In this document: positions 1 through 64,000 of the stretch, one piece after another
Position numbering within the stretch: position 1 is the stretch's first letter
How the letters are laid out: each line of letters opens with the position of its first letter
Assembly: GCA_902787555.1 (NCBI GenBank)
Contig: CADAGO010000010.1
Span: 22,506 to 86,505 of the forward strand
DNA: 64,000 nt
From: an uncultured Bacteroidales bacterium
GTDB taxonomy: Bacteria; Bacteroidota; Bacteroidia; Bacteroidales; Bacteroidaceae
Direction: 5' to 3'
Notes under the pieces: generated by a model
What the model saw: the letters and a program-made list of their open reading frames with translations, nothing else
The model's database searches: none
Told to the model about the DNA's origin: nothing
Made by a program: the position numbers and the translations under genes

Positions 1-488
1 ATACCAACAGAGATTCCTGTCACAAGGAAACCGGCTAGGAGCATGGGGAAGTTGACAGAACACATAACCAACAACACTCCTGCCATATAGACCAAGAGGT
101 TGTAGGTGTAGATGAACTTACGTCCGTACTTATCGGCCAGGAATCCGCCGATGATGGCACCAATGGCGGCACCCAGACAGTTGGCACTGATGAAATTGAG
201 CCATCCCAAATGAACTTCGGAGAGACCTAGATAGTTTTGCCAGAGGGTAAGGCCACTGGCTCCTGCTACGATGGCTCCTGCATCGAGGTAATTGGTAAGA
301 GACACCGCAATGGTGCTCTTCAAAGAAGAAGACCCGCCCCCTTGCCCCTCAGTCTTCCCCCTACGGGGGACTGAGGGGGGACAAGACGGATTTTCCCCCT
401 TCGCACTCCCCCCAAGGGGGAGAGAAGGGCGGGGAGTGGTTACTTCTGCAACATGCGAAGATTTGTCAGAAACTATTTCCGTATTCAT
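1..488 (-). CDS. MFS sugar transporter, N-terminal part (cut by window edge)
   Basis: N-terminal part (about 162 residues) of a major facilitator superfamily transporter running off the left edge. Translating the minus strand from the ATG at 488 gives membrane segments and the loop GGFLADKYGRK, the classic cytoplasmic loop 2-3 signature (G-x-L-x-D-x-x-G-R-R/K) of MFS porters. Residues about 19-52 are not membrane protein: they are encoded by GC-rich palindromic repeats and are rich in Gly, Pro and Ser. The gene begins 15 bases after the rhaA stop, so a sugar-uptake role, probably rhamnose or a related sugar, is inferred from context; the known Bacteroides rhamnose permease belongs to another family, so the substrate is uncertain. 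A start downstream of the repeat (for example a GTG) cannot be excluded. Confidence 0.8.
   Translation of the reverse strand, partial: MNTEIVSDKSSHVAEVTTPRPSLPLGGSAKGENPSCPPSVPRRGKTEGQGGGSSSLKSTIAVSLTNYLDAGAIVAGASGLTLWQNYLGLSEVHLGWLNFISANCLGAAIGAIIGGFLADKYGRKFIYTYNLLVYMAGVLLVMCSVNFPMLLAGFLVTGISVG
333..433. repeat. GC-rich palindromic repeat inside the MFS transporter gene
   Basis: Roughly 100 bases bounded by the inverted pair CCCGCCC (333-339) and GGGCGGG (427-433). Inside are a long hairpin (345-379; arms CCCCTCAGTC / GACTGAGGGG plus a C5/G5 stem) and a second one (406-422; CTCCCC-CC-AA-GGGGGAG). It reads through in frame with the transporter. Similar GC-rich palindromes occur in rhaB and cca. 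Confidence 0.75.
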
Positions 489-503
489 AAATGATTCCAA
501 TTA

Positions 504-1757
504 TTATCTTTTGCTTGTAACATCACGTTCGTATTGCTCAATAGCAGCAATGAAGTCAGCACCGACAGGCACGTCATTGCGCTGGCAGAATTCATCATAG
601 ACGGCATTCCAAGGTAATGCTTTGGCTTCTTCGAGCAGACCGAGCACTTGGAAACCCTTGCCTTCCAACTCATAGCGGCTGAGTTGGGCTGTGGGTTCCA
701 ATAAAGCGCGAGTCATACACTTTTGAGCAGCCCGTGAGCCTATGACGTAAGCTCCAATGCGGTTGATGCTACCATCGAAGAAGTCGAGACCATAGTGAAC
801 ACGGTCCATTGCATTGGCACGGACAATCTCAGAGAAAAGTTCCTGAGTGGGGTCGTCCATGATGGTTACGTGATCGGAATCCCAACGTACGGGACGACTG
901 ACATGTAGCATCAGTTCGGGAACGAACTGTAGCACAGCACTTACCTTGTCAGCAGGACTCTCGGTGGGGTGATAGTGACCTGTGTCGATGGTAAGGATGA
1001 TGTTATTCTTCGCAGCATAGGCAGTGTAGAAATCATGGTTGCCGACGGTGAAACTCTCCAGTCCTATGCCGAACACCTTTCCTTCGATGCAGTCCTTCAT
1101 CATTGGCTGAGGCTTGGCGAAGATCTGGTCGAGCGAATCCTTCAGGTAATGACGATAGAGGAAATGGTTGACACTCTGGTCCTTGCAACCATCGTGTACC
1201 CATAGATTCATGATACAAGGGTCGCCTTGTGCCTCTCCGATAGCATTGGCAATGTCACGACAACGCTTTGTATGTTCAATCCAGAAATTGCGGATGCTGT
1301 CATCAGGATTAGAGAGACTGAGGTTGCCACTCTTTGGATGGGAGAAACTTGTGGAATTGAAGTCGAGTTTTGTGTTGTATTCCTTTCCCCAGTCAATCCA
1401 ACTCTGGAAATAAGTGATGTCGACTTCATCACGGTCTACAACCTTTCCTTTGAAGTCACCATAAATTTCATGGAGGTTCAGACGATGGTTGCCGGGAATG
1501 AGACTCTTTGCTTTCAGCACATCTGCTCTCAACTCATCGATGTTTCGAGCCTTACCAGGATAGTTCCCAGTGCTCTGGATGCCACCAGAGAGTGCTCCTG
1601 CCTGTACTTCGAAACCTGCTACATCGTCGGCTTGCCAACAATGCATACTGAGGTGGAAATCTTGTAGTTGATTGATTACTTTCTCTGTATCGATGCCTAA
1701 ATCGGCATAGCGTGCTTTAGCCAGTTCATAGGCTTTAGTGATTTGTTCGCTTTTCAT
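504..1757 (-). CDS. rhaA: L-rhamnose isomerase
   Basis: Converts L-rhamnose to L-rhamnulose in the cytoplasm, the first step of rhamnose catabolism. From this start the protein is 417 residues, the usual RhaA length, and opens MKSEQITKAYELAK as in other RhaA proteins, followed by LSMHCWQADDVAGFE and GIQSTGNYPGKARN. Candidate metal-binding residues are visible in GLESF, TIDTGHYHPTE, HVSRPVRWDSDH and YGLDFFDG. An in-frame ATG at 1769 overlaps the rhaB stop as TAATG and would add four residues; it may support translational coupling, so the start is uncertain by 12 bases. It is flanked by rhaB upstream and the MFS transporter 15 bases downstream. Confidence 0.96.
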   Translation of the reverse strand: MKSEQITKAYELAKARYADLGIDTEKVINQLQDFHLSMHCWQADDVAGFEVQAGALSGGIQSTGNYPGKARNIDELRADVLKAKSLIPGNHRLNLHEIYGDFKGKVVDRDEVDITYFQSWIDWGKEYNTKLDFNSTSFSHPKSGNLSLSNPDDSIRNFWIEHTKRCRDIANAIGEAQGDPCIMNLWVHDGCKDQSVNHFLYRHYLKDSLDQIFAKPQPMMKDCIEGKVFGIGLESFTVGNHDFYTAYAAKNNIILTIDTGHYHPTESPADKVSAVLQFVPELMLHVSRPVRWDSDHVTIMDDPTQELFSEIVRANAMDRVHYGLDFFDGSINRIGAYVIGSRAAQKCMTRALLEPTAQLSRYELEGKGFQVLGLLEEAKALPWNAVYDEFCQRNDVPVGADFIAAIEQYERDVTSKR

Positions 1758-1768
1758 TGTGATGGTCA

Positions 1769-3271
1769 TTATGTAGTTAATAAATTCGTAAATTGTTCGT
1801 AGGCATTGTCCCATGTTGCCTTGTCTTGAGGCAGGTAGGTTTGCATCTCAATGCTTTGGGCAATCATTCGCCGCATGTCGTAGATATCGCTGACTAGTCC
1901 TGCAGCTTTCGCTTGGAGCATGATGTTGCCGATGGCAGTGCCTTCTACGGGACCTGTCAGTACAGGAATACCGATGCTATTGGCTGTCATCTGCATGAGA
2001 TAGATGTTTCGACTGCCTCCACCAATGACATGCAAGCGCTCGATGGGGAATGGGGCGAGTTCTTTGAGATATCCCAGGACCTGACGGTAGCGCAAAGCCA
2101 GACTCTCGAAGATACATCGTGCCATTTGACGGTAGTCTTCCGGGATAGGCTGGTGAGTTTCCCGGCAGTAGTCTTTGATGGCTTGAACCATACTGACAGG
2201 GTTTGCAAATCGTGGGTCGTCAGGGTTGATTAGGCTGCGGAAAGGTGCTGCTTCCATAGCATCAGCATTTACCTGATTGATGTCGGAAGGTGCATCGGTC
2301 CACTCTTGGCGGCATCGTTCCAAAAGCCACATACCACAGATATTTTTCAGGAAGCGGGTGGTGCCCTCTATACCTCCTTCGTTGGTAAAGTTGTATGTAT
2401 AGCTCTGTTTGTTAATGATGGCATCTCGGGTTTCGATGCCCAACAAGCTCCATGTACCGCAGCTGAGGTATGCAAATCGTTCGTTGCTGGCTGGGACTGC
2501 CGCTACTGCGGCGCCGGTATCGTGCCCTGCTACAGCGACTACAGGTATGGCACCCAGTCCTGTCAGTTTCTGTACTTCGGGTGTCAATGTGCCTACCACC
2601 TCGCTTGGGTTGACGTAGCGGCCGAATTGGCTCTCTTCCAGTTCGATGACATTGATCAGCTCATGGTCAATCCGTTTGGTGCGTGGGTCGAGCATCTGAC
2701 TGGTACTGAGGATGGTATATTCGCAAACAGCCTCACCTGTCAGCATGTATGTCAGGGCATCGGGAATGAATAGAATCTTATCGGCTGCTACCAAGGCAGA
2801 GTCGTCATGCTGCCGCATCGCAAAGAGTTGGAATAAAGAATTGAAATTCATGAATTGAATGCCCGTCTTCTCATATACCCGCTCTTTTGGAATCAATCGG
2901 AAATACTCTTCCATCATGCCGTTGGTATGTGGGTCACGATAGCAGTATGGGTTACGCAGAATGCCTCCGTCGCGCCCAACACAAACGAAGTCCACGCCCC
3001 ATGTGTCAATACCTATACTTTGGAGTTCGATTCCCTCTTTCGCTACAATGCGCAAGCCTCGTATGATTTCCTGATACAGCGCATAGATATCCCAGAAGTA
3101 GTGCCCTCCAGTTTGGATGATTGGATTGGGAAATCGGGTCAGTTCCCTTTGTTGGAGTTTCCCTGATGCGATTGAGCCGAGAATGGTACGTCCGCTTGTG
3201 GCCCCTAAGTCAACAGCGAACAGACCCCCTCTAACTCCCCCTTTATGGGGAGGATTATTGAACATTGACAT
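1769..3271 (-). CDS. rhaB: Rhamnulokinase
   Basis: ATP-dependent kinase of the FGGY family that phosphorylates L-rhamnulose to rhamnulose-1-phosphate. Visible motifs are FAVDLGATSGRT near residue 20, SIGIDTWGVDF near 90, SCGTWSLLG near 272 and the C-terminal VIGGGSRN and GPVEGTAIGN. About 500 residues, normal for the family. The N-terminus is unusual: residues about 5-16 (NNPPHKGGVRGG) precede the kinase fold and are encoded by a GC-rich palindromic repeat. An ATG at 3265 is an alternative start. It ends overlapping the possible rhaA start and begins 30 bases after the S9 peptidase stop. No dedicated rhamnulose-phosphate aldolase is seen here, although the operon may continue beyond the left edge. 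Confidence 0.96.
   Translation of the reverse strand: MSMFNNPPHKGGVRGGLFAVDLGATSGRTILGSIASGKLQQRELTRFPNPIIQTGGHYFWDIYALYQEIIRGLRIVAKEGIELQSIGIDTWGVDFVCVGRDGGILRNPYCYRDPHTNGMMEEYFRLIPKERVYEKTGIQFMNFNSLFQLFAMRQHDDSALVAADKILFIPDALTYMLTGEAVCEYTILSTSQMLDPRTKRIDHELINVIELEESQFGRYVNPSEVVGTLTPEVQKLTGLGAIPVVAVAGHDTGAAVAAVPASNERFAYLSCGTWSLLGIETRDAIINKQSYTYNFTNEGGIEGTTRFLKNICGMWLLERCRQEWTDAPSDINQVNADAMEAAPFRSLINPDDPRFANPVSMVQAIKDYCRETHQPIPEDYRQMARCIFESLALRYRQVLGYLKELAPFPIERLHVIGGGSRNIYLMQMTANSIGIPVLTGPVEGTAIGNIMLQAKAAGLVSDIYDMRRMIAQSIEMQTYLPQDKATWDNAYEQFTNLLTT
3224..3254. repeat. Short palindromic repeat at the rhaB N-terminus
   Basis: CTCCCC (3235-3240) and GGGGAG (3247-3252) form a short hairpin, preceded by a C-rich stretch. 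It encodes the residues PPHKGGVRGG ahead of the kinase fold. It resembles a shortened version of the palindromes in the MFS and cca genes. Confidence 0.55.
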
Positions 3272-3301
3272 TTAACATTATACATTTAACATTGACCATG
3301 G

Positions 3302-5815
3302 TCATAATTCTTTTTCTGAATAGATGGCATTCCACCATGTGGGGTCGTCTTGCAGATATTTTGCAAACCAGGCGAAGATGGTGTTCTGCCACTTGATACG
3401 TTTTTGGAAGTCGAGGATGTGATGGTTCTGTCCCTTTACTAGCACCATGGCTGTTTCGCGCCCTAAGAGTTTCAAGGCGGTAAACATTTGGATGCTTTCA
3501 CCCACTGGTACATTGGTATCTGCATCTCCATGGAGGAAGAGGATGGGGGTGTGGATTTTGTCAGCGTTGTAGAGCGGACTTTGATCCACATACAAGTGCT
3601 TGTCGGTCCAAGGGTAGCTGTTGGCCATACTGACCTCACTATAGCTGTAGCCCCAATAGCCTTCGCCCCAGTAGCTGGTGTGGTCGCTGATGCCTGCATG
3701 CGAGATAGCCGCAGCAAAGATGTCGGTCACGGTCTGTAGATACTGGGTCATGAACCCGCCGTAACTGGCTCCGATGCAGCCAATCTTCTTTGCATTGACA
3801 AACGAATGTTCCTTGCAAAACTGCTTTGTTCCGTCGATAATGTCTTGTGCCACTCCCTCACCTGCAGTGTTGACATGACGTGAGGAGAACTCCTGTCCGA
3901 AACCTGTAGCTCCTGAAGGATTGATGACCAGCACCACATAGCCTAACGATGCATAGGCATGATGTGGATAGCGGCTTTCGAAGTTTCGACTTGTAGGCGA
4001 GCAGCCTCCGTAGTAGTTCACAATCATGGGATATTGACGCGACGGGTCGAAGTCGGCTGGCAGGTAGTAGCGGCCGGATATTTCCTCACCACGACTGTTG
4101 GTGAACGTCCATGCATGACATTCTCCGAGTGTAGCATCTTTCAGGTTTTCACTGCTCAGGTCGTGGAACAGGGTGGAACGCATGTTCTTGGTGTTGAGCA
4201 GGTGCAGCCGATTACTGTTTGATGCACTCACTCCGTAGTAAGCAATCAGTCCTGTGGTTGAAGCACAGTCGAACGAATTGATGACTTCTTCACTACATTC
4301 AATCTCCTTGATCTTCTCCGTCTTGGGGTTCAGTTGGAACAGATTCACGGAGTCGCGATCTTCGGCTGTGAGGTAGAGCATGCCGTCGGATTGGTTCCAC
4401 ATTGCACGGCTGACTGACGGGTTGAAGTATTTCGTTACACAACGCAGGTTGCTGGTGCTCAAGTCTGCTCGGTTAACATCAATGAGGAACAGCTGGTTGT
4501 CTGTCATGCTGGGCGTGCGTCCTTCGGGAACATTCTTTCCGATGCCGCCAAATGCTTCCGGACTGCCGTAAATGGCTATCATCGACCCATCGGGAGAGAG
4601 GATGGCACGTGATGCGAAGCCATCGTTCTCGTAGACACATTTCGTTTCCATTGTCTCTAGATTGAGCAGATAGAGAGAACCGACAGTGGTGGGACGCTCT
4701 GTGAGACGTGAACGCTCTGTCCCGTAGAGTAAGAGTTTGCCATCGTTTGAGATTCCTCCCAAGTTGATATTATGGTGTCCATGGGTGAGGGGCTGCACCA
4801 TACCGCTCTTAATGTCGTACCGTAGCAGGTTGGTACGATTTCGCCAGCCAGCCTGACGGTCTTCGGGTTCCAACACCTGATAGACGCCCTCATCTTCCTT
4901 TGGACCTTCACTTTCCTTATATAATATAAGGTAGTCCTCAGTTGGGGCGATGTTGTAGCTGCCTCGTGGCACACCTTCGGCCAATGTGGTCTCAATGCCT
5001 GTCGCAGGGTCAACGCAGTAGAACTTCATGCCAGCAGGGGTGTCCTCCGTGTAGTAATACTTGTTGGATGTTGGCATCCAGTAGACGGAGTATCCAAGGT
5101 CAGCTATCTGACGTCCGGTAGCAGTCTCGCGGATAAGGGTATGTGTTTTTGTTTTACCATCGTTGGCAGTCGTTCGATAAGAGATGCGGATGTATTTCCC
5201 ATTTGGTGACAGCGCTGCCCCAGTGTAGGTGCTGGCTGTGATGACATCCATGAAGTTGTATTTGTGGCGAGCCGAATAGTCACTGATACGCACGCTTCCC
5301 TCTGTCTCCCCTGATGGAGAGGAATCTGATTCGATGTTGATAGCGACTTCCTGTTTCTCCTCTTCGTTCTCTCCCTTTTGGGAATCGGTGGGAACTGTCA
5401 GATATTTGACAACTACTTGATGGGTGGTAGGTTCGAGCCGTATGTAGCCGCTCATCTGTTTCTTCCCGTCGACAAACAACTGATATTTGCGAATACCCTT
5501 CACTTCGATGGTAATTCCTGTGTACAACTTGTTTTCCACATTGAAACCGATCATGTGGAGAGCAGCCTCCTTTGAATCCCCTCCAGAAGGAAGAGACTTT
5601 ATGTCAATCATTTGACCGTTCTCTAAGAGTGATTGCCTGATAGGGATATCCAGCAAGTTCGATTCGTCGAACTGCTTGGCGCTCACATCCTTCTCGTCTA
5701 TCATCACAGGATTCTTCACAGAGAAGGGACCTGCATAGCGTACCTGAGTGACCTTCTGGCTAAAGGTCAGAGCTGAAAAGCACAAGGCTACAATTGTTAT
5801 TGCGAATTTTCTCAT
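3302..5815 (-). CDS. S9 family serine peptidase (prolyl oligopeptidase/DPP-like), exported
   Basis: 837-residue exported peptidase. Residues 1-19 are a signal peptide (MRKFAITIVALCFSALTFS). Residues about 190-580 look like a beta-propeller, and the C-terminal 240 form an alpha/beta-hydrolase. The catalytic triad is visible: Ser in GASYGGFM (about 684), Asp in HGDADTNVPVG (about 763) and His in GQNHHILD (about 795). Members cleave peptides, often after proline or alanine, in the periplasm. It sits between malQ and rhaB, 30 bases from rhaB, which suggests cotranscription with carbohydrate genes, although its role there is unclear. The exact specificity (DPP4, DPP7-like or acylaminoacyl peptidase) cannot be told from the motifs. 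Confidence 0.9.
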   Translation of the reverse strand: MRKFAITIVALCFSALTFSQKVTQVRYAGPFSVKNPVMIDEKDVSAKQFDESNLLDIPIRQSLLENGQMIDIKSLPSGGDSKEAALHMIGFNVENKLYTGITIEVKGIRKYQLFVDGKKQMSGYIRLEPTTHQVVVKYLTVPTDSQKGENEEEKQEVAINIESDSSPSGETEGSVRISDYSARHKYNFMDVITASTYTGAALSPNGKYIRISYRTTANDGKTKTHTLIRETATGRQIADLGYSVYWMPTSNKYYYTEDTPAGMKFYCVDPATGIETTLAEGVPRGSYNIAPTEDYLILYKESEGPKEDEGVYQVLEPEDRQAGWRNRTNLLRYDIKSGMVQPLTHGHHNINLGGISNDGKLLLYGTERSRLTERPTTVGSLYLLNLETMETKCVYENDGFASRAILSPDGSMIAIYGSPEAFGGIGKNVPEGRTPSMTDNQLFLIDVNRADLSTSNLRCVTKYFNPSVSRAMWNQSDGMLYLTAEDRDSVNLFQLNPKTEKIKEIECSEEVINSFDCASTTGLIAYYGVSASNSNRLHLLNTKNMRSTLFHDLSSENLKDATLGECHAWTFTNSRGEEISGRYYLPADFDPSRQYPMIVNYYGGCSPTSRNFESRYPHHAYASLGYVVLVINPSGATGFGQEFSSRHVNTAGEGVAQDIIDGTKQFCKEHSFVNAKKIGCIGASYGGFMTQYLQTVTDIFAAAISHAGISDHTSYWGEGYWGYSYSEVSMANSYPWTDKHLYVDQSPLYNADKIHTPILFLHGDADTNVPVGESIQMFTALKLLGRETAMVLVKGQNHHILDFQKRIKWQNTIFAWFAKYLQDDPTWWNAIYSEKEL

Positions 5816-5817
5816 TA

Positions 5818-5955
5818 TAATAAATTATGAAAGTTTAATGTTTAAAGTTTAATGTTTAAAGTCAGTTTAACGAGTTTATAGTTTAACAAGTAAATATACT
5901 GTCCACTTTCAACTTTTTCAACTGACTATCAACTTTCAACTATCAACTATACACC
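5818..5955. repeat. AT-rich iterated intergenic sequence between malQ and the S9 peptidase
   Basis: The 145-base gap holds a 14-base unit GTTTAATGTTTAAA repeated twice with further degenerate copies, then repeats of TTCAACT and ATCAACT. A related TTTAACATTATACATTTAACAT string lies between the S9 gene and rhaB (3272-3300). No promoter of the usual pattern was recognised in it. Confidence 0.6.
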
Positions 5956-5960
5956 TTAAA

Positions 5961-7988
5961 TTATACATTATACACAATACCTTTCACGTGTTCCGTAAAA
6001 GAGTTTGGCTTGAGCAGGTTCTCCAAGCTAATGTGCATACGATAGCGCCAATAGTGTCGAGGATTAGCAGGAATATTGATGCGTTCGGCTGCTGCATCGG
6101 GCAGGCGGATTGCTTCGTCGATGCTGAACCAATCTTGGAGGGTGAGGATACAAAATGCAGAAGGACATGCTAAGTGTTGGCGGATGATATGTTCGCAGAG
6201 CCAACCTGGAAGTTTGTGCGGGGCATCACCTTGCATGTGGAGAACGGAGGTGTAATAGCGCTGTGACCGCTCGTGGTCTTCCTCCCACCACCCACGCAGG
6301 GTTGGGGTGTCGTGCGACGAGATGGTGCAGACCGATAGTTTGGGGTTGTCCTTCAGACGACCGAACTCGAGTCCTGGCGCTTTCGGCATGCTCTGAATCT
6401 CGAGACTCATAATCTGCAGTTGGTTCATCACACGCTCCACGCAAGCGGGTATCATACCGAGGTCTTCACCGCAGACAATCATCTGGGTAGAACGTGTGAG
6501 GGCAGGTAACTTCTTCATGGCTTCTCCGTACCAGAAATCGTTATGCCGATGATAGAAGAAATCTTCGTACATGCGGTCGAATGCCAGACGTGCTGAAGGG
6601 CTGAGGTTCTTGTATGACTCTTCGTCCTTGGCAGATATGCGGATATGGTAGCGTGTGGGGTCATGACGGTCTTGCAGATACATATCGGGGATGAACGGCA
6701 CCCCTTGACGGGTGATTTCCTCTTCTGTCATCGGTAAGGCTGGCGAGAAATGCCCCATCAGTCCGCTCTTATGTGGGCATGGTATTTCCCAGATGCGGAA
6801 GAAACCCAGGATGTGGTCAATGCGGTAGGCAGAGAAATATTCTGCCATCTTACGCATACGACGTATCCACCAGCGATAGCCGTCGCGTGCCATCACGTCC
6901 CAGTTATAGGTTGGGAATCCCCAGTTCTGTCCATCGTCTGAGAACGTATCGGGTGGTGCTCCTGTCTGTTCGTCCATATTGAAATAGAAAGGTTCCATCC
7001 ATGCCTCAACGCTATTGGTGCTGATGCCGATTGGGATGTCGCCTTTTAGGATGATGTTGTGACGACGAGCATAGTCGGCTACAGCATGCAGTTGCAGATG
7101 AAGGTGGTACTGGATGTAATAATGGTAGCTGATTTTGTGACGTTCTTTCTGAGCCAGTTTCCCTACCTCTTCAGCATTGAATGTGCTGTAGGATGGCCAT
7201 TTGGAAAACTGTGAGGTGCCATACTTGTCGCGTAGGTAGGAGAAGGCAGCATAGGGTTGTAGCCATTCCTTATTCTTATCGTAGAATGTCTTGAATCCTT
7301 TCGTCTTCATTACTTTAGCACCCTCCTGTTCATACATCTTCCGCATATAACTGCGCTTTAAGTTGTTCACAGCCTCGTAGTCGATCTGCGGCAGGCTGTT
7401 CACCCGTTGGCGCTCTGCTTCATATCTGGTCATCTCGGCCTTGTCGGATAGTGTACCCAACTGCTGGAGGTCGAGGTACATGGGATGCAGGGCAAAGATG
7501 GATATGCTGTTATAAGGGTATGAATCAGTCCATGAGTGCGAGATGGTGGTGTCGTTGATAGGCAGAATCTGTACGGCTCCCATGCCTGTCTGCTCTGCCC
7601 ATTGCACCATCTTCATCAGGTCGCCAAAGTCGCCAACGCCCTGACTGTTCTCACTGCGCAGCGAGAACACAGGTACTGCTACACCTGCTACATGTTGAGG
7701 GTCGCGCCACCAATCATGTTGCACATACACTTCCTTTCCTTTGATAGGGAAGATGATATGTGGCATTGTGGCTACCTCGATACGTTCCTCGCGTCCGTCA
7801 CGTTCGATAAAATAGCGGTAGGTGATGACGTCGTCTTGCCTGTCAGGCAAATCCATGCTACCTGTCCACACTTCGCCGTCGACGGTCGACAGTGGTATGT
7901 GAGTTGGAGGTTCGCTGCCTTGCGACAGACTTATCCATACGACTTCACCCCATTGGGTGCGATATTTTATTCTGAATTCTATCTGCAT
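5961..7988 (-). CDS. malQ: 4-alpha-glucanotransferase with N-terminal starch-binding domain
   Basis: GH77 amylomaltase that transfers alpha-1,4-glucan segments between maltodextrins in the cytoplasm. Residues about 1-110 resemble a CBM20 starch-binding module (FRIKYRTQWGEVVWISL, then VITYRYFIERDG). The catalytic barrel follows: KGDIPIGIS, nucleophile Asp in YRIDHILGFFRIWEIP (about 388), acid/base Glu in VCGEDLGMIP (about 507) and stabiliser Asp in ISSHDTPTLRGWW (about 558). At 675 residues it is shorter than the approximately 890-residue Bacteroidetes enzymes with two binding modules, consistent with only one module. It begins 10 bases after the GH43 stop, so the two are probably cotranscribed. 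Confidence 0.95.
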   Translation of the reverse strand: MQIEFRIKYRTQWGEVVWISLSQGSEPPTHIPLSTVDGEVWTGSMDLPDRQDDVITYRYFIERDGREERIEVATMPHIIFPIKGKEVYVQHDWWRDPQHVAGVAVPVFSLRSENSQGVGDFGDLMKMVQWAEQTGMGAVQILPINDTTISHSWTDSYPYNSISIFALHPMYLDLQQLGTLSDKAEMTRYEAERQRVNSLPQIDYEAVNNLKRSYMRKMYEQEGAKVMKTKGFKTFYDKNKEWLQPYAAFSYLRDKYGTSQFSKWPSYSTFNAEEVGKLAQKERHKISYHYYIQYHLHLQLHAVADYARRHNIILKGDIPIGISTNSVEAWMEPFYFNMDEQTGAPPDTFSDDGQNWGFPTYNWDVMARDGYRWWIRRMRKMAEYFSAYRIDHILGFFRIWEIPCPHKSGLMGHFSPALPMTEEEITRQGVPFIPDMYLQDRHDPTRYHIRISAKDEESYKNLSPSARLAFDRMYEDFFYHRHNDFWYGEAMKKLPALTRSTQMIVCGEDLGMIPACVERVMNQLQIMSLEIQSMPKAPGLEFGRLKDNPKLSVCTISSHDTPTLRGWWEEDHERSQRYYTSVLHMQGDAPHKLPGWLCEHIIRQHLACPSAFCILTLQDWFSIDEAIRLPDAAAERINIPANPRHYWRYRMHISLENLLKPNSFTEHVKGIVYNV

Positions 7989-7998
7989 AGTTTGTCTT

Positions 7999-10218
7999 TT
8001 ACTCTTTCATCTTCTCATATATCTTCAGCACATCCTGCGTATCCACGATGCCGTCTCCGTTTACATCCTCAGCAGTTTGTGCGTTTGGCTCTTTGCCTGC
8101 CAGCATGAAATCATAGATGCGAAGCACATCCTGCGTATCTACCACGCCATCCTGATTTACATCTTCTTTCACTGGGAGATTCTCCTTATTGGTGCGGATG
8201 CGTACCTGACGTTTGTGGCTGAATGCATAGTTGTCTTTCTGAACGGTGCAGGTGAGGTTCACCAAGACGATGGTATCGCCATCTGCCACGTAGGGCACCA
8301 TCAGTTTGCCTTCATCGGTCATCAGGTCGGGATGGCTCGAAGTCCAGTAGGTGTTGGCTCCGTACCTCAGCCCGTTGAAACTGAGGTTGATGTCGGCCTT
8401 GACGATTTGACGGTTTGTGAAAGGTATGTTGTCCTTCACGACGTTCGTGTAGTTATAGTCCACTGCATAGTTGCCGTCCATGTTGCTACCCCAGATACTT
8501 ACACCTGCTGCAGAGATGGCTGTGAAACAGATGGTTGTTGCATTTGTTTCGCTGTACACCTGAGGTGCCACCACTCCATAGTATTCCACAGCGGCTGTTG
8601 AGGCTGTTCCCTTAGGGCGAATCTTCAGGGTGATGAACGATGTGCCGGCTTTGTGTCGCCATGTGCCGACATAGTCGCCCGATACGCTGCCGTTTATTTT
8701 CAACACTGCAATACCAGGAGCCGAGAAGGCATTATTCGCAAAATCCATTTTGTAGGGGTGCATCATCACCTGATAGGTGCCGATGATCTGCTCCTTTGTA
8801 CAGATTTCTGTCGTGTCAATCATCCCTTGGGTGTATTGTGCGTTCACTCCTTTCAAACCTGTGAATTCAAAAGGTGAAGCCACCAACCATCCTTTCTCGT
8901 TGACAAACAACTGATGCACGCGGTTCTGGAATCCTTCGTTGCCTGAGTTGAATCGTGTGTGATAAATAAGGTATGCCCGTCCGTCACCGTCTAGAAGTAC
9001 TGAGTTGTGTCCTTGGCTCATCTCGGCGAATTGCATCGTATCCCATTGGTGCGAACCAAGAATCTTCATGCCACGCGTAGTGCCGGCACTGGGTCCGTAG
9101 TTCATCATGTAGTTGGGGAAGATGGCACTTGTGCTGCTGCCGTCGGTGTATGGACCATTGGGGTTCTTCGAGCGGTAGTAGTGCATCTCATATCCTTTCG
9201 ATGCTTCCAATCCGCCGTGGGTTACAAACAGGTAGTAGTATTTGCCGATATGTTCGATATATGCTCCTTCGCCCGATACGTAGTAGCCTCCGGCAATCTT
9301 CTTCCCGAAGTAGGGGTCGCTGGTTACACCGTCTGAATCGTTGTTGTTGCCTGGATAGGTGGTGGTGTAGTCGCGTAAACCGGTTTCTTTATCTAATTTC
9401 AGAATGAAGATACCGCCGCTCCACGAACCGTAAGCCATCCACAATTCACCTTCTTCGTCGAAGAACACACATGGATCGATGTTGTTTGGCCAGCGGCGTC
9501 CCCAGTTGCCGCCTACGTTGTAACGGGCAGGCAGGCTTGACTGTGTGCCAATCACCAACTCCAGGTCGGTCTGCTTATATGTCTGGTTCTTGGGGTCGGC
9601 CCATTGGAAACCCGAATATACCACAGGACCCTGATACACATACGGCCCTGTAATCTTGTCGGCAGTCAGCAGGGCGATGACAGAACGCCAGTTGTCGCCG
9701 TTCAGACTCATATACATGCACCATTTCCCCATGTGAGGGTTCCACACTACATCGGGTGCCCATTGGTTGCCGCCCAATGAAGGATTCTTCTCTGTATAGC
9801 GCCATGTTTCACTGTCAAATGGTCCGAAGTCCACTTCCGTTTCCTGTCCGCTCTTTAAGATCTTCACCTTCTTTGTTTGGTTTGTCTTGAACACACCTGC
9901 AAAGTTGGTGGTTGATGTCACACTTCCATTCGCTTGTACGATGCCGTATGTCCACGATTGTCCCGACCAGTTTTTCATGTCCGTAGAACGGGCGCAGGCG
10001 CGATGTGAGCCAAAGATGTAATAAGTCTTTGCTCCTGTTGACGTATTCAGGTCAACTACAATCGACGGATCGTGTACACTCGCTCTGCTTGCTCCGGATG
10101 TCTTGTAAACTGTTCCCATCTGTGCCGTTTTCATCCAGATGATGCTGTCGCCATCGTATGCTAATGTAGAGGTTATCGTTGTGGCGATTGTCGTGATAGT
10201 TAGTAATAGTCTTCTCAT
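7999..10218 (-). CDS. Secreted GH43 arabinanase-like glycosidase with C-terminal dockerin-like repeats
   Basis: Five-bladed beta-propeller glycoside hydrolase, probably attacking arabinan side chains of pectin. The start is placed at the ATG at 10218, which begins a clean signal peptide (MRRLLLTITTIATTITSTLA); an upstream ATG at 10245 adds a charged prefix. GH43-type motifs: ASVHDPSIV (catalytic base Asp region), NIDPCVFFDEEGELWMAYGS, SGEGAYIEHIGKYYYLF and QGHNSVLLDGDG. After the propeller come beta-rich domains. The last about 60 residues hold two calcium-loop repeats (DVNQDGVVDTQDVLRIYDFM and DVNGDGIVDTQDVLKIYEKM), the duplicated F-hand pattern of type I dockerins. The specific GH43 subfamily and substrate are inferred. 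Confidence 0.88.
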   Translation of the reverse strand: MRRLLLTITTIATTITSTLAYDGDSIIWMKTAQMGTVYKTSGASRASVHDPSIVVDLNTSTGAKTYYIFGSHRACARSTDMKNWSGQSWTYGIVQANGSVTSTTNFAGVFKTNQTKKVKILKSGQETEVDFGPFDSETWRYTEKNPSLGGNQWAPDVVWNPHMGKWCMYMSLNGDNWRSVIALLTADKITGPYVYQGPVVYSGFQWADPKNQTYKQTDLELVIGTQSSLPARYNVGGNWGRRWPNNIDPCVFFDEEGELWMAYGSWSGGIFILKLDKETGLRDYTTTYPGNNNDSDGVTSDPYFGKKIAGGYYVSGEGAYIEHIGKYYYLFVTHGGLEASKGYEMHYYRSKNPNGPYTDGSSTSAIFPNYMMNYGPSAGTTRGMKILGSHQWDTMQFAEMSQGHNSVLLDGDGRAYLIYHTRFNSGNEGFQNRVHQLFVNEKGWLVASPFEFTGLKGVNAQYTQGMIDTTEICTKEQIIGTYQVMMHPYKMDFANNAFSAPGIAVLKINGSVSGDYVGTWRHKAGTSFITLKIRPKGTASTAAVEYYGVVAPQVYSETNATTICFTAISAAGVSIWGSNMDGNYAVDYNYTNVVKDNIPFTNRQIVKADINLSFNGLRYGANTYWTSSHPDLMTDEGKLMVPYVADGDTIVLVNLTCTVQKDNYAFSHKRQVRIRTNKENLPVKEDVNQDGVVDTQDVLRIYDFMLAGKEPNAQTAEDVNGDGIVDTQDVLKIYEKMKE

Positions 10219-10253
10219 GTTTCCTTTTTTTAGGCACTTAGCCATATTCCCTG

Positions 10254-10261
10254 CGAAATTA
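10254..10261 (-). promoter_or_regulatory. Candidate -7 element for the GH43-malQ-S9-rha unit
   Basis: TAATTTCG on the minus strand, a variant of the TAnnTTTG element, about 36 bases before the chosen GH43 start. No clear -33 box is visible. If real, it could drive the whole six-gene block. Confidence 0.35.
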
Positions 10262-10313
10262 CAAAGAAAAACTGAAACTACCTAATAAATAGGCGGAAAA
10301 CTGTCGTTCAGAG

Positions 10314-10350
10314 ATAAAAAATCCCCGCTGGGCTTCACAACCAAGCGAGG
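10314..10350 (-). terminator. Rho-independent terminator after the acyl-CoA synthetase
   Basis: Minus strand: CCTCGCTTGG, loop, CCCAGCGGGG (10323-10350), then ATTTTTTATC. A ten-base stem with one mismatch followed by a T run, 50 bases after the stop at 10401. Confidence 0.85.
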
Positions 10351-10400
10351 ACAAGTCACTTTTTAATTATCCAATAACCAAAAATGTATTTATTTTTTTG

Positions 10401-12080
10401 CTATTTGTTTTCGTCTTTGCGGATGGCTACGCGTCGTATCTTACCACTGATGGTTTTGGGAAGTTCATCGACGAACTCGATGATGCGCGGAGCCTTGTAT
10501 GCAGCAGTGACGCTCTTCACATGTTCTTTCAGCTCATGAGGGAAACTGCGCTTCTGCTTCATGTGCTCCCATCCCTTGGCGAGCACCACAGTGGCTTTCA
10601 CCGCCTGCCCACGTTGTGGGTCGGGCACTGCTGTGACAGCACATTCGAGCACGGCTGGGTGGGTCATCAGGGCACTTTCGACTTCGAATGGGCCAATGCG
10701 ATATCCGGCACTCTTAATCACGTCGTCGTGACGTCCTACATACCAGTAATAGCCGTCTGCGTCGCGTGTGGCAAGGTCGCCTGTGTGGTAGTATCCGTCA
10801 TGCCATACTTCCTTGGTCAGCTCTGGGTTGCGGTAGTACTCGTTGAACAGGCCGATAGGAACCTTCTCTGCGGTACGTACTACAATTTCTCCCACTTCGT
10901 CTGTTCCCACTTCATGGCCGTCAATCATGAGATGGATGTCGTATTGCGGGTTGGGTTTGCCCATGCTGCCTGGCTTGACTTTCATCCAGCAGAAGGTGCC
11001 AAGCGTACAGGTCGTCTCTGTCTGGCCGAATCCCTCGTAGATGCGAAGGCCGGTCAGCTGGAAGAACTTGTCTGATACGGCAGGGTTGAGAGCTTCGCCT
11101 GCTGTGGTGACGTATGTCAGGGCGCTGAGGTCGTAGCGGCTGAGGTCTTCGCGGATAAGATAGCGATAAATCGTTGGCGGTGCGCAGAAAGAGGTAATGC
11201 GATAGGTTTCCATCCGTTTCAGTACATCGGCAGGACGGAATATATCGTGGTCATACACGAAGATGGCAGCACCGACAATCCACTGTCCGTAGAGCTTACC
11301 CCACACAGCCTTTCCCCATCCCGTGTCCGACACGGTGAAATGCAGGCTGTCGGGCTTTACGTTGTGCCAGAATGCAGCAGTCGTGAGGTGTCCGAGGGCA
11401 TAGTTGTAGTCGTGGATAACCATCTTCGGTTCACCGCTGGTGCCGCTTGTGAAATACATGATCATGTGATCCTGTGCGCCTCCGTAGTGAATGCGTCGCA
11501 GCTCTGCCACTGTAGGGTCGATGGCCCCGTGTCCTTCCTGAATGTCTTCTTCCGTCAGCGCAAGCCACCCTTCAGGTACTTCAGGGCCGATGCTGATGCG
11601 TTGTTCCACGGATGGACATTCCGGATAGGCATCATTGATATGTTCGATAATCTCTTCGTCGCCACAAGCAATGATGGTCTTGATGTCTGCCTCGTGGCAA
11701 CGATAGATAATGTCCTTGTCAGTCAGCAGGTAGGTGGCAGGGATGACCACTGCTCCTATCTTATGCAGCGCAATGATGAGCGGCCAGAATTGGTAGCGGC
11801 GCTTGAGGATACACATCACCATATCGTCTTTCTTGATACCGATACCCGTGAGGTACGACACAATATTGTCGCTCATTCGCTTCATGTCAGCAAACGTATA
11901 GCGACGTTCTTCGCCCTTGTCATTCGTCCATAGTAGTGCAAGCTTTTCTGGCTCTTCCTCTGCCCAGCGATCCATCACATCGTAGGCAAAGTTGAAGCGC
12001 GGAGGAATATTGAACTCGAAGTTGCGTTCAAAGTCTTCCATGCTACTAAATTCTGCCTGTTTTAAGAAATGCTCAATCAT
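10401..12080 (-). CDS. Acyl-CoA synthetase (AMP-forming), medium-chain/acetyl type
   Basis: ANL-superfamily ligase that activates a carboxylic acid with ATP to an acyl-adenylate and then the CoA thioester. The start is the ATG at 12080 (MIEHFLKQ); the frame stays open upstream only to a TTG. Motifs: the P-loop YFTSGTSGEPKMV, then EGFGQTET, the adenylate-binding YHTGDLATRDADGYYWYVGR, the hinge GYRIGPFEVE, and KTISGKIRR with the catalytic C-terminal lysine. At about 559 residues it resembles the ACSM-like enzymes of Bacteroidetes. The substrate (acetate, propionate, butyrate or an aromatic acid) cannot be read from the motifs. It is a single-gene unit with its own terminator, promoter and a long upstream region with repeated octamers. 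Confidence 0.92.
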   Translation of the reverse strand: MIEHFLKQAEFSSMEDFERNFEFNIPPRFNFAYDVMDRWAEEEPEKLALLWTNDKGEERRYTFADMKRMSDNIVSYLTGIGIKKDDMVMCILKRRYQFWPLIIALHKIGAVVIPATYLLTDKDIIYRCHEADIKTIIACGDEEIIEHINDAYPECPSVEQRISIGPEVPEGWLALTEEDIQEGHGAIDPTVAELRRIHYGGAQDHMIMYFTSGTSGEPKMVIHDYNYALGHLTTAAFWHNVKPDSLHFTVSDTGWGKAVWGKLYGQWIVGAAIFVYDHDIFRPADVLKRMETYRITSFCAPPTIYRYLIREDLSRYDLSALTYVTTAGEALNPAVSDKFFQLTGLRIYEGFGQTETTCTLGTFCWMKVKPGSMGKPNPQYDIHLMIDGHEVGTDEVGEIVVRTAEKVPIGLFNEYYRNPELTKEVWHDGYYHTGDLATRDADGYYWYVGRHDDVIKSAGYRIGPFEVESALMTHPAVLECAVTAVPDPQRGQAVKATVVLAKGWEHMKQKRSFPHELKEHVKSVTAAYKAPRIIEFVDELPKTISGKIRRVAIRKDENK

Positions 12081-12205
12081 GCTTGTCCTTATTTTTTTGT
12101 CTTTGTCTTGAAATGCGATTACTCGGCATCGTTCAAACAAAACTTTACTTCGTTCGGCCTGAGTTCATGACGAAGGCTGCACTCTCTTCATCGCATTTTC
12201 GATTG

Positions 12206-12213
12206 CAAATTTA
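12206..12213 (-). promoter_or_regulatory. Candidate promoter -7 element for the acyl-CoA synthetase
   Basis: TAAATTTG on the minus strand matches TAnnTTTG; a TTG lies about 17 bases further upstream (12230-12232). It predicts a 5' leader of about 120 bases that contains several short inverted repeats. Confidence 0.5.
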
Positions 12214-12281
12214 CTGCAATTCTTTTAAACAATAATAATGTATAAGCAACTTTTTTCTGAAAATTCACAAGATTTTTTTGA

Positions 12282-12451
12282 GTGTGCAACAAATTACGCC
12301 TGTTTTTGCACACTTGGTAAAAACTGCGTGTATTTTGATGTGTAAAGTTGTTTAAGCATTGCTGTGTGGCATTTCCGTTGTTTTGCACACAACACATGCA
12401 ATGTGGGTATTTCCTGCCCAGAAAACAACCTGCCACCATCAGTGTGTGCAA
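12282..12451. promoter_or_regulatory. Cluster of four GTGTGCAA octamers upstream of the acyl-CoA synthetase
   Basis: Exact copies of GTGTGCAA at 12282-12289 and 12444-12451, and of its complement TTGCACAC at 12306-12313 and 12383-12390. They lie about 70-240 bases upstream of the proposed promoter. The first two face each other as an inverted pair. A transcription-factor operator array is the inference; no matching regulator is recognised in the window. Confidence 0.45.
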
Positions 12452-12842
12452 TTTTTTATACACTTCAATCAACTTTACCTTCACATTCACCCTACCAGGC
12501 TCACTAGTAGCATCTTGTGTCTTCCCAAGGAGTGAAACGGTAAGAAAAATGCAGAAAAACAGTGCTTTTTAGCATCGCAAATAGCACAAATTGGAACAGA
12601 TTACCTCAGCATAGTTAGATCAATTTTCACTCCGCACTCAATTTTCATTATTTTCTCTTTTCTGGGGTTCTAAGCAGATAATAATAGGGGAGTGAATGCA
12701 ATAAATATTACAAATATTGCAAATACCACTAAGTCAATATTGCGAATACTACACATTTAATGTTGTTAATATTACACATTACAAATATTACATATTACAT
12801 GCAACTTCAGTTAGTCTCAAATATTTATCTATAAATTTTGCT
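12452..12842. other. Gene-poor AT-rich spacer
   Basis: No convincing gene. From about 12695 to 12810 the sequence is low complexity, with repeated AATATTACAAATATT-like units. Short open frames here have no recognisable motif and unremarkable composition. Confidence 0.6.
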
Positions 12843-13108
12843 ATTTTACGCCAACCCTTGGACGCTATCACAAAACACAGTGACAAAGATGACTCCGTAA
12901 AATGCGGACTTATCGATTCTCTTTGAACGATTCGTTCTCTCAGCCAAACATGGAGCCGGCATGGAAGAAAGTTAACGGGGGAAATTTTTCCCTCGTTGAC
13001 TACTGTGACTCGAAAGGTGAACGCAGACCTTGCTATTCTCTTACAAAAACCGAGTGCCTGTACATCGCCACGAAGTTAAACAACGAGGCCTTTAACCCGA
13101 ATCGGTCA
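12843..13108 (+). pseudogene. Decayed phage antirepressor / Rha-like regulatory protein remnant
   Basis: Two fragments in different frames. Frame one (12843-12926) encodes PLDAITKHSDKDDSVKCGLI and ends in a stop; it resembles the BRO-N domain of phage antirepressors, which typically read ...AI..HVDEDD.... Frame two (in an open frame 12902-13117) encodes MEPAWKKVNGG, NFSLVDYCDSKGERRPCYS and LTKTECLYIATKLNNEA, a pattern typical of Rha/KilA-type phage regulatory proteins of Bacteroidetes. The second fragment stops matching at NNEA, just before an inverted repeat. No start, DNA-binding C-terminus or other phage gene is present, so this is a remnant. The assignments are from memory of the families and are moderate. 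Confidence 0.5.
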
Positions 13109-13132
13109 CTATCATAACGATAATGACCGATT
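13100..13132. repeat. Perfect-looking hairpin between the phage remnant and the A2M-like gene
   Basis: Arms AATCGGTCACTATC and GATAATGACCGATT with one mismatch and a five-base loop. There is no T run, so it is not a classic terminator, but it lies 43 bases beyond the stop of the minus-strand gene at 13175 and may end its transcript. It also coincides with the truncation point of the phage-like fragment. Confidence 0.6.
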
Positions 13133-13174
13133 AGGGATTGTTTTGTATTCATCATAGATAGCGTTTTTAGGCCT

Positions 13175-16100
13175 TTATTCCCCAACTACGACTTTGTCAC
13201 CTCCTGAGTGTCCAACATATTCGGGGGCGTAGGCGCATTGTGCTGTAGCGATGCCTGCGAGGTATTCTCCGGTGCGGGTCACGTAGAACTCGAGGTCGTA
13301 GGTGAGGCTTCCCTTGCGGAAGGTGTCGAAGAAGACATCGGTGAATGAGTCGTGACGTGCTACATAGCCTCCGAGACCTCCCATGCGGCGATAGCCAGAG
13401 AGTTGGTTGGTGGGTTCGAAGCAGGCTGGATGCTGGCTGCGAATCTGTACGAAGTCGAAGTCGCGGTCGGCCTTGATGGTGAGGCGTACGGTCACCTTAT
13501 CGCCAATCTTCAGGGTGCGGTCGAGGTCTTTCCCATCGACCATGATGCGACGTGTGATCTGCAACTCGCCTGATGACTGGTTCTTGAGGTTTGCCAGCTC
13601 TTCGTTGAACTGTGTGTAAACAGCTCCCCAAGAGATGGATGACGGTCCGCGGTCGAATGCTTCGTCGCCTGTGAGGGCTTCGGTTGATTGTACATTCAGC
13701 TGATGGATGCCATTTGCGATGAGATTGTCTGCCACTTGCGTCCTCACGTATCCCAGTTGTTCGGCAAGGAACTTGGTGGTGTCGATGGGTGTGGAGAGAC
13801 GTGAGCCGTCGAGCGAGAAGAGAGGAAGTGTGCGGTTGCTCAGGGCTGCCTTATCCTTGTCGTTCTCAATCAGGAACTGCACCGCTCCGATGGTGTTCAT
13901 TGGGTTGTCCCACTGCTGGCTTTGTTTCTGACGGAGGAGCCATACCTGCATGTCGGCAAGGAGGGTGGGTCGGTCTTTTCGCTCAGAGCTGCGGATGGAG
14001 TTCATGGCTGCCAACTGGGTTGGAATCTTGTTGTCGCGCCATGAGTACTCTGCCTTATCGGTAGCGTAGTAGCGTCCCATACCTGGCTTGGTGATGCTGT
14101 ATTCGACTGCTGACTGCAAGAACTCATCTGCCTTCTTTGTGTGTCCGAAAGCGCGCAGGATGAAAGCACCGTTGGACTTGCCATAGATGGTGAGCGTGCG
14201 TGTCTGCTTCTCCAGTTCTTTCAGGTACTCTTCGCGCATCTTCTTCAGGTCGCTACTGACTTTACGATTGGGCATCATGGCACAGAGGTAGAGGTAGCGC
14301 AGCACTCGCTCGGATGGGTAGGGCTTGATTTTCTGGCGCTTCATTTCCTGATAGTCTTTGAGGTTTTTCTTGTCGAGATATGACAGGCCTTCTCTCAGCA
14401 TCTGTTCTACCTGATTGTCTTCGGATGCCAGGTAGATGAGGTTTTCACAAACGGCTTCTGTGATATAATAGCTTCCTTCCATTCCGTCGAACCAACTCCA
14501 TGAGCCGTCGTTGTTCTGCAGATGTTGCAGGCGCATCTTAGCGGTCTTGATGCGTAAGGTCATGAGTTGCTCGTCGAAGAAGTCGATGAGTTCGGCTCGC
14601 TGGTTCTTCTCCTTGAGTGCTTCACGTACCCAGGGTGATTCCTGCAGGTCGATGTCCTTGAGGTCTTGGTTGTTGCTGAGTTGTGCATCGCTCTCGACAG
14701 TTTGGCTCTTCAGAATCTCTTGGAAATTCGGAATCTGCTTTGCGAAACGGCTGGCATACGTGTTGGCGTAGAGCGAAGCAGCAAAGCATGGGGCATTGTC
14801 ATGCTCAGGCAGTTTGATGCCTTCGAGTGCTTCGATGACCATCCATGAAGGATTGGTGGTGAACTCAAGTACCATACGCTTCTTGGTGGCTGTCGAACTG
14901 TTCTCGTTGAACAGGCTGTTGAGGTCCACGTTCTTGTTTTCGCCTCGATAGACATAGAACGGTGCGGTCTCTGTCACATACTTCTTCGATGAGAGTACGG
15001 GCAGGTAGTTGCGCTCGCCGTCGGAGAAGTTATCGCTCTCTGCCGTTATTTCACAGATAAGGAGCGGATAGCGGTCGGACACGTTGTAGTTGAAGGTGAC
15101 CTGTGCAGTCTTGTCTGCCTCTACGCTTACTTGTTTGGTGTCTTTCCAGATGACCTCATCGGTCTCGGCATCCTTGATGATGAAATACACGGTGGCTGTC
15201 TGCAACAGTTCGCTCTGATTGATGACGCGTGAAGCAATGCTGACCTTATCGCCTTCGCGAACGAAGCGTGGCATGTTGGGTTGCAGCATGAAGTCTTTCT
15301 TTGCCACGATGGTGGTGTCGACGTTTCCGTAGCGTACATCCTTCGTGTGGGCGAATCCCATGAACTGCCAGCGTGTGAGGCTTTCAGGAAGGGTGAAGCT
15401 GATATGTACATCACCGTTTTCGTCGGTGAGGAGGTGAGGGTAGAAGAAGGCTGTCTCGGCAAAGTTGCTACGCATCTCAACCTTTGGAATCGCTCCATCA
15501 TCAAGCCCGTTGTCTAAACCTAAACCAGCAAGGCGCTTTGTCTGATTGTTTCCTAAATCACCGCTATCCATCGTGATATCGAGTCCAGCTATACGTCCTT
15601 GCAGGGCTTCATCGACAGAGGTCATTGCCAGTCCTTCGAACTCTTCCATATTGATGGCCTCTGCTACAACCTTTCTCTCCAAAGCGATAGGGGCACCTGC
15701 GCCTCTCAGGCGCATGTCGCTCCTGTATAAAATAGGACGGATACCCAGGTAAGAGAAATAGGATGTCAGCTCGTCATACTCTCTGTTCATCCATTCTAGC
15801 GACTTAATGCGTTTGGAGATGGAGAAGTGGGTTCTGAAGTTTTTATTGGTAATGTTGAAATATCCACGATCGATAATCAGGTAGTTGTTGATGTAGAAGT
15901 ACCAAGCGTTGCGTGCAAATTCATCGAGCGATGCATCGTACATCGTTGCCATCATCTCGGCTGCATTCACAGGTCGGCCGTTGTGGTCCTTCACGGTCAG
16001 TATCCATGTTTCCTTCTGACCTGGAGTGAGTTTGTCGCGGAACGACTTCCATGTGAAGCGCAGATTGTCGTTTGGCTTTGAATAGTTGAAGGTGTATGAG

Positions 16101-18910
16101 GAGTTGTAGGTATGTCCGTTACGTACATATCCCATCACGACGCAGACACCGTCTCCGTATGCTCGCTGATAGTTGATGGTGAACTTATACAACTTGCGGT
16201 CGAGTGTGAGGTATTTCCGCTCTACGACTTTGCCGTTAGCGATGACGGTATAGGATACGTAGGCATCGTTTTCGAGTGGTGAGAAGTAAAATACACCTGG
16301 TTTTTCCTCAGAGAAAGAACTGTTGGACATCGAAACGAAGTCGCGGTCGAACTCTGTGCGTGCTTTGTCCTGTTTGCTACCAGGAGCAATCGCTTCGTTG
16401 GAGTTGAAGATGGTGATGAGTCGTTCGTCCGTGATTTCGTTCTCATGTGAGTCTTTTGCCTTGAACTCGAAGCGATAGGTACCCATTGGAAGTGAAGGAA
16501 TGACGATGTTTTGGTCGGTGGTGAATTCTCCTTCGTAGAGCGCAGGATCATTCTTGTCGGCATCTCGTCTGCGGACGCTATAGGTGCCGCTTACGGTCAG
16601 TTCCTGATGGTTGGCGTTGTAGGCTCTCACTTTGGTTGAGTTGGTCTTAGAAATGTCGCACGTTGTGGAACCATAATATGAGAGACTGAATCCACGCTTC
16701 GATACGGCTGTGTAGAACTCAGTTGTGTGGGTTTCGCCAGCGAGGTCGGTGATATCGGCTTTCAACCGATAACGTACGATGCGATCCAACGCTGCGTTCA
16801 GTTCGTTTTCTTCGATGCGGAATGCCACATTGGCATTTCCTTCATCGTTGGTAGTAAGCTCGCCACCATCGATTTCCTCCCAATTGGGTGAATACCAACT
16901 GCCGTAGTTGGTGTTGGCTCTATACAAGGTATATTTCACATTCGCTCCTTGAACAGGAACACCCGTGAGACTCTTGGCATTGAAGGTAACGTGTACGGAG
17001 TCGCCAAAAGCGATTTCACGTTCCGAGTCGGTGCTTTTGTTCGACACTTCGAAAGTCGGACGCTTGTATTCTTCCACCTTAATGGTCTTCGTTGCGTAAT
17101 CATTGAACAACGCGCCTAGTGGTTGCACAAAGTTTACTTTGATGAGGAAATTGCCTGGCAGACGGTCTTTGGGAATGTCGAAGCTGACATCTGCTGTTCC
17201 CCATTCGTTGGTCTTGACCTCCTTGGTCTCTACGTTCTGGCGGTTGACGTCTTGAAGTGTTACGTTCAAGGTAGTGAACGGCATGATGTTGGAAATGTCG
17301 CCGTTACTCTTATAGGCCATAATGCCGACAAGGGCTGTTTGTCCAGGACGATAGATGGCGCGGTCGGTAAAGATGTCGAGCCGTCCACTGGTTTGGCGGC
17401 CTTCATTATTGTCGATGCCCGTTACGCTGATGTTTTCCGTACGGTCGTTCTCTTGAAGCATTGCGTATGCGGAGTAGTATTTTCGACTAGGAACGGTGAA
17501 GGTACATTCGCCCTTTTCGTTGCACTTGAGTATAGTCGACTCTTCATTAGCAGTTGTGAGATAGACGCTCGCTCCTTTGACCGGTCGGCCTGTCACAGCA
17601 TCGACTACAGTGAAGATATGCAGATGTCCAGGCAGACTTAGATCGGTGAGTCGGATGGAAGACAGACGGAATTCTGTGATATTGCTGATGTCACCATTCT
17701 CCAATATTGCCACATAGTGGTCGGCAGGAAGGGTCAACTTGTCGGAAAACTCTCCCTCGTAGGGCAGGTCTTGCTCAATGCGAGCGTTGGTTTTCTCGTC
17801 GGTTGTGAAGACGTAGCTGCGTTCCAGTATCAGTTTGCCGTCTCTCTTCAACTGTCCGTTATTATTTTTCCCATTGTATTGCCGGATGATGAGTCTTGCA
17901 CCCGACATATTCTTGTAGGAAAGCGTTATGTTAAACGGGCGGTTAGCAATGACATCTTCGCCTGTGGCATTGAATGTGATGCTTCCATGAAGCATGTTGT
18001 TCTCGATTTGCCTAAAGTTGTTCAGCAGTTTAGAACCTTTATACTCCATTTGAGCTATCCTGACAAATTCCAGCAACTGGTCTTGCTTTGCTACTTTGGC
18101 TTCTTTGCTGTCGTCGTTGTACATCTGTTCTTCCAAAAAGTTTGCATATGCTAATGCGACATCGGCTTCTGCCTCTAAGCCTTTCGACTCTTCAAGCAAG
18201 GCTTTCAACGCTTGCTCATACTTTGCTTTTGTCATTTCTTCCGTGTTGAGACACTCAAGTGCCATCAGGGTGTAAGCCTCACGATTACCTGTCTGCTTGT
18301 AGAAATCCCTCGCTTCTGTGCGATATTTCAAGTCTGCATCATCTTCAGAACTATGACCGGCAGCAAAGCGAGTCAGTACACTCAGGAGGTCGTGATTGTA
18401 GAAACGACTGTCTTCGCCCAGGGTGAACAGCGGCAGGTAGTCGGAAGCTTTCTCGCGCGCGAGTTCCTTTTTATCTTTTAAACTCTTTGCGAGATACTCG
18501 TTACCCATCTTTTTGTAGAACTCCAAGCTGTCCTCATCTTGCCTAATGGATACATTGTTGCGCATAGCCAGATAGCCAGAACCCATGATGGCGTTGTAGA
18601 TGGCTTCTTCCACAGGTGTGGAGTAGTCGGCAGGACGTATGTCAGCAATGCGGAAACTGTCGGCATCGATTGTACTCTTGGTTTCAACAATCCGAATCCA
18701 TGCCTTCATCATCTGAGGGAAGTTCTTTTCTTTCCGTGCTTTGTTGTAGATTAACTGTGTCTTTTCAGTCACTTGGCGGGGAAGATCTTTCGCAGCCGCA
18801 TTTTCTACTTCTTCCCACATCGACTCGTAAGTCGTCTGGGCAAACAAACTGGTTGTATTCATAACTCCAATTACGATTGCCAATGCAATCACTTTAATGC
18901 TTTTGTTCAT
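13175..18910 (-). CDS. Alpha-2-macroglobulin family protein, exported, no thioester motif seen
   Basis: 1911-residue envelope protein. Residues 1-24 form a signal peptide (VIALAIVIGVMNTTSLFA) with no lipobox cysteine. The MG2 signature TDRAIYRPGQT is near residue 512, and the A2M domain signature FAETAFFYP...LPESLTRWQF is near 1147-1180. A helical toroid-like region follows (GSWSWFDGMEGSYYITEAV). Bacterial A2M proteins usually trap proteases through a Cys-Gly-Glu-Gln type thioester; the corresponding region here reads KLPEHDNAPCFAASLYANTY and has no CxEQ. Between MG2 and A2M, residues about 1083-1112 contain SVDEALQGRIAGLDI, which resembles the plug segment of SusC/TonB receptors. Probably a single-gene unit; its function in protease defence or envelope homeostasis is inferred. 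Confidence 0.9.
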   Translation of the reverse strand: MNKSIKVIALAIVIGVMNTTSLFAQTTYESMWEEVENAAAKDLPRQVTEKTQLIYNKARKEKNFPQMMKAWIRIVETKSTIDADSFRIADIRPADYSTPVEEAIYNAIMGSGYLAMRNNVSIRQDEDSLEFYKKMGNEYLAKSLKDKKELAREKASDYLPLFTLGEDSRFYNHDLLSVLTRFAAGHSSEDDADLKYRTEARDFYKQTGNREAYTLMALECLNTEEMTKAKYEQALKALLEESKGLEAEADVALAYANFLEEQMYNDDSKEAKVAKQDQLLEFVRIAQMEYKGSKLLNNFRQIENNMLHGSITFNATGEDVIANRPFNITLSYKNMSGARLIIRQYNGKNNNGQLKRDGKLILERSYVFTTDEKTNARIEQDLPYEGEFSDKLTLPADHYVAILENGDISNITEFRLSSIRLTDLSLPGHLHIFTVVDAVTGRPVKGASVYLTTANEESTILKCNEKGECTFTVPSRKYYSAYAMLQENDRTENISVTGIDNNEGRQTSGRLDIFTDRAIYRPGQTALVGIMAYKSNGDISNIMPFTTLNVTLQDVNRQNVETKEVKTNEWGTADVSFDIPKDRLPGNFLIKVNFVQPLGALFNDYATKTIKVEEYKRPTFEVSNKSTDSEREIAFGDSVHVTFNAKSLTGVPVQGANVKYTLYRANTNYGSWYSPNWEEIDGGELTTNDEGNANVAFRIEENELNAALDRIVRYRLKADITDLAGETHTTEFYTAVSKRGFSLSYYGSTTCDISKTNSTKVRAYNANHQELTVSGTYSVRRRDADKNDPALYEGEFTTDQNIVIPSLPMGTYRFEFKAKDSHENEITDERLITIFNSNEAIAPGSKQDKARTEFDRDFVSMSNSSFSEEKPGVFYFSPLENDAYVSYTVIANGKVVERKYLTLDRKLYKFTINYQRAYGDGVCVVMGYVRNGHTYNSSYTFNYSKPNDNLRFTWKSFRDKLTPGQKETWILTVKDHNGRPVNAAEMMATMYDASLDEFARNAWYFYINNYLIIDRGYFNITNKNFRTHFSISKRIKSLEWMNREYDELTSYFSYLGIRPILYRSDMRLRGAGAPIALERKVVAEAINMEEFEGLAMTSVDEALQGRIAGLDITMDSGDLGNNQTKRLAGLGLDNGLDDGAIPKVEMRSNFAETAFFYPHLLTDENGDVHISFTLPESLTRWQFMGFAHTKDVRYGNVDTTIVAKKDFMLQPNMPRFVREGDKVSIASRVINQSELLQTATVYFIIKDAETDEVIWKDTKQVSVEADKTAQVTFNYNVSDRYPLLICEITAESDNFSDGERNYLPVLSSKKYVTETAPFYVYRGENKNVDLNSLFNENSSTATKKRMVLEFTTNPSWMVIEALEGIKLPEHDNAPCFAASLYANTYASRFAKQIPNFQEILKSQTVESDAQLSNNQDLKDIDLQESPWVREALKEKNQRAELIDFFDEQLMTLRIKTAKMRLQHLQNNDGSWSWFDGMEGSYYITEAVCENLIYLASEDNQVEQMLREGLSYLDKKNLKDYQEMKRQKIKPYPSERVLRYLYLCAMMPNRKVSSDLKKMREEYLKELEKQTRTLTIYGKSNGAFILRAFGHTKKADEFLQSAVEYSITKPGMGRYYATDKAEYSWRDNKIPTQLAAMNSIRSSERKDRPTLLADMQVWLLRQKQSQQWDNPMNTIGAVQFLIENDKDKAALSNRTLPLFSLDGSRLSTPIDTTKFLAEQLGYVRTQVADNLIANGIHQLNVQSTEALTGDEAFDRGPSSISWGAVYTQFNEELANLKNQSSGELQITRRIMVDGKDLDRTLKIGDKVTVRLTIKADRDFDFVQIRSQHPACFEPTNQLSGYRRMGGLGGYVARHDSFTDVFFDTFRKGSLTYDLEFYVTRTGEYLAGIATAQCAYAPEYVGHSGGDKVVVGE

Positions 18911-18939
18911 AATATGAGCGTTTTATTGATTTCCGACGG

Positions 18940-18947
18940 CAAAGGTA
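18940..18947 (-). promoter_or_regulatory. Promoter -7 element for the A2M-like gene
   Basis: TACCTTTG on the minus strand, 30 bases before the ATG, with a TTGTTTTG string about 10-20 bases upstream as part of a possible -33 region. Confidence 0.6.
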
Positions 18948-19019
18948 CAACATTTCTGCAAAACAACCAAGAAAATTAGTTTACAAAAAATTTACATTTT
19001 TCGAGGAGTTTCCCTAAAA

Positions 19020-19051
19020 ATTTACAAATAATTTACAAATGATTTACAAAT
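19020..19051. repeat. Three 11-base units in the A2M upstream region
   Basis: ATTTACAAAT occurs at 19020-19029, 19031-19040 and 19042-19051, an exact 11-base period. Another 11-base pair, TTGCTTTTTGG / TTGCGTTTTTA, follows at 19101-19122. The 266-base gap holds no other feature apart from the promoter. Confidence 0.7.
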
Positions 19052-19176
19052 CGGCTTTGTGGGTATCTACAAGCATGTTTTCTTGTTTTGCGTTTTTTCC
19101 TTGCTTTTTGGTTGCGTTTTTATGCAAGAAATGATGCGAATGTTTCAAATCTGCAAATATGTTACATTATTGACAG

Positions 19177-19896
19177 TTATAATTGATGCCCGAATTGCTT
19201 CAGTCGGGTGCGCCGTTCTTTCCAATCGGGCATGAAAACTGCCATTTTGTTATAAAAATCGGCATTATGAGCCGGAACATACTGATGGGTCATCTCATGG
19301 AGGACAACATATTGGACGCACTCAAGAGGAACCTGTGCCAGATTGATATTGAAGACGATTGAACGCTTTCGGGGATTGAATGTTCCCCAAACACTTTTGC
19401 GATGCAAAATACGGAAAGGAATCGGATTGCATTTGAGTTTGGATTGATAGTCGTTCATGTAAACTGATACAACCATCGAAAGACGTTCCTTATAGAAAGC
19501 ATGCAATAGCATCTCGCGTTTCTTCTGCGAAGAATCTGGGTTGATATGCAAAGTAATGATACTTCCGTCAATAGAAACAAAGGCTTTCTCCTTAGGTTTT
19601 ATCTCTTGTATATGCAAAGAATAGGTGATGCCAAACAACAGCACTTGTTCGCCTTCTGAGTAATTGTGTGATGTGGGTTGAGGAAGCGATTGAACCTTAT
19701 GGATGGCTTTCTGCATCCAGTTGTATCGTTCGGAGAGGAATTCGATGACGGCTTTACGACTAGTCCATCGGGGCGCAGTAGCGCAAACAATACCGTCGGG
19801 CGGTAAAACCCGCACACGCATCATGCGAACGCCACTTTTCCATGTGAGCAGTATGCTGATATCATGAATCTGGATGGTTTCAGTTTGACTGGGCAT
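19177..19896 (-). CDS. YgjP-like metal-dependent hydrolase (DUF45 / SprT-like)
   Basis: Zinc-metalloprotease-like protein of 239 residues from the ATG at 19896, the start preferred because the longer frame would be read through topB. The motif YVVLHEMTHQYVPAHNADF holds HExxH plus a downstream His and is the core of the YgjP/DUF45 family; PDWKERRTRLKQ near the C-terminus is also typical. Some family members lie next to restriction genes, and their cellular substrate is not established. It overlaps the end of topB by 17 bases, so the two are translationally linked and it is the last gene of the meaB-porQ-cmk-ispH-topB unit. Confidence 0.85.
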   Translation of the reverse strand: MPSQTETIQIHDISILLTWKSGVRMMRVRVLPPDGIVCATAPRWTSRKAVIEFLSERYNWMQKAIHKVQSLPQPTSHNYSEGEQVLLFGITYSLHIQEIKPKEKAFVSIDGSIITLHINPDSSQKKREMLLHAFYKERLSMVVSVYMNDYQSKLKCNPIPFRILHRKSVWGTFNPRKRSIVFNINLAQVPLECVQYVVLHEMTHQYVPAHNADFYNKMAVFMPDWKERRTRLKQFGHQL

Positions 19897-22006
19897 CGAA
19901 TGGACGACGATATGTGCAACCTTCCTTCCAACGTGAGCAGCCATAAGCAGTCTTCCCTTTTATAATATGGCCTTCGTGACACACAGGACAAGGAAGCCCG
20001 ACCCACTGATCGCCAGCCCCCTCTTTTAGTTCTGCTTTAGAGGCAGAGGGCTTCGGGCTCTCCTTTGAGGAGGATTTCGTGGTTCGTTTCTTGCGGGGTT
20101 GGAAACCTGCAGGAGCGTTTGAAGAAGGTGCGGATGTTGAGTTAGCTGTTTTCTTTTTCTTCCCTTTTACCTCTTCTTCCATGATCGTTATCCGTCGATT
20201 GGAATTATCTGCGCGAACGGTCGTCACGATATCTGTGACCATCTGTTTGAGTTCAGAGATGAACTGAGGGGCGCTGTAGTCGTGGTGTTCGATCTGTCGA
20301 AGTTTCTTTTCCCACATACCAGTCAGTTCTGCGCTCTTCAATAGTTCTTCATGTATCAATCCAATGAGTTCTACACCTGTAGGGGTAGCAACCAGTGACT
20401 TACGTTCCTTGCGGATGTATCGTCGTTTAAAGAGGGTCTCAATAATTGCTGCACGTGTGGATGGACGTCCGATGCCGTTTTCTTTCAGCGCATCGCGCAG
20501 TTCTTCATCATCCACAAATTTACCTGCTGTTTCCATCGCACGTAGCAGTGTAGCTTCTGTATAAGGTTTTGGTGGGGTAGTCCATTTGTCCATTAGTGAT
20601 GGCTCATGTGGACCTGATTCGCCAACAACAAATGCAGGAAGGGTTTTCTCTGTCGCTTCGTTATTCTCGTTGTTCTCCCCATTATCTGCAGAAGTGCTAT
20701 CTTCCGCTCCTTCATTTTTTTGTGATTGATAGATGATTCGCCATCCTGGGTCGGTGATTTGCTTGCCTGTTACCTTGAATTCTACATCGCCGGCTTTACC
20801 AAGAACCGTTGTTGTGAGAAACTTGCAATCGGGATAGAATGCGGCAATGAAGGCACGGGCAACTAAATCATACACACGTTTCTCAAAGTCTGAAAGATTC
20901 TGAGGAGGTACTCCTGTGGGAATAATGGCATGGTGGTCAGTTACCTTGGAAGAATCAAAAAACTTCTTAGATTTCGGTAGTTTCTTTCCTTCAAGCGGTT
21001 GTGTGAATTGCTCATATCCACGTAGCCCTTTCAGGATTTTCGGGCATTTTGGATAGATGTCATCGCTTAGGAATGTGGTGTCGACACGTGGGTAAGTAGT
21101 GAATTTCTTTTCGTAGAGACTTTGGATGGTTTGTAAAGTCTGCTCGGCAGACATGTTAAACTTCCGATTGCATTCCACCTGTAGGGATGTGAGGTCGTAC
21201 AGACGTGGAGGTGCTTCGGTACCTTTTTTAGCAGATACGTCGGTGACTTCAAATGGGTAGTTGCGTACCTTCTCTAAATACTCTAATCCTTCCTCTTGAG
21301 TGGCAAACTTACCTTTTGTCGCTTGGAAGGTGGTATCGCGGTAGATGGTGGAAAGAATCCAGTATTGTTCGGGTACGAAGTTCTCAATCTCTTGTTGACG
21401 TCGGACAATCATGGCGAGGGTAGGTGTCTGAACACGTCCTATTGAGAGTATCTGGCGATTCTGGCCATACTTAATGGTATAGAGACGTGTAGCGTTCAAT
21501 CCTAATGTCCAATCTCCAATAGCACGGCTCAATCCTGCTTCGTAAAGGGATTGGTATTCCGACTGGTCTTTCAAGGAATTGAAGCCTTCTCGGATGGATT
21601 CTTCTGTGAGAGAACTGATCCATAAGCGTTTTACTGGGCATTTTGCCCCCGCTTTCTGCATCACCCATCGTTGAATTAGTTCGCCTTCCTGTCCAGCATC
21701 ACCGCAGTTGATAATCTCATCTGCATTCTGCATCAGCTGCTCTATGATGGCAAATTGCTTTTTTACACCAGCATCGTCTTTCAAACGAATGCCAAAGCGT
21801 GGGGGAATCATAGGTAAATCCCATAAATCCCAATGCTGCCAACGGGGATTGTATTCATTTGGCTCCTTAAGTTCACACAGATGTCCGAAGGTCCATGTGA
21901 CTTGATACCCATTTCCTTCGATATATCCTTGTTTGGCGTTTTTTGCACCAAGTACATTGGCGATGTCTTTGGCGACACTTGGCTTTTCGGCTATACAGAC
22001 TATCAT
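19880..22006 (-). CDS. topB: DNA topoisomerase III (type IA)
   Basis: Type IA topoisomerase that relaxes and decatenates DNA. The N-terminal Toprim domain begins MIVCIAEKPSVAKDIANVLG and includes GDAGQEGELIQRWV (acidic metal triad). SIGRVQTPTLAMI and the active-site region FTTYPRVDTTFLS follow, with the catalytic Tyr near residue 304. After the core there is an acidic insert (about 430-460) and a Lys/Ser/Ala-rich linker, then a C-terminal zinc-ribbon-like segment CPVCHEGHI...YGCSRWKEGC. 708 residues is normal for Bacteroidetes TopB. Starts 10 bases after ispH. Confidence 0.95.
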   Translation of the reverse strand: MIVCIAEKPSVAKDIANVLGAKNAKQGYIEGNGYQVTWTFGHLCELKEPNEYNPRWQHWDLWDLPMIPPRFGIRLKDDAGVKKQFAIIEQLMQNADEIINCGDAGQEGELIQRWVMQKAGAKCPVKRLWISSLTEESIREGFNSLKDQSEYQSLYEAGLSRAIGDWTLGLNATRLYTIKYGQNRQILSIGRVQTPTLAMIVRRQQEIENFVPEQYWILSTIYRDTTFQATKGKFATQEEGLEYLEKVRNYPFEVTDVSAKKGTEAPPRLYDLTSLQVECNRKFNMSAEQTLQTIQSLYEKKFTTYPRVDTTFLSDDIYPKCPKILKGLRGYEQFTQPLEGKKLPKSKKFFDSSKVTDHHAIIPTGVPPQNLSDFEKRVYDLVARAFIAAFYPDCKFLTTTVLGKAGDVEFKVTGKQITDPGWRIIYQSQKNEGAEDSTSADNGENNENNEATEKTLPAFVVGESGPHEPSLMDKWTTPPKPYTEATLLRAMETAGKFVDDEELRDALKENGIGRPSTRAAIIETLFKRRYIRKERKSLVATPTGVELIGLIHEELLKSAELTGMWEKKLRQIEHHDYSAPQFISELKQMVTDIVTTVRADNSNRRITIMEEEVKGKKKKTANSTSAPSSNAPAGFQPRKKRTTKSSSKESPKPSASKAELKEGAGDQWVGLPCPVCHEGHIIKGKTAYGCSRWKEGCTYRRPFDAQSN

Positions 22007-22016
22007 CGTTTATTGC

Positions 22017-22877
22017 TTACTGCTTCAAAATGGCATCACGACATTGCTCCATCAACCACTTTGGTGTGGATGTAGCACCACAGATACCAACAGATTCTGC
22101 TCCATCGAACCATGCAAGATCGATTTCGGACGCATCTTCAATCATGTGTGAATGTGGATTAACGTTAAGACATTCTGAATAAAGTACTTTCCCGTTTGAA
22201 CTCTTTTTCCCACAGACGAAGAGAATAACATCATGTCGTTCGGCAAATTCGCGAATATGGGGCATGCGGTTGGCTACTTGTCGGCAGATGGTGTCGAAGT
22301 AGTTGAATTCTGCTCCCTGATGCATGTGCTTGCTGATATAACCGACAATCTCACGGAATCCTTCGAGCGACTTTGTCGTCTGAGAATATAGTTGGATGTT
22401 GCGTGTGAAATCAAGTTTTCGAGCATCATCGAGGTTTTCTATTACAATGGCGTTTCCTTCGGTCTGTCCTACTAAGCCAATTACTTCTGCATGTCCGTTC
22501 TTCCCATAGATGACAATCTGCTTTTTGTGTTCAGGGTCGGCATCGTAATCTGCTTTGATTCTTTTTTGTATATGAAGGACAACGGGACAGGTGGCATCGA
22601 TAATCTCGATGTTTTGCTCTTCTGCCTGACGATAGGTAGAAGGTGGCTCCCCATGTGCTCGTAGTAGTAACTTCGTATCATGGAGTTGGGAAAGGGAGGC
22701 CTTGTCAACACTGATAAGACCTAATGCCTTGAGGCGCTCACACTCCCGACCATTGTGTACAATGTCGCCAAGACAATAGAGTGGGGTGCTGGATGCACTC
22801 AACTCTTCTTCTGCTTTGCGGATGGCTGTGGTCACACCATTGCAGAATCCCGAACCGTTGTCGATTTCGATGAACAC
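22017..22877 (-). CDS. ispH: 4-hydroxy-3-methylbut-2-enyl diphosphate reductase
   Basis: Last enzyme of the MEP isoprenoid pathway, an iron-sulfur reductase producing IPP and DMAPP. Cluster cysteines are visible in SGFCNGVTTAI, IDATCPVVLHIQ and the C-terminal part (FDTICRQVANR; VCGKKSSNGK). The family motifs HGEPPSTY and GHAEVIGLVGQT are present. 286 residues, as expected. The order porQ-cmk-ispH matches the arrangement known in Porphyromonas gingivalis. It lies 2 bases after cmk. Confidence 0.96.
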   Translation of the reverse strand: MFIEIDNGSGFCNGVTTAIRKAEEELSASSTPLYCLGDIVHNGRECERLKALGLISVDKASLSQLHDTKLLLRAHGEPPSTYRQAEEQNIEIIDATCPVVLHIQKRIKADYDADPEHKKQIVIYGKNGHAEVIGLVGQTEGNAIVIENLDDARKLDFTRNIQLYSQTTKSLEGFREIVGYISKHMHQGAEFNYFDTICRQVANRMPHIREFAERHDVILFVCGKKSSNGKVLYSECLNVNPHSHMIEDASEIDLAWFDGAESVGICGATSTPKWLMEQCRDAILKQ

Positions 22878-22879
22878 TG

Positions 22880-23575
22880 CTATGAGTTAATAACTTGGTT
22901 GAACTTGTCTAATAGCCACTGATTTTGTTCGTCTTTCGTCATGAACGAATTATCGAGCACTAAAGCATCGTCAGCCTGACGGAGCGGATTGACTTCACGG
23001 TGGGAGTCAATATAATCGCGTTCCTGAACATTCTTCAAGATATCATCGAAGTTGACATCCTTCTCTCCTTTACTGATAAGTTCGTCGTAACGGCGTTTTG
23101 CACGTACTTCTGCTGTTGCGGTCACAAATACTTTCAGTTCGGCATTGGGGAAAACCGCTGTTCCGATATCGCGTCCGTCCATCACAATACCCTTTTCCTT
23201 GCCCATCTGTTGCTGTTGGGCTGTGAGCACTTCCCGAACAAAGGGCAGTGCGGCAATTGGACTGACATTGTTCGATACCTCCATCAAACGGATTTCATGT
23301 TCGACGACTTCACCATTGAGACATGTCAGAGGGAGACGGGTTGTCTCGTCGAGTTTGAAACTAATGGAAACATCCTTTAGGGCCACCTTCAGACCTTCTT
23401 CATCAATTCCTTCGGGCGTGATGAAATGGTTACGCAGCGCAAAGAGTGTGACGGCGCGATACATGGCGCCTGTATCGACATAAATATAACCTACTTGTTG
23501 GGACAGCCATTTCGCCATCGTGCTTTTTCCGCATGATGAGTGTCCGTCGAGTGCTACGATGATTTTAGAATGCAT
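22880..23575 (-). CDS. cmk: Cytidylate kinase
   Basis: Phosphorylates CMP and dCMP using ATP. The P-loop is [14 protein letters not shown] near residues 11-24, followed by [28 protein letters not shown] and the [13 protein letters not shown] segment with substrate-binding arginines are typical of Cmk. 231 residues. Its start overlaps the end of porQ by 11 bases, suggesting translational coupling. Confidence 0.96.
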
Positions 23576-24512
23576 AACTGGCGTTTATGATGAGTGATGA
23601 GGCTGATACGTGATATTTGCCGTATGCCAGCCCGACTTTTATTTTCTTTAAGGATAATCCTGCACCGATAGATACACCTGCCCAATGGCTGCTGTCTTGT
23701 ATCTTCATCTCTTTGGATCTGCGTGGGTTGATACCGATAGCTACCCACGTGGTGCTGGATGGGAAGATGTCTGCACCAAATGTAAGGTGGTGAATGGGTT
23801 TCTTTACGTCCCAGTCGGTAAGTTTGTCGAACGTTACAGATAGTCGGATAGGGGCATTCTCAAAATCTTTTGACACTCCTAACGCTAAATTAAACGGCAT
23901 TTTCTCATGCGTTTCGTAGAGTGCATCGACCTGTCCACCTAGATTTTGGGCTACAAGGCTGATCGACCATCCTCGCTCAGGTGTGTAGTAGTTCAAACCT
24001 AAATCGACAGCAATTGCGGTAGACTTGAATTCTCCGTAATTTGATAGCAGTACTTTTCCTTGTACTCCACCTGAAAGATTGTCGGTGAACAGATAGGCAT
24101 ATCCTGCTTGTATGTCGATGTCCTTCGCGGAGAACGACCCCGTTGTGTTGAAGTCTGCATCTGTTTCAATCAGGTCTCCGTAGTTTAGGAGCTGTGCTCC
24201 CAAAGCCCAGGTTCCGCGTTCACCCATATGCTTCACAAACGATGCTCCCAACTTATTCGTGCTTGAAATATACGAAGTGTAGTTGAGGCTGAGCGTTTTG
24301 TCAGAGGTGTTGACAGTCAATGCAGGATTGGTAAACATCAATGAGGCATCGTCTTCGATGATGCTGATGTTGTTACCTCCCAAAGCCGCTGCATGTGCTG
24401 ACGTGGGTATCTCAAGAAACTGGTATCCTGTACTACCTTCCTGTGCTTTGATTCCTGCGCTACATAAAAGGAAGGTACACAGAAGTCCCATTTTTTTAGT
24501 TACCTTATTCAT
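23565..24512 (-). CDS. porQ: Type IX secretion system protein PorQ
   Basis: Outer-membrane beta-barrel component of the type IX secretion system of Bacteroidetes; in P. gingivalis PorQ anchors PorZ and is needed for attachment of secreted cargo to the surface. A signal peptide ([18 protein letters not shown]) is followed by the family opening [20 protein letters not shown] and [11 protein letters not shown], then alternating beta strands, ending in the aromatic residue of ASYAF. 315 residues. Overlaps the meaB stop by 4 bases (ATGA) and is followed by cmk and ispH, as known in P. gingivalis. The secreted protein at 50782 has a possible type IX sorting domain. Confidence 0.93.
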
Positions 24513-25624
24513 ATCTTATTCGTGTTATGCATTAACTGATAGTATTCTTCCAGCAATTTGTTGGCTGCTACGAACGAGGTTATCTGTCCGCCCAAAACCT
24601 GACGTTCCATGTCAGGAATCAGTTGCTTGATTTTTTCATTGTAGAAGAAATTGTTCTTCAGATGTTCATTGATGCTTTCGTACATCCAGTATTTGGATTG
24701 TTCGTTGCGACGATATTGGAAATACCCTGAGGCTTTGGTCTTCTCCACATAGTTGAATACCATGCTCATGACCTTATCAATATTCAACCCATAGAACCCA
24801 GAGTAGCAGAGTACTTCTGGAATCAGTCCGCTATCGGGTAGGGGAAACAGATGTAGTGCGTTCCGGAAATGGCTGGCAGCAAGCTCGGCTTTTTCTATGT
24901 TGTTGCCGTCGGCTTTGTTGATTACTATACCATCTGCTATCTCCATAATTCCACGTTTAATGCCCTGTAGTTCATCGCCGGTTCCTGCCAACTGTATTAG
25001 CAGAAAGAAGTCGACCATCGAGTGACAAGCCGTTTCACTTTGTCCTACTCCAACAGTCTCTACGAAAATCTTATCGTAGCCAGCCGCCTCACAAAGGATG
25101 ATGGTTTCGCGAGTCTTGCGGGCGACTCCTCCCAATGAGCCTGCTGTCGGTGAAGGTCGTATGAACGATTTTGGATGAACGGCCAGACGCTCCATACGAG
25201 TTTTGTCACCAAGGATGCTGCCTTTGGTCTTTTCGCTCGATGGGTCGATTGCTAATACGGCGAGCTTGCCTCCATAGTTTTCAAGAACATGAATACCAAA
25301 AGCATCGATGCTGGTTGATTTTCCTGCTCCAGGAACACCAGAAATGCCGACTCTGACAGAGCTGCCTGAGTAGGGCAAGCACTTCTCTATCACTTCTTGT
25401 GCGATGATTTGATGCTCTGGAAGTGTGCTCTCAACGAGAGTTACTGCCTGACTCAATCGGGTGACATCGCCCTTCAAGATTCCGTCTACATACTCAGCAG
25501 GAGTGAAGAGTTTTGTGCGTTTTTTGCGAAAACTCTTCAAGTATGGATTCACCATTTCCTGATGATCCACTCCGGCATTCACCGTCAGTCCTTCGTATTC
25601 TGCACTGTTTTCTGGGTGTTCCAT
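24509..25624 (-). CDS. meaB: MeaB-type GTPase, methylmalonyl-CoA mutase chaperone
   Basis: G3E-family GTPase that loads and protects the B12 cofactor of methylmalonyl-CoA mutase, an enzyme of the succinate-propionate pathway of Bacteroidales. The Walker A is GISGVPGAGKST near residues 93-104; AIDPSSEKTKGSILGDKTRM, VETVGVGQSE (switch region) and VINKADGNN (base-recognition NKxD) follow. 371 residues. It is the first gene of the unit running to the YgjP-like gene, behind a candidate promoter. No mutase gene lies in the window. Confidence 0.95.
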   Translation of the reverse strand: MEHPENSAEYEGLTVNAGVDHQEMVNPYLKSFRKKRTKLFTPAEYVDGILKGDVTRLSQAVTLVESTLPEHQIIAQEVIEKCLPYSGSSVRVGISGVPGAGKSTSIDAFGIHVLENYGGKLAVLAIDPSSEKTKGSILGDKTRMERLAVHPKSFIRPSPTAGSLGGVARKTRETIILCEAAGYDKIFVETVGVGQSETACHSMVDFFLLIQLAGTGDELQGIKRGIMEIADGIVINKADGNNIEKAELAASHFRNALHLFPLPDSGLIPEVLCYSGFYGLNIDKVMSMVFNYVEKTKASGYFQYRRNEQSKYWMYESINEHLKNNFFYNEKIKQLIPDMERQVLGGQITSFVAANKLLEEYYQLMHNTNKI

Positions 25625-25659
25625 AATTGAATGAACAACGTCTGTCTGTACTTCGATGA

Positions 25660-25667
25660 CGAATTTA
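25660..25667 (-). promoter_or_regulatory. Candidate promoter -7 variant for meaB
   Basis: TAAATTCG on the minus strand, 36 bases before the meaB ATG, in the 68-base gap after the DUF349 gene. The same octamer forms the proposed promoter of the GH105 gene at 38197-38204. Confidence 0.35.
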
Positions 25668-25692
25668 CACCTTTTATTAATATATTGGGTCT

Positions 25693-27645
25693 TTAAGAGT
25701 TTGCATCGAGTATTTTGATTTTCTCGCGAATCTCTTTCAAGTCGGCTTTCAACTTGTCAACTTTATGATGCAGTTCTTCAACTAAATTGCTACTCTTATT
25801 GGCCTTTGAGAGATTGAGGAAACCGAGATTGTTTTCGTATGTTTTAATCTCTTGTTCCAAGATTTCGGCCTGACGTACCAACTTATCTCTCATACGGTCG
25901 CCTCCACCTTCGCTTATTACATTCTTGAATCTTTCTACACGACGCTTTGATGCGGTCTCATCAAGGAAGTCGTACAGACGATCCATTTGTGCGCGGAATG
26001 CTTGGTAAACAGCATCTTTCTCTTTGAATGGAACATGTCCAATTTCGTTCCATTCAGTCTGTGCATCTTTCAACTGCTGATGGAGATCTGTTGTCTCCTC
26101 GGGAACGATGGCCTCAAGACGAGCTACAATTGCTCTCTTTTTGCTTAGGTTTTCTGCTTGTTCACCATGCTGCGAAGAAGTGTTCGCTTTCTTTGCTTCA
26201 AAGAAGGTGTCGCAAGCGGCACGGAAACGAGTCCAAAGCGCAACACTGTGTTTCCTTGAAACGGGACCCGTTGCATTCCATTCTTTCTGGAGGGCTATCA
26301 ATGCATCGGCTGTTTTCTTCCAGTCTGTGCTGTCCTTCAGTGCCTCTGCTTTCTCTACCAATTCCGTTTTTTTCTTGAGATTCTCAATTTGGCTGTCACG
26401 AGCTTCTTTAAGAGCTTCAGACCTACGGGCAAAGAATACGTCGCAAGCGGTGCGGAAACGATCATAAATCTTCTGGTTCATCTTTTGTGGAGCAAATCCA
26501 ATTGTTTTCCACTTGGCTTGGAGGCTAATTACCTTTTCGCTCATCTTATTCCAGTCGGCGTATGATTTCAGTGAATCGAGATCAAAGCCTTCAATAATTT
26601 CGCAGATAGCGGTCTTCTGATCCAAGTTCTGATTCTCTACTTCCTTACGTGATTCAAAAAACTCCTGATGGCGTTTGTTGATGATGGTTGATGCTTCTTT
26701 GAAGCGATGCCATACTTCTTCACGGAGTTCCCTGCTTACAGGACCTATTTCGCGGAATTGCTGATGTAGGTTTTGCAAAGTGCGGAATGCTCCTAACACA
26801 TCATTGCTCGCTGCCAGACGTTCTGCAGCTTCACACAATGCTGTTTTCAACTCAAGATTCTTCTTGAAGTCGTAAGCACGGAACTCGTTATTGAGTTTCA
26901 ATGTGTCATAGTATTTTTCTACGTTCACCTGATAAGTCTTCCAAAGTTCTGTGTTCTTTTCTGCTGGAACATCTTTGATGCTATTCCATTCTGTTTGGAG
27001 CGCACGGAACTCGTTGTAAGATTTGTTTACTTCATCAGGATTATCAAGAATCACTTTGATTTTCTCGATAATCTGCAGTTTCCTCAGGTAGTTTTGCTCT
27101 TTCTGTTGCTCTAAGGCTTTGTGTTGAGCAGCACGTTTCTCTCGAACGATATTCATCTCCTCCTTGAATAGTTGCTCCAAAGGGTCGATGATTGGAGTAT
27201 ATGCCTCTGGAGCGCCTCCGTCATCAACATACTGCTTATAGGCAGCTTCTCCTTCTGTCTTGAGGATACGGTAGAAATGGCTTTTCAAAGCATCCACTTC
27301 TTGACGGTTAATCTCTTCTTCGCCTTGCGCGATTTCTTTTAAACGCTCGATGATTCCTTCTTTCGTATCAGGAATCTGCAACTCTGCTACAGGTTCGGCC
27401 TCTGCCTCGGGTTCTGTTTCCACCTCAAGTTCTGCCTCTGCCTCAGGTTCTGTTTCCACCTCGAGTTCTGCCTCTGCCTTAGGTTCTGCTTTCAACTCGG
27501 GTTCAGCCTCTGCTACTTCTGTAGGTTGCTCAACCGGTTGTACTTGTTCTGTTGCTTCTGTAGCTACAACTTCAGTTGCTGTAGTTGCGTCTGTATCAAC
27601 TTCTTCAGGTTTGATTACAGGTTCATTGTTTACTAATTCTTCCAT
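25693..27645 (-). CDS. DUF349 repeat protein with acidic repetitive N-terminus
   Basis: 650-residue cytoplasmic protein, largely helical. Residues about 1-95 are acidic and repetitive, with two exact copies of EAELEVETEP followed by EAEAEP. The rest carries about five DUF349 repeats, recognisable by W-N/K-x-I/T-G-x-V/A/S segments (EWNSIKDVP, REIGPVSRELREEVWHRF, KWKTIGFAPQK, EWNATGPVSRKH, EWNEIGHVPFKEKD), and ends in a coiled coil. The molecular function of DUF349 proteins is not established. It follows cdsA by 30 bases and is probably the last gene of the rsfS-ftsH-cdsA unit. Confidence 0.88.
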   Translation of the reverse strand: MEELVNNEPVIKPEEVDTDATTATEVVATEATEQVQPVEQPTEVAEAEPELKAEPKAEAELEVETEPEAEAELEVETEPEAEAEPVAELQIPDTKEGIIERLKEIAQGEEEINRQEVDALKSHFYRILKTEGEAAYKQYVDDGGAPEAYTPIIDPLEQLFKEEMNIVREKRAAQHKALEQQKEQNYLRKLQIIEKIKVILDNPDEVNKSYNEFRALQTEWNSIKDVPAEKNTELWKTYQVNVEKYYDTLKLNNEFRAYDFKKNLELKTALCEAAERLAASNDVLGAFRTLQNLHQQFREIGPVSRELREEVWHRFKEASTIINKRHQEFFESRKEVENQNLDQKTAICEIIEGFDLDSLKSYADWNKMSEKVISLQAKWKTIGFAPQKMNQKIYDRFRTACDVFFARRSEALKEARDSQIENLKKKTELVEKAEALKDSTDWKKTADALIALQKEWNATGPVSRKHSVALWTRFRAACDTFFEAKKANTSSQHGEQAENLSKKRAIVARLEAIVPEETTDLHQQLKDAQTEWNEIGHVPFKEKDAVYQAFRAQMDRLYDFLDETASKRRVERFKNVISEGGGDRMRDKLVRQAEILEQEIKTYENNLGFLNLSKANKSSNLVEELHHKVDKLKADLKEIREKIKILDANS

Positions 27646-27675
27646 TTTGTATTATTTTTAGTTATGTTTTTTTCG

Positions 27676-28533
27676 TTATACGAATATCTCATTCATGGTG
27701 TAGATATATACTACTGCCATAGGAATGGCAAGGAGTGAACTGTCAAATCGATCGAGCATCCCTCCATGTCCAGGCAGAATTTTGCCTGAATCTTTGATGC
27801 CTAATTTCCGTTTTATCTGTGATTCTACCAAATCTCCCCAAGTGCCAAAACCAATGACCACGATGGCAAGACCAGCCCATGCGAGTCGGTTGGGTAGGTC
27901 TTCTGAAGTAAAACTCTGATTGAATGAAGCGATCACTTGTGACACTCCGATAGCCATAACAAAGGAAGCTATACATCCTTCCCATGACTTCTTGGGTGAA
28001 ATGCGTGGAAATAGTCGGTGCCGTCCCAGCCAAGTGCCAAACCCATAAGCGGCTGAGTCACCAAACCAGATAAAGATAAATACCGACAGCACAAATACAG
28101 GGTTGTAAATTACCCCATTATTAACAGAGATAAATGACAGGGTATTGAGTAACGCAAACGGTAACGCAATGTAGAGTTGCGACATCATGGTGAAAGCCCA
28201 ATTCATCAGCACGTTGTTCTTTGGAAAATAAAGTTCCACAATCAGCAGGTACACTAATGTAATCAAGTACGGAATGAATATCTCTGAACCTGTGATGTTC
28301 GCGTTGAATGCCATGATAGCACCAAACAGGTACACAGATGCCACTGTTGTAATCATTCGATTGATTTGACAGCCTTGGTACTTGTTCATGAGGGAGCAAA
28401 ACTCCCACGTTGTTGCTCCTGAGAAGATGGCAAACAAAATACCATAACTGATAGGATGCCATAGAATACATCCTACGACAATCACTACGAATGTCAGTCC
28501 TGTAATGGTGCGTATGATAAAATTATTATTCAT
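27676..28533 (-). CDS. cdsA: Phosphatidate cytidylyltransferase
   Basis: Integral membrane enzyme that makes CDP-diacylglycerol from phosphatidic acid and CTP. The start is the ATG at 28533 (MNNNFIIRTITG); the longer frame begins with GTG. There are about eight hydrophobic segments, and the C-terminal family signature reads SQIKRKLGIKDSGKILPGHG followed by GMLDRFDS, holding the conserved aspartates; KKSWEG precedes it. 285 residues. It lies 40 bases after ftsH, an order common in Bacteroidales. Confidence 0.95.
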   Translation of the reverse strand: MNNNFIIRTITGLTFVVIVVGCILWHPISYGILFAIFSGATTWEFCSLMNKYQGCQINRMITTVASVYLFGAIMAFNANITGSEIFIPYLITLVYLLIVELYFPKNNVLMNWAFTMMSQLYIALPFALLNTLSFISVNNGVIYNPVFVLSVFIFIWFGDSAAYGFGTWLGRHRLFPRISPKKSWEGCIASFVMAIGVSQVIASFNQSFTSEDLPNRLAWAGLAIVVIGFGTWGDLVESQIKRKLGIKDSGKILPGHGGMLDRFDSSLLAIPMAVVYIYTMNEIFV

Positions 28534-28573
28534 GTTCACTATTAATTCTCTAATCACGGTTCATTCTTTTCTT

Positions 28574-30922
28574 TTACCATCCAAATAGCGTTTGCTCTTG
28601 AGGGGTAGTGGAAGGTCTTTCTTTCTCGCCGTTCTGCTGTTGAGGCTCTGCTTTTTGGGGACTATCGGCTTGATCGGCAACAGGTTTTGGCTCTGCGGTA
28701 GGTTCTATGGGGTCAATCAGCTCGAAAGGTTCTATTATGTCTGCCTCCTCAGGAACTGCTTCATCTGTGACAGAAGTCTCGTAAGTGGTGACTTTCAGTT
28801 CGTGAAAGGGCTTTGGCTCATGCTTTTCCTCTTTGGGCTTATCTTCCGATTCCTTATTTCCTTCTACATTTTTCCCTTCTACGAGTTCTCCGTTCTTTGC
28901 TTTTTCCACTACGGCTTCAACTACTTTTTTGCGGATGAATTCTTCATTCTCTATGCTGTGGTCAGTGCCGTAAGTGTTATCAAGAGGTTGCTGGTCGGCA
29001 TTCGCTGCGAGTATTTCTTCTGTACGTGATACCCAAGGACGTTTGCCAAAGATGTGCTCTACGTCTTCCGCGTATATTACTTCCCTGTCGATCAGGAGTT
29101 GTGCTAATGCTTCATGTCCTTCTTTGTGCTCGCGTAGGATTTGTTTTGCACGTTCGTATTGCTCAGCAATAAGTTTCTTCACTTCTTCATCAATCAACTG
29201 AGCAGTATGGTCGCTATATGGTTTGGTGAATGCATATTCGTCGTTGTTGTAGTAGCAAAGGTTTGGCAGTGAATCGCTCATACCTGCGTAAGCAATCATT
29301 CCATATGACCGCTTGGTGACTTTCTCCAAGTCATTCATGGCTCCAGTTGATATCCTTCCAATACATAGGTCTTCGGCGGCACGACCTCCAAGGGTGGCAC
29401 AGATGTCATCCAACATCTCTTCCTTTGTCGTAATCTGTCGTTCCTCTGGCATATACCATGCGGCACCCAATGCTTGACCTCTTGGGACAATCGTCACTTT
29501 AACCAATGGATTCGCATACTGACAGAACCAACTGATAGTAGCATGTCCTGCTTCGTGGAGGGCAATGGCACGTTTCTCTTCTGCTGTCATTACTTTGGTC
29601 TTTTTCTCCAAACCGCCAATGATGCGATCCACAGCATCAAGGAAACACTGTTTATTAACCCAAGTGCTGTTGTTTCTGGCTGCAATCAATGCTGCTTCAT
29701 TGCAGACATTTGCAATATCTGCACCAGAGAATCCAGGAGTCTGGCGGGCTAACATATCTACATCGACAGTTTCGTCTATCTTAATAGGACGAAGGTGTAC
29801 GTTGAAGATAGCTTTTCGTTCGTTGAGGTCTGGTAAATCTACATGAATTTGCCTGTCAAAGCGACCTGCACGCAGCAATGCCTTATCGAGTACGTCTGCA
29901 CGGTTGGTAGCAGCAAGGATAATGATGCCGCTGTTTGTGCCGAATCCGTCCATCTCTGTAAGTAATTGGTTCAGAGTGTTCTCTCGTTCGTCATTACCTC
30001 CGATGCTTGCCTTGTTGCCTCTGGCGCGTCCGATGGCATCAATTTCATCGATGAAGATGATACATGGTGACTTTTCCTTTGCTTGCTGGAACAGGTCTCT
30101 CACACGGCTGGCACCCACTCCTACGAACATCTCTACGAAATCAGAACCAGACATAGAGAAGAACGGAACATCTGCTTCGCCTGCTACCGCTTTGGCAAGC
30201 AGGGTCTTACCTGTTCCTGGGGGACCAACAAGCAAGGCTCCCTTTGGAATCTTACCTCCTAATTCTGTGTATTTCTTAGGATTCTTTAAGAAATCCACAA
30301 TTTCATGCACTTCACGTTTGGCTTCTGTCTGACCTGCAACGTCCTTGAAGGTGATTTTAGTCGTTGTGCCGTTTTGGTCGAACAATTTTGCTTTAGATTT
30401 GCCAAAGCTGAAGATTCCGCCACCGATTCCTCCACTTCCCATGCGATTCATGATGAAGAACCAGAATACTACCAACAACAAGAGTGGACCTATCTGAATA
30501 AGGATGTTCCATAGGGTGTTGTCATCACGTTCATAGCTTACTTTTCCGCTAAACTTACCACGAACGCGTGCCGAGTCAATCTTGTTTTCAAGACTGCTGA
30601 CAGAACCGAACTCGACTTGTGGAACACGTTGGGCGGTCTTTTGTTTACTTACATCTCCATAAATATATTTTTCGCCTTTATCGTCTAAGCTGAACTTCAA
30701 TGTCAGATAGTCTTTGTTGACAAGTATTTCCTTCACATATCCGCTGTCCAAACATGCTTGGAAATCAGTATAAGCCAATTGCTTTGATGGAGAAGTGCCT
30801 GATTTCGTTAGAAATACATAAGCAACACCCGCTAATAAGAATAAGTACAACCAGCTTAAATTATATTTAGGCTTACGCATCTTGTTTGATGCATTATTTC
30901 TGTTGTTTGTTTCCTTTGCCAT
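28574..30922 (-). CDS. ftsH: ATP-dependent zinc metalloprotease FtsH
   Basis: Membrane-anchored AAA+ protease for quality control. The start is the ATG at 30922 ([10 protein letters not shown]), because the longer frame opens with TTG. Two membrane segments (about 18-37 and 125-150) flank a periplasmic domain. The AAA module has Walker A GPPGTGKT near 234, Walker [16 protein letters not shown], and the second region of homology [20 protein letters not shown]; the zinc site HEAGH is near 456. The last about 140 residues are an acidic, Pro/Glu/Lys-rich tail with no clear fold, making the protein (782 residues) clearly longer than the E. coli enzyme (644). It lies 27 bases after rsfS. Confidence 0.97.
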
Positions 30923-30948
30923 TTCGTCTTTTCCTTCTACTATCAAGT

Positions 30949-31308
30949 TTAATCAAGATCTGGGATATCAGTCAAGTCCGCATCTTCCCACAGATTATCG
31001 ATGTCATAGAATTGCCTGTATTCGGGCACAAACACATGTACCACGATGTCAGCATAATCCATTGCAATCCATAAACTGTTGCGCTGCCCGTCAACCGTAA
31101 TTGGGCGAGTATCACGCTTCTCACGCATCATGTCACCAACTGATTCTGCGATAGCATGTACTTGGGTCGGTGTGTTCCCCTCGCAAATCACCAGATAATT
31201 ACATATCGTGTCGTCGATTTTTGATAAATCGACCACACGGATATTCTTCCCCTTCTTTTCTTGCATACCGTCAACAACGGTCTTGACAAACTTGTTCAAT
31301 CTCTTCAT
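30949..31308 (-). CDS. rsfS: Ribosomal silencing factor RsfS
   Basis: 119-residue RsfS/Iojap protein that binds ribosomal protein L14 on the large subunit and blocks subunit joining when nutrients are low. The family core is visible: VVDLSKIDDTICNYLVICEG, then AIAESVGDMM and SLWIAMDYADIVVHVFVPEY, then FYDIDNLW. First gene of the rsfS-ftsH-cdsA-DUF349 unit, behind a clear promoter. Confidence 0.95.
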   Translation of the reverse strand: MKRLNKFVKTVVDGMQEKKGKNIRVVDLSKIDDTICNYLVICEGNTPTQVHAIAESVGDMMREKRDTRPITVDGQRNSLWIAMDYADIVVHVFVPEYRQFYDIDNLWEDADLTDIPDLD

Positions 31309-31326
31309 TCTAATCTAAATTTGGTA

Positions 31327-31357
31327 CAAAGATAGCAAAAGCCGAGCGATACACAAA
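31327..31357 (-). promoter_or_regulatory. Promoter of the rsfS-ftsH-cdsA unit
   Basis: Minus strand: TTTG (31357-31354), 19 bases, TATCTTTG (31334-31327). A full match to the Bacteroidetes consensus, 19 bases before the rsfS ATG. Confidence 0.75.
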
Positions 31358-31474
31358 ATAAATTTGCATTTATTTTAATTTCGAGGGCATATTTTATCTT
31401 CGATAAAGTCAAAGATACTAAAAAACAGTAAAATGGAGCGCAAAAAAATGTCTTTTGTATCTGTGAGGCGATTA

Positions 31475-31504
31475 CAAAAAAGGGAACTCCGCAAAGAGTT
31501 CCCC
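31475..31504 (-). terminator. Rho-independent terminator after the small outer-membrane protein gene
   Basis: Minus strand: GGGAACTC, six-base loop, GAGTTCCC, then TTTTTT. A perfect eight-base stem 30 bases after the stop at 31535. Confidence 0.92.
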
Positions 31505-31534
31505 ATCTGTTTCTTAATTACAGCATGATGTATG

Positions 31535-32269
31535 CTACAGCGCGATTCTTGTGGTTAACATAATGTAGCCAACCTTACGTTTAAAACCATCTACTTTTTC
31601 AACGTCTTTTGAGAAGAAGTTATGGAAAGGAACTGATACTTGAAGCTGGTACGAATACTTTCCGTCATTATGAGAACGCGAATATGCTACATCAAGGCCA
31701 AATCCGCTACGTAGCTTGTCCTTCTTTGGACCAGCCATTCTGCCTCCGCTTCCTGTCAAGAGGTCGTAGAATGTACCCAGTTCTAAAGTGTGTTCTGAAC
31801 TTTTACCAATAACCACTCCTAAACGTGGTTGGAAGTAATAGCCGCGAATGCTATTAAACTGTTTGAACACCACTTCCTGGCTTTTGAAATATGCTCCGGC
31901 ATATAGTCCGATTAATGAAGGTTTCCATGAAGCGTCAACACCGATGGCATAGTCACCAGGATTCGTAAATGGGTTTGCAAAAGCACGGTGATAAGGGCAG
32001 TAGATTTCTGTCACACCTCCGAAGCCCTTTTTCTGAACACCAATAGGAAATACCAAGTCCGCATCTGGAATGATTCTGTCGGCTGCGATAGAGTCTGCCT
32101 GATTCTCGCCGAAGAGCAGCGTTTTTGAAGAAACTGTCACAGCGTCCCAAATGAGCATTGTGAAGTAGTTGGTAGTCCAAGCACGTGAATTGATAGTCCA
32201 TTCTTCTTGGGCTGATACATTGGCGGTAAATAGGATTGCCAATACGATTGAAGCTAATAGTTTTTTCAT
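31535..32269 (-). CDS. Predicted outer-membrane beta-barrel protein of unknown function
   Basis: 244 residues with a signal peptide (KLLASIVLAILFTANVSAQ). The mature part alternates short amphipathic strands with Gly/aromatic turns (YAIGVDASWKPSLIGLYAGA; YYFQPRLGVVIGK; LRSGFGLDVAYSR) and ends MLTTRIAL, as outer-membrane barrels do. Not recognised as a named family. It is a single-gene unit with its own promoter and a strong terminator, facing away from the histidine kinase gene. Confidence 0.75.
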   Translation of the reverse strand: MKKLLASIVLAILFTANVSAQEEWTINSRAWTTNYFTMLIWDAVTVSSKTLLFGENQADSIAADRIIPDADLVFPIGVQKKGFGGVTEIYCPYHRAFANPFTNPGDYAIGVDASWKPSLIGLYAGAYFKSQEVVFKQFNSIRGYYFQPRLGVVIGKSSEHTLELGTFYDLLTGSGGRMAGPKKDKLRSGFGLDVAYSRSHNDGKYSYQLQVSVPFHNFFSKDVEKVDGFKRKVGYIMLTTRIAL

Positions 32270-32335
32270 TTTTTTTTCTATTTTTTTGATGATGATTTTC
32301 TATGGTTTTTGATCATTCTCCATCCTAAATCGCTG

Positions 32336-32343
32336 CAAAGGTA
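32336..32343 (-). promoter_or_regulatory. Promoter -7 element for the small outer-membrane protein gene
   Basis: TACCTTTG on the minus strand, 67 bases before the ATG; the upstream CGTTTAG about 20 bases away could serve as the -33 box. Confidence 0.55.
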
Positions 32344-32428
32344 CGAATTATTTTTCTATTCTAAACGAAAAACCTTAAAAAAAACAAAAAAAATGCAATA
32401 AAACAAACGTTCTTGCGTTTTTGTAAGC

Positions 32429-33592
32429 ATGAAGTGGTTTGAACGCATCAAGAACGTGAAGCTGTTGCTGATTATTGCGGCCATTATTATTGCCATTGCT
32501 TCGCTGCTGACATCCAAGTATTTGATTGACGACCTCAAGCGCGAGGAACTCAATAAGATGGAGGTGTGGGCTGAAGCGATGCGTTCGCTCAATCAAGCAG
32601 ATGAAAACACAGATATCAACTTGGTGCTAAAAGTATTGAATGGCAACAATACTATCCCTGTAGTGGTGCTCGATTCCGATGGAGAGGTGCAGACTTCTCG
32701 CAATTTGGGGAAGGTATTCAAGGCTGACCAAGATTCGCTCCCTGAAATAAAATCGATGGCCCAAGCGATGAAAAAGGCCCGTCAAACTATTCGTATCAAT
32801 TTGGATGATGCTGACGATTACATAGAGATATGTTACGATGAATCACTGATGCTAAAGCGCCTGGCGGTATATCCTTATATTCAGTTGGGTGTTGTTGTCA
32901 TCTTCGTGCTGATTGCACTCTTTGCCCTGTTCGCTTCGATGAAAGCAGAACAGAATAAAGTGTGGGTAGGGCTTTCGAAGGAGACTGCTCATCAGTTGGG
33001 CACACCTATCTCATCGTTGACCGCATGGACAGAGGTGCTCCGAGATACTTATCCGGACGATGAAATGTTGCCTGAGATGGAGAAAGATGTAAAGCGCCTG
33101 GAGCGTATTGCAGAGCGATTCTCGAAGATTGGTTCTATTCCCGAACTCAAGGAAGTGGACATCAAGGAGGTACTTGGCCGAGTCGTGGAATATATGGCAC
33201 ATCGCACATCAAGCAAGGTAGTCATCAGTACCCATTTCCCAGACCATCGTATCGAGGTTAAAATGGTGGCCTCACTCTTTGAGTGGGTGGTAGAGAATCT
33301 CTGTAAGAATGCAGTAGATGCTATGAATGGAACGGGACGTATCGACCTATATCTGCAAGATTGGGGCGATAGTGTGGTGCTTGAAGTGACAGATACAGGA
33401 AAGGGTATGCCAAAGAGCCATTTCAAGTCGGTATTCAAGCCTGGTTTCACAACCAAAGCTCGTGGATGGGGATTGGGACTTTCGTTGGCGAAACGTATTG
33501 TGGAGGAATATCATAAGGGCAAGATATTCGTCAAATCTTCTGAAGTGGGGAAGGGTACTACTTTCCGCATCGAATTACCCAAAGGCCAATAA
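32429..33592 (+). CDS. Membrane sensor histidine kinase (orphan)
   Basis: 387-residue two-component sensor. Two membrane segments (about 12-31 and 145-168) enclose a periplasmic or extracytoplasmic sensor of about 110 residues. The phosphoacceptor His is in KETAHQLGTPISSL (about 187), the N box is NLCKNAVDAMNG, and the ATP-binding glycine boxes are DTGKGMPKSHF and GWGLGLSLAKRIVEEY. No HAMP domain is obvious and no response regulator gene is adjacent, so the partner lies elsewhere. Its end overlaps the end of the convergent symporter gene by 35 bases. Confidence 0.93.
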   Translation: MKWFERIKNVKLLLIIAAIIIAIASLLTSKYLIDDLKREELNKMEVWAEAMRSLNQADENTDINLVLKVLNGNNTIPVVVLDSDGEVQTSRNLGKVFKADQDSLPEIKSMAQAMKKARQTIRINLDDADDYIEICYDESLMLKRLAVYPYIQLGVVVIFVLIALFALFASMKAEQNKVWVGLSKETAHQLGTPISSLTAWTEVLRDTYPDDEMLPEMEKDVKRLERIAERFSKIGSIPELKEVDIKEVLGRVVEYMAHRTSSKVVISTHFPDHRIEVKMVASLFEWVVENLCKNAVDAMNGTGRIDLYLQDWGDSVVLEVTDTGKGMPKSHFKSVFKPGFTTKARGWGLGLSLAKRIVEEYHKGKIFVKSSEVGKGTTFRIELPKGQ

Positions 33593-34967
33593 AGGTCAGC
33601 AGTCCATTCAGTAGCAATATTTCATAGCCGAACTTGTATCCAGTCAGGTGTAAAGTGGTTGTATCTATCGCATAGCAGATAACGGGAGATGCGATTGATA
33701 CGTAGGGCACCCATTTGTTTCTTATCTGCTTTTTCGTGAGCATGCAGAAAGCAAACAGTCCCAAAAGCGGCCCATACGTATAGCTTACTAATGTGTAAAT
33801 CAAGTCCATCACACTTCCGCTTCCTAAGGCATTGAAAGCAAGGGCGCATAGCAGGAAAGCTACTATCACGAATAGATGAACCCGCTTACGCAATCGCTCG
33901 TCGTGCTCTTTCTGCAAAATGTCGATACACAGTGACGTGGTGAGAGCTGTCATCGATGAGTCTGCACTTGAGAACGCGCTAGCTACGATACCTATTCCGA
34001 AACAGATCAAGGCTGTTTGCCCCAAAGCCTCCGACATGACTACATTCGACAAAAGTGCATCACCTTTTGCAGGAATCTCCATCCCCATTTGACCATAGAG
34101 CAACAGTAGCAGGATGCCAAGTGCAAGAAATAATAGGTTGACAGGTACAAACATCACTCCATAGCTGCACATATCCTTCTGAGCTGCCCGTAAGTTTTTG
34201 CAGGTGAGGTTCTTCTGCATCATGTCTTGATCCAATCCTGTCATCACAATTACCACAAAGACACCACTTAGGAACTGCTTCCAGAAGTACTGTTTCGAGG
34301 TCCAGTCGTTGAATTCAAATATCTTGGAATGAGGACTGTTCCATACGGCTGCCCATGCATCTGAGAATGAGAAGTCGAGCTTTGTGCATACTTGAATCAT
34401 GATGATGATAAGTGCAACGAGGAGGATGAAGGTCTGTAGCACATCAGTCCATACTAATGTTCTGATTCCACTCCTTCTTGTGTATATCCATATGAACAAC
34501 AACGTGATGATAGCAGTCACGGTATAAGGAATACCATATTGGTCGGCTACACATATTTGAAGAATCTGAACTACTACATAGAATTTTGCTGCTGCACCTA
34601 ATAGTTTCGAGAGGATGAAAAACCACGCACCAGTCTTGTAACTTGTGTCTCCTAATCGATGCTGCAGATAGGTGTAGATGGATGTCAGGTTGTATTTATA
34701 GTAAAGTGGTAGTAGCACAAATGCCACAATGATATACCCTACGATAAAGCCCAGACACATCTGAATGTAGGTCATGTCTGTGGTCATCACCCATCCAGGT
34801 ACACCAATGAATGTCACCCCACTAATTGATGCACCAATCATTCCAAACGCCACTAGTGCCCAAGGTGACTTGCGCCCAGCCCTGAAGAATGCATCATTGC
34901 CGCCCTTCCCGGTAAGACGGGCAACTATAAGCAGCACAGCGAAATATATGAGTAGAGCGATTAGCAT
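33558..34967 (-). CDS. Sodium:solute symporter (SSF family)
   Basis: 469-residue transporter with about 12-13 hydrophobic segments. The N-terminal pattern LIYFAVLLIVARLTGKGGND followed by FFRAGRKSPW and GMIGASISGVTFIGVPGWV is characteristic of the solute:sodium symporter family, as are TDVLQTFILLVAL and SSADSSMTALTTSL. The substrate (amino acid, sugar, nucleobase or acid) cannot be told. It lies 12 bases after cca, so they probably share a transcript. Confidence 0.9.
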   Translation of the reverse strand: MLIALLIYFAVLLIVARLTGKGGNDAFFRAGRKSPWALVAFGMIGASISGVTFIGVPGWVMTTDMTYIQMCLGFIVGYIIVAFVLLPLYYKYNLTSIYTYLQHRLGDTSYKTGAWFFILSKLLGAAAKFYVVVQILQICVADQYGIPYTVTAIITLLFIWIYTRRSGIRTLVWTDVLQTFILLVALIIIMIQVCTKLDFSFSDAWAAVWNSPHSKIFEFNDWTSKQYFWKQFLSGVFVVIVMTGLDQDMMQKNLTCKNLRAAQKDMCSYGVMFVPVNLLFLALGILLLLLYGQMGMEIPAKGDALLSNVVMSEALGQTALICFGIGIVASAFSSADSSMTALTTSLCIDILQKEHDERLRKRVHLFVIVAFLLCALAFNALGSGSVMDLIYTLVSYTYGPLLGLFAFCMLTKKQIRNKWVPYVSIASPVICYAIDTTTLHLTGYKFGYEILLLNGLLTFIGLWVIRCGK

Positions 34968-34979
34968 AAATCCACTTCC

Positions 34980-36551
34980 TTACTCCTTCTTGTTGGCGAG
35001 GTAGGTCTCCTTTAAAAACTCCACGCATGCTTCATGTTCGTTCGGAATGATACCGTCGAGAATGGCTTCCTTCATGGCATCCTTCAAGATACCGACTTCG
35101 CGACTGGGCTGCAGGCCGAACATCTGCATGATTTCCTCACCATCTACTGCAAACTTCATGTTGCGGATACGATCTTTCTCCTCGATAGCAATAAGTTTTT
35201 CCTTCACCAGCGCAAAATTCTGACGGAACTGACGTTTCCGCTCCTCGTTTTTCGAAGTGATATCTGCATTGCACAGAAGCATCAGGTCGTCGATATCGTC
35301 ACCTGCTTCAAACAATAGACGGCGTACTGCAGAGTCGGTCACTTCATCGTCGGCAATAGCGATAGGCCGCATGTGCAGTCCCACGAGTTTCTCCACATAT
35401 TTCATCTTCTCGTTCATTGGCAACTTCATCCTGCGGAATATCTGCGGCACCATTTTTTCCCCAATATAGTTGTGATTGTGGAATGTCCATCCTAACGTGT
35501 TGTCCCACTTCTTGCTCTTTGGCTTGCCAATATCGTGAAGGATGGCTGCCCAGCGAAGCCATAGTGCCTTTTCAGAGTCTCTCTCTCTGGTGTTCTTCGC
35601 TACATTATCCAGCACCTCCAATGTGTGATAGAAATTGTCCTTGTGGGCACGCCCGTTTCTGCTTTCAATACCTTGAAGCGCATACAGTTCTGGGAAGATA
35701 ATCTCCAAAAGTCCGCAGCGTTCCAGGTCGATGAAACCCTTTGATGGAATAGGCGAGAGGATGATTTTGTTCAGTTCCTCTGCAATTCGCTCACCCGATA
35801 TGATTTTGATGCGCTCTTTGTTTCGCTCTAACGCATCGAAAGTCTCGTCTTCGATGTAGAAATTCAGTTGGGTAGCAAAGCGTATGCAACGCATCATGCG
35901 TAGCGGATCGTCGCTGAAGGTGATGTCAGGGTCGAGAGGGGTGGCTATGATACCGTCCTCCAGGTCATATAGTCCGTCGAACGGGTCGACCAACTCACCA
36001 AACCTGTCTTTGTTCAGACACAGCGCCATTGCATTGATGGTGAAATCCCGTCGGTTCTGATCATCCTCTAAGGTGCCGTCCTCCACCACCGGCTTTCTCG
36101 AATCGTGGCTATAACTCTCCTTCCTCGCGCCTACGAATTCAATCTCAAGAACCCCTCTCTCATCTCCCCCAAGGGGAGATGATTTGTACACCCCTCCTTG
36201 GGAGGGGGCGGGGGAGGTTCTTACTTTTATTTGCGCTGTCCCAAAGTTCTTGAATACTGACAAATGAGCACCTTTCCCCAGTTTCCGCTTCACCGCCTCA
36301 GCCATCATGCAGCCTATCGGTCCTCTTTCCTGCAATCTCTCGTCTGCACTCCTACACTCCTGCACTCCTGCTTCTCCTTTCTTCACCACTACAACATCAA
36401 TATCATTGCTTGGCCTTTCCAGGAACAAATCCCTCACATATCCCCCAATGACATAACACTCCAGTCCGAGTTCGTCAGCCGCCTCAGATATCAAATGAAA
36501 TATATGTTTGTCGAGTGCTTGCTTCAGCTCTTCATCCGTCAGTAATTTCAT
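34980..36551 (-). CDS. cca: CCA-adding tRNA nucleotidyltransferase with two in-frame repeat insertions
   Basis: Adds or repairs the 3' CCA end of tRNAs. The head domain motif is YVIGGYVRDLFLERPSNDID with catalytic carboxylates in DID; RRDFTINAMAL, DPLRMMRCIRFA and an HD domain (ILHDIGKP) follow. At 523 residues it is longer than expected, and two segments interrupt the catalytic domain. Residues about 58-81 (KGEAGVQECRSADERLQERG) are encoded partly by an 8-base tandem repeat. Residues about 111-136 (VRTSPAPSQGGVYKSSPLGG and on) are encoded by a GC-rich palindromic element. Both are in frame and the conserved motifs around them are intact, so the enzyme is probably active. Confidence 0.95.
   Translation of the reverse strand: MKLLTDEELKQALDKHIFHLISEAADELGLECYVIGGYVRDLFLERPSNDIDVVVVKKGEAGVQECRSADERLQERGPIGCMMAEAVKRKLGKGAHLSVFKNFGTAQIKVRTSPAPSQGGVYKSSPLGGDERGVLEIEFVGARKESYSHDSRKPVVEDGTLEDDQNRRDFTINAMALCLNKDRFGELVDPFDGLYDLEDGIIATPLDPDITFSDDPLRMMRCIRFATQLNFYIEDETFDALERNKERIKIISGERIAEELNKIILSPIPSKGFIDLERCGLLEIIFPELYALQGIESRNGRAHKDNFYHTLEVLDNVAKNTRERDSEKALWLRWAAILHDIGKPKSKKWDNTLGWTFHNHNYIGEKMVPQIFRRMKLPMNEKMKYVEKLVGLHMRPIAIADDEVTDSAVRRLLFEAGDDIDDLMLLCNADITSKNEERKRQFRQNFALVKEKLIAIEEKDRIRNMKFAVDGEEIMQMFGLQPSREVGILKDAMKEAILDGIIPNEHEACVEFLKETYLANKKE
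36147..36222. repeat. Palindromic repeat element inside cca, with terminal inverted repeats
   Basis: A 76-base element bounded by AAGAACC (36147-36153) and GGTTCTT (36216-36222). It contains two perfect hairpins: CATCTCCCC-CAA-GGGGAGATG (36161-36181) and CCCCTCC-TTG-GGAGGGG (36191-36207). It encodes about 25 extra residues in the catalytic domain of the CCA enzyme. Confidence 0.85.
36347..36378. repeat. 8-base tandem repeat inside cca
   Basis: Four consecutive units: CACTCCTA, CACTCCTG, CACTCCTG and CTTCTCCT. They encode part of a 24-residue insert (about residues 58-81) absent from the usual CCA-enzyme pattern. An 8-base unit means gain or loss of one copy would shift the frame. Confidence 0.75.
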
Positions 36552-36570
36552 ATCTGTACAATTGCAACTG

Positions 36571-36578
36571 CAAAGGTA
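36571..36578 (-). promoter_or_regulatory. Promoter -7 element for cca and the symporter
   Basis: TACCTTTG on the minus strand, 20 bases before the cca ATG. Confidence 0.6.
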
Positions 36579-36620
36579 TGAAAAAAACTTTGCATGAAGA
36601 AATTTTCTGACGAAAAGTTG

Positions 36621-37196
36621 CTATGGACGCCAGAATCCGTGCTTCTTCTCTGCGCAGATGAAAATATAAACTGTTAAGACAAGCATAGCAACGAACACAA
36701 TCAGTAAGCCAATTGTCCATACGGCTCTTTTCCTCGTGCCCTCCTTCTCGAACGCTGCGAAATAGGTGAGGTAGCGGTCGTGTTTCCAAGCAAATAAATA
36801 TTGTAACAGCATGACACCACCCCAAATCAAAATGAGATTTAGTGCGAGATTACTGAAAAACCATTCTCTGATGCTTCCACCCAGATAGTACTCCAGAATG
36901 CTGATACATAGTAGAAAAGGAAGTGCCGTCACAAGTGAGAAGAAACCATTTACAAAATACATAAAGTGGCCGCTTTCTGGGTTGTGGTATTGCTTATGCG
37001 CTGTTTCTTTGATAGAGTCAAACGTGATTCCTTCTCTCTCATTACGCCTTTTTATAGCAGGAATGCAATTCAGAATGGAATAGAACACCCGCTCGATTGG
37101 ATATATGATTGGGTCGATGATGTAGCAACTGATAACAAAGTGAATGCTATATGCCGCATAGTATATCCTGTTCCAGAATTCTATGATTTTTTTCAT
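36621..37196 (-). CDS. Predicted inner-membrane protein of unknown function
   Basis: 191 residues, not recognised as a named family. Four hydrophobic stretches are visible (about 14-36, 85-105, 116-136 and 161-182), separated by a charged loop (AIKRRNEREGITFDSIKETA). The N-terminus MKKIIEFWNRIYYAAYSIHF is amphipathic rather than a cleavable signal. It is preceded by a clear promoter and ends 69 bases from the start of cca, so it may read into cca. Confidence 0.7.
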   Translation of the reverse strand: MKKIIEFWNRIYYAAYSIHFVISCYIIDPIIYPIERVFYSILNCIPAIKRRNEREGITFDSIKETAHKQYHNPESGHFMYFVNGFFSLVTALPFLLCISILEYYLGGSIREWFFSNLALNLILIWGGVMLLQYLFAWKHDRYLTYFAAFEKEGTRKRAVWTIGLLIVFVAMLVLTVYIFICAEKKHGFWRP

Positions 37197-37227
37197 GTAA
37201 ATGTCTTCTTTTTGCTAATTGATGCTG

Positions 37228-37235
37228 CAAAGTTA
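37228..37235 (-). promoter_or_regulatory. Promoter -7 element for the membrane protein gene at 36621-37196
   Basis: TAACTTTG on the minus strand, 31 bases before the ATG. The 21-base repeat at 37254-37295, with its TATTTGC strings, lies in the upstream region. Confidence 0.55.
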
Positions 37236-37253
37236 CGAATTTTCGGCAATTAG

Positions 37254-37295
37254 TGCAAATACTATGCGTTTTTCTGCAAATACTATGCGTTTTTC
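37254..37295. repeat. Exact tandem duplication of a 21-base unit
   Basis: TGCAAATACTATGCGTTTTTC occurs as two identical copies of 21 bases (37254-37274, 37275-37295). It lies between two divergent promoters (37228-37235 minus and 37316-37346 plus), so it could be a shared operator. Confidence 0.85.
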
Positions 37296-37315
37296 TCAAG
37301 AACACCAATCATTAT

Positions 37316-37346
37316 TTTGTCAGCTCATTTTTTTGTTGTATCTTTG
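37316..37346 (+). promoter_or_regulatory. Near-perfect promoter reading into the 11-base repeat tract
   Basis: TTTG (37316-37319), 19 bases, TATCTTTG (37339-37346). One of the best consensus matches in the window, yet no recognised gene follows on this strand; it points at the leader and periodic tract at 37347-37623. Confidence 0.7.
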
Positions 37347-37440
37347 CATAAGGAAAATATAAGGAGCCACAAGGCTCATAAGCCGCCTAAAACTTTTTGC
37401 TATGTGACACTCATTCCCAACTCCCAAACACAAGGAAGAA
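37347..37440 (+). other. Leader segment ahead of the periodic tract
   Basis: About 94 bases after the promoter. It contains a small hairpin (GAGCC-ACAA-GGCTC, 37364-37377) and ends in AAGGAAGAA just before an ATG at 37441. No known RNA family was recognised. Confidence 0.4.
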
Positions 37441-37557
37441 ATGTTGGAAAACACTAAGACAACTCTAAGTCAACTCTATACCAACTCTATGTCAACTCTA
37501 TGGTACCGAAGGGGTACCGAGCATGTACCGCATACTTACCTCAAGGTTACCGCATAG
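37441..37557 (+). CDS. Possible 38-residue peptide encoded in the periodic tract (doubtful)
   Basis: An ATG after the leader opens a 38-codon frame: MLENTKTTLSQLYTNSMSTL followed by WYRRGTEHVPHTYLKVTA. The stop TAG falls exactly at the end of the second block of 11-base units. Because 11 bases times three is 11 codons, the peptide carries a hidden 11-residue period. No family is recognised, and nothing but the promoter, leader and start argues for translation; it may equally be a non-coding transcript. Confidence 0.25.
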   Translation: MLENTKTTLSQLYTNSMSTLWYRRGTEHVPHTYLKVTA

Positions 37558-37623
37558 GTTTCTCTTGTCTTTCTCTTGTTCCCCTCTGGTTCCTTTCTAT
37601 GCTTTCCCTATGCTTTCTCATTA
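37448..37623 (+). repeat. Sixteen consecutive 11-base units in three classes
   Basis: The 176 bases divide without a gap into 11-base units. Units 1-5 share CAACTCTA (ACAACTCTAAG, TCAACTCTATA, CCAACTCTATG, TCAACTCTATG; the first, AAAACACTAAG, is degenerate). Units 6-10 share TACC (GTACCGAAGGG, GTACCGAGCAT, GTACCGCATAC, TTACCTCAAGG, TTACCGCATAG). Units 11-16 are pyrimidine-rich (GTTTCTCTTGT, CTTTCTCTTGT, TCCCCTCTGGT, TCCTTTCTATG, CTTTCCCTATG, CTTTCTCATTA). The register never slips. Confidence 0.9.
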
Positions 37624-37637
37624 ACGTAGGGGTTCGT

Positions 37638-38039
37638 TCAGGCTTTAATGGCTGCCGATTTCCTGTATCCGAGACCTGTGACGTGACAGATAAGTTGACC
37701 TTCTTGGTTTGTGACTCGAACTTCGACGGATGGTATCTTATGGTGGTTGGCTACGTGAACTGCTTCGGCTCGTAGGTGGTCGCCTTCGTGGGCACTCGAA
37801 ACATACATAATGCTGTTGCTGATGCCGAAGGTGAGTTGACCGTTATAGTTCATCAAGGCCGCGATCGCGAGGTCGGCAAGCGTAAACAAAGCTCCTCCTT
37901 GACATACGTTACCTCCATTGAGGTGTTCTGCTGTCACAGTCATTTCTGCTACTGCTTGATGTTCGCCCACTTCTGTAATCCTGCACCCAGCGTTGGCGGC
38001 GAAGCGGTCTGTCTGATTCAGTAATTCCTTTATGTTCAT
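37638..38039 (-). CDS. PaaI-type hotdog thioesterase
   Basis: Small acyl-CoA thioesterase of the hotdog fold, 133 residues from the ATG at 38039; the longer frame begins with TTG inside the promoter. The family pattern is visible in EHLNGGNVCQGGALFTLADL followed by AIAALMNY, with the helix and the catalytic-region glycines, then ISNSIMYVSSAHEGDHLRAEA. PaaI-like members hydrolyse phenylacetyl-CoA and other aryl or short acyl-CoAs; no phenylacetate genes are nearby, so the substrate is unknown. Single gene, convergent with the periodic repeat tract. Confidence 0.88.
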   Translation of the reverse strand: MNIKELLNQTDRFAANAGCRITEVGEHQAVAEMTVTAEHLNGGNVCQGGALFTLADLAIAALMNYNGQLTFGISNSIMYVSSAHEGDHLRAEAVHVANHHKIPSVEVRVTNQEGQLICHVTGLGYRKSAAIKA

Positions 38040-38072
38040 GTCTGTCGTGTTGGAAAATGTGAAAATCTTCGG

Positions 38073-38080
38073 CAAAGGTA
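38073..38080 (-). promoter_or_regulatory. Promoter -7 element for the thioesterase gene
   Basis: TACCTTTG on the minus strand, 33 bases before the ATG, with a TTG at 38093-38095. It supports the 38039 start, since the longer frame would begin inside this element. Confidence 0.55.
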
Positions 38081-38172
38081 GTAAATATTTTACAATTGAC
38101 GACTTTGAACTAAAGTTTCACAAAGCAAAAGTCAAAATTATGATGTAAAAAGGGTGTGTTTTGTATGAAACA

Positions 38173-38204
38173 TTTGGCTATATTATAAATAATGTGTAAA
38201 TTCG
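38173..38204 (+). promoter_or_regulatory. Promoter for GH105
   Basis: TTTG (38173-38176), 20 bases, TAAATTCG (38197-38204), 32 bases before the ATG. The last box differs from TAnnTTTG at one base. Confidence 0.5.
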
Positions 38205-38236
38205 CAGCGAAAAGTATAATTGATTATTTTTAGAAA

Positions 38237-39358
38237 ATGAGAGTTATGAAAAAATATTTGTTTTTAGCTGTAGTTTTTTCAGCAGTGAGTGCGTCATATG
38301 GTCAAACCAAGGTCGAGGTGATGGAGATGATTGAGAAAGTGAACGACCATTGGCAGGCAACTCGTACCTCGCAATGCAGGGGATTTTGGGACAACGCAGC
38401 CTATTTCACAGGCAATCAGGCAGTGTATGAGTTGACGAAAAAGAAGGAGTATCTGGATTATGCCTTAGCGTGGGCGGAATATAATCATTGGAAAGGTGCT
38501 ACTCAGACGGATAAATCGAAATGGGAATATGCAACTTATGGTGAGGATATGAACCATGTACTCTTTGCCGACTGGCAGATTTGCTTTCAGGTGTATATCG
38601 ACTTGTATAAGTTGGAACGTCGGGCCGAACGGTTGCAGCGTACACTGGAAGTGATGATGTATCAGGCAAAATCAGACAAGGCTGATTACTGGTGGTGGTC
38701 GGATGCATTGTATATGGGACTCCCTATCTTCTCGAAGCTCTATACAGTGACCCACAACGAACGACTGCTGGATAAGCAGTATGAGTGTTTCAAGTGGACT
38801 GACGACTTGCTTTGGGACAAGGACCAGCATCTGTATTATAGAGACGGCAAGTATGTGTGGCCAAAGGTGAAGACAGCTTGCGACGGAGGCAAGAGTTTTT
38901 GGGCACGAGGCGACGGATGGGTGTTGGCAGGACTGGCCAAGGTGCTGCAGGACTTGCCTAAAGACAGTAAATACAGTTCCTTCTACGTGCAGCGATTCCA
39001 ACAACTAGCCAAAGCGGTGGCTGACTGCCAACAGCCTGAAGGGTATTGGACACGTTCGATGCTTTGTGAGGCAGATGCACCAGGTTATGAAACCAGCGGA
39101 ACAGCGTTCTTTACTTATGGAATGCTGTGGGGCGTGAACAACGGTCTGCTCAATGCAAATGAGTTTAAGCCTGTAATAGATAAGTCGTGGAAGTATCTCA
39201 CCACGATTGCGCTTCAGTCGGACGGAGGAATAGGCTATGTGCAGCCAATTGGCGAAAAGCCCGATCCAACCCGCATCGCAGATGCAAAGTCGCAACATCC
39301 ATTTGGAACAGGAGCTTGGCTCTTGGCAGCTTGTGAATATTATAAATCATTAAAATAG
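38237..39358 (+). CDS. GH105 unsaturated rhamnogalacturonyl hydrolase, exported
   Basis: Removes the unsaturated galacturonic acid left on rhamnogalacturonan oligosaccharides by pectin lyases. A signal peptide (KKYLFLAVVFSAVSASYGQ) precedes an alpha/alpha-barrel. Typical segments are WWWSDALYMGLPIFSKL, with the likely catalytic Asp near residue 155, ACDGGKSFWARGDGWVLAGL and YETSGTAFFTYGMLWGVN. 373 residues, normal. The second ATG at 38246 is also possible. The rhamnose genes and GH43 elsewhere in the window fit the same pectin diet. It ends 7 bases before sppA and may share its transcript. Confidence 0.9.
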   Translation: MRVMKKYLFLAVVFSAVSASYGQTKVEVMEMIEKVNDHWQATRTSQCRGFWDNAAYFTGNQAVYELTKKKEYLDYALAWAEYNHWKGATQTDKSKWEYATYGEDMNHVLFADWQICFQVYIDLYKLERRAERLQRTLEVMMYQAKSDKADYWWWSDALYMGLPIFSKLYTVTHNERLLDKQYECFKWTDDLLWDKDQHLYYRDGKYVWPKVKTACDGGKSFWARGDGWVLAGLAKVLQDLPKDSKYSSFYVQRFQQLAKAVADCQQPEGYWTRSMLCEADAPGYETSGTAFFTYGMLWGVNNGLLNANEFKPVIDKSWKYLTTIALQSDGGIGYVQPIGEKPDPTRIADAKSQHPFGTGAWLLAACEYYKSLK

Positions 39359-39365
39359 TAGAACG

Positions 39366-41159
39366 ATGAAAGATTTTTTAAAGTACACATTAGCCACAAT
39401 CGTTGGCATTCTTCTCTTAGCCCTTATCGTGGGTATATTCTCGCTGTTGACATTAACAGGCCTGGCATCAATGTCATCTGTTTCTGAACCTATCCAGAGC
39501 AACTCTGTGATGGTGATCGACTTGGACGGAATGCTGGACGAGCGTTCGGTGGACAATCCGTTTGCTGAATTTATGGGAAGCGGAAACGAAAGTCTGGGTC
39601 TGAACGACCTGCTGACTTCTATCAAGAGCGCAAAGGAGAATGATGACATCAAGGGTATATTTATCAAAGTGGGTAGTTTCTCAGGTGGTACTCCTGCTAC
39701 GTTACAGGAACTGCGTGATGCGCTGGTTGACTTTAAGAAGAGCAAAAAGTTTATTGCATCATATGGCGACAACTATGGACAGGGTGCTTATTACCTGTGT
39801 AGTGTGGCAGACTCTTTGCTGATTAATCCAGAAGGTATGGTGGAATTGGCCGGTATGTCACTTTCGACCATGTACTATAAGAACCTTATGGCTAAGGTGG
39901 GCGTGAAGGCTCAGGTGTTCAAAGTGGGTACCTATAAATCTGCAGTAGAACCGTATCTCCTTGATGATATGAGTGAGCCTAACCGTGAGCAACTGACAGT
40001 ACTGACTGACGAAATCTGGGACGAGATGTTGGAAGACATCAGTAAGTCGAGAAAGCTGTCGAAAGAGAACTTGGATGCATTGGTGGATAGTGGTTTGGTA
40101 TTCAAGGACGCAAAGTACTACGTGAAGAACAAGATCGTGGACAAGCTGGTGTTCTCGGATGGTGTTGAAGCTGTGGTGAAGAATATGATGAAGAACGACA
40201 AGAACAAGGATGGCGAGTATTTTGAGACCAAGTTCGCGAACGTGGCTAATTCAGCCAACAATGCTCCAAAGAGCATGAGCGGTGATATCGTAGCAGTTTA
40301 CTATGCTACAGGTGACATCGTGCAGGATGAGTCTCCTACTTCATTCGGTTCAGATGAGCAGATTGTAGGTAGTAAGGTGGTGAAAGACCTGAAGAAGCTG
40401 GCTGACGACGATGATATAAAGGCAGTTGTGCTTCGTGTGAACTCGCCAGGTGGTAGTGCTTACGCATCAGAGCAAATCTGGCATCAGGTGATGAACATCA
40501 AATCGAAGAAACCAATCGTAGTGTCGATGGGTGGATATGCAGCCAGTGGTGGTTACTACATCTCTTGTGCAGCAGATTGGATTGTTGCAGAACCAACAAC
40601 GCTCACAGGTTCAATCGGTATCTTTGGTATGTTCCCAGATGCAAGCGAACTGATGAACGACAAACTTGGACTGAATGTGGCAACAGTGAAGACGAATGAA
40701 TTTGCAGACATAGGCGGCTACTATCGCCCATTCAACGAGAAAGAAAGTGCATTGCTGCAGGGTTATATCAATCGTGGTTACGAACTATTCACCAAGCGTT
40801 GTGCTGACGGACGTGGATTGTCACAGGATTCTATTAAGGTGATTGGTGAAGGACGCGTGTGGACTGGAGTTCATGCCAAGAAGTTAGGATTGGTTGATCA
40901 GCTGGGTAGTCTTGAAGATGCTATTGCGGTAGCTAAGAAGAAGGCAAAGATTGAGGAATGCACCGTGAAGGACTATCCTGCCCAGAAGAGTTTCATCGAG
41001 CAATTGATGGAAGATAAGGCCCCAGAAAACAGCATAGCAGAAACACAGTTGAAGCAAACGCTGGGCGACTTCTACGACATCTATCGTGAAGCAAAAACAA
41101 TCCAAAGCAAGGATAGAATACAAGCTGCTTTGCCTTACAAACTGAAGTTTAATTTATAA
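39366..41159 (+). CDS. sppA: Signal peptide peptidase SppA, 67-kDa type
   Basis: Membrane-bound serine protease that degrades cleaved signal peptides. One N-terminal membrane segment (about 6-30) anchors two tandem S49 domains. The catalytic Lys is in KVGTYKSAVEPYLLD (near 194) and the catalytic Ser in SMGGYAASGGYYISC (near 395), spaced as in the E. coli protein. 597 residues. It begins 7 bases after GH105 and is followed by lpxK after a hairpin. Confidence 0.95.
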   Translation: MKDFLKYTLATIVGILLLALIVGIFSLLTLTGLASMSSVSEPIQSNSVMVIDLDGMLDERSVDNPFAEFMGSGNESLGLNDLLTSIKSAKENDDIKGIFIKVGSFSGGTPATLQELRDALVDFKKSKKFIASYGDNYGQGAYYLCSVADSLLINPEGMVELAGMSLSTMYYKNLMAKVGVKAQVFKVGTYKSAVEPYLLDDMSEPNREQLTVLTDEIWDEMLEDISKSRKLSKENLDALVDSGLVFKDAKYYVKNKIVDKLVFSDGVEAVVKNMMKNDKNKDGEYFETKFANVANSANNAPKSMSGDIVAVYYATGDIVQDESPTSFGSDEQIVGSKVVKDLKKLADDDDIKAVVLRVNSPGGSAYASEQIWHQVMNIKSKKPIVVSMGGYAASGGYYISCAADWIVAEPTTLTGSIGIFGMFPDASELMNDKLGLNVATVKTNEFADIGGYYRPFNEKESALLQGYINRGYELFTKRCADGRGLSQDSIKVIGEGRVWTGVHAKKLGLVDQLGSLEDAIAVAKKKAKIEECTVKDYPAQKSFIEQLMEDKAPENSIAETQLKQTLGDFYDIYREAKTIQSKDRIQAALPYKLKFNL

Positions 41160-41169
41160 TGCAACATAC

Positions 41170-41206
41170 TATTCCAGGCGTTCCACATGGCGGAGTGCCT
41201 GGAATA
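41170..41206 (+). other. Stem-loop between sppA and lpxK
   Basis: TATTCCAGGC and GCCTGGAATA form a perfect ten-base stem around a 17-base loop, ending 7 bases before the lpxK ATG. There is no T run; it may be a processing, stabilising or attenuating element rather than a terminator. Confidence 0.6.
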
Positions 41207-41213
41207 ACTTGTT

Positions 41214-42293
41214 ATGTACAGTCTGTTACTACCATTAGCGTGGATATATGATGGGGTGACATCAGTGCGCAACTTCATGTATAATCATAGGATTCTGAAA
41301 ACGAAGTCCTATGATTTACCAGTTATATGCGTAGGTAATCTGACTGTTGGAGGTACGGGAAAGACACCGCATACTGAATATCTGGTTCGCCTGCTTCAGC
41401 GTGAGGGGTATAAAGTGGCAGTTCTGAGTAGGGGATATAAGCGAAAAACACGAGGCTATGTGCTAGCTACAACAGCCTCGACTGCTGCTGATATAGGTGA
41501 CGAACCCTATCAGATGAAGATAAAATTTCCAAGCCTGACAGTTGCAGTAGATGCAGATCGCTGTGAAGGGGTGGAACGTCTGACGAGGGATGAGACGAGT
41601 CGCGATGTGGATGTGATACTTCTAGATGATGCTTTTCAGCACAGACGGATACAAGCAGGGATGAATATTGTTCTTGTGGACAGCAATCGGCCGATAGACA
41701 AAGATTACTTGTTGCCGGCAGGACGGCTGAGAGAGAATATTAGTGGACTGAAACGGGCAGATATCATATTGGTGACGAAGCTGAAAGGGGAATTGGATGA
41801 AGCGACAGCACATCAATACAAGGACAGATTCCGAGTCGGAGATTCACAGCAGTTGTATTTTACTCGATTCTGCTATGGAGACCTGTATCAAGATGATGAA
41901 ATCATTCCGCTGAATCAACTGAACCAGTATCATATACTGATGGTGACAGGAATTGCCGATGCTACTCCGATGGAGCAGATGCTCAAAGAGCATACAGATG
42001 TGACAACGATGCGGTTTGGTGATCATCACGTTTTCACTCAGCAAGATTATGAGTGTATCGAGAAGGCTTATCAGCAATTGCCTGATGTCAAGTCAGGCAT
42101 TGTGGTGATAACAGAGAAAGATAGGGCAAGACTGGATATGAGTCGATTGACAATTAAGAAAAAGGTGTACACCTTACCAATTGAGGTGGAGGTGTTGCAA
42201 CAAGCAGAAACAATCTTTAACCAACAAATATTAGACTATGTACGAAAAAATTCAAGAAACAGCATCGTTCCTCAAGGAACGAATGACAAGTAA
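41214..42293 (+). CDS. lpxK: Tetraacyldisaccharide 4'-kinase
   Basis: Phosphorylates the 4' position of the lipid A precursor at the inner membrane. The P-loop region is ICVGNLTVGGTGKTPHTEYL (about 40-60), followed by VLSRGYKRKTRGY, the DAFQHRRIQAGMNIVLVD motif and VVITEKDRARLD near the C-terminus. The N-terminal hydrophobic segment SLLLPLAWIYDGVTSVRN is typical. 359 residues. Its last 56 bases overlap punA in another frame. Confidence 0.95.
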   Translation: MYSLLLPLAWIYDGVTSVRNFMYNHRILKTKSYDLPVICVGNLTVGGTGKTPHTEYLVRLLQREGYKVAVLSRGYKRKTRGYVLATTASTAADIGDEPYQMKIKFPSLTVAVDADRCEGVERLTRDETSRDVDVILLDDAFQHRRIQAGMNIVLVDSNRPIDKDYLLPAGRLRENISGLKRADIILVTKLKGELDEATAHQYKDRFRVGDSQQLYFTRFCYGDLYQDDEIIPLNQLNQYHILMVTGIADATPMEQMLKEHTDVTTMRFGDHHVFTQQDYECIEKAYQQLPDVKSGIVVITEKDRARLDMSRLTIKKKVYTLPIEVEVLQQAETIFNQQILDYVRKNSRNSIVPQGTNDK

Positions 42294-43047
42294 GCCAGAA
42301 ACAGCTATCATTCTGGGTTCTGGATTGGGACATCTCGCAGACGAAATCGAGGTGGAGACAGAAATCGCTTATAGCGAAATACCTAATATGCCTGTATCAA
42401 CAGTTGAAGGACATAGTGGAAAAATGCTCTTCGGCAAGTTGGGTGGTAAGGAAATCCTAGCTATGCAAGGGCGTTTCCATTACTATGAAGGCTATTCGAT
42501 GAAGGAGGTAACCTTCCCAGTACGCGTAATGTACGAACTGGGTATCAAGAATTTGTTTGTCAGCAATGCGGCAGGTGGCATGAATCCGGCTTTTCATGTG
42601 GGCGATTTGCTGGTACTGAATGATCATATTAACATGTTCCCTGAGCATCCGCTGAGAGGTAAGAACTTCCCAACTGGTCCGCGCTTCCCAAGTATGCATC
42701 AGGCTTATGATCCTGAGTTTATCAAAATCGTAGAAGAGGCGGCAGAGAAATTAGGTATTAAGATATTTAAGGGCGTATATCTTGGCACACAAGGTCCTAC
42801 ATTTGAAACTCCAGCCGAGTATCGTATGTTTAGAGGTATGGGTGCAGATGCTGTGGGCATGTCTACCGTACCTGAGGTGATTGTTGCCGTTCATTGTGGT
42901 ATTCGTGTGTTTGGCATCTCTGTCATCACAGACTTGGGTGGTTTCGATGAGGCTGTCAAAGTGAGTCATGAAGAAGTACAGGCAGCTGCTGATGCGGCTC
43001 AACCACGTATGACTGCATTGATGAAGGAATTGGTAAAAAGAGTATAA
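42238..43047 (+). CDS. punA: Purine nucleoside phosphorylase
   Basis: Phosphorolysis of inosine and guanosine to base and ribose-1-phosphate. The motifs ETAIILGSGLGHLADEI, VEGHSGKMLFGKLGGKEILA, QGRFHYYEGY, FVSNAAGGMNPAFHVGDLLV and GADAVGMSTVPEVIVA are those of the trimeric PNP family. 269 residues. The start at 42238 lies inside lpxK (56-base overlap); the N-terminal helix MYEKIQETASFLKER matches related proteins, so the overlap seems real. Followed 8 bases later by thiL. Confidence 0.95.
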   Translation: MYEKIQETASFLKERMTSKPETAIILGSGLGHLADEIEVETEIAYSEIPNMPVSTVEGHSGKMLFGKLGGKEILAMQGRFHYYEGYSMKEVTFPVRVMYELGIKNLFVSNAAGGMNPAFHVGDLLVLNDHINMFPEHPLRGKNFPTGPRFPSMHQAYDPEFIKIVEEAAEKLGIKIFKGVYLGTQGPTFETPAEYRMFRGMGADAVGMSTVPEVIVAVHCGIRVFGISVITDLGGFDEAVKVSHEEVQAAADAAQPRMTALMKELVKRV

Positions 43048-43055
43048 ATAAAGGA

Positions 43056-44114
43056 ATGAAGATAGAAGAATTAGGAGAATTCGGCCTGATTAAACATCTT
43101 ACGTCAGCTGTAAAATTGCAAAATCACTCCACTCAAAAGGGAGTTGGAGACGATTGTGCAGTGTTGCATTATCCTCAGGAGAAAGATGTACTTGTGACAA
43201 CTGATTTGCTGTTGGAAGGTGTGCACTTTGACTTGACCTATGTGCCTTTGAAGCATTTGGGCTATAAGTCGGCGATGGTGAACTTCAGCGATGTGTATGC
43301 AATGGGTGGTATGCCTCGACAAATCACTGTCAGTTTGGGTATCAGTCAGCGCTTCACTGTAGAAGATGTGGAAGAGTTCTACAGTGGTCTTCAACTGGCT
43401 TGTGAGGTACATGGTGTGGATATTGTGGGGGGAGATACTACTAGTTCGATGACGGGTCTGACTATCAGTATTACTTGTATTGGTGATGTTGAGAAAGGTA
43501 AGGCTGTCTGTCGTAATGGTGCCAAACAAGGTGACTTGGTATGCGTGACGGGTAATCTGGGTGCTGCCTATATGGGCCTACAGTTGTTGGAACGCGAGAA
43601 GGCGGTTTATTATCAGCAATTGCATGAGCATCATGGGAACGAAACCCTTGAGATGGCTCAACCAGACTTTGCAGGTAAGGAGTACTTGCTGGAACGACAA
43701 CTGAAACCTGAGGCACGACGGGATATCATCCTGAAATTGCAAGAGCAAGGCATCCAACCTACTTCAATGATGGATATCTCGGACGGTTTGTCAAGTGAAT
43801 TGATGCATATCTGTGAGCAAAGCAACTGTGGATGTAGAATCTACGAGGAACAGATTCCCTTAGATTACGAAACAGCCTCGCAAGCAGAAGAATTCAACAT
43901 GAATGTTACGACTTGTGCGCTGAATGGTGGTGAAGACTACGAATTGCTATTCACTGTGGCCCTTTCTGACAAAGAGAAAGTTGAGAAGTTGGAGGATGTG
44001 CGTCTAATAGGTTACATTACTAAACCTGAAGATGGAAAGGTGTTGATTACGCGCGACGGAAGTGTGTTCGATTTGAAGGCTCAAGGTTGGAACCCATTAA
44101 AAGGAGAATCTTAG
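43056..44114 (+). CDS. thiL: Thiamine-monophosphate kinase
   Basis: Phosphorylates thiamine monophosphate to the cofactor thiamine diphosphate. Family motifs: GVGDDCAVLHY, LLLEGVHFDLTYVPLKHLG, MVNFSDVYAMGG, VGGDTTSS and the C-terminal SMMDISDGLSSELMHI and ALNGGEDYELLF. 352 residues. Last gene of the sppA-lpxK-punA-thiL unit, whose members are unrelated in pathway but commonly adjacent in this order. Confidence 0.95.
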   Translation: MKIEELGEFGLIKHLTSAVKLQNHSTQKGVGDDCAVLHYPQEKDVLVTTDLLLEGVHFDLTYVPLKHLGYKSAMVNFSDVYAMGGMPRQITVSLGISQRFTVEDVEEFYSGLQLACEVHGVDIVGGDTTSSMTGLTISITCIGDVEKGKAVCRNGAKQGDLVCVTGNLGAAYMGLQLLEREKAVYYQQLHEHHGNETLEMAQPDFAGKEYLLERQLKPEARRDIILKLQEQGIQPTSMMDISDGLSSELMHICEQSNCGCRIYEEQIPLDYETASQAEEFNMNVTTCALNGGEDYELLFTVALSDKEKVEKLEDVRLIGYITKPEDGKVLITRDGSVFDLKAQGWNPLKGES

Positions 44115-44163
44115 GTTCTTTTTTGCTATCCTTAATGGTAGAAATTGCTACTATTAATAGTAA

Positions 44164-44186
44164 CAAAAATTCCCACTAATGGGAAT
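44164..44186 (-). terminator. Weak terminator at the end of nadD
   Basis: Minus strand: ATTCCC, ATTAGT, GGGAAT, then TTTTTG. The six-base stem begins within the nadD stop codon. A nearby palindrome (CTACTATTAATAGTA) may serve the convergent thiL transcript. Confidence 0.4.
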
Positions 44187-44749
44187 CAAAAATTGTATAG
44201 GTGGTGAGCCCTGATGTATTTAAGTACGTCAGGGTTTATCTTTCTCAACTTTTTGTGTTTGCGAATGTCTGTGCTACTAATATCATACAAAGGTGTATCA
44301 ACAACTTTAATTGAAGAACCTTCAGGTGCTGTAGATATATCTAAGGGGTAATTTGGACGTTGGTAAATCAAAATGGGGTAGGTGCTTAAGATATCTGTGG
44401 CGTGATACCAACGATGGAAGTTTGTCCAGTTGTCTGCTCCAATCACCAAATAGAATTGATGTTGTGGATATTGCTCTGAGAGTAGTGTGAGGGTTGTATA
44501 GGTGTAAGAGGGAATGGGTAGATTGCGCTCGAAATCGCTCACATGTATGCCTTTCATCCCTTTTGTTGCCAAAAGTGCCATCGAAAGACGGTCTTCGTAA
44601 GGCGCGGCATCAGGCCCTTTATGCGGATTCTGCGGAGATACCATCAACCAAACCTCGTCCACAATCTGTTGCTCGACTAACGATTGTGCCAACGAAGTGT
44701 GTCCTATGTGGATAGGGTTGAACGTCCCTCCGTAGATGGCAATACGCAT
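44186..44749 (-). CDS. nadD: Nicotinate-nucleotide adenylyltransferase
   Basis: Adenylates nicotinic acid mononucleotide in NAD synthesis. The nucleotidyltransferase signature IYGGTFNPIHIGHTSLA near the N-terminus includes the HIGH-type motif; VIGADNWTNFHRW and ISSTDIRKHKK (ISST/S-x-x-R) complete it. 187 residues. It follows gmk and yicC in the same direction. Confidence 0.95.
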   Translation of the reverse strand: MRIAIYGGTFNPIHIGHTSLAQSLVEQQIVDEVWLMVSPQNPHKGPDAAPYEDRLSMALLATKGMKGIHVSDFERNLPIPSYTYTTLTLLSEQYPQHQFYLVIGADNWTNFHRWYHATDILSTYPILIYQRPNYPLDISTAPEGSSIKVVDTPLYDISSTDIRKHKKLRKINPDVLKYIRAHHLYNF

Positions 44750-44798
44750 TTTTTTTAGTTTGGTTGATTGTTGGTAGTCAATTATTAGTTGAGATATT

Positions 44799-45368
44799 TT
44801 ACTGATTAAGGAAGTCTTTAACCAGCATGAGCACTTCTGATTGTGCTGTTGCTAAATCATCATTCACAACAATCTTGTCGAAATGAGGTGCCTGGCTGAT
44901 TTCGTATTCTGCCCTCGCTATACGTTGGTCGATTACTTCAGGACTGTCTGTGCCTCGTTTTTCCAAACGCTTGCGCAACTCTTCTATACTGGGTGGCATA
45001 ATGAAGATACTCAAGGCTTCTTCGCCAAAATGTTTCTTGATATTGATGCCCCCATTAACATCTACGTCGAAGATGATATTCTGTCCTTGAGCAATTTGTT
45101 TCTCAACCTGTGATTTCAGTGTGCCATAAAAACAACCAGCATACACTTCTTCATATTCGATTAAATCGTTGTTGGCGATATGTGTGCTAAAATCTTCTAC
45201 AGAAGTGAAGAAATATTCTACGCCATTTTTTTCTTCCCCTCGAGGTTTCCGAGTTGTCAATGAGATTGAAAAATGCATATTAAGTCCTTGCTTCATCAGG
45301 TAATTGACGATTGTGGACTTTCCTGTACCAGAGGGTGCTGCAATGATGAAAAGTTTGCCTGGTTGCAT
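44799..45368 (-). CDS. gmk: Guanylate kinase
   Basis: ATP-dependent GMP kinase. The P-loop is IIAAPSGTGKSTIVNYLM; the GMP-binding segment is FSISLTTRKPRGEEKNGVEY and EEVYAGCFYGTLKSQVE follows; IDQRIARAEYE is in the lid region. 189 residues. It lies 3 bases after yicC. Confidence 0.96.
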   Translation of the reverse strand: MQPGKLFIIAAPSGTGKSTIVNYLMKQGLNMHFSISLTTRKPRGEEKNGVEYFFTSVEDFSTHIANNDLIEYEEVYAGCFYGTLKSQVEKQIAQGQNIIFDVDVNGGINIKKHFGEEALSIFIMPPSIEELRKRLEKRGTDSPEVIDQRIARAEYEISQAPHFDKIVVNDDLATAQSEVLMLVKDFLNQ

Positions 45369-45371
45369 AAT

Positions 45372-46262
45372 CTACAAGACGTTTAGCACTTGTTCTTTAA
45401 TCTGTTCGAGTTCGTCTTTCATCTTGACGACAATATTCTGCATTTCTGCTTGGTTGGATTTGCTGCCAGTAGTGTTGATTTCTCTACCCATTTCCTGTGC
45501 AATAAATCCAAGCTTTTTACCTTGCCCGTGACCCGCTTCCATTGTCTCGGCAAAATACTTGATGTGGTTTGCCAAACGTTGTTTCTCCTCAGAGATGTCG
45601 AGCTTCTCAATATAGTAAATCATTTCCTGCTCAAGCCTGTTGTTGTCGTAATCAATACCAACAAATTGGGTGAGGTTGGATATGATACGCTGGCGAATCT
45701 TTTCAGTGCGCTCTTTCTCAAACGGTTCAATACTTGCCAATAAAACGGAGATATTGTCGATTTTTTCCTGGAACTTATTTGCCAACGCTGCTCCTTCCTG
45801 CTTGCGGAATTCAACCAAATTGGCAACTGCTTCTTTCACAGCAGTGAAGGCTATTGCCCATTCTTCGTCTGTGAGTTCTTCCGTTTCTGTCCGAGTGAGA
45901 ACTTCAGGCATGCGAAGAAGAGTTTTCATCCATTCGTTTGCAGTTTGGAGCCCAGACATGTCGAGGTTTAATGTAGCAGATAGTTCCTTGATTTGCTTAT
46001 AGTAATCTAAGACTAATGCAGTGTTGATGGGTGTGGCGCTTTGTGTTTCGTCTTTTTCAACCCAAAGCACGAAATCTACTTTGCCCCGCTCAAGTTCGGT
46101 TGCGATATAATTTCGTATTTCTATTTCCTTCTCACGATAAAGGGGAGTGATACGTGTTGATAAGTCGAGCGCTTTTGAATTGAGCGATTTGATTTCAACA
46201 TGAATCTTTTTCCCATTGAAATTTGCTACGCTTTTTCCGTAGCCTGTCATTGATAGTATCAT
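45372..46262 (-). CDS. yicC: YicC family endoribonuclease
   Basis: YicC/RmuC-like protein of 296 residues. The N-terminus MILSMTGYGKSVANFNGKKI and the C-terminal KKLGFIAQEMGREINTTGSK and EMQNIVVKMKDELEQIKEQV match the two conserved family domains. E. coli YicC has been described as an endoribonuclease; the role here is inferred by family. First gene of yicC-gmk-nadD, with its own promoter. Confidence 0.93.
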   Translation of the reverse strand: MILSMTGYGKSVANFNGKKIHVEIKSLNSKALDLSTRITPLYREKEIEIRNYIATELERGKVDFVLWVEKDETQSATPINTALVLDYYKQIKELSATLNLDMSGLQTANEWMKTLLRMPEVLTRTETEELTDEEWAIAFTAVKEAVANLVEFRKQEGAALANKFQEKIDNISVLLASIEPFEKERTEKIRQRIISNLTQFVGIDYDNNRLEQEMIYYIEKLDISEEKQRLANHIKYFAETMEAGHGQGKKLGFIAQEMGREINTTGSKSNQAEMQNIVVKMKDELEQIKEQVLNVL

Positions 46263-46285
46263 AAGATGTATGTCTTTTGCGAGTG

Positions 46286-46293
46286 CAAAGTTA
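46286..46293 (-). promoter_or_regulatory. Promoter -7 element for yicC-gmk-nadD
   Basis: TAACTTTG on the minus strand, 23 bases before the yicC ATG; a TTTAC string lies about 18 bases upstream. Confidence 0.55.
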
Positions 46294-46408
46294 AGAAATT
46301 ATATGTAAATATAATAGACGAACAGTTGAAAAACACCCCAAAAAAGACGCAAAAACACTAAAAACAAACTTTTTGCATCATTTTTTAGCAATTTTTTAGA
46401 AAAAAGTG

Positions 46409-46438
46409 TTTGCCGTTAATATAAAATGTGTATCTTTG
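46409..46438 (+). promoter_or_regulatory. Strong promoter for the large surface lipoprotein gene
   Basis: TTTG (46409-46412), 18 bases, TATCTTTG (46431-46438). It implies a 5' leader of about 95 bases, AT-rich near the ATG, as is usual for highly expressed Bacteroidetes genes. Confidence 0.7.
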
Positions 46439-46542
46439 CAACGATTTTGGGTTGTTGTAGTGCCCTGTGTTTAAAAATAAAGACTGAAAATAATTCAAAT
46501 AGTTAATAAAACAATTTTTTAATTAAACAAAAATCAAACAAA

Positions 46543-49494
46543 ATGAAGAAATTTCTTACTTCCGTTTTCATGCTTTCAATGGTGTTGTTTAGCATGAGTG
46601 TATTCGACTCTTGTAAGGATTACGACGAGGATGAGTACAACGATTTGTTAATTCAGTTTGACAAGAATGATGCAAATCTGAGAAAGTGGATTACAGCAAA
46701 CTATGCTACTATTGCTCAACTCAGAGATTCTATTGTTGCTGTTCAGCAGAGATGCCGTACAAATTGTGGTATCAGAATGGACCGTCTGCACGACTCAATC
46801 GATGCTAAGGCAGACCAAACAGAAATTACTAAGTTGATTGATTCAATCGCAGATTTGCGTACAGTTGACAAGGGTTTACAGGATCAGATTGACTCCCTTA
46901 ATGCTAGATTGATGGATACTACCATTATTGTGAATAATTTCACAACAATCCTTGGTAAGATTAATACTATCAATTCGACCGTAACAGGCTTGGGTGCTGG
47001 TCTTGAGGCATTGAAGAATAGTACATATACAAAGACTCAAGTTGACAGTATCTTTAATTACTATGCAAAACAGGCTGATCTTTTGGCTCTCGATTCTAAG
47101 GTAAATGACGTTGCAAATGAAGCTGCTTACGCATTGGCACTTGCTAAGGCAGATTCTATAAGAATTGATGCTTTGAGTTCTACTGTTGATGATTTCTCTA
47201 AGATTGCAAACGAGGCACTTGAACGTGCAAAGAACGACTCTGTTAATCTTAAGGCCCTTGAAGAAAGGGTTGCCCAACTTGAGAATACTCCTGATGATGG
47301 CGCTTTGAAGATTGCTAAGGAGGCGCTTGAGCGTGCAAAGAACGACTCTATTTGGGTAAAGGCACTTGAAGGTACAGTAGGTACATTGTCTAACACAGTT
47401 AATGAGCTTGACCAATTCACAAAGAATCTTGACGCTGCTATTAAGACAGCAGAAAAGAACCGCATCAGTGCAGATTCTCTTCTCCAGAACCAGATTGATG
47501 CACTTGCTGTTGCCATGAGTGAGCTGGATGACAATGTTGACAATATACTCAATGAAAAGGTTTCTGTTTTAGAGCAGGCTTACAAAGATGCCGATTCGCT
47601 TCTTCAAGATAGTATCGACGCTCTAGCTGAACTAGTTAAGAAGAATGCAGAAGATATCGAAAACCTTTCTGATAGCATTGATAAGGTTGCAGGTCGCGTT
47701 GATCAGATTGACGAAGCTCTAAAGAGCCTCATCACTGGTATTGTTGTCCAGGCTACGGAGAACCCTGTATTCGGTTCATTTGCATTGCCAGTTGGCGTAA
47801 ACTCAAATGTTTTGATGGCATTTTATGGTGAAAGTGACAACCCGGTTGTATTCCCAACGAAAGAAACGGCTAACTATGTGAAGAACTCAATGCTCTTCAC
47901 TGACGAAGATTGGAACATGATTAAGAATGTTTCTCAGTTCAGATGTGCAGGTAATAAGACCCTCTTCAATGAATCAGAAGGTAATGCTGGTACTATTTTC
48001 TTGACAGTAAATCCGGGTTCTGTCGATTTCGCTGGTCAGACTCTCGAGCTTGTTAATTCTAAGGACGAAGCTTCTAAGATTACTCTTTCTCCTTTGAAGA
48101 AGGAAAATGACGTAGAACTTATGTTTGGTTACACTCGTGCTCCTGAGACTAATGGTTTCTATTCTGCAACAGCTACTTTGAAAGAAGAGGATATCCAGAC
48201 TGTCAAAGTTAACATAGAAGAAGGTTGGATGGATGCCGTTAAGACTGCTTTGAAAGAAGGCACATATCATAATATTAGTATTTTGGCTGATTTGTTCTAT
48301 CGACAGTTTAATGGTATTCTTCCTGCACAGGGCTTGAAGGCCTCTTGGACTGATTACAATGGTGAGCACAGCGTTTATTCACAGTATGGTATTGCTGCAA
48401 CAGCTATCAAACCTCTCTCTTTCAAATTCTGCGAGGATGTTCATAAATACACAATTCCGGGTTACGAAAAAGCTATCCGTCTTGTTGACCGAATTGGTAA
48501 TCGTATTAAGAATAGAGTTCCAAATGAAATAATGAGAGAAATGCGCAAGGATCTGCAGGGTCTTAATATTAAGAAGATTGAGTTGAAGAACTTGACCGAC
48601 GAGCAGCTTGCAGACTTTATCGTAACTATTGATGATGATATTACTGTTGATGGACAGGAATTTACAATTGACTTCTCAAAGAAGTATGCAGTCCAAGATG
48701 ATCAGATTACTGTACCTACTTATACTTACAAAGTATATCAATCAGGTGTTGAACGTGGTACTGTAACAATCCCTGAGGCAATATACGATCCGGATGCTTA
48801 TATTGAAATTGACTTCTCTGATGTTCAAATTGAAGGTAGTTACACTAAGACCCTTCATTATGTTTGCGATTTGAGAGATGCTGCACAGTCTATCTGGGGT
48901 ACTGCTCAGGATCAGCTTGATGACCTCAACCCAACGATTGACAAGCTTCAAGAAATTGTTAATGATGCTAACTGCTATATCGATCTCGTTAATGATCATT
49001 TGTCTGACGTTGGTGAATTGGTTGACGAAATTTCTACTAAGGACATTAAGATATATATCGATCGTCTCAACAAAAAGATTACAAGATTCGTAAATCTTGG
49101 TAATGCTCGCCTCCAACCAATCCTGTTGGTAGGGGATAGAACTACAGGCATGAGGGTAACCAGCCGCAGTAAGGGTGTTGCCAGCCAGTTGAAGTCGGGA
49201 ACTGTTGAGTTTATCCTTACCTCTTACACAGCAGAACTCTTAACTCCTGCTTTCAAGAAGCACATTGCTGTTACCAACGTATTCAAGGGCGATAAGAGCG
49301 CACAAGATGGTGATGCTGCATGCAAGCTTGCTCTCACTACTGCAAACGCAGGTGAAATGATGAATACAGTCATCAATGGCGACAAGTGTTCTGTAGTTGC
49401 AACATTCCCTAAGGGTTATATTTACGAGGTTGCGTACTCTGCTCTTGACTACGCAGGCAATATCTCCATGCATAAGTACTACGTTCAGTACTAA
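46543..49494 (+). CDS. Large surface lipoprotein with coiled-coil N-terminal half
   Basis: 983 residues. The lipobox is in VFDSCKDYDED: Cys24 followed by an acidic stretch, like the lipoprotein export signal that sends lipoproteins to the surface in Bacteroidetes. Residues about 30-400 are coiled coil with internal repeats; EALERAKNDS occurs twice, spaced by 41 residues, and SIDALA/QIDALA recurs. The C-terminal half is beta-rich and not recognised. Resembles large SCKDYDDD-type lipoproteins of Bacteroides (PL29/DUF4988-like N-terminus). The codon choice is markedly biased, similar to the ribosomal protein genes nearby, suggesting high expression. The OmpA-like gene follows after 49 bases, so the pair may work together as an envelope tether or fibre. 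Confidence 0.78.
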   Translation: MKKFLTSVFMLSMVLFSMSVFDSCKDYDEDEYNDLLIQFDKNDANLRKWITANYATIAQLRDSIVAVQQRCRTNCGIRMDRLHDSIDAKADQTEITKLIDSIADLRTVDKGLQDQIDSLNARLMDTTIIVNNFTTILGKINTINSTVTGLGAGLEALKNSTYTKTQVDSIFNYYAKQADLLALDSKVNDVANEAAYALALAKADSIRIDALSSTVDDFSKIANEALERAKNDSVNLKALEERVAQLENTPDDGALKIAKEALERAKNDSIWVKALEGTVGTLSNTVNELDQFTKNLDAAIKTAEKNRISADSLLQNQIDALAVAMSELDDNVDNILNEKVSVLEQAYKDADSLLQDSIDALAELVKKNAEDIENLSDSIDKVAGRVDQIDEALKSLITGIVVQATENPVFGSFALPVGVNSNVLMAFYGESDNPVVFPTKETANYVKNSMLFTDEDWNMIKNVSQFRCAGNKTLFNESEGNAGTIFLTVNPGSVDFAGQTLELVNSKDEASKITLSPLKKENDVELMFGYTRAPETNGFYSATATLKEEDIQTVKVNIEEGWMDAVKTALKEGTYHNISILADLFYRQFNGILPAQGLKASWTDYNGEHSVYSQYGIAATAIKPLSFKFCEDVHKYTIPGYEKAIRLVDRIGNRIKNRVPNEIMREMRKDLQGLNIKKIELKNLTDEQLADFIVTIDDDITVDGQEFTIDFSKKYAVQDDQITVPTYTYKVYQSGVERGTVTIPEAIYDPDAYIEIDFSDVQIEGSYTKTLHYVCDLRDAAQSIWGTAQDQLDDLNPTIDKLQEIVNDANCYIDLVNDHLSDVGELVDEISTKDIKIYIDRLNKKITRFVNLGNARLQPILLVGDRTTGMRVTSRSKGVASQLKSGTVEFILTSYTAELLTPAFKKHIAVTNVFKGDKSAQDGDAACKLALTTANAGEMMNTVINGDKCSVVATFPKGYIYEVAYSALDYAGNISMHKYYVQY

Positions 49495-49543
49495 TTCGAT
49501 AGTTACACCTTATTATATAATAGATAAGTAAAATATTAGAATT

Positions 49544-50683
49544 ATGAATATAAAGAAAGTATTATTCACCGCTGCTCTTGCGCTTGGCATCATGAGTGCA
49601 TCTGCACAGGAACAGCAAACTATTGAGGTATTCAAACCACACTGGTATTTCCAGTTGCAGGGTGGAGCTCAATATACTTTGGGAGAACGCGATTTTGGTG
49701 ATCTGATTTCTCCAAATGCACAAGTAACTGTCGGCTACAATTTCAATCCTCTCGTAGGTGCTCGCCTTTCTGTAAATGCTTGGCAGAGCAAGGCAGGCTC
49801 TACTATTGACGGAACAGAATATGCATGGAAGTGGAAATATGTAGCTCCATCTTTGGATGTTACTCTTAACCTTTCCAACCTCGTATGCGGTTATAAGGCA
49901 AATCGTTTCTTCAACCTCGGCATCTTTGCAGGTGTTGGTGCAAACATCGCATTTGACAATGATGAGGCAGTTAAGGTAAACAATACCCTGACAGCTCTCT
50001 ATCCAGGTGCTACTGTACTTCGTCCAAATGCTGATCAGTGGCTCCGTTATGTATGGGATGGTACGAAAGTACGTCTGAACGGTCGTGCAGGTATTACTGC
50101 CGACTTCCGCGTAAGCGACCGTGTTGCTGTAGGCCTTGAACTTCAGGCAAATATGCTTAGTGACCGCTATAACTCAAAGAAGGCTCCTAACCCAGACTTC
50201 TATTTCAATGCGCTCGCAGGTGTAAAGGTTGCTCTTGGTGCTACTCACACTTCTAAAGTTGTAGAACCTTGCAACCGTGTTGTTGAGGTTGAGAAGATCG
50301 TTGAGGTTCCAAAGGAGGTTATTAAGTATGTGGAAGTAGAGAAGCCTACTAATAAGCAGGCAGAAGTAGAGCCACTTAAGGAGACTTTCTTCTATGCAAT
50401 CCGTCTCTCTGACCCAACAGCAAACTCAACGATTGACAAGATTGTTGCTTGGTGCAACAAGTATCCTACAAAGGGCATCTCTATCAGCGGTTATGCAGAT
50501 AAGGGCACTGGTAATCCAAAGATTAATCAGGGCTATGCAAAGCAGCGTGCAGAAAAGGTTGCTAAGATTCTCCAGGAGAAAGGCGTAGCTGCAAGTCGTA
50601 TGACTGTTGAGTCATTTGGTGATACAGTTCAGCCATTCCCAGAGAATGATAAGAACCGTTGTGTAATTGTTGTTGGTGAATAA
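49544..50683 (+). CDS. OmpA family outer-membrane protein
   Basis: 379 residues: signal peptide (KKVLFTAALALGIMSASAQ), an eight-strand-like beta-barrel (about 30-235), a linker with the repeated phrase VVEVEKIVEVPKEVIKYVEV, and a C-terminal OmpA peptidoglycan-binding domain (ISISGYADKGTGNPKINQGY, KQRAEKVAKILQEKG). Acts as a structural link between outer membrane and cell wall. Codon choice is strongly biased, as in the lipoprotein gene upstream; the two probably form one highly expressed transcript ended by the terminator at 50721-50762. Confidence 0.9.
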   Translation: MNIKKVLFTAALALGIMSASAQEQQTIEVFKPHWYFQLQGGAQYTLGERDFGDLISPNAQVTVGYNFNPLVGARLSVNAWQSKAGSTIDGTEYAWKWKYVAPSLDVTLNLSNLVCGYKANRFFNLGIFAGVGANIAFDNDEAVKVNNTLTALYPGATVLRPNADQWLRYVWDGTKVRLNGRAGITADFRVSDRVAVGLELQANMLSDRYNSKKAPNPDFYFNALAGVKVALGATHTSKVVEPCNRVVEVEKIVEVPKEVIKYVEVEKPTNKQAEVEPLKETFFYAIRLSDPTANSTIDKIVAWCNKYPTKGISISGYADKGTGNPKINQGYAKQRAEKVAKILQEKGVAASRMTVESFGDTVQPFPENDKNRCVIVVGE

Positions 50684-50720
50684 TTTATAGTAATTAATTA
50701 CTCACGATTATTATTCAATA

Positions 50721-50762
50721 AGAAGGTATAGGTAGCACATGCCTACCTGTACCTTCTTTTTA
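50721..50762 (+). terminator. Rho-independent terminator after the OmpA-like gene
   Basis: AGAAGGTATAGGTAG and CTACCTGTACCTTCT form a 15-base stem with one G-T pair, followed by TTTTT. Confidence 0.93.
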
Positions 50763-50781
50763 GTAACTAAAGCGTTGTAAT

Positions 50782-52680
50782 ATGAAAAAAATCATACTTT
50801 TTCTAATCACAGTTTTGTCAGTCAGCCTGTCGTTCGCTCAGTTGGGCGGTGATGGTTTTTATCGTGTAAAAAACTATGGTACGGGTTACTATATTTGGGT
50901 ATGCGATAATACGGGAAAAATCAATCCTGTAGCAACAACTGCTGATATGGGAGCACTACAATTGTGGCCAGAGCTTAATAATGCAATTTCTGAACCCGCT
51001 TCAGTGCTTTACATGAAACATGCGGAAGGAGAAAAATGGGATGCGCAAGCACAGGGTACTGGAGTTGTTAAGATGATTCAGCACCATTTGCAGATTCGTA
51101 CCTTAGGAGTTGTTGACGGTAATACTTTGTATCAGGTTTATGCAACAGAATCAGGAATGACAATTTATCTCTCAGATGCAGGTGGCTGGGGTGGTGATTA
51201 CCATACTTTGGGAACAACAGGCAAAGGAACAGCTACCCGATGGATTGCGGAGCCAATCAATGCCAATACAGATAATTATTTTGGTGTGAAGCCGACATTG
51301 ACTGTGGGTGATAAGTATTATGCCCCTTTCTATGCAGATTTCGCATTCTCATTTGCTTCTGCAGGAATGAAGGCCTACACTATTAGTGTTATTGATGATG
51401 GAAATGCTGTTATCAAGCCAATTGAGACAGAGATCATACCTGCATCTACGCCAATTATCATTGAGTGTTCTTCTGCTGACAAGTCAAACAATAGATTGAA
51501 CCTTTTGGCTGGCTCATATCCCGCTGTGGCAAATAACAAATTGGCAGGAGTCTATTTCTGCAATGAATTCAGAGAAAAATCAAAGGATGCAATAACGCCA
51601 TTCGACAATACTCTTATGCGAGTGCTGCAAGTGAATGCGGAAGGCAAACTTGTATTCGATACTCAAACCACAAACCTTCATGTAAATTGGTGGGGGGATG
51701 ATGGTAAACGCTATCTGAATGCAAATCAGTCATATTTGCCGGTTCCAACTGGTACACCTGAAGAGGTGACCATTATGACAGAGACAGAGTATGCAGAGTA
51801 TAAGGCAAACTTGAAGTATACAGTTACTTTTATGGTTGATGGACAAGTCTTCCAGACTTCTGAACTGAAGGCTGGTGAGACAATAGCTCCAATAAATACT
51901 CCTGTAAAGGAAGGGTATACCTTTACTGGTTGGAACGAAATGCCTGAGGTTATGCCAGCTCACGATGTAGTAGTAACTGGTTCATTCTCAGTTAATAGCT
52001 ATAAGTTAACTTATCAGGTCGATGGTGCAGATTACAAGACGCTTAATGTGAACTATGGTGTTGCTTTAACGCCTGAACAAGCACCAGCAAAAGAAGGCTA
52101 CACGTTCTCAGGATGGAGTGAGATTCCTGCTACAATGCCGGCTCACGATGTCGTTATTACTGGAACATTCCGTATTAACAGTTATAAGTTAACATACCTG
52201 GTTGATGGTGAAACCTATAAGACTATTGATGTGACATATGGCACCACTTTGTTACCAGAACAGGCGCCAGAGAAGGAAGGTTACACGTTCTTAGGATGGA
52301 GTGAGATTCCTGCTACAATGCCAGCTAATGATGTTGTGATAACTGGTACATTCAGTATCAATAGTTACAAGGTGACATTTATGTATGGCGATAATGTGCT
52401 TAAAACTATTACAGTTGAGTATGGAGCTGCTATTCCGCTTCCTACATCACTCGATAGTGAACGTTATACGTTAGTTGAATGGCTTGAAGTGCCAACCACA
52501 ATGCCAGCTCATGATGTTACTATTCGCGCAAACTATGTGGACGGAATCAGCATGGTGCAGAATGACGGCAAGTCTGCTCGTCGTATTCAATTGAATGGAA
52601 TTTCTTCAAACACTCCTATGAAGGGTATTTATATCATCCGTATGGGTGATGGCTCTACAAAGAAGGTGATGGTGAAGTAA
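50782..52680 (+). CDS. Secreted protein with Listeria-Bacteroides repeats and a type IX-like C-terminus
   Basis: 632 residues with a signal peptide (KKIILFLITVLSVSLSFAQ). Residues about 20-330 are an unrecognised globular, beta-rich domain. From about 345 to 585 there are four InlB B-repeat/flg_new-type modules of about 60 residues, each with the core KEGYTFTGWNEMP or KEGYTFSGWSEIP and ending MPAHDVVITGTF. The last about 35 residues, ending GIYIIRMGDGSTKKVMVK, resemble the type A sorting domain of the type IX secretion system, consistent with porQ in the window. Probably surface-attached or released; the ligand is unknown. It has its own terminator and starts just after that of the OmpA-like gene. 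Confidence 0.8.
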   Translation: MKKIILFLITVLSVSLSFAQLGGDGFYRVKNYGTGYYIWVCDNTGKINPVATTADMGALQLWPELNNAISEPASVLYMKHAEGEKWDAQAQGTGVVKMIQHHLQIRTLGVVDGNTLYQVYATESGMTIYLSDAGGWGGDYHTLGTTGKGTATRWIAEPINANTDNYFGVKPTLTVGDKYYAPFYADFAFSFASAGMKAYTISVIDDGNAVIKPIETEIIPASTPIIIECSSADKSNNRLNLLAGSYPAVANNKLAGVYFCNEFREKSKDAITPFDNTLMRVLQVNAEGKLVFDTQTTNLHVNWWGDDGKRYLNANQSYLPVPTGTPEEVTIMTETEYAEYKANLKYTVTFMVDGQVFQTSELKAGETIAPINTPVKEGYTFTGWNEMPEVMPAHDVVVTGSFSVNSYKLTYQVDGADYKTLNVNYGVALTPEQAPAKEGYTFSGWSEIPATMPAHDVVITGTFRINSYKLTYLVDGETYKTIDVTYGTTLLPEQAPEKEGYTFLGWSEIPATMPANDVVITGTFSINSYKVTFMYGDNVLKTITVEYGAAIPLPTSLDSERYTLVEWLEVPTTMPAHDVTIRANYVDGISMVQNDGKSARRIQLNGISSNTPMKGIYIIRMGDGSTKKVMVK

Positions 52681-52700
52681 AATAATCTATTTTTTTTACG

Positions 52701-52742
52701 AAGGGGATGTGCCATAGTTTGCACATCCCCTTTGTGTATTTT
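52701..52742 (+). terminator. Hairpin terminator after the repeat protein gene
   Basis: AAGGGGATGTGC, eight-base loop, GCACATCCCCTT: a perfect 12-base stem followed by the T-rich TTGTGTATTTTG. It also separates the convergent gene ending at 52752. Confidence 0.85.
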
Positions 52743-52751
52743 GAGTTCATC

Positions 52752-53810
52752 TTAGAAAAGTCGGCGTGTAATTCGCAGATTGAAAACAGGATAAGGCGGA
52801 GAATAAGGAAGTGATTTCTCAAAGTCTCTGTTGTTGAGCCATAGGTCGTTGTTGATTTCAAGGCCATCATGTAGGGTCGTCCTTGGAATTTTAATGAATA
52901 GCAATCCTGCATTGACCGACAGGCTTGTTCGCTTGTCTTTTGTGAGAAATGCTTCGTATCCCATACCGACATATGGACGGAAGCTATTGATTTTGGAGTT
53001 GGATTTTACCATGTTGTTCTCATCAGGTTGCATATGGTAAAAGTCTCCTTGTTTGTGGATAAGATCGCCTTTTGCATAACGGACGTCTCCTTTTTGGTGC
53101 AGGACTTCTCCTGTGATTGGATCGAAGGAATCATAATCCCATAGAATGTCATCCTGGGCATAAACATCGTGTTTGTATTGCCCAATGACGATACTCATAT
53201 CACCATAATCTACAATGTCTGATGTGAAGGTGTAGGGTAGATATACAGAATGACCGTTATAGGTAATTAGCGGTTCTTCAGCCAATGCACTCTTGCGCAT
53301 ATTGTTGTACATTGTCACCATCATCAGTTCTGTCATGTTTGCGGTGGTGTTGTAGTACTTATAGATGGTGTTATTCCCCCAATAGAATCCTGCAGTAATG
53401 TACCAATGCTTGTTTTGCCATGGATAAAAGTCGAATAGCAACTTGAAGTTGTTGAAAGATATATCCCGTATGATATTGACCTGCTGGTTCAGTTTTTCAC
53501 CAGTGACTCCCCCCAAAGTGGTAGCAATCTTGTTGAACTTCTCGGCAGATAGTGCTTTGTTTTGTTCAAGGGTCAGTTTTGGGTCAAATTCTCCCACCTC
53601 GATGTCGAATTTGATATCGTTTGATGATTTAGAGAAGAAAGATGCTCCTGTTCTGATGCGGAATCTGTCGTTTATTGGAGTGGCGAGTTCAAATCCTATT
53701 CCATCTGAACCACCCGTTACAGACAGATCCAAATGCTCCAGCCGAAACTGGGCAAATGAATTTGTACCTGAAAGCACGAAAGCGAGAGCAATATATAGAT
53801 TCTTTTTCAT
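52752..53810 (-). CDS. Predicted outer-membrane protein of unknown function
   Basis: 352 residues from the ATG at 53810, which begins a signal peptide (MKKNLYIALAFVLSGTNSFAQ) and lies just after a promoter; longer frames would cross that promoter. The mature part is rich in aromatic-ended beta segments (FRIRTGASFF, KLLFDFYPW, WYITAGFYWG, FRPYVGMGYEAFL) and ends FNLRITRRLF, so a beta-barrel is likely. A run of near-repeats, LHQKGDVRYAKGDLIHKQGD, sits near residue 270-290. Not recognised as a named family. It diverges from the rplM unit. Confidence 0.75.
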   Translation of the reverse strand: MKKNLYIALAFVLSGTNSFAQFRLEHLDLSVTGGSDGIGFELATPINDRFRIRTGASFFSKSSNDIKFDIEVGEFDPKLTLEQNKALSAEKFNKIATTLGGVTGEKLNQQVNIIRDISFNNFKLLFDFYPWQNKHWYITAGFYWGNNTIYKYYNTTANMTELMMVTMYNNMRKSALAEEPLITYNGHSVYLPYTFTSDIVDYGDMSIVIGQYKHDVYAQDDILWDYDSFDPITGEVLHQKGDVRYAKGDLIHKQGDFYHMQPDENNMVKSNSKINSFRPYVGMGYEAFLTKDKRTSLSVNAGLLFIKIPRTTLHDGLEINNDLWLNNRDFEKSLPYSPPYPVFNLRITRRLF

Positions 53811-53834
53811 CTTTTCTTTGCCTGTTTTACGGTG

Positions 53835-53842
53835 CAAAGTTA
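53835..53842 (-). promoter_or_regulatory. Promoter -7 element for the outer-membrane protein gene at 52752-53810
   Basis: TAACTTTG on the minus strand, 24 bases before the ATG at 53810, with TTTATAAAC upstream. Confidence 0.55.
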
Positions 53843-53891
53843 AGAAAAAGTTTATAAACAGCCAAAGAAGATGCAAAAATAAGTAAAAAAG

Positions 53892-53923
53892 TTTGGTCGG
53901 TTCGTGAAAAAGCAGTACCTTTG
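53892..53923 (+). promoter_or_regulatory. Promoter of the rplM-rpsI-rpsB-tsf unit
   Basis: TTTG (53892-53895), 20 bases, TACCTTTG (53916-53923): a complete match to the Bacteroidetes consensus. Confidence 0.8.
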
Positions 53924-53929
53924 CACGCC

Positions 53930-54109
53930 GATTATTATCAGAGAGAGTAATTAGTTCTCTCAAAAGGGTGTGTAGATAGCGTGAACTTTGGCCGGTTCTG
54001 TGGTCTGTGAATCACTCAAAAAAACTAATCTCCGCCGCTAATTCCGAAAGGGAGGACGGTTTGGGAGTTATTTTTCGTGATGTTAATTGAATAAATAAAA
54101 CAAACAGAA
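53930..54109 (+). promoter_or_regulatory. Long structured 5' leader of rplM
   Basis: About 180 transcribed bases before rplM with no gene. GAGAGA...TCTCTC (53941-53961) forms one hairpin, and AACTAATCTCC can pair with GGGAGTT to enclose a GC-rich internal loop. Autogenous control by L13 or S9 is possible by analogy with other ribosomal-protein leaders; no known family was recognised. Confidence 0.4.
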
Positions 54110-54571
54110 ATGAATACATTAAGTGAGAAGACCCGTTTTGTGACAACAGCAGAAGCTGAGAAGCAGTGGGTCGTTGTAGATGCAACCGACCAGACAGTTG
54201 GTCGTCTTAGCTCAAAGGTTGCAAAGATTCTGCGTGGTAAGTATAAACCATGTTTTACACCTAATCAGGATTGCGGTGATAACGTGATTATTATCAATGC
54301 AAGCAAGGTTAAGTTCACAGGTAAGAAATGGACAGAAAAGCAGTACCTCACATTCTCTGGCTATCCAGGTGGACAGCATAAGGCAAGTCCAGCAGAGATG
54401 TCAAAGCGTCCTCATGGATATGAAAGAATCCTTCGTCATGCTGTAAAGGGTATGCTTACAAAGGGCCGCCTTGGTACCAAGTTGTTAGGTAACCTTTATA
54501 TTTATGAAGGAGCAGAGCATAAGCAGCAGGCTCAAAGTCCAAAAGAAATAGATATTAATACATTGAAATAA
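54110..54571 (+). CDS. rplM: 50S ribosomal protein L13
   Basis: 153-residue large-subunit protein. WVVVDATDQTVGRLSSKVAK near the N-terminus, INASKVKFTGKKW and HGYERILRHAVKGMLTKGRL are L13 signatures. Strongly biased codons. It is followed 12 bases later by rpsI, the near-universal pairing. Confidence 0.98.
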   Translation: MNTLSEKTRFVTTAEAEKQWVVVDATDQTVGRLSSKVAKILRGKYKPCFTPNQDCGDNVIIINASKVKFTGKKWTEKQYLTFSGYPGGQHKASPAEMSKRPHGYERILRHAVKGMLTKGRLGTKLLGNLYIYEGAEHKQQAQSPKEIDINTLK

Positions 54572-54583
54572 AAAAGAAGGTAT

Positions 54584-54970
54584 ATGGAAATGATTCATGC
54601 AATAGGTCGTCGTAAGGCCGCAGTAGCACGCGTATATCTTACAGAAGGAACAGGTAAGATCACTATTAACAAGAGAGATCTTAAGGATTACTTCCCATCA
54701 GAACTCGTACAGTTCGTTGTAAAGCAACCATTAAACCTTCTTGATGTAGCAGAAAAGTATGATATTAAGGTAAACCTCTATGGAGGTGGTTTCACAGGCC
54801 AGTCTCAGGCTCTCCGTCTTGCAATTGCTCGTGCACTTGTTAAGATCAACGAGGAAGACAAGAAGGCACTTCGCGCAGAAGGCTTCATCACTCGCGATGC
54901 TCGTATCGTAGAACGTAAGAAACCAGGTCGTCCAAAGGCACGCCGCAGATTCCAGTTCAGTAAGCGTTAA
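54584..54970 (+). CDS. rpsI: 30S ribosomal protein S9
   Basis: 128-residue small-subunit protein. The N-terminal AIGRRKAAVARVYL, the central GGGFTGQSQALRLAIARAL and the basic C-terminus KKPGRPKARRRFQFSKR, which reaches the P site, are all intact. Confidence 0.98.
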   Translation: MEMIHAIGRRKAAVARVYLTEGTGKITINKRDLKDYFPSELVQFVVKQPLNLLDVAEKYDIKVNLYGGGFTGQSQALRLAIARALVKINEEDKKALRAEGFITRDARIVERKKPGRPKARRRFQFSKR

Positions 54971-54995
54971 TGCTTAACGAATTGTTTAGTATCTA

Positions 54996-55030
54996 AACTC
55001 CCAAGATCCTATGGAGGCTACTTGAGAGTT
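54996..55030 (+). promoter_or_regulatory. Stem-loop in the rpsI-rpsB gap
   Basis: AACTC-C-CAAG pairs with CTTG-A-GAGTT (one mismatch), just after another small hairpin (TTTAG-TAT-CTAAA). The 113-base gap could be an S2 regulatory leader or a processing site. There is no T run. Confidence 0.4.
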
Positions 55031-55083
55031 GGGTTCAATCAACTTAAAAAGAAAGTAAACAAACAAAACACAGAAAGAAAATT

Positions 55084-55950
55084 ATGTCAAGAACTAATTT
55101 TGAACAGTTATTGGAAGCAGGTTGTCATTTCGGACACCTCAAGAGAAAATGGAATCCTGCTATGGCTCCTTATATATTCATGGAGCGTAATGGTATTCAT
55201 ATCATCGACCTTAACAAAACAGTAGAGCATATCGATGTTGCTGCAGATGCACTTAAGCAGATTGCAAAGTCAGGCAAGCGCATTCTCTTTGTCGCTACAA
55301 AGAAGCAGGCAAAGGACATCGTGGCTGAGAAAGCACAGGCTATTGGTATGCCATATGTAATTGAGCGCTGGCCAGGAGGTATGTTGACTAACTTCCCAAC
55401 AATCCGTAAGGCAGTGAAGAAGATGTCAAACATTGATAAGCTTATGGCTGATGGTACTTACGACAAGCTCTCAAAGCGCGAGAACCTTCAGATTCGTCGT
55501 AAGCGTGAGAAACTCGAGAAGAACCTCGGTTCAATTGCAGACCTTACTCGTCTGCCTTCTGCACTTTTCGTAGTAGACGTAATGAAAGAGCATATTGCTG
55601 TTCATGAGGCAAATCGTCTTGGTATTCCTGTATTTGCTATCGTAGATACAAACTCTAACCCAGACAATATCGATTTCATGATTCCTGCAAATGATGATGC
55701 TTCAAAGTCAATTGAAGTTATCCTTACTGCATGCTGCGATGCAATCGCAGAGGGTCTTGAAGAGCGTAAGGTTGAGAAGATTGATATGGAAGCAGCTGGT
55801 GAGCAGCAGGAAGCTGTAGCTGACGAGCCTGTTAAGCCAAAGCGTACTCGTAAGACAGTAAAGAAGGCTGAGGCTGTTGCTGAAGAAGAAGCACCTGTAG
55901 CAGAGGAGGCACCTGCAGCAGAAGAAGCTCCAGCAGAAGAGAAAGAATAA
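55084..55950 (+). CDS. rpsB: 30S ribosomal protein S2
   Basis: 288 residues. The S2 core begins FEQLLEAGCHFGHLKRKWNP and includes FIMERNGIHIIDL-like FMERNGIHIIDLNKT, ERWPGGMLTNF, LPSALFVVDV and GIPVFAIVDTNSNPDNIDF. After residue about 235 there is a low-complexity tail of Glu, Ala, Pro and Lys (EEEAPVAEEAPAAEEAPAEE) longer than in E. coli S2 (241 residues); such tails are common in Bacteroidetes. Confidence 0.98.
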   Translation: MSRTNFEQLLEAGCHFGHLKRKWNPAMAPYIFMERNGIHIIDLNKTVEHIDVAADALKQIAKSGKRILFVATKKQAKDIVAEKAQAIGMPYVIERWPGGMLTNFPTIRKAVKKMSNIDKLMADGTYDKLSKRENLQIRRKREKLEKNLGSIADLTRLPSALFVVDVMKEHIAVHEANRLGIPVFAIVDTNSNPDNIDFMIPANDDASKSIEVILTACCDAIAEGLEERKVEKIDMEAAGEQQEAVADEPVKPKRTRKTVKKAEAVAEEEAPVAEEAPAAEEAPAEEKE

Positions 55951-55983
55951 AGAAGTATCATATAATATTAATAAGGAATAATT

Positions 55984-56976
55984 ATGGCTATTACATTAGC
56001 AGAAATCAATACACTTCGCCAGAAGACCCAGGCTGGTCTGATGGATTGTAAGAAGGCCCTTACTGAAGCAAACGGTGATATGGAAGCAGCAATGGAGATT
56101 CTTCGCAAGAAGGGTCAGTTGGTTGCAGCAAAGCGTTCTGACCGTGAAGCAGCAGAAGGATGTGTACTCGCAAAGGTGGACGGCAATTTTGCTGCCATGA
56201 TTGCACTCAAGTGTGAAACCGACTTCGTTGCAAAGAATGCAGACTTCGTTGCTCTCGCACAGAAGATTCTCGACCTCGCAGTTGCTAACAAGTGCAAGAC
56301 TCTTGACGAGGTAAAGGCTCTTTCATTGGACGGAACTCCAGTTCCTGATGCTATCGTAGAGCGTTCAGGTGTAACAGGTGAGAAGATGGAACTCGATGGC
56401 TACAATGTAGTTGAAGGCGAATATGTTTGCGCTTACAACCACATGGGTCAGAACTTCCTCTGCACACTCGTTGCTATGAATAAGGCTTGCGATGAAAGCG
56501 TAGCAAAGAACATCGCTATGCAGGTAGCAGCTATGTCACCAATCGCACTCGACGAGGCTTCTGTTCCTCAGTCAGTAAAGGATGCAGAACTCGCAGCAGA
56601 CGTTGAAAAGGCAAAGCAGAACCAAATCAACAAGGCTGTTGAGGTTGCGCTGAAGAAGGCTGGTATCAATCCTGCACACGTTGACAGTGAAGACCACATC
56701 GAGTCAAACACTACCAAGGGTTGGATCACTCCTGAGCAGGCTGCACAGGCACGCGAAATCAAGGCAAAGGTTGCTGAAGAGAAGGCTGCAAACCTGCCAG
56801 AGCAGATGATTCAGAACATCGCCAACGGTATGCTCTCTAAGTTCTTCAAGGAGTCTTGTCTGCTTGATCAGGCATACATCGACGACAGCAAGGTAAGCGT
56901 AGCTCAGTATCTCCAGAGCGTAGACAAAGACCTTACTGTGTCTGCCTTCAAGCGTTTCACACTCCGTGCTGAATAA
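55984..56976 (+). CDS. tsf: Elongation factor Ts
   Basis: 330-residue nucleotide exchange factor for EF-Tu. The N-terminal domain shows LRQKTQAGLMDCKKALTEAN and MEAAMEILRKKG; ALKCETDFVAKNADF lies in the core. The C-terminal region (SCLLDQAYIDDSKVSVAQYL) matches the usual end. It follows rpsB as in most bacteria. Confidence 0.98.
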   Translation: MAITLAEINTLRQKTQAGLMDCKKALTEANGDMEAAMEILRKKGQLVAAKRSDREAAEGCVLAKVDGNFAAMIALKCETDFVAKNADFVALAQKILDLAVANKCKTLDEVKALSLDGTPVPDAIVERSGVTGEKMELDGYNVVEGEYVCAYNHMGQNFLCTLVAMNKACDESVAKNIAMQVAAMSPIALDEASVPQSVKDAELAADVEKAKQNQINKAVEVALKKAGINPAHVDSEDHIESNTTKGWITPEQAAQAREIKAKVAEEKAANLPEQMIQNIANGMLSKFFKESCLLDQAYIDDSKVSVAQYLQSVDKDLTVSAFKRFTLRAE

Positions 56977-57005
56977 TTAAACAAGAATTGTGAGCAATTG
57001 TGAAT

Positions 57006-57473
57006 ATGAAGACGAACGAATACGCGATTGATTTGCTTGCCCCCAACGTTGATGGGAAGGAAATCGAGTATCACATTGAGGATGCGTTTTTCCAGCATAT
57101 CGACGGATTGGTTCAGCGAGGTCAAGTGACGACCACCCTGCACATTGAGGGTAGCACACGATCTGTTTTCCGTTTTCACTTTCACTCCGAAGGTACAGTA
57201 TTCGCTCCTTGCGACCGTTGTCTGGCTGATGTCGAAGTACCAATTGATACAGATGACACGCTGACCGTGAAGCTTGGAGCCGAATATGCCGACGAAGGCG
57301 AATGTATCGTCATCCCGGAAAGCGAAGGAGTGATAGACGTTTCACAATTCATCTACGAACTCATTGCCTTGAGTCTGCCGATGAAAGTTGTCCACGAAGA
57401 CGGACAATGCGATGAGGCGATGTTGGCAAAACTTGAGCAGTTGACACCTGTCAATCCGCTCGAAGAGGAGTAA
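57006..57473 (+). CDS. DUF177 (YceD-like) protein
   Basis: 155 residues from the ATG at 57006; a GTG at 57000 is the alternative. The conserved core APCDRCLADVEVPIDTDDTL, with paired cysteines, and the acidic tract following it mark the DUF177/YceD family, which is commonly encoded just before rpmF and linked to 23S rRNA processing. It is followed by rpmF after 44 bases. Confidence 0.9.
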   Translation: MKTNEYAIDLLAPNVDGKEIEYHIEDAFFQHIDGLVQRGQVTTTLHIEGSTRSVFRFHFHSEGTVFAPCDRCLADVEVPIDTDDTLTVKLGAEYADEGECIVIPESEGVIDVSQFIYELIALSLPMKVVHEDGQCDEAMLAKLEQLTPVNPLEEE

Positions 57474-57517
57474 CGTAGAAAACAATATCAATCGTAAATC
57501 GTAAAAAGTATAAGAAT

Positions 57518-57703
57518 ATGGCACATCCAAAACGAAGACAATCAAAAACAAGAGGACGTAAAAGAAGAACTCATGACGGAGCCGTAGCTCCAACATTGGC
57601 AGTTTGTCCTAATTGTGGTGAATTCTATGTATATCACACAGTATGCCCAGCATGTGGATATTACAGAGGTAAGGTTGCAATTGTGAAAGAAGAAGCAATC
57701 TAA
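57518..57703 (+). CDS. rpmF: 50S ribosomal protein L32
   Basis: 61 residues: AHPKRRQSKTRGRKRRTHDG at the N-terminus and a zinc-ribbon, CPNCGEFYVYHTVCPACGYY (CxxC...CxxC), so a zinc-binding form of L32. A terminator follows. Confidence 0.97.
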   Translation: MAHPKRRQSKTRGRKRRTHDGAVAPTLAVCPNCGEFYVYHTVCPACGYYRGKVAIVKEEAI

Positions 57704-57717
57704 ACCATTCAATAACA

Positions 57718-57752
57718 AACGCATCGCATATACATATACGGTGCGTTTTTTG
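57718..57752 (+). terminator. Terminator after rpmF
   Basis: AACGCATCG, 12-base loop, CGGTGCGTT, then TTTTTGTCTTTTT. A nine-base stem with one G-T pair, ending 17 bases before era. Confidence 0.85.
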
Positions 57753-57768
57753 TCTTTTTCAGAAGAAT

Positions 57769-58650
57769 ATGCATAAATCTGGTTTTGTAAACATCGTAGG
57801 GAATCCCAATGTCGGGAAGTCTACACTGATGAACCTCTTCGTCGGTGAGCGTATCTCTATTGCTACATTCAAGGCTCAGACAACACGCCACAGAATCATG
57901 GGCATTATTAACGACGATGATGTGCAGATTGTGTTCAGCGATACTCCTGGGGTGTTGAAACCCAACTATAAGTTGCAAGAGTCGATGCTTGCTTTCTCCG
58001 AGAGCGCGTTGGCTGATGCCGATGTATTGCTCTATGTGACCGACCCTATCGAGAAGGTCGATAAGAACGGCGAGTTCTTACAGAAGGTGGCAAAGATGAG
58101 TGTTCCTGTGTTGGTACTGATCAATAAGATAGACCTTACGCAGCAAGACAAGTTGGTTCAGTTGGTTGAGGAATGGCATGAGATGCTGCCCAATGCTGAA
58201 ATCATTCCGGTTTCAGCTACGGCAAAGTTCAATGTGGATGTCGTATTGCGACGTATCCGTGAGCTGATTCCTGAATGTCCGCCTTACTTCGACAAAGACC
58301 AACTGACTGACAAGCCGGCTCGTTTCTTCGTCAGCGAAATCATCCGAGAGAAAATACTTCTGTTCTATGATAAGGAAATCCCATACTCAGTCGAAGTTGG
58401 GGTGGAGAGTTTCAAAGAAGAGAGAAACCTCATTCGCATCAGTGCAGTCATCTATGTGGAGCGTGATAGCCAGAAAGGCATCATCATCGGGCATCAGGGC
58501 AAGGCGCTGAAGAAAGTAGCGACTGAAGCACGCAAGTCGTTGGAGAAGTTCTTCGGCAAGAAGATTTACTTAGAGACCTATGTGAAGGTCGACAAAGACT
58601 GGCGCAGTTCCGACAAAGAATTGAATTTATTTGGTTATAATGATATTTAG
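57769..58650 (+). CDS. era: GTPase Era
   Basis: 293-residue GTPase that binds the 3' end of 16S rRNA during small-subunit assembly. [17 protein letters not shown] (G1), TPGV, NKID and the KH domain segment GIIIGHQGKALKKVATEARK are present. It follows a terminator, yet no separate promoter was recognised, so transcription may depend on partial read-through. Confidence 0.97.
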   Translation: MHKSGFVNIVGNPNVGKSTLMNLFVGERISIATFKAQTTRHRIMGIINDDDVQIVFSDTPGVLKPNYKLQESMLAFSESALADADVLLYVTDPIEKVDKNGEFLQKVAKMSVPVLVLINKIDLTQQDKLVQLVEEWHEMLPNAEIIPVSATAKFNVDVVLRRIRELIPECPPYFDKDQLTDKPARFFVSEIIREKILLFYDKEIPYSVEVGVESFKEERNLIRISAVIYVERDSQKGIIIGHQGKALKKVATEARKSLEKFFGKKIYLETYVKVDKDWRSSDKELNLFGYNDI

Positions 58651-58651
58651 A

Positions 58652-58690
58652 CCTATGGGTCTTATGAGGCTAATAGGGCTAATTAATAGA
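58652..58690 (+). repeat. Degenerate 9-base iteration between era and der
   Basis: CCTATGGGT, CTTATGAGG, CTAATAGGG and CTAATTAAT follow each other without gaps. The gap has no other feature. Confidence 0.55.
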
Positions 58691-58701
58691 CAATTGAAAG
58701 A

Positions 58702-60015
58702 ATGGCAAACTTAGTAGCAATAGTAGGACGTCCCAATGTGGGCAAGTCCACCTTGTTCAATCGTCTGACTCAGACCCGTCATGCTATCGTGAGCGAGGAG
58801 GCTGGTACGACTCGCGACCGTCAGTATGGCAAGTGTGAATGGGGAAACAAGGAGTTTTCTGTCGTCGATACAGGTGGATGGGTAGTCAACTCTGACGATA
58901 TCTTTGAGGAGGAAATCCGTAAACAGGTTATGATTGCCATCGAGGAGTGCGATGTCATCCTCTTTATGGTCGACATCCTTACAGGAGTGACCGACCTCGA
59001 TGCTCAGGTCGCTGATATCCTGCGCAGGGCAAAGGTGCCGACTGTGCTTTGCTGTAACAAAACCGACAGCAATGAGTTGCGCTACAACAGTGCTGAATTC
59101 TATTCGTTAGGATTGGGCGACCCGATTTGCATCTCTGCCTCTACGGGTAGCGGTACGGGCGATTTGCTGGATATCATCGTCAGCAAGTTTACCAAAGCGA
59201 TGTCGGATGTCATCGAGGAAGATATTCCGAGAATAGCAGTTGTAGGTCGTCCGAATGTGGGTAAGTCGTCTCTCATCAACGCCTTCTTGAATGACGAGCG
59301 AAATGTGGTGACAGACCTTGCTGGAACAACCCGTGATTCCATTTACACGAAATACGATAAGTTCGGTTTCGACTTTTACCTGGTCGATACGGCAGGTATC
59401 CGTAAGAAGAATAAGGTGAACGAGGATTTGGAGTACTATTCCGTGATGCGTTCCATTCGTGCCATCGAGAATTCCGATGTCTGCATCCTGATGATTGATG
59501 CCACTCGTGGTATTGAGGGGCAGGACCTGAATATCTTCCAAGTCATTCAGAAGAATCAAAAGGGACTTGTTGTCGTGGTGAACAAGTGGGATTTGGTGGA
59601 AGACAAGAGCAAGGAAGCCATCAAGTATTTCGAGGATACCATCCATAGCCGTTTGGCTCCTTTCGTGGACTTCAAGATCATCTTTGCTTCGGCTTTGACC
59701 AAACAGCGTATCTTCAAGGTGCTCGAGGAGGCAAAGAATACCTACAAGAGTCGTACCAATCGTGTGACGACTCATAAGCTGAACGAGGTGATGCTACCGA
59801 TTATCGAGGCCACACCTCCTCCATCCATCAAGGGCAAGTACATCAAGATCAAGTATTGTATGCAGTTGCCATCCACCTACGTTCCTTCGTTTGTGTTCTA
59901 TGCCAACTTGCCGCAGTATGTGAAGGAGCCTTACAAGCGTTTCCTTGAGAATCAGATTCGTGAGCATTGGTGCTTCACGGGCACTCCCATCAACGTATTT
60001 ATCCGTCAGAAATGA
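58702..60015 (+). CDS. der: GTPase Der (EngA)
   Basis: 437-residue protein with two GTPase domains needed for 50S assembly. First domain: [29 protein letters not shown]. Second: [38 protein letters not shown]-like C-terminal domain ends [13 protein letters not shown]. Its stop overlaps the start of the following lipoprotein gene. Confidence 0.97.
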
Positions 60016-60401
60016 TGCGAAGGTTTTCCATAATAAGTCCGCTCCTGTTGCTCTTCTTTGTCGGTTGTGGGAAGTCGGATGAGGCGCAGATGCAGGAAAC
60101 AGTCATCGAGGTCGTCAAAGCCCAGGCTGTTGGTGATGTGGAGCGTTATCTTCAGTATGCCGACTTTGGCGAGGAACTCGATTCGCTTCATATCTGCCTT
60201 TTGAATTCGATGCTGATTCGGCACAAGACGGTTGTCGACCGCAAGGGTGGGGTAGCTGACGTCGTTCCAAAGTCTTCTACGCCCGAGAACGACTCTTTGG
60301 CTTATATGAGTTATTCGGTGAGTTATCACGATGGTACTCAGGAGCAAAAGATTGCTACCTTGGTGAAGAAAGACGGATGTTGGAAAGTGAGTGTGAAATA
60401 A
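60012..60401 (+). CDS. Small lipoprotein, DUF4878-like
   Basis: About 129 residues. The start is taken at ATG 60012, overlapping the der stop as ATGATG; the next codon (60015) is also ATG. The signal peptide ends [12 protein letters not shown] with a lipobox Cys. The mature part looks like a small NTF2-like fold ([30 protein letters not shown]), as in DUF4878 proteins. Function unknown. Confidence 0.8.
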
Positions 60402-60403
60402 AT

Positions 60404-60430
60404 AAAGGAGTGCAGCAGCACTCCTTTTTT
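60404..60430. terminator. Bidirectional terminator between the lipoprotein gene and lptB
   Basis: AGGAGTGC, AGCA, GCACTCCT with T6 on the plus strand and TTTATTTATTT on the minus strand. It lies between two convergent genes, 4 bases from the lptB stop. Confidence 0.93.
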
Positions 60431-60433
60431 CGT

Positions 60434-61303
60434 TTAATCCTCCTCTTCTGCCTCTCTCAGCTTCTTCTCTTCAATAAGCTGGAAGTCCTTCGGACGGAGC
60501 ACGAAGTTCGATCCGAGATATTTGTCGCGAACAATCTTGTTGTTGGCCAGTTCAGGAGGAGTTCCCTTAAACAGGATTCTTCCTTCGAACAGCAGGTAAG
60601 CACGGTCGGTGATACAGAGGGTTTCCTGCACGTTGTGGTCGGTGATGAGGATGCCTATATTACGGTCTTTCAGCTTCCATACGATGTACTGAATATCTTC
60701 TACGGCAATTGGGTCGACTCCGGCAAAAGGTTCGTCAAGCATGATGAACTTAGGGTCGATTGCCAAACAACGTGCAATTTCGCATCGACGGCGTTCACCT
60801 CCCGACAACTGATTGCCTTTGTTCTTCCTCACCTTCTGCAAACGGAATTCATCCAACAGGCTTTCCAACTTCTCGCGTTGGTAGTCGCGAGGTTTGCCCG
60901 TCATTTCCAATACTGTCATGATATTGTCTTCCACACTCATCGTACGGAATACAGAAGCTTCCTGTGCTAGATAACCCACACCCTGACGAGCACGCTTGGC
61001 TACTGGATAGTCGGTAATCTCCAGGTCGTTGAGAAACACACGCCCTGCGTTCGGCACTACCAGTCCTGTTGTCATATAGAAAGAGGTGGTCTTACCTGCA
61101 CCATTCGGACCTAGTAGCCCTACGATTTCCCCCTGGCGAACATGAATCGAAACATCGTTCACCACTGTGCGCTTGCCGTAAGTCTTGACAAGATTCCGCG
61201 TGTATAGAGTCATCCTGTCGTCAGAGTATTCAGGAATATCGGTGTCGCCTGCATTCTGAACGACGGCGGTTCTATCTTTCTGTTTGATTGCTTCTGTTTC
61301 CAT
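60434..61303 (-). CDS. lptB: LPS export ABC transporter ATP-binding protein
   Basis: ATPase that powers lipopolysaccharide extraction from the inner membrane with LptF/G. The start at 61303 is chosen because the longer frame begins with TTG inside the promoter. Walker A is [16 protein letters not shown]; the signature is [16 protein letters not shown]; Walker B is [13 protein letters not shown]; the switch His is in [12 protein letters not shown]. 289 residues, with about 30 extra at the N-terminus before the ABC core ([16 protein letters not shown]). Confidence 0.95.
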
Positions 61304-61321
61304 ATCGTTTGTTTTCGATTG

Positions 61322-61329
61322 CAAAGGTA
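61322..61329 (-). promoter_or_regulatory. Promoter -7 element for lptB
   Basis: TACCTTTG on the minus strand, 18 bases before the ATG at 61303. The sequence further upstream carries inverted AGAATTAAG/CTTAATTCT strings. Confidence 0.6.
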
Positions 61330-61455
61330 CGCAAAAAAATAAGAATTAGGAATAAGAATTAAGAAAAAACACCCTCAATTAAGGTTTTAAGATTTTTTTT
61401 AGGTCAAAAGACAATCTTTCTTGGCTCTTAACTCTTAATTCTTAATTATATTTAC

Positions 61456-61463
61456 TAACTTTG
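61456..61463 (+). promoter_or_regulatory. Promoter -7 element for mlaE-mlaF-crp
   Basis: TAACTTTG, 19 bases before the mlaE ATG; no TTTG box is visible at the usual distance. Confidence 0.5.
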
Positions 61464-61482
61464 CAAACCAAAACGACCTAAG

Positions 61483-62229
61483 ATGACAACATTTTCAGAT
61501 GCATTGACAGGAATCGGACGCTATGTCCTGCTGATGGGAAGGGTACTCACTCAGCCCGATCGTTGGCGCATGTTTTTCCGTCAGTATGTTACAGAGATGT
61601 ATCAACTTGGTTACAATTCCATTGGTATTGTGCTGATCATCTCCTTCTTCATCGGAGCTGTGATATGCTTGCAGATCAAGCTCAACATCCAAAGTCCTTG
61701 GATGCCGCGAATGGTGGTAGGATACACCACCCGTGAAATCATGCTGCTCGAGTTCTCCTCGTCTATCATGTGTTTGATTCTGGCAGGAAAGGTGGGGTCG
61801 AACATCGCTTCCGAGTTGGGTACGATGCGTATCACTCAGCAGATTGATGCGTTGGATATTATGGGTGTCAATTCTGCTAACTATCTCATCTTGCCTAAGG
61901 TAGCAGGTTTGATGACTATTATGCCGATATTGGTCACATTTAGTGTGGCGTCAGGTGTACTGGGAGCTTATGGTACGAGCCTATTGGGAACCACCACTGT
62001 GCCCGAACTGAACGAGGGATTCCGTTATCAGTTCAATCAGTGGTTTTTCTGGTGTGGGCTTATCAAGGCTGTTGTCTATGCCTTCATCATCACCTCCGTG
62101 TCGGCCTATAAAGGCTATACCGTTGTGGGTGGTTCGGTCGAAGTAGGTAAGGCCAGTACCGATGCCGTTGTGCTCAGCAGTATATTAGTATTGTTTTCCG
62201 ACATCTTCCTAACCCAGATTCTGACATGA
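61483..62229 (+). CDS. mlaE: MlaE-type ABC transporter permease
   Basis: 248-residue permease of the MCE/Mla system, which moves phospholipids between the membranes. Five to six hydrophobic segments; the MlaE family regions FIGAVICLQIKLN, STIM-like SSIMCLILAGKVGSNIASEL, GTMRITQQIDALDIMGVN and AYKGYTVVGGSVEVGKASTD are visible. It overlaps mlaF by 4 bases (ATGA). Confidence 0.93.
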   Translation: MTTFSDALTGIGRYVLLMGRVLTQPDRWRMFFRQYVTEMYQLGYNSIGIVLIISFFIGAVICLQIKLNIQSPWMPRMVVGYTTREIMLLEFSSSIMCLILAGKVGSNIASELGTMRITQQIDALDIMGVNSANYLILPKVAGLMTIMPILVTFSVASGVLGAYGTSLLGTTTVPELNEGFRYQFNQWFFWCGLIKAVVYAFIITSVSAYKGYTVVGGSVEVGKASTDAVVLSSILVLFSDIFLTQILT

Positions 62230-62996
62230 TCAAGGTAGAGCATCTTTTCAAGTCGTTCGACGACAAACCTGTGTTGAAGGACATCAATGCAGAGTTCGAG
62301 AATGGTAAGGTGAACCTTATCATCGGTCAGAGTGGATCGGGTAAGACCGTGTTCATGAACAACATCGTGGGCCTGCTGACCCCAACAAGCGGCAACATCT
62401 TCTACGACGAACGCGACTTTGTCAACATGAGCAAGCGCGAGAAGATCATGCTCCGTCGCGAAATGGGCATGATATTCCAGAGTGCCGCCCTGTTCGACTC
62501 CCTGTCAGTACTCGACAACGTGATGTTCCCTCTGAACATGTTCAGCGACAAGAACTATGACGACCGCAAGAAGCGAGCAGAGTATTGTCTGGAGCGTGTC
62601 AACCTTGCAGGCACAGGCAATAAGTTCCCGAAGGAACTCAGTGGCGGTATGCAGAAACGAGTGGCCATCGCACGCGCCATAGCCCTCGAACCCAAGTACC
62701 TCTTCTGCGACGAACCCAACTCAGGCCTTGACCCAAAGACCAGTATCGTTATCGACGAACTCATTCAGGGCATCACCCACGAAGACAACATCACCACCAT
62801 CGTCAACACCCACGACATGAACTCCGTGATGGGTATTGGTGAGAAAATCATCTTCATCTGTGAAGGTCGTGCCGAGTGGCAAGGCTCCAATCAGGAAATC
62901 ATGGATGCCAACAACCGTCGTCTCGACGACTTCATCTTCGCTTCCGATATCCTCCGTCAGGTGAAGCTGGCGCACGATGAAGCAAAGAAAGGATGA
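62226..62996 (+). CDS. mlaF: MlaF-type ABC transporter ATP-binding protein
   Basis: 256 residues. Walker A IIGQSGSGKTVFMNNIVG, Q-loop GMIFQSAALFDSLSVLDNV, signature ELSGGMQKRVAIARAIAL, Walker B YLFCDEPNSGLDP and switch VNTHDMNS. Partner of mlaE in phospholipid transport. In most Bacteroidetes loci a substrate-binding MCE protein gene (mlaD) follows; here the next gene is a Crp-like regulator, so the MCE component must lie elsewhere. Confidence 0.94.
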   Translation: MIKVEHLFKSFDDKPVLKDINAEFENGKVNLIIGQSGSGKTVFMNNIVGLLTPTSGNIFYDERDFVNMSKREKIMLRREMGMIFQSAALFDSLSVLDNVMFPLNMFSDKNYDDRKKRAEYCLERVNLAGTGNKFPKELSGGMQKRVAIARAIALEPKYLFCDEPNSGLDPKTSIVIDELIQGITHEDNITTIVNTHDMNSVMGIGEKIIFICEGRAEWQGSNQEIMDANNRRLDDFIFASDILRQVKLAHDEAKKG

Positions 62997-63608
62997 ATGA
63001 CCAATCCTCTAAAATTACTTCAAGCACAAGATGATATGGAACAGAAGTTCAGCAATAACAGTTTGGACCTTCAGGTGCTGCGGGAGTTTTGTGAGCGTGA
63101 GGGTGAGGAGGTGGAATACCGAAAGGGTGACCAGCTGGAGCGTGAGGGTGACCCGGCGCGGTGGTTTGCATTCGTGGAGAGCGGATGCTTCAAGTATGTG
63201 AATCGTAGTAGCGATGACAAGGAACATATCACGTGGTTCTCGTTCGAGGGTGAATTCGTGGTCGATTACCCGACGTTTCTCTACGACCGCCCGTCACAGA
63301 CTACTATTGTGGCAATGATGACGAGCCGTGTGCTCAGGGTTGCGGGGCAGCAGCTGGAGCAGTATTTCGGTCAGAGCATTGAGACGATGAAGTTGCGTGC
63401 AGTTATCGGTGAGCACATCCTCAGTCAGTACAAAGGACGTTACCATGATCTTCACCGCGCCACGGCCCACGAGCGCTACGAGTTGCTGCTGCGACGTTGT
63501 CCGGGCATTGTTGAGCACCTCGACTTGCAGGACATAGCCTCGTTCCTCAACGTCACTCCCAAGACCATCAGCAAGATCCGCAAAGAAATCACTTTCGGGA
63601 GAATATAG
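62997..63608 (+). CDS. Crp/Fnr family transcriptional regulator
   Basis: 203 residues: a cyclic-nucleotide-binding-like beta-roll (about 30-130; GDQLEREGDPARWFAFVESG and YVNRSSDDKEHITW) and a C-terminal helix-turn-helix with DIASFLNVTPKTISKIRKEI. The usual nucleotide-contacting residues are not evident, so the effector is unknown. Its ATG directly follows the mlaF stop (TGAATG), so it may be translationally coupled to mlaEF. A downstream ATG at 63036 is an alternative. Confidence 0.88.
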   Translation: MTNPLKLLQAQDDMEQKFSNNSLDLQVLREFCEREGEEVEYRKGDQLEREGDPARWFAFVESGCFKYVNRSSDDKEHITWFSFEGEFVVDYPTFLYDRPSQTTIVAMMTSRVLRVAGQQLEQYFGQSIETMKLRAVIGEHILSQYKGRYHDLHRATAHERYELLLRRCPGIVEHLDLQDIASFLNVTPKTISKIRKEITFGRI

Positions 63609-63628
63609 CCCCATATTTGACAATAACT

Positions 63629-63644
63629 CTTAACCTGGGTTAAG
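63629..63644. promoter_or_regulatory. Palindrome CTTAACC-TG-GGTTAAG, possible operator
   Basis: A perfect seven-base inverted repeat between the Crp-like gene and the aspartyl protease gene, 62 bases upstream of the latter's -7 element. It could be a regulator site or part of the end of the upstream transcript. Confidence 0.35.
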
Positions 63645-63651
63645 ACATTCA

Positions 63652-63695
63652 CCCTCGGCACCCGATTTCCGGACCGCGCCGAGGGCTTATTTTTG
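63652..63695 (+). terminator. Terminator after the Crp-like gene
   Basis: CCCTCGGC, 18-base loop, GCCGAGGG, then CTTATTTTTG. Eight perfect GC-rich base pairs. Confidence 0.85.
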
Positions 63696-63705
63696 TGGCT
63701 TTTTG

Positions 63706-63713
63706 TAACTTTG
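63706..63713 (+). promoter_or_regulatory. Promoter -7 element for the aspartyl protease gene
   Basis: TAACTTTG, 30 bases before the ATG at 63744. Confidence 0.5.
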
Positions 63714-63743
63714 TGGCTCGAATAATAATAAAACGAAAAGATT

Positions 63744-64000
63744 ATGATCAAGCAAACCATCATCACCATCCTCCTCGCTCTTGTCACCACAACTTCCGTG
63801 TTGGCTCAAAACCTCATAAAGACCGCAACGACTCCTGTCAGTTTCTCGAAGAGAGATTTCGTAGACACAATCAAGATAAAGGTGATAGACGGCGCGGTCG
63901 TTGTGCCTGTGGAGATAGAGGGGCGAATCAGGCACTTTCTGTTTGATACAGGTTCACCGCTTGGATTATGGCAAGGAGAGAAAGAAGCCTGGATGAGACA
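63744..64000 (+). CDS. Exported retropepsin-like aspartyl protease, N-terminal part (cut by window edge)
   Basis: 85 complete codons before the right edge. A signal peptide (KQTIITILLALVTTTSVLAQ) is followed by VSFSKRDFVDTIKIKVIDG and EGRIRHFLFDTGSPLGLWQG, where FLFDTGSP is the active-site Asp-Thr/Ser-Gly motif of the gag-polyprotein/retropepsin-like family common in Bacteroidetes. The second half, with the rest of the active site, lies beyond the window. Confidence 0.8.
   Translation, partial: MIKQTIITILLALVTTTSVLAQNLIKTATTPVSFSKRDFVDTIKIKVIDGAVVVPVEIEGRIRHFLFDTGSPLGLWQGEKEAWMR

Follow-up and report, generated by a model that had tools for sequence, protein, structure and literature searches.

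Dispersed arrays of 11-base units in Bacteroidota and their association with DUF6266 genes

Known repeat systems and the layout of the array

BOX elements of pneumococcus are modular dispersed repeats that consist of a start module and variable middle units, form hairpins and carry no gene; we know of no protein family linked to them. The arrays described here are likewise modular, dispersed and gene-less but differ from BOX in unit length and sequence. In type III toxin-antitoxin systems a tandem-repeat RNA, with known units longer than 11 bases, precedes a protein gene, and to our knowledge these systems have no dispersed gene-less copies. Tandem repeats also precede a protein gene here (DUF6266), although no toxin fold was recognized in DUF6266. 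A likeness to MITEs lies in internal deletion derivatives of the full leader-gene unit that retain DUF6266 remnants, found at three sites only (L137, L228 and L230).

REP sequences are described, in the sections consulted of one paper, as dispersed extragenic palindromic repeats of patchy distribution, generally with one full trans gene per repeat type, and the TnpAREP (RAYT) gene as often adjoining its repeats (PMC6006769). As far as this partial account goes, the present arrays are similar: they are dispersed, extragenic, partly palindromic and patchy, with several copies per genome and one trans gene in many genomes. On the other hand, the partner here is DUF6266, which has no recognized HUH/Y1 domain, the repeats are 11-base iterations, and three array genomes had 15 to 39 DUF6266 matches. 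For plasmid partition, the sections consulted state that the ParR protein of R1 requires two or more of the 11-bp parC direct repeats and that its pB171 counterpart binds a pair of 10-bp repeats (PMC9426499). Direct repeats at helical pitch, 11 bp in R1 and 10 bp in pB171 by this partial account, are a precedent for the present arrays. A parC-type layout, with repeats before the partner gene, was observed in under half of 64 DUF6266 upstream regions (24 with lag 11 and 5 with lag 22). The arrays differ from parC in being chromosomal and in having many dispersed copies, and DUF6266 was not recognized as a ribbon-helix-helix protein. Among the neighbors that were annotated, we noticed no ParM or ParR beside the arrays.

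We analyzed a 64-kb window (the whole stretch of DNA under study) and found its strongest 11-base periodicity at 37448-37623, a tract made of sixteen 11-mers in gapless register. A sequence-only reading had divided the tract into five, five and six units of three classes, and both position and periodicity confirmed that division. The identity at lag 11 was 0.64 across the 176 bases, while 5000 first-order Markov shuffles reached at most 0.44 at any lag from 5 to 40. Seven of 63,825 window positions reached the lag-11 value of the array, and the best of them starts at 37444, which is the array itself. Block A, block B and the third block were each periodic alone (p of 0, 0 and 0.0004, respectively; 5000 shuffles), and TRF recovered the 11-base period piecewise. 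The features of the locus are as follows.

37316-37319, plus strand: TTTG, promoter-like -33 box, by sequence; kept in the sister-species copy
37339-37346, plus strand: TATCTTTG, promoter-like -7 box with a start expected near 37353, by sequence; kept in the sister species
37347-37447, plus strand: leader, near-identical in the sister-species (G010) ortholog although the array turns over
37448-37502, plus strand: block A, five NCAACTCTATR units (CAACTCTA-type), by periodicity; same block in 37 scanned stretches, four units in the G010 ortholog
37503-37557, plus strand: block B, five TACC-type units, GTACCGAAGGG / TTACCGCATAG, by periodicity; the GTACCGAAGGG class also occurs in own-genome stretches L002 and L003
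37558-37623, plus strand: third block, six pyrimidine-rich units, by periodicity; seven units in the G010 ortholog
37638-38075, minus strand: convergent flanking gene from the ORF list, ending beside the array; context, outside the element

The first unit of block A, AAAACACTAAG, is a weak member of the CAACTCTA type. The block B sequence ACC(GAA)GGGG is complementary to CCCC(TCT)GGT of the third block, and the two could pair. Bacteroidales promoters have a pair of boxes at -33 and -7. The upstream elements that had been read from the letters (a promoter-like TTTG-N19-box, a leader hairpin and an ATG) are all present in the sequence, and the TTTG-N19-TATCTTTG spacing is exact by position; promoter activity is putative. 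The hairpin is small (GAGCC-ACAA-GGCTC, 37364-37377), and neither the ATG at 37441 nor its frame is kept in the sister species. The flanking gene at 37638-38075 is presumably thioesterase-like, and a 125-residue part of it is present in 11 of 17 genomes of the genus. Just upstream of the promoter-like boxes, an exact 21-base tandem duplication (TGCAAATACTATGCGTTTTTC) occupies 37254-37296 and is single copy in the G010 ortholog.

The array family across Bacteroidota and its turnover

Copies of the array were found both in the same genome and in related ones. A search of the window's own genome with the block A pattern, allowing up to 3 mismatches, identified five array sites (C1:48735, C1:82455, C9:31674, C10:59976, which is the window copy, and C26:13563); two extra lone 3-mismatch matches and three control matches were all chance-like. 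The leader plus array of the window also matched other places in this genome. A scan for three tandem block A units identified 37 stretches in 17 named Bacteroidota assemblies, two of which contributed nine and eight stretches, respectively. These assemblies are titled Prevotella, Prevotellaceae, Bacteroidaceae, Bacteroidales or Bacteroidetes, and several come from rumen, reticulum or colon samples. In one open-access library we found no description of 11-bp repeats in Prevotella or Bacteroidetes, or of dispersed Bacteroidetes repeats, and the family is apparently undescribed in the literature.

By eye, the usual anatomy is a promoter-like TATCTTTGCA (missing in some), a hairpin leader, a few CCAASTCTATA units and then drifting 11-mers; TATCTTTGCA or TAACTTTGCA precedes the leader in many of the other arrays, not in all. 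The block A consensus consists of CAASTCTATR units, and the CCAASTCTATA units often end in TATG. The drifting units (for example GTTCCTCTAGG) are often followed, again by eye, by a turn and then by purine-rich 11-mers. The sequence of the leader hairpin varies between genomes. Eight copies from one assembly could be aligned over the whole array and ~65 bases of preceding sequence, with ends judged by eye; their flanks are unrelated, and no target-site duplication was seen by eye in this alignment. Arrays lay outside ORFs of at least 110 codons at 41 of 42 sites (46 minus 4 with short flanks), and no preferred orientation relative to neighboring genes was evident. Two further repeats were noted. 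Within one genome, several copies (L018, L145, L146 and L149) have a different, CCTTTCTCTATGAGCRAAAC-like repeat after or in place of their late units, and a short TACCGAG-class array without block A adjoins another gene in the own genome (L006, C1:129359-129403).

In the sister species G010, the corresponding site is occupied by an ortholog of the window array. Compared to the window, block A of this ortholog is one unit shorter and the last block one unit longer (four and seven units, respectively), and both indels are exactly 11 bases, so that the unit number differs between species. Two other close ortholog pairs had indels of 11, 11 and 12 bases and of 11 and 1 bases. Hence, in the three close pairs, 5 of the 7 indels inside arrays are exactly 11 bases, while a fourth, more diverged pair had a 22-base gap plus several irregular gaps. 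Units appear mostly to be gained and lost whole. The earlier suggestion that slippage could not explain the tract was not supported, since most of these indels are of the size that gain or loss of a whole unit would give; one-unit slippage or unequal exchange would produce both the 11-base register and, by local duplication, the blocks of like units. In the genome G014, the 700 bases next to the flanking-gene copy contain no array; the G014 array nearest that gene is a DUF6266 leader some 4 kb away.

Association of the arrays with DUF6266 genes

Five of the 17 genomes in the window's genus have arrays, and exactly the same five encode DUF6266 (PF19781). We also scanned 399 genomes of the family. 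Strict arrays (at most 2 mismatches) were found in 9 of them, all among the 21 genomes with DUF6266 (19 above cut-off), while the reversed-pattern control matched 0 of 399. The hypergeometric probability of this co-occurrence was 4.6e-13, or 1.7e-8 within genera, whose sizes we counted ourselves. With 3 mismatches allowed, 11 genomes matched, 10 of which have DUF6266, and the reversed pattern hit one of the 399. DUF6266 was also present in all 17 scanned assemblies: 7 had it beside a scanned array, 6 were found by search, and the remaining 4 (G001, G010, G013 and G014) are also part of the genus test and overlap with that count rather than being independent of it. These scans used the block A unit pattern and cover arrays of that unit sequence. 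The reverse association was looser; 12 of the 21 DUF6266 genomes in the family are without a strict array, and some of these hold only partial DUF6266 matches.

The exception at 3 mismatches was G026, a genome rated 100% complete, in which no DUF6266 was found even at an E value of 10.

529-560 of contig C26 in G026 (L100:529): array-like stretch

This stretch has CCAACTCCTTG units that drift in 11-base register, with a lag-11 identity of 0.62, and it looks like a genuine array. The co-occurrence of arrays and DUF6266 is strong, not absolute, and because of this exception we lowered our confidence in the link to DUF6266, in binding by DUF6266 and in the overall reading, the last of which had stood at an even chance. 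We nevertheless consider it highly probable that the array family is linked to DUF6266.

In G580, the array is the DUF6266 leader itself and the co-occurrence there is automatic; the other eight strict-array genomes have at least one array elsewhere. G765, assembled as one contig, has a single DUF6266 gene without a strict array upstream and at least eight arrays elsewhere, indicating that the link is in trans in that genome. The co-occurrence could also reflect shared mobility. Of the 37 scanned stretches, 9 have a DUF6266 gene directly downstream of the array, frameshifted in one case (L042), and in one further stretch (L039) a DUF6266 start lies divergently beside the array; the Pfam match was made for two of the nine downstream genes and for the own-genome gene. 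In the six array genomes examined, G829, G830 and G833 (the genomes of L010, L024 and L012) had 39, 24 and 15 DUF6266 matches, respectively, some of which are pieces of one gene. G829 is the most expanded, and several of the 20 stretches taken from it share a leader with CTCTTCTTCCC and GGGAGG segments.

Many DUF6266 genes in Bacteroidales and elsewhere in the phylum are preceded by other 11-mers, such as GTATCAAGTCC in L072, CTAACTATATG in L169 and CCATATCAAGG in L190. We determined the top lag in up to 400 bases (6 regions were shorter) upstream of 64 DUF6266 matches, which comprised 26 of 27 places from one search and 38 of 48 from a second; a duplicate of the own-genome gene and nine fragments, pieces or pseudogenes were left out of the second set. 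At an identity of at least 0.55, the top lag was 11 or 22 in 29 of the 64 upstream regions and neither in 35, related genes being counted separately. Downstream (63 regions, since one gene had no downstream stretch), lag 11 and lag 22 were each the top lag once, and inside the gene neither was. At an identity of at least 0.60, the two lags were found in 17 and 4 upstream regions as compared to 0 and 1 downstream. A few loci had a period of 10 or 9 instead of 11. The 13-base motif TCYRTAYCAASTC, which was picked after some of these upstream regions had been viewed, was present at no more than 2 mismatches in 20 of 59 DUF6266 upstream regions outside the genus, relative to 4 on the opposite strand, 6 with the reversed motif and 1.5 in shuffles.

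Remnants of DUF6266 were detected by tblastn beside some arrays. Only residues 1-33 are left at L015/L137 (one site), a locus at which the gene is intact in the own genome; beside the arrays of L228 and L230, residues 150-175 alone remain. No DUF6266 trace was found by tblastn at 53 of the 74 loci searched, the window copy included; some sites are counted twice among the 74, and five are DUF6266 loci. A shared operon around DUF6266 was considered and rejected, as one small gene recurred in 6 of 19 neighborhoods and four others in 2 each. The small gene, which has PHFFILNKG- and GSVIPF-like motifs, lies directly before DUF6266 (L197, L198 and L202-L205). Near another DUF6266 gene, L040:3815-3862 gave a borderline match to the Acido-Lenti-1 RNA (38.9 bits against a cut-off of 37).

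An AlphaFold model of the DUF6266 protein L035 had a mean pLDDT of 78.7, the best of five models, which ranged down to 54.4. The model predicts a low-confidence N-terminal part with strands, followed by helices and a C-terminal sandwich. Among the 50 Foldseek matches listed, most were FN3-type domains that covered about half of the protein length; the best had an E value of 8.8e-4 and a TM-score of 0.36 by query length, and the viral matches were likewise FN3-type. The N-terminal part, which is rich in conserved basic residues, had no structural match, and neither the model nor the Foldseek search gave a recognized nucleic-acid-binding domain. No paper on DUF6266 was found in one open-access library. 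An origin from phage or plasmid was rejected: the DUF6266 protein L068 had no match among phage records (50,697) or plasmid records (72,556). The own-genome protein had no relative in viral contigs by a search sensitive to close relatives only, five proteins had no match in PHROGs, and the one pattern match in a viral contig was two units in a row and chance-like.

Interpretation of the arrays

The module consists of promoter-like sequence, a leader hairpin and tandem 11-mers on CAASTCYRTAY that drift into others. Its copies, several per genome, are dispersed and non-coding; they change mostly by whole 11-base units and are found almost only in genomes with DUF6266. The arrays probably descend from DUF6266 leaders. 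Our preferred reading, which we place just short of an even chance, is that the window tract would be an extragenic copy, without the gene, of the module that forms the 5-prime leader of DUF6266 units, possibly serving as a further binding site. In the simplest history, leader-plus-gene units would have been copied or moved and many copies would have lost DUF6266. The arrays may then be kept because some factor binds one 11-mer at each turn of the helix, either in DNA or in the transcribed leader. The likeliest factor would be DUF6266 itself, or alternatively a partner; the leader would thus serve autoregulation of DUF6266, and solo arrays would act as extra binding sites or sponges. That DUF6266 binds the arrays is a suggestion we make tentatively. 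A broader proposal, which we regard as rather unlikely, is a phylum-wide two-part system without a recognized transposase, in which DUF6266, with an FN3-like domain and a basic N-terminal part, would recognize the 11-base motif at each helical turn, both in the leader of its own gene and in the dispersed arrays, which it would spread or organize and which would co-evolve with it by gain and loss of whole units. Either way, DUF6266, a family without a known paper, is tied to a specific and countable DNA or RNA feature, which makes its function testable. Should the arrays prove to be read by DUF6266, dispersed sites at helical pitch would form a system so far unsuspected in Bacteroidota.

The main rival to leader-derived sites read by DUF6266 or a partner is that the arrays are passive relics, i.e., left-over leaders that expand, contract and mutate by slippage, with a register inherited from an ancestral 11-mer and no present function. 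The whole-unit indels of the close orthologs are consistent with this, as are the decayed DUF6266 genes beside some arrays, the resemblance of many DUF6266 upstream units to one consensus and a predicted fold of the window array no better than that of shuffles. However, the leader is near-identical between species although the array turns over, the arrays are nearly confined to DUF6266 genomes, and several lineages have long perfect inverted arms. Block A also appears to be the most conserved part, alike across genomes while later units drift, a pattern to be read with the fact that the scan itself selects for block A. We consider passive relics possible but somewhat doubtful. As relics, the arrays would give a clear natural record of how repeats turn over one unit at a time next to a gene family that is proliferating.

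A further alternative is a role at the RNA level. The array would be transcribed as part of a leader or as a small RNA, its units and arms would fold into a long hairpin in which each unit spans roughly one A-form turn, and an RNA-binding protein or RNase III would read this hairpin. The promoter-like boxes and leader hairpins before many arrays argue for this alternative. Perfect stems of 11-mers were found in L074, L091, L094, L175, L190 and the G765 copies, among which L217 has a stem of about 43 bp; palindromic arms are clear in the G765 copies and in some DUF6266 leaders and weak elsewhere, the window copy included. In 34 arrays (38 minus 4 alike above 85% in place), complementary 9-mers numbered 27 antiparallel and 6 parallel, as compared to 3 and 4 in 31 background windows. 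On the other hand, mirror matches in the same arrays were no rarer than antiparallel ones among 8-mers (54 and 52, respectively) and numbered 16 among 9-mers, where 27 were antiparallel, and inverted arms are compatible with DNA too. The fold z-score averaged only -1.3 over the 34 arrays (12 below -2 and 9 above 0). A sign test on the longest stem gave 17 to 8 for the A arrays (p 0.054) and 29 to 12 for DUF6266 upstream regions (p 0.006). Two lines were set aside as proof, namely the whole-array RNA fold, given a z-score of -0.55 for the window array, and the tendency of complementary hexamers to fall into one phase class (155 of 435), since repeated units inflate such counts and the parallel control clumps as well (78 of 353). 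A known RNA family was also rejected; in 20 sources, no array gave an Rfam match at gathering score, and a search of the window region gave no near-threshold match at its array. Taken together, we find a function as RNA somewhat unlikely.

The period bears on DNA and RNA alike. The sequence-only reading had noted that 11 bases is close to one helical turn, and a period of 11 (sometimes 10) does recur before DUF6266 genes with differing unit sequences, which fits the idea without proving it. A period near 10-11 suits one turn of B-DNA or A-RNA, and an inherited 11-mer would account for it as well. For the RNA-guided partner that had been proposed along with it, we found no evidence.

Mobilization of REP/RAYT-type palindromes by a Y1 HUH transposase would account for the dispersed, extragenic, partly palindromic copies, the single trans gene of many genomes and the patchy distribution. 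However, Y1_Tnp (PF01797) did not co-occur with the arrays: within the genus, 2 of the 5 genomes with arrays and 4 of the 12 without contain it, several of these genomes being incomplete, and it was not found in the own genome (82% complete). REP/RAYT is the closest system in layout, yet the Y1 transposase does not track the arrays, and we judge this explanation very improbable. Setting the arrays apart as a new kind rests on this failed partner test and on the lack of fit among the systems compared, not on a proven mechanism.

A repeat peptide, which had been offered as an 11-residue periodic product, or a decayed coding sequence is scarcely credible: by eye, block A is stop-free from the ATG at 37441, but the 11-base indels shift the frame between species, that ATG is unconserved, and arrays of this type are found at sites that share no ORF. 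Elsewhere in the window, at 27382-27513, we noted an 18/36-base tandem repeat, possibly inside a coding sequence.
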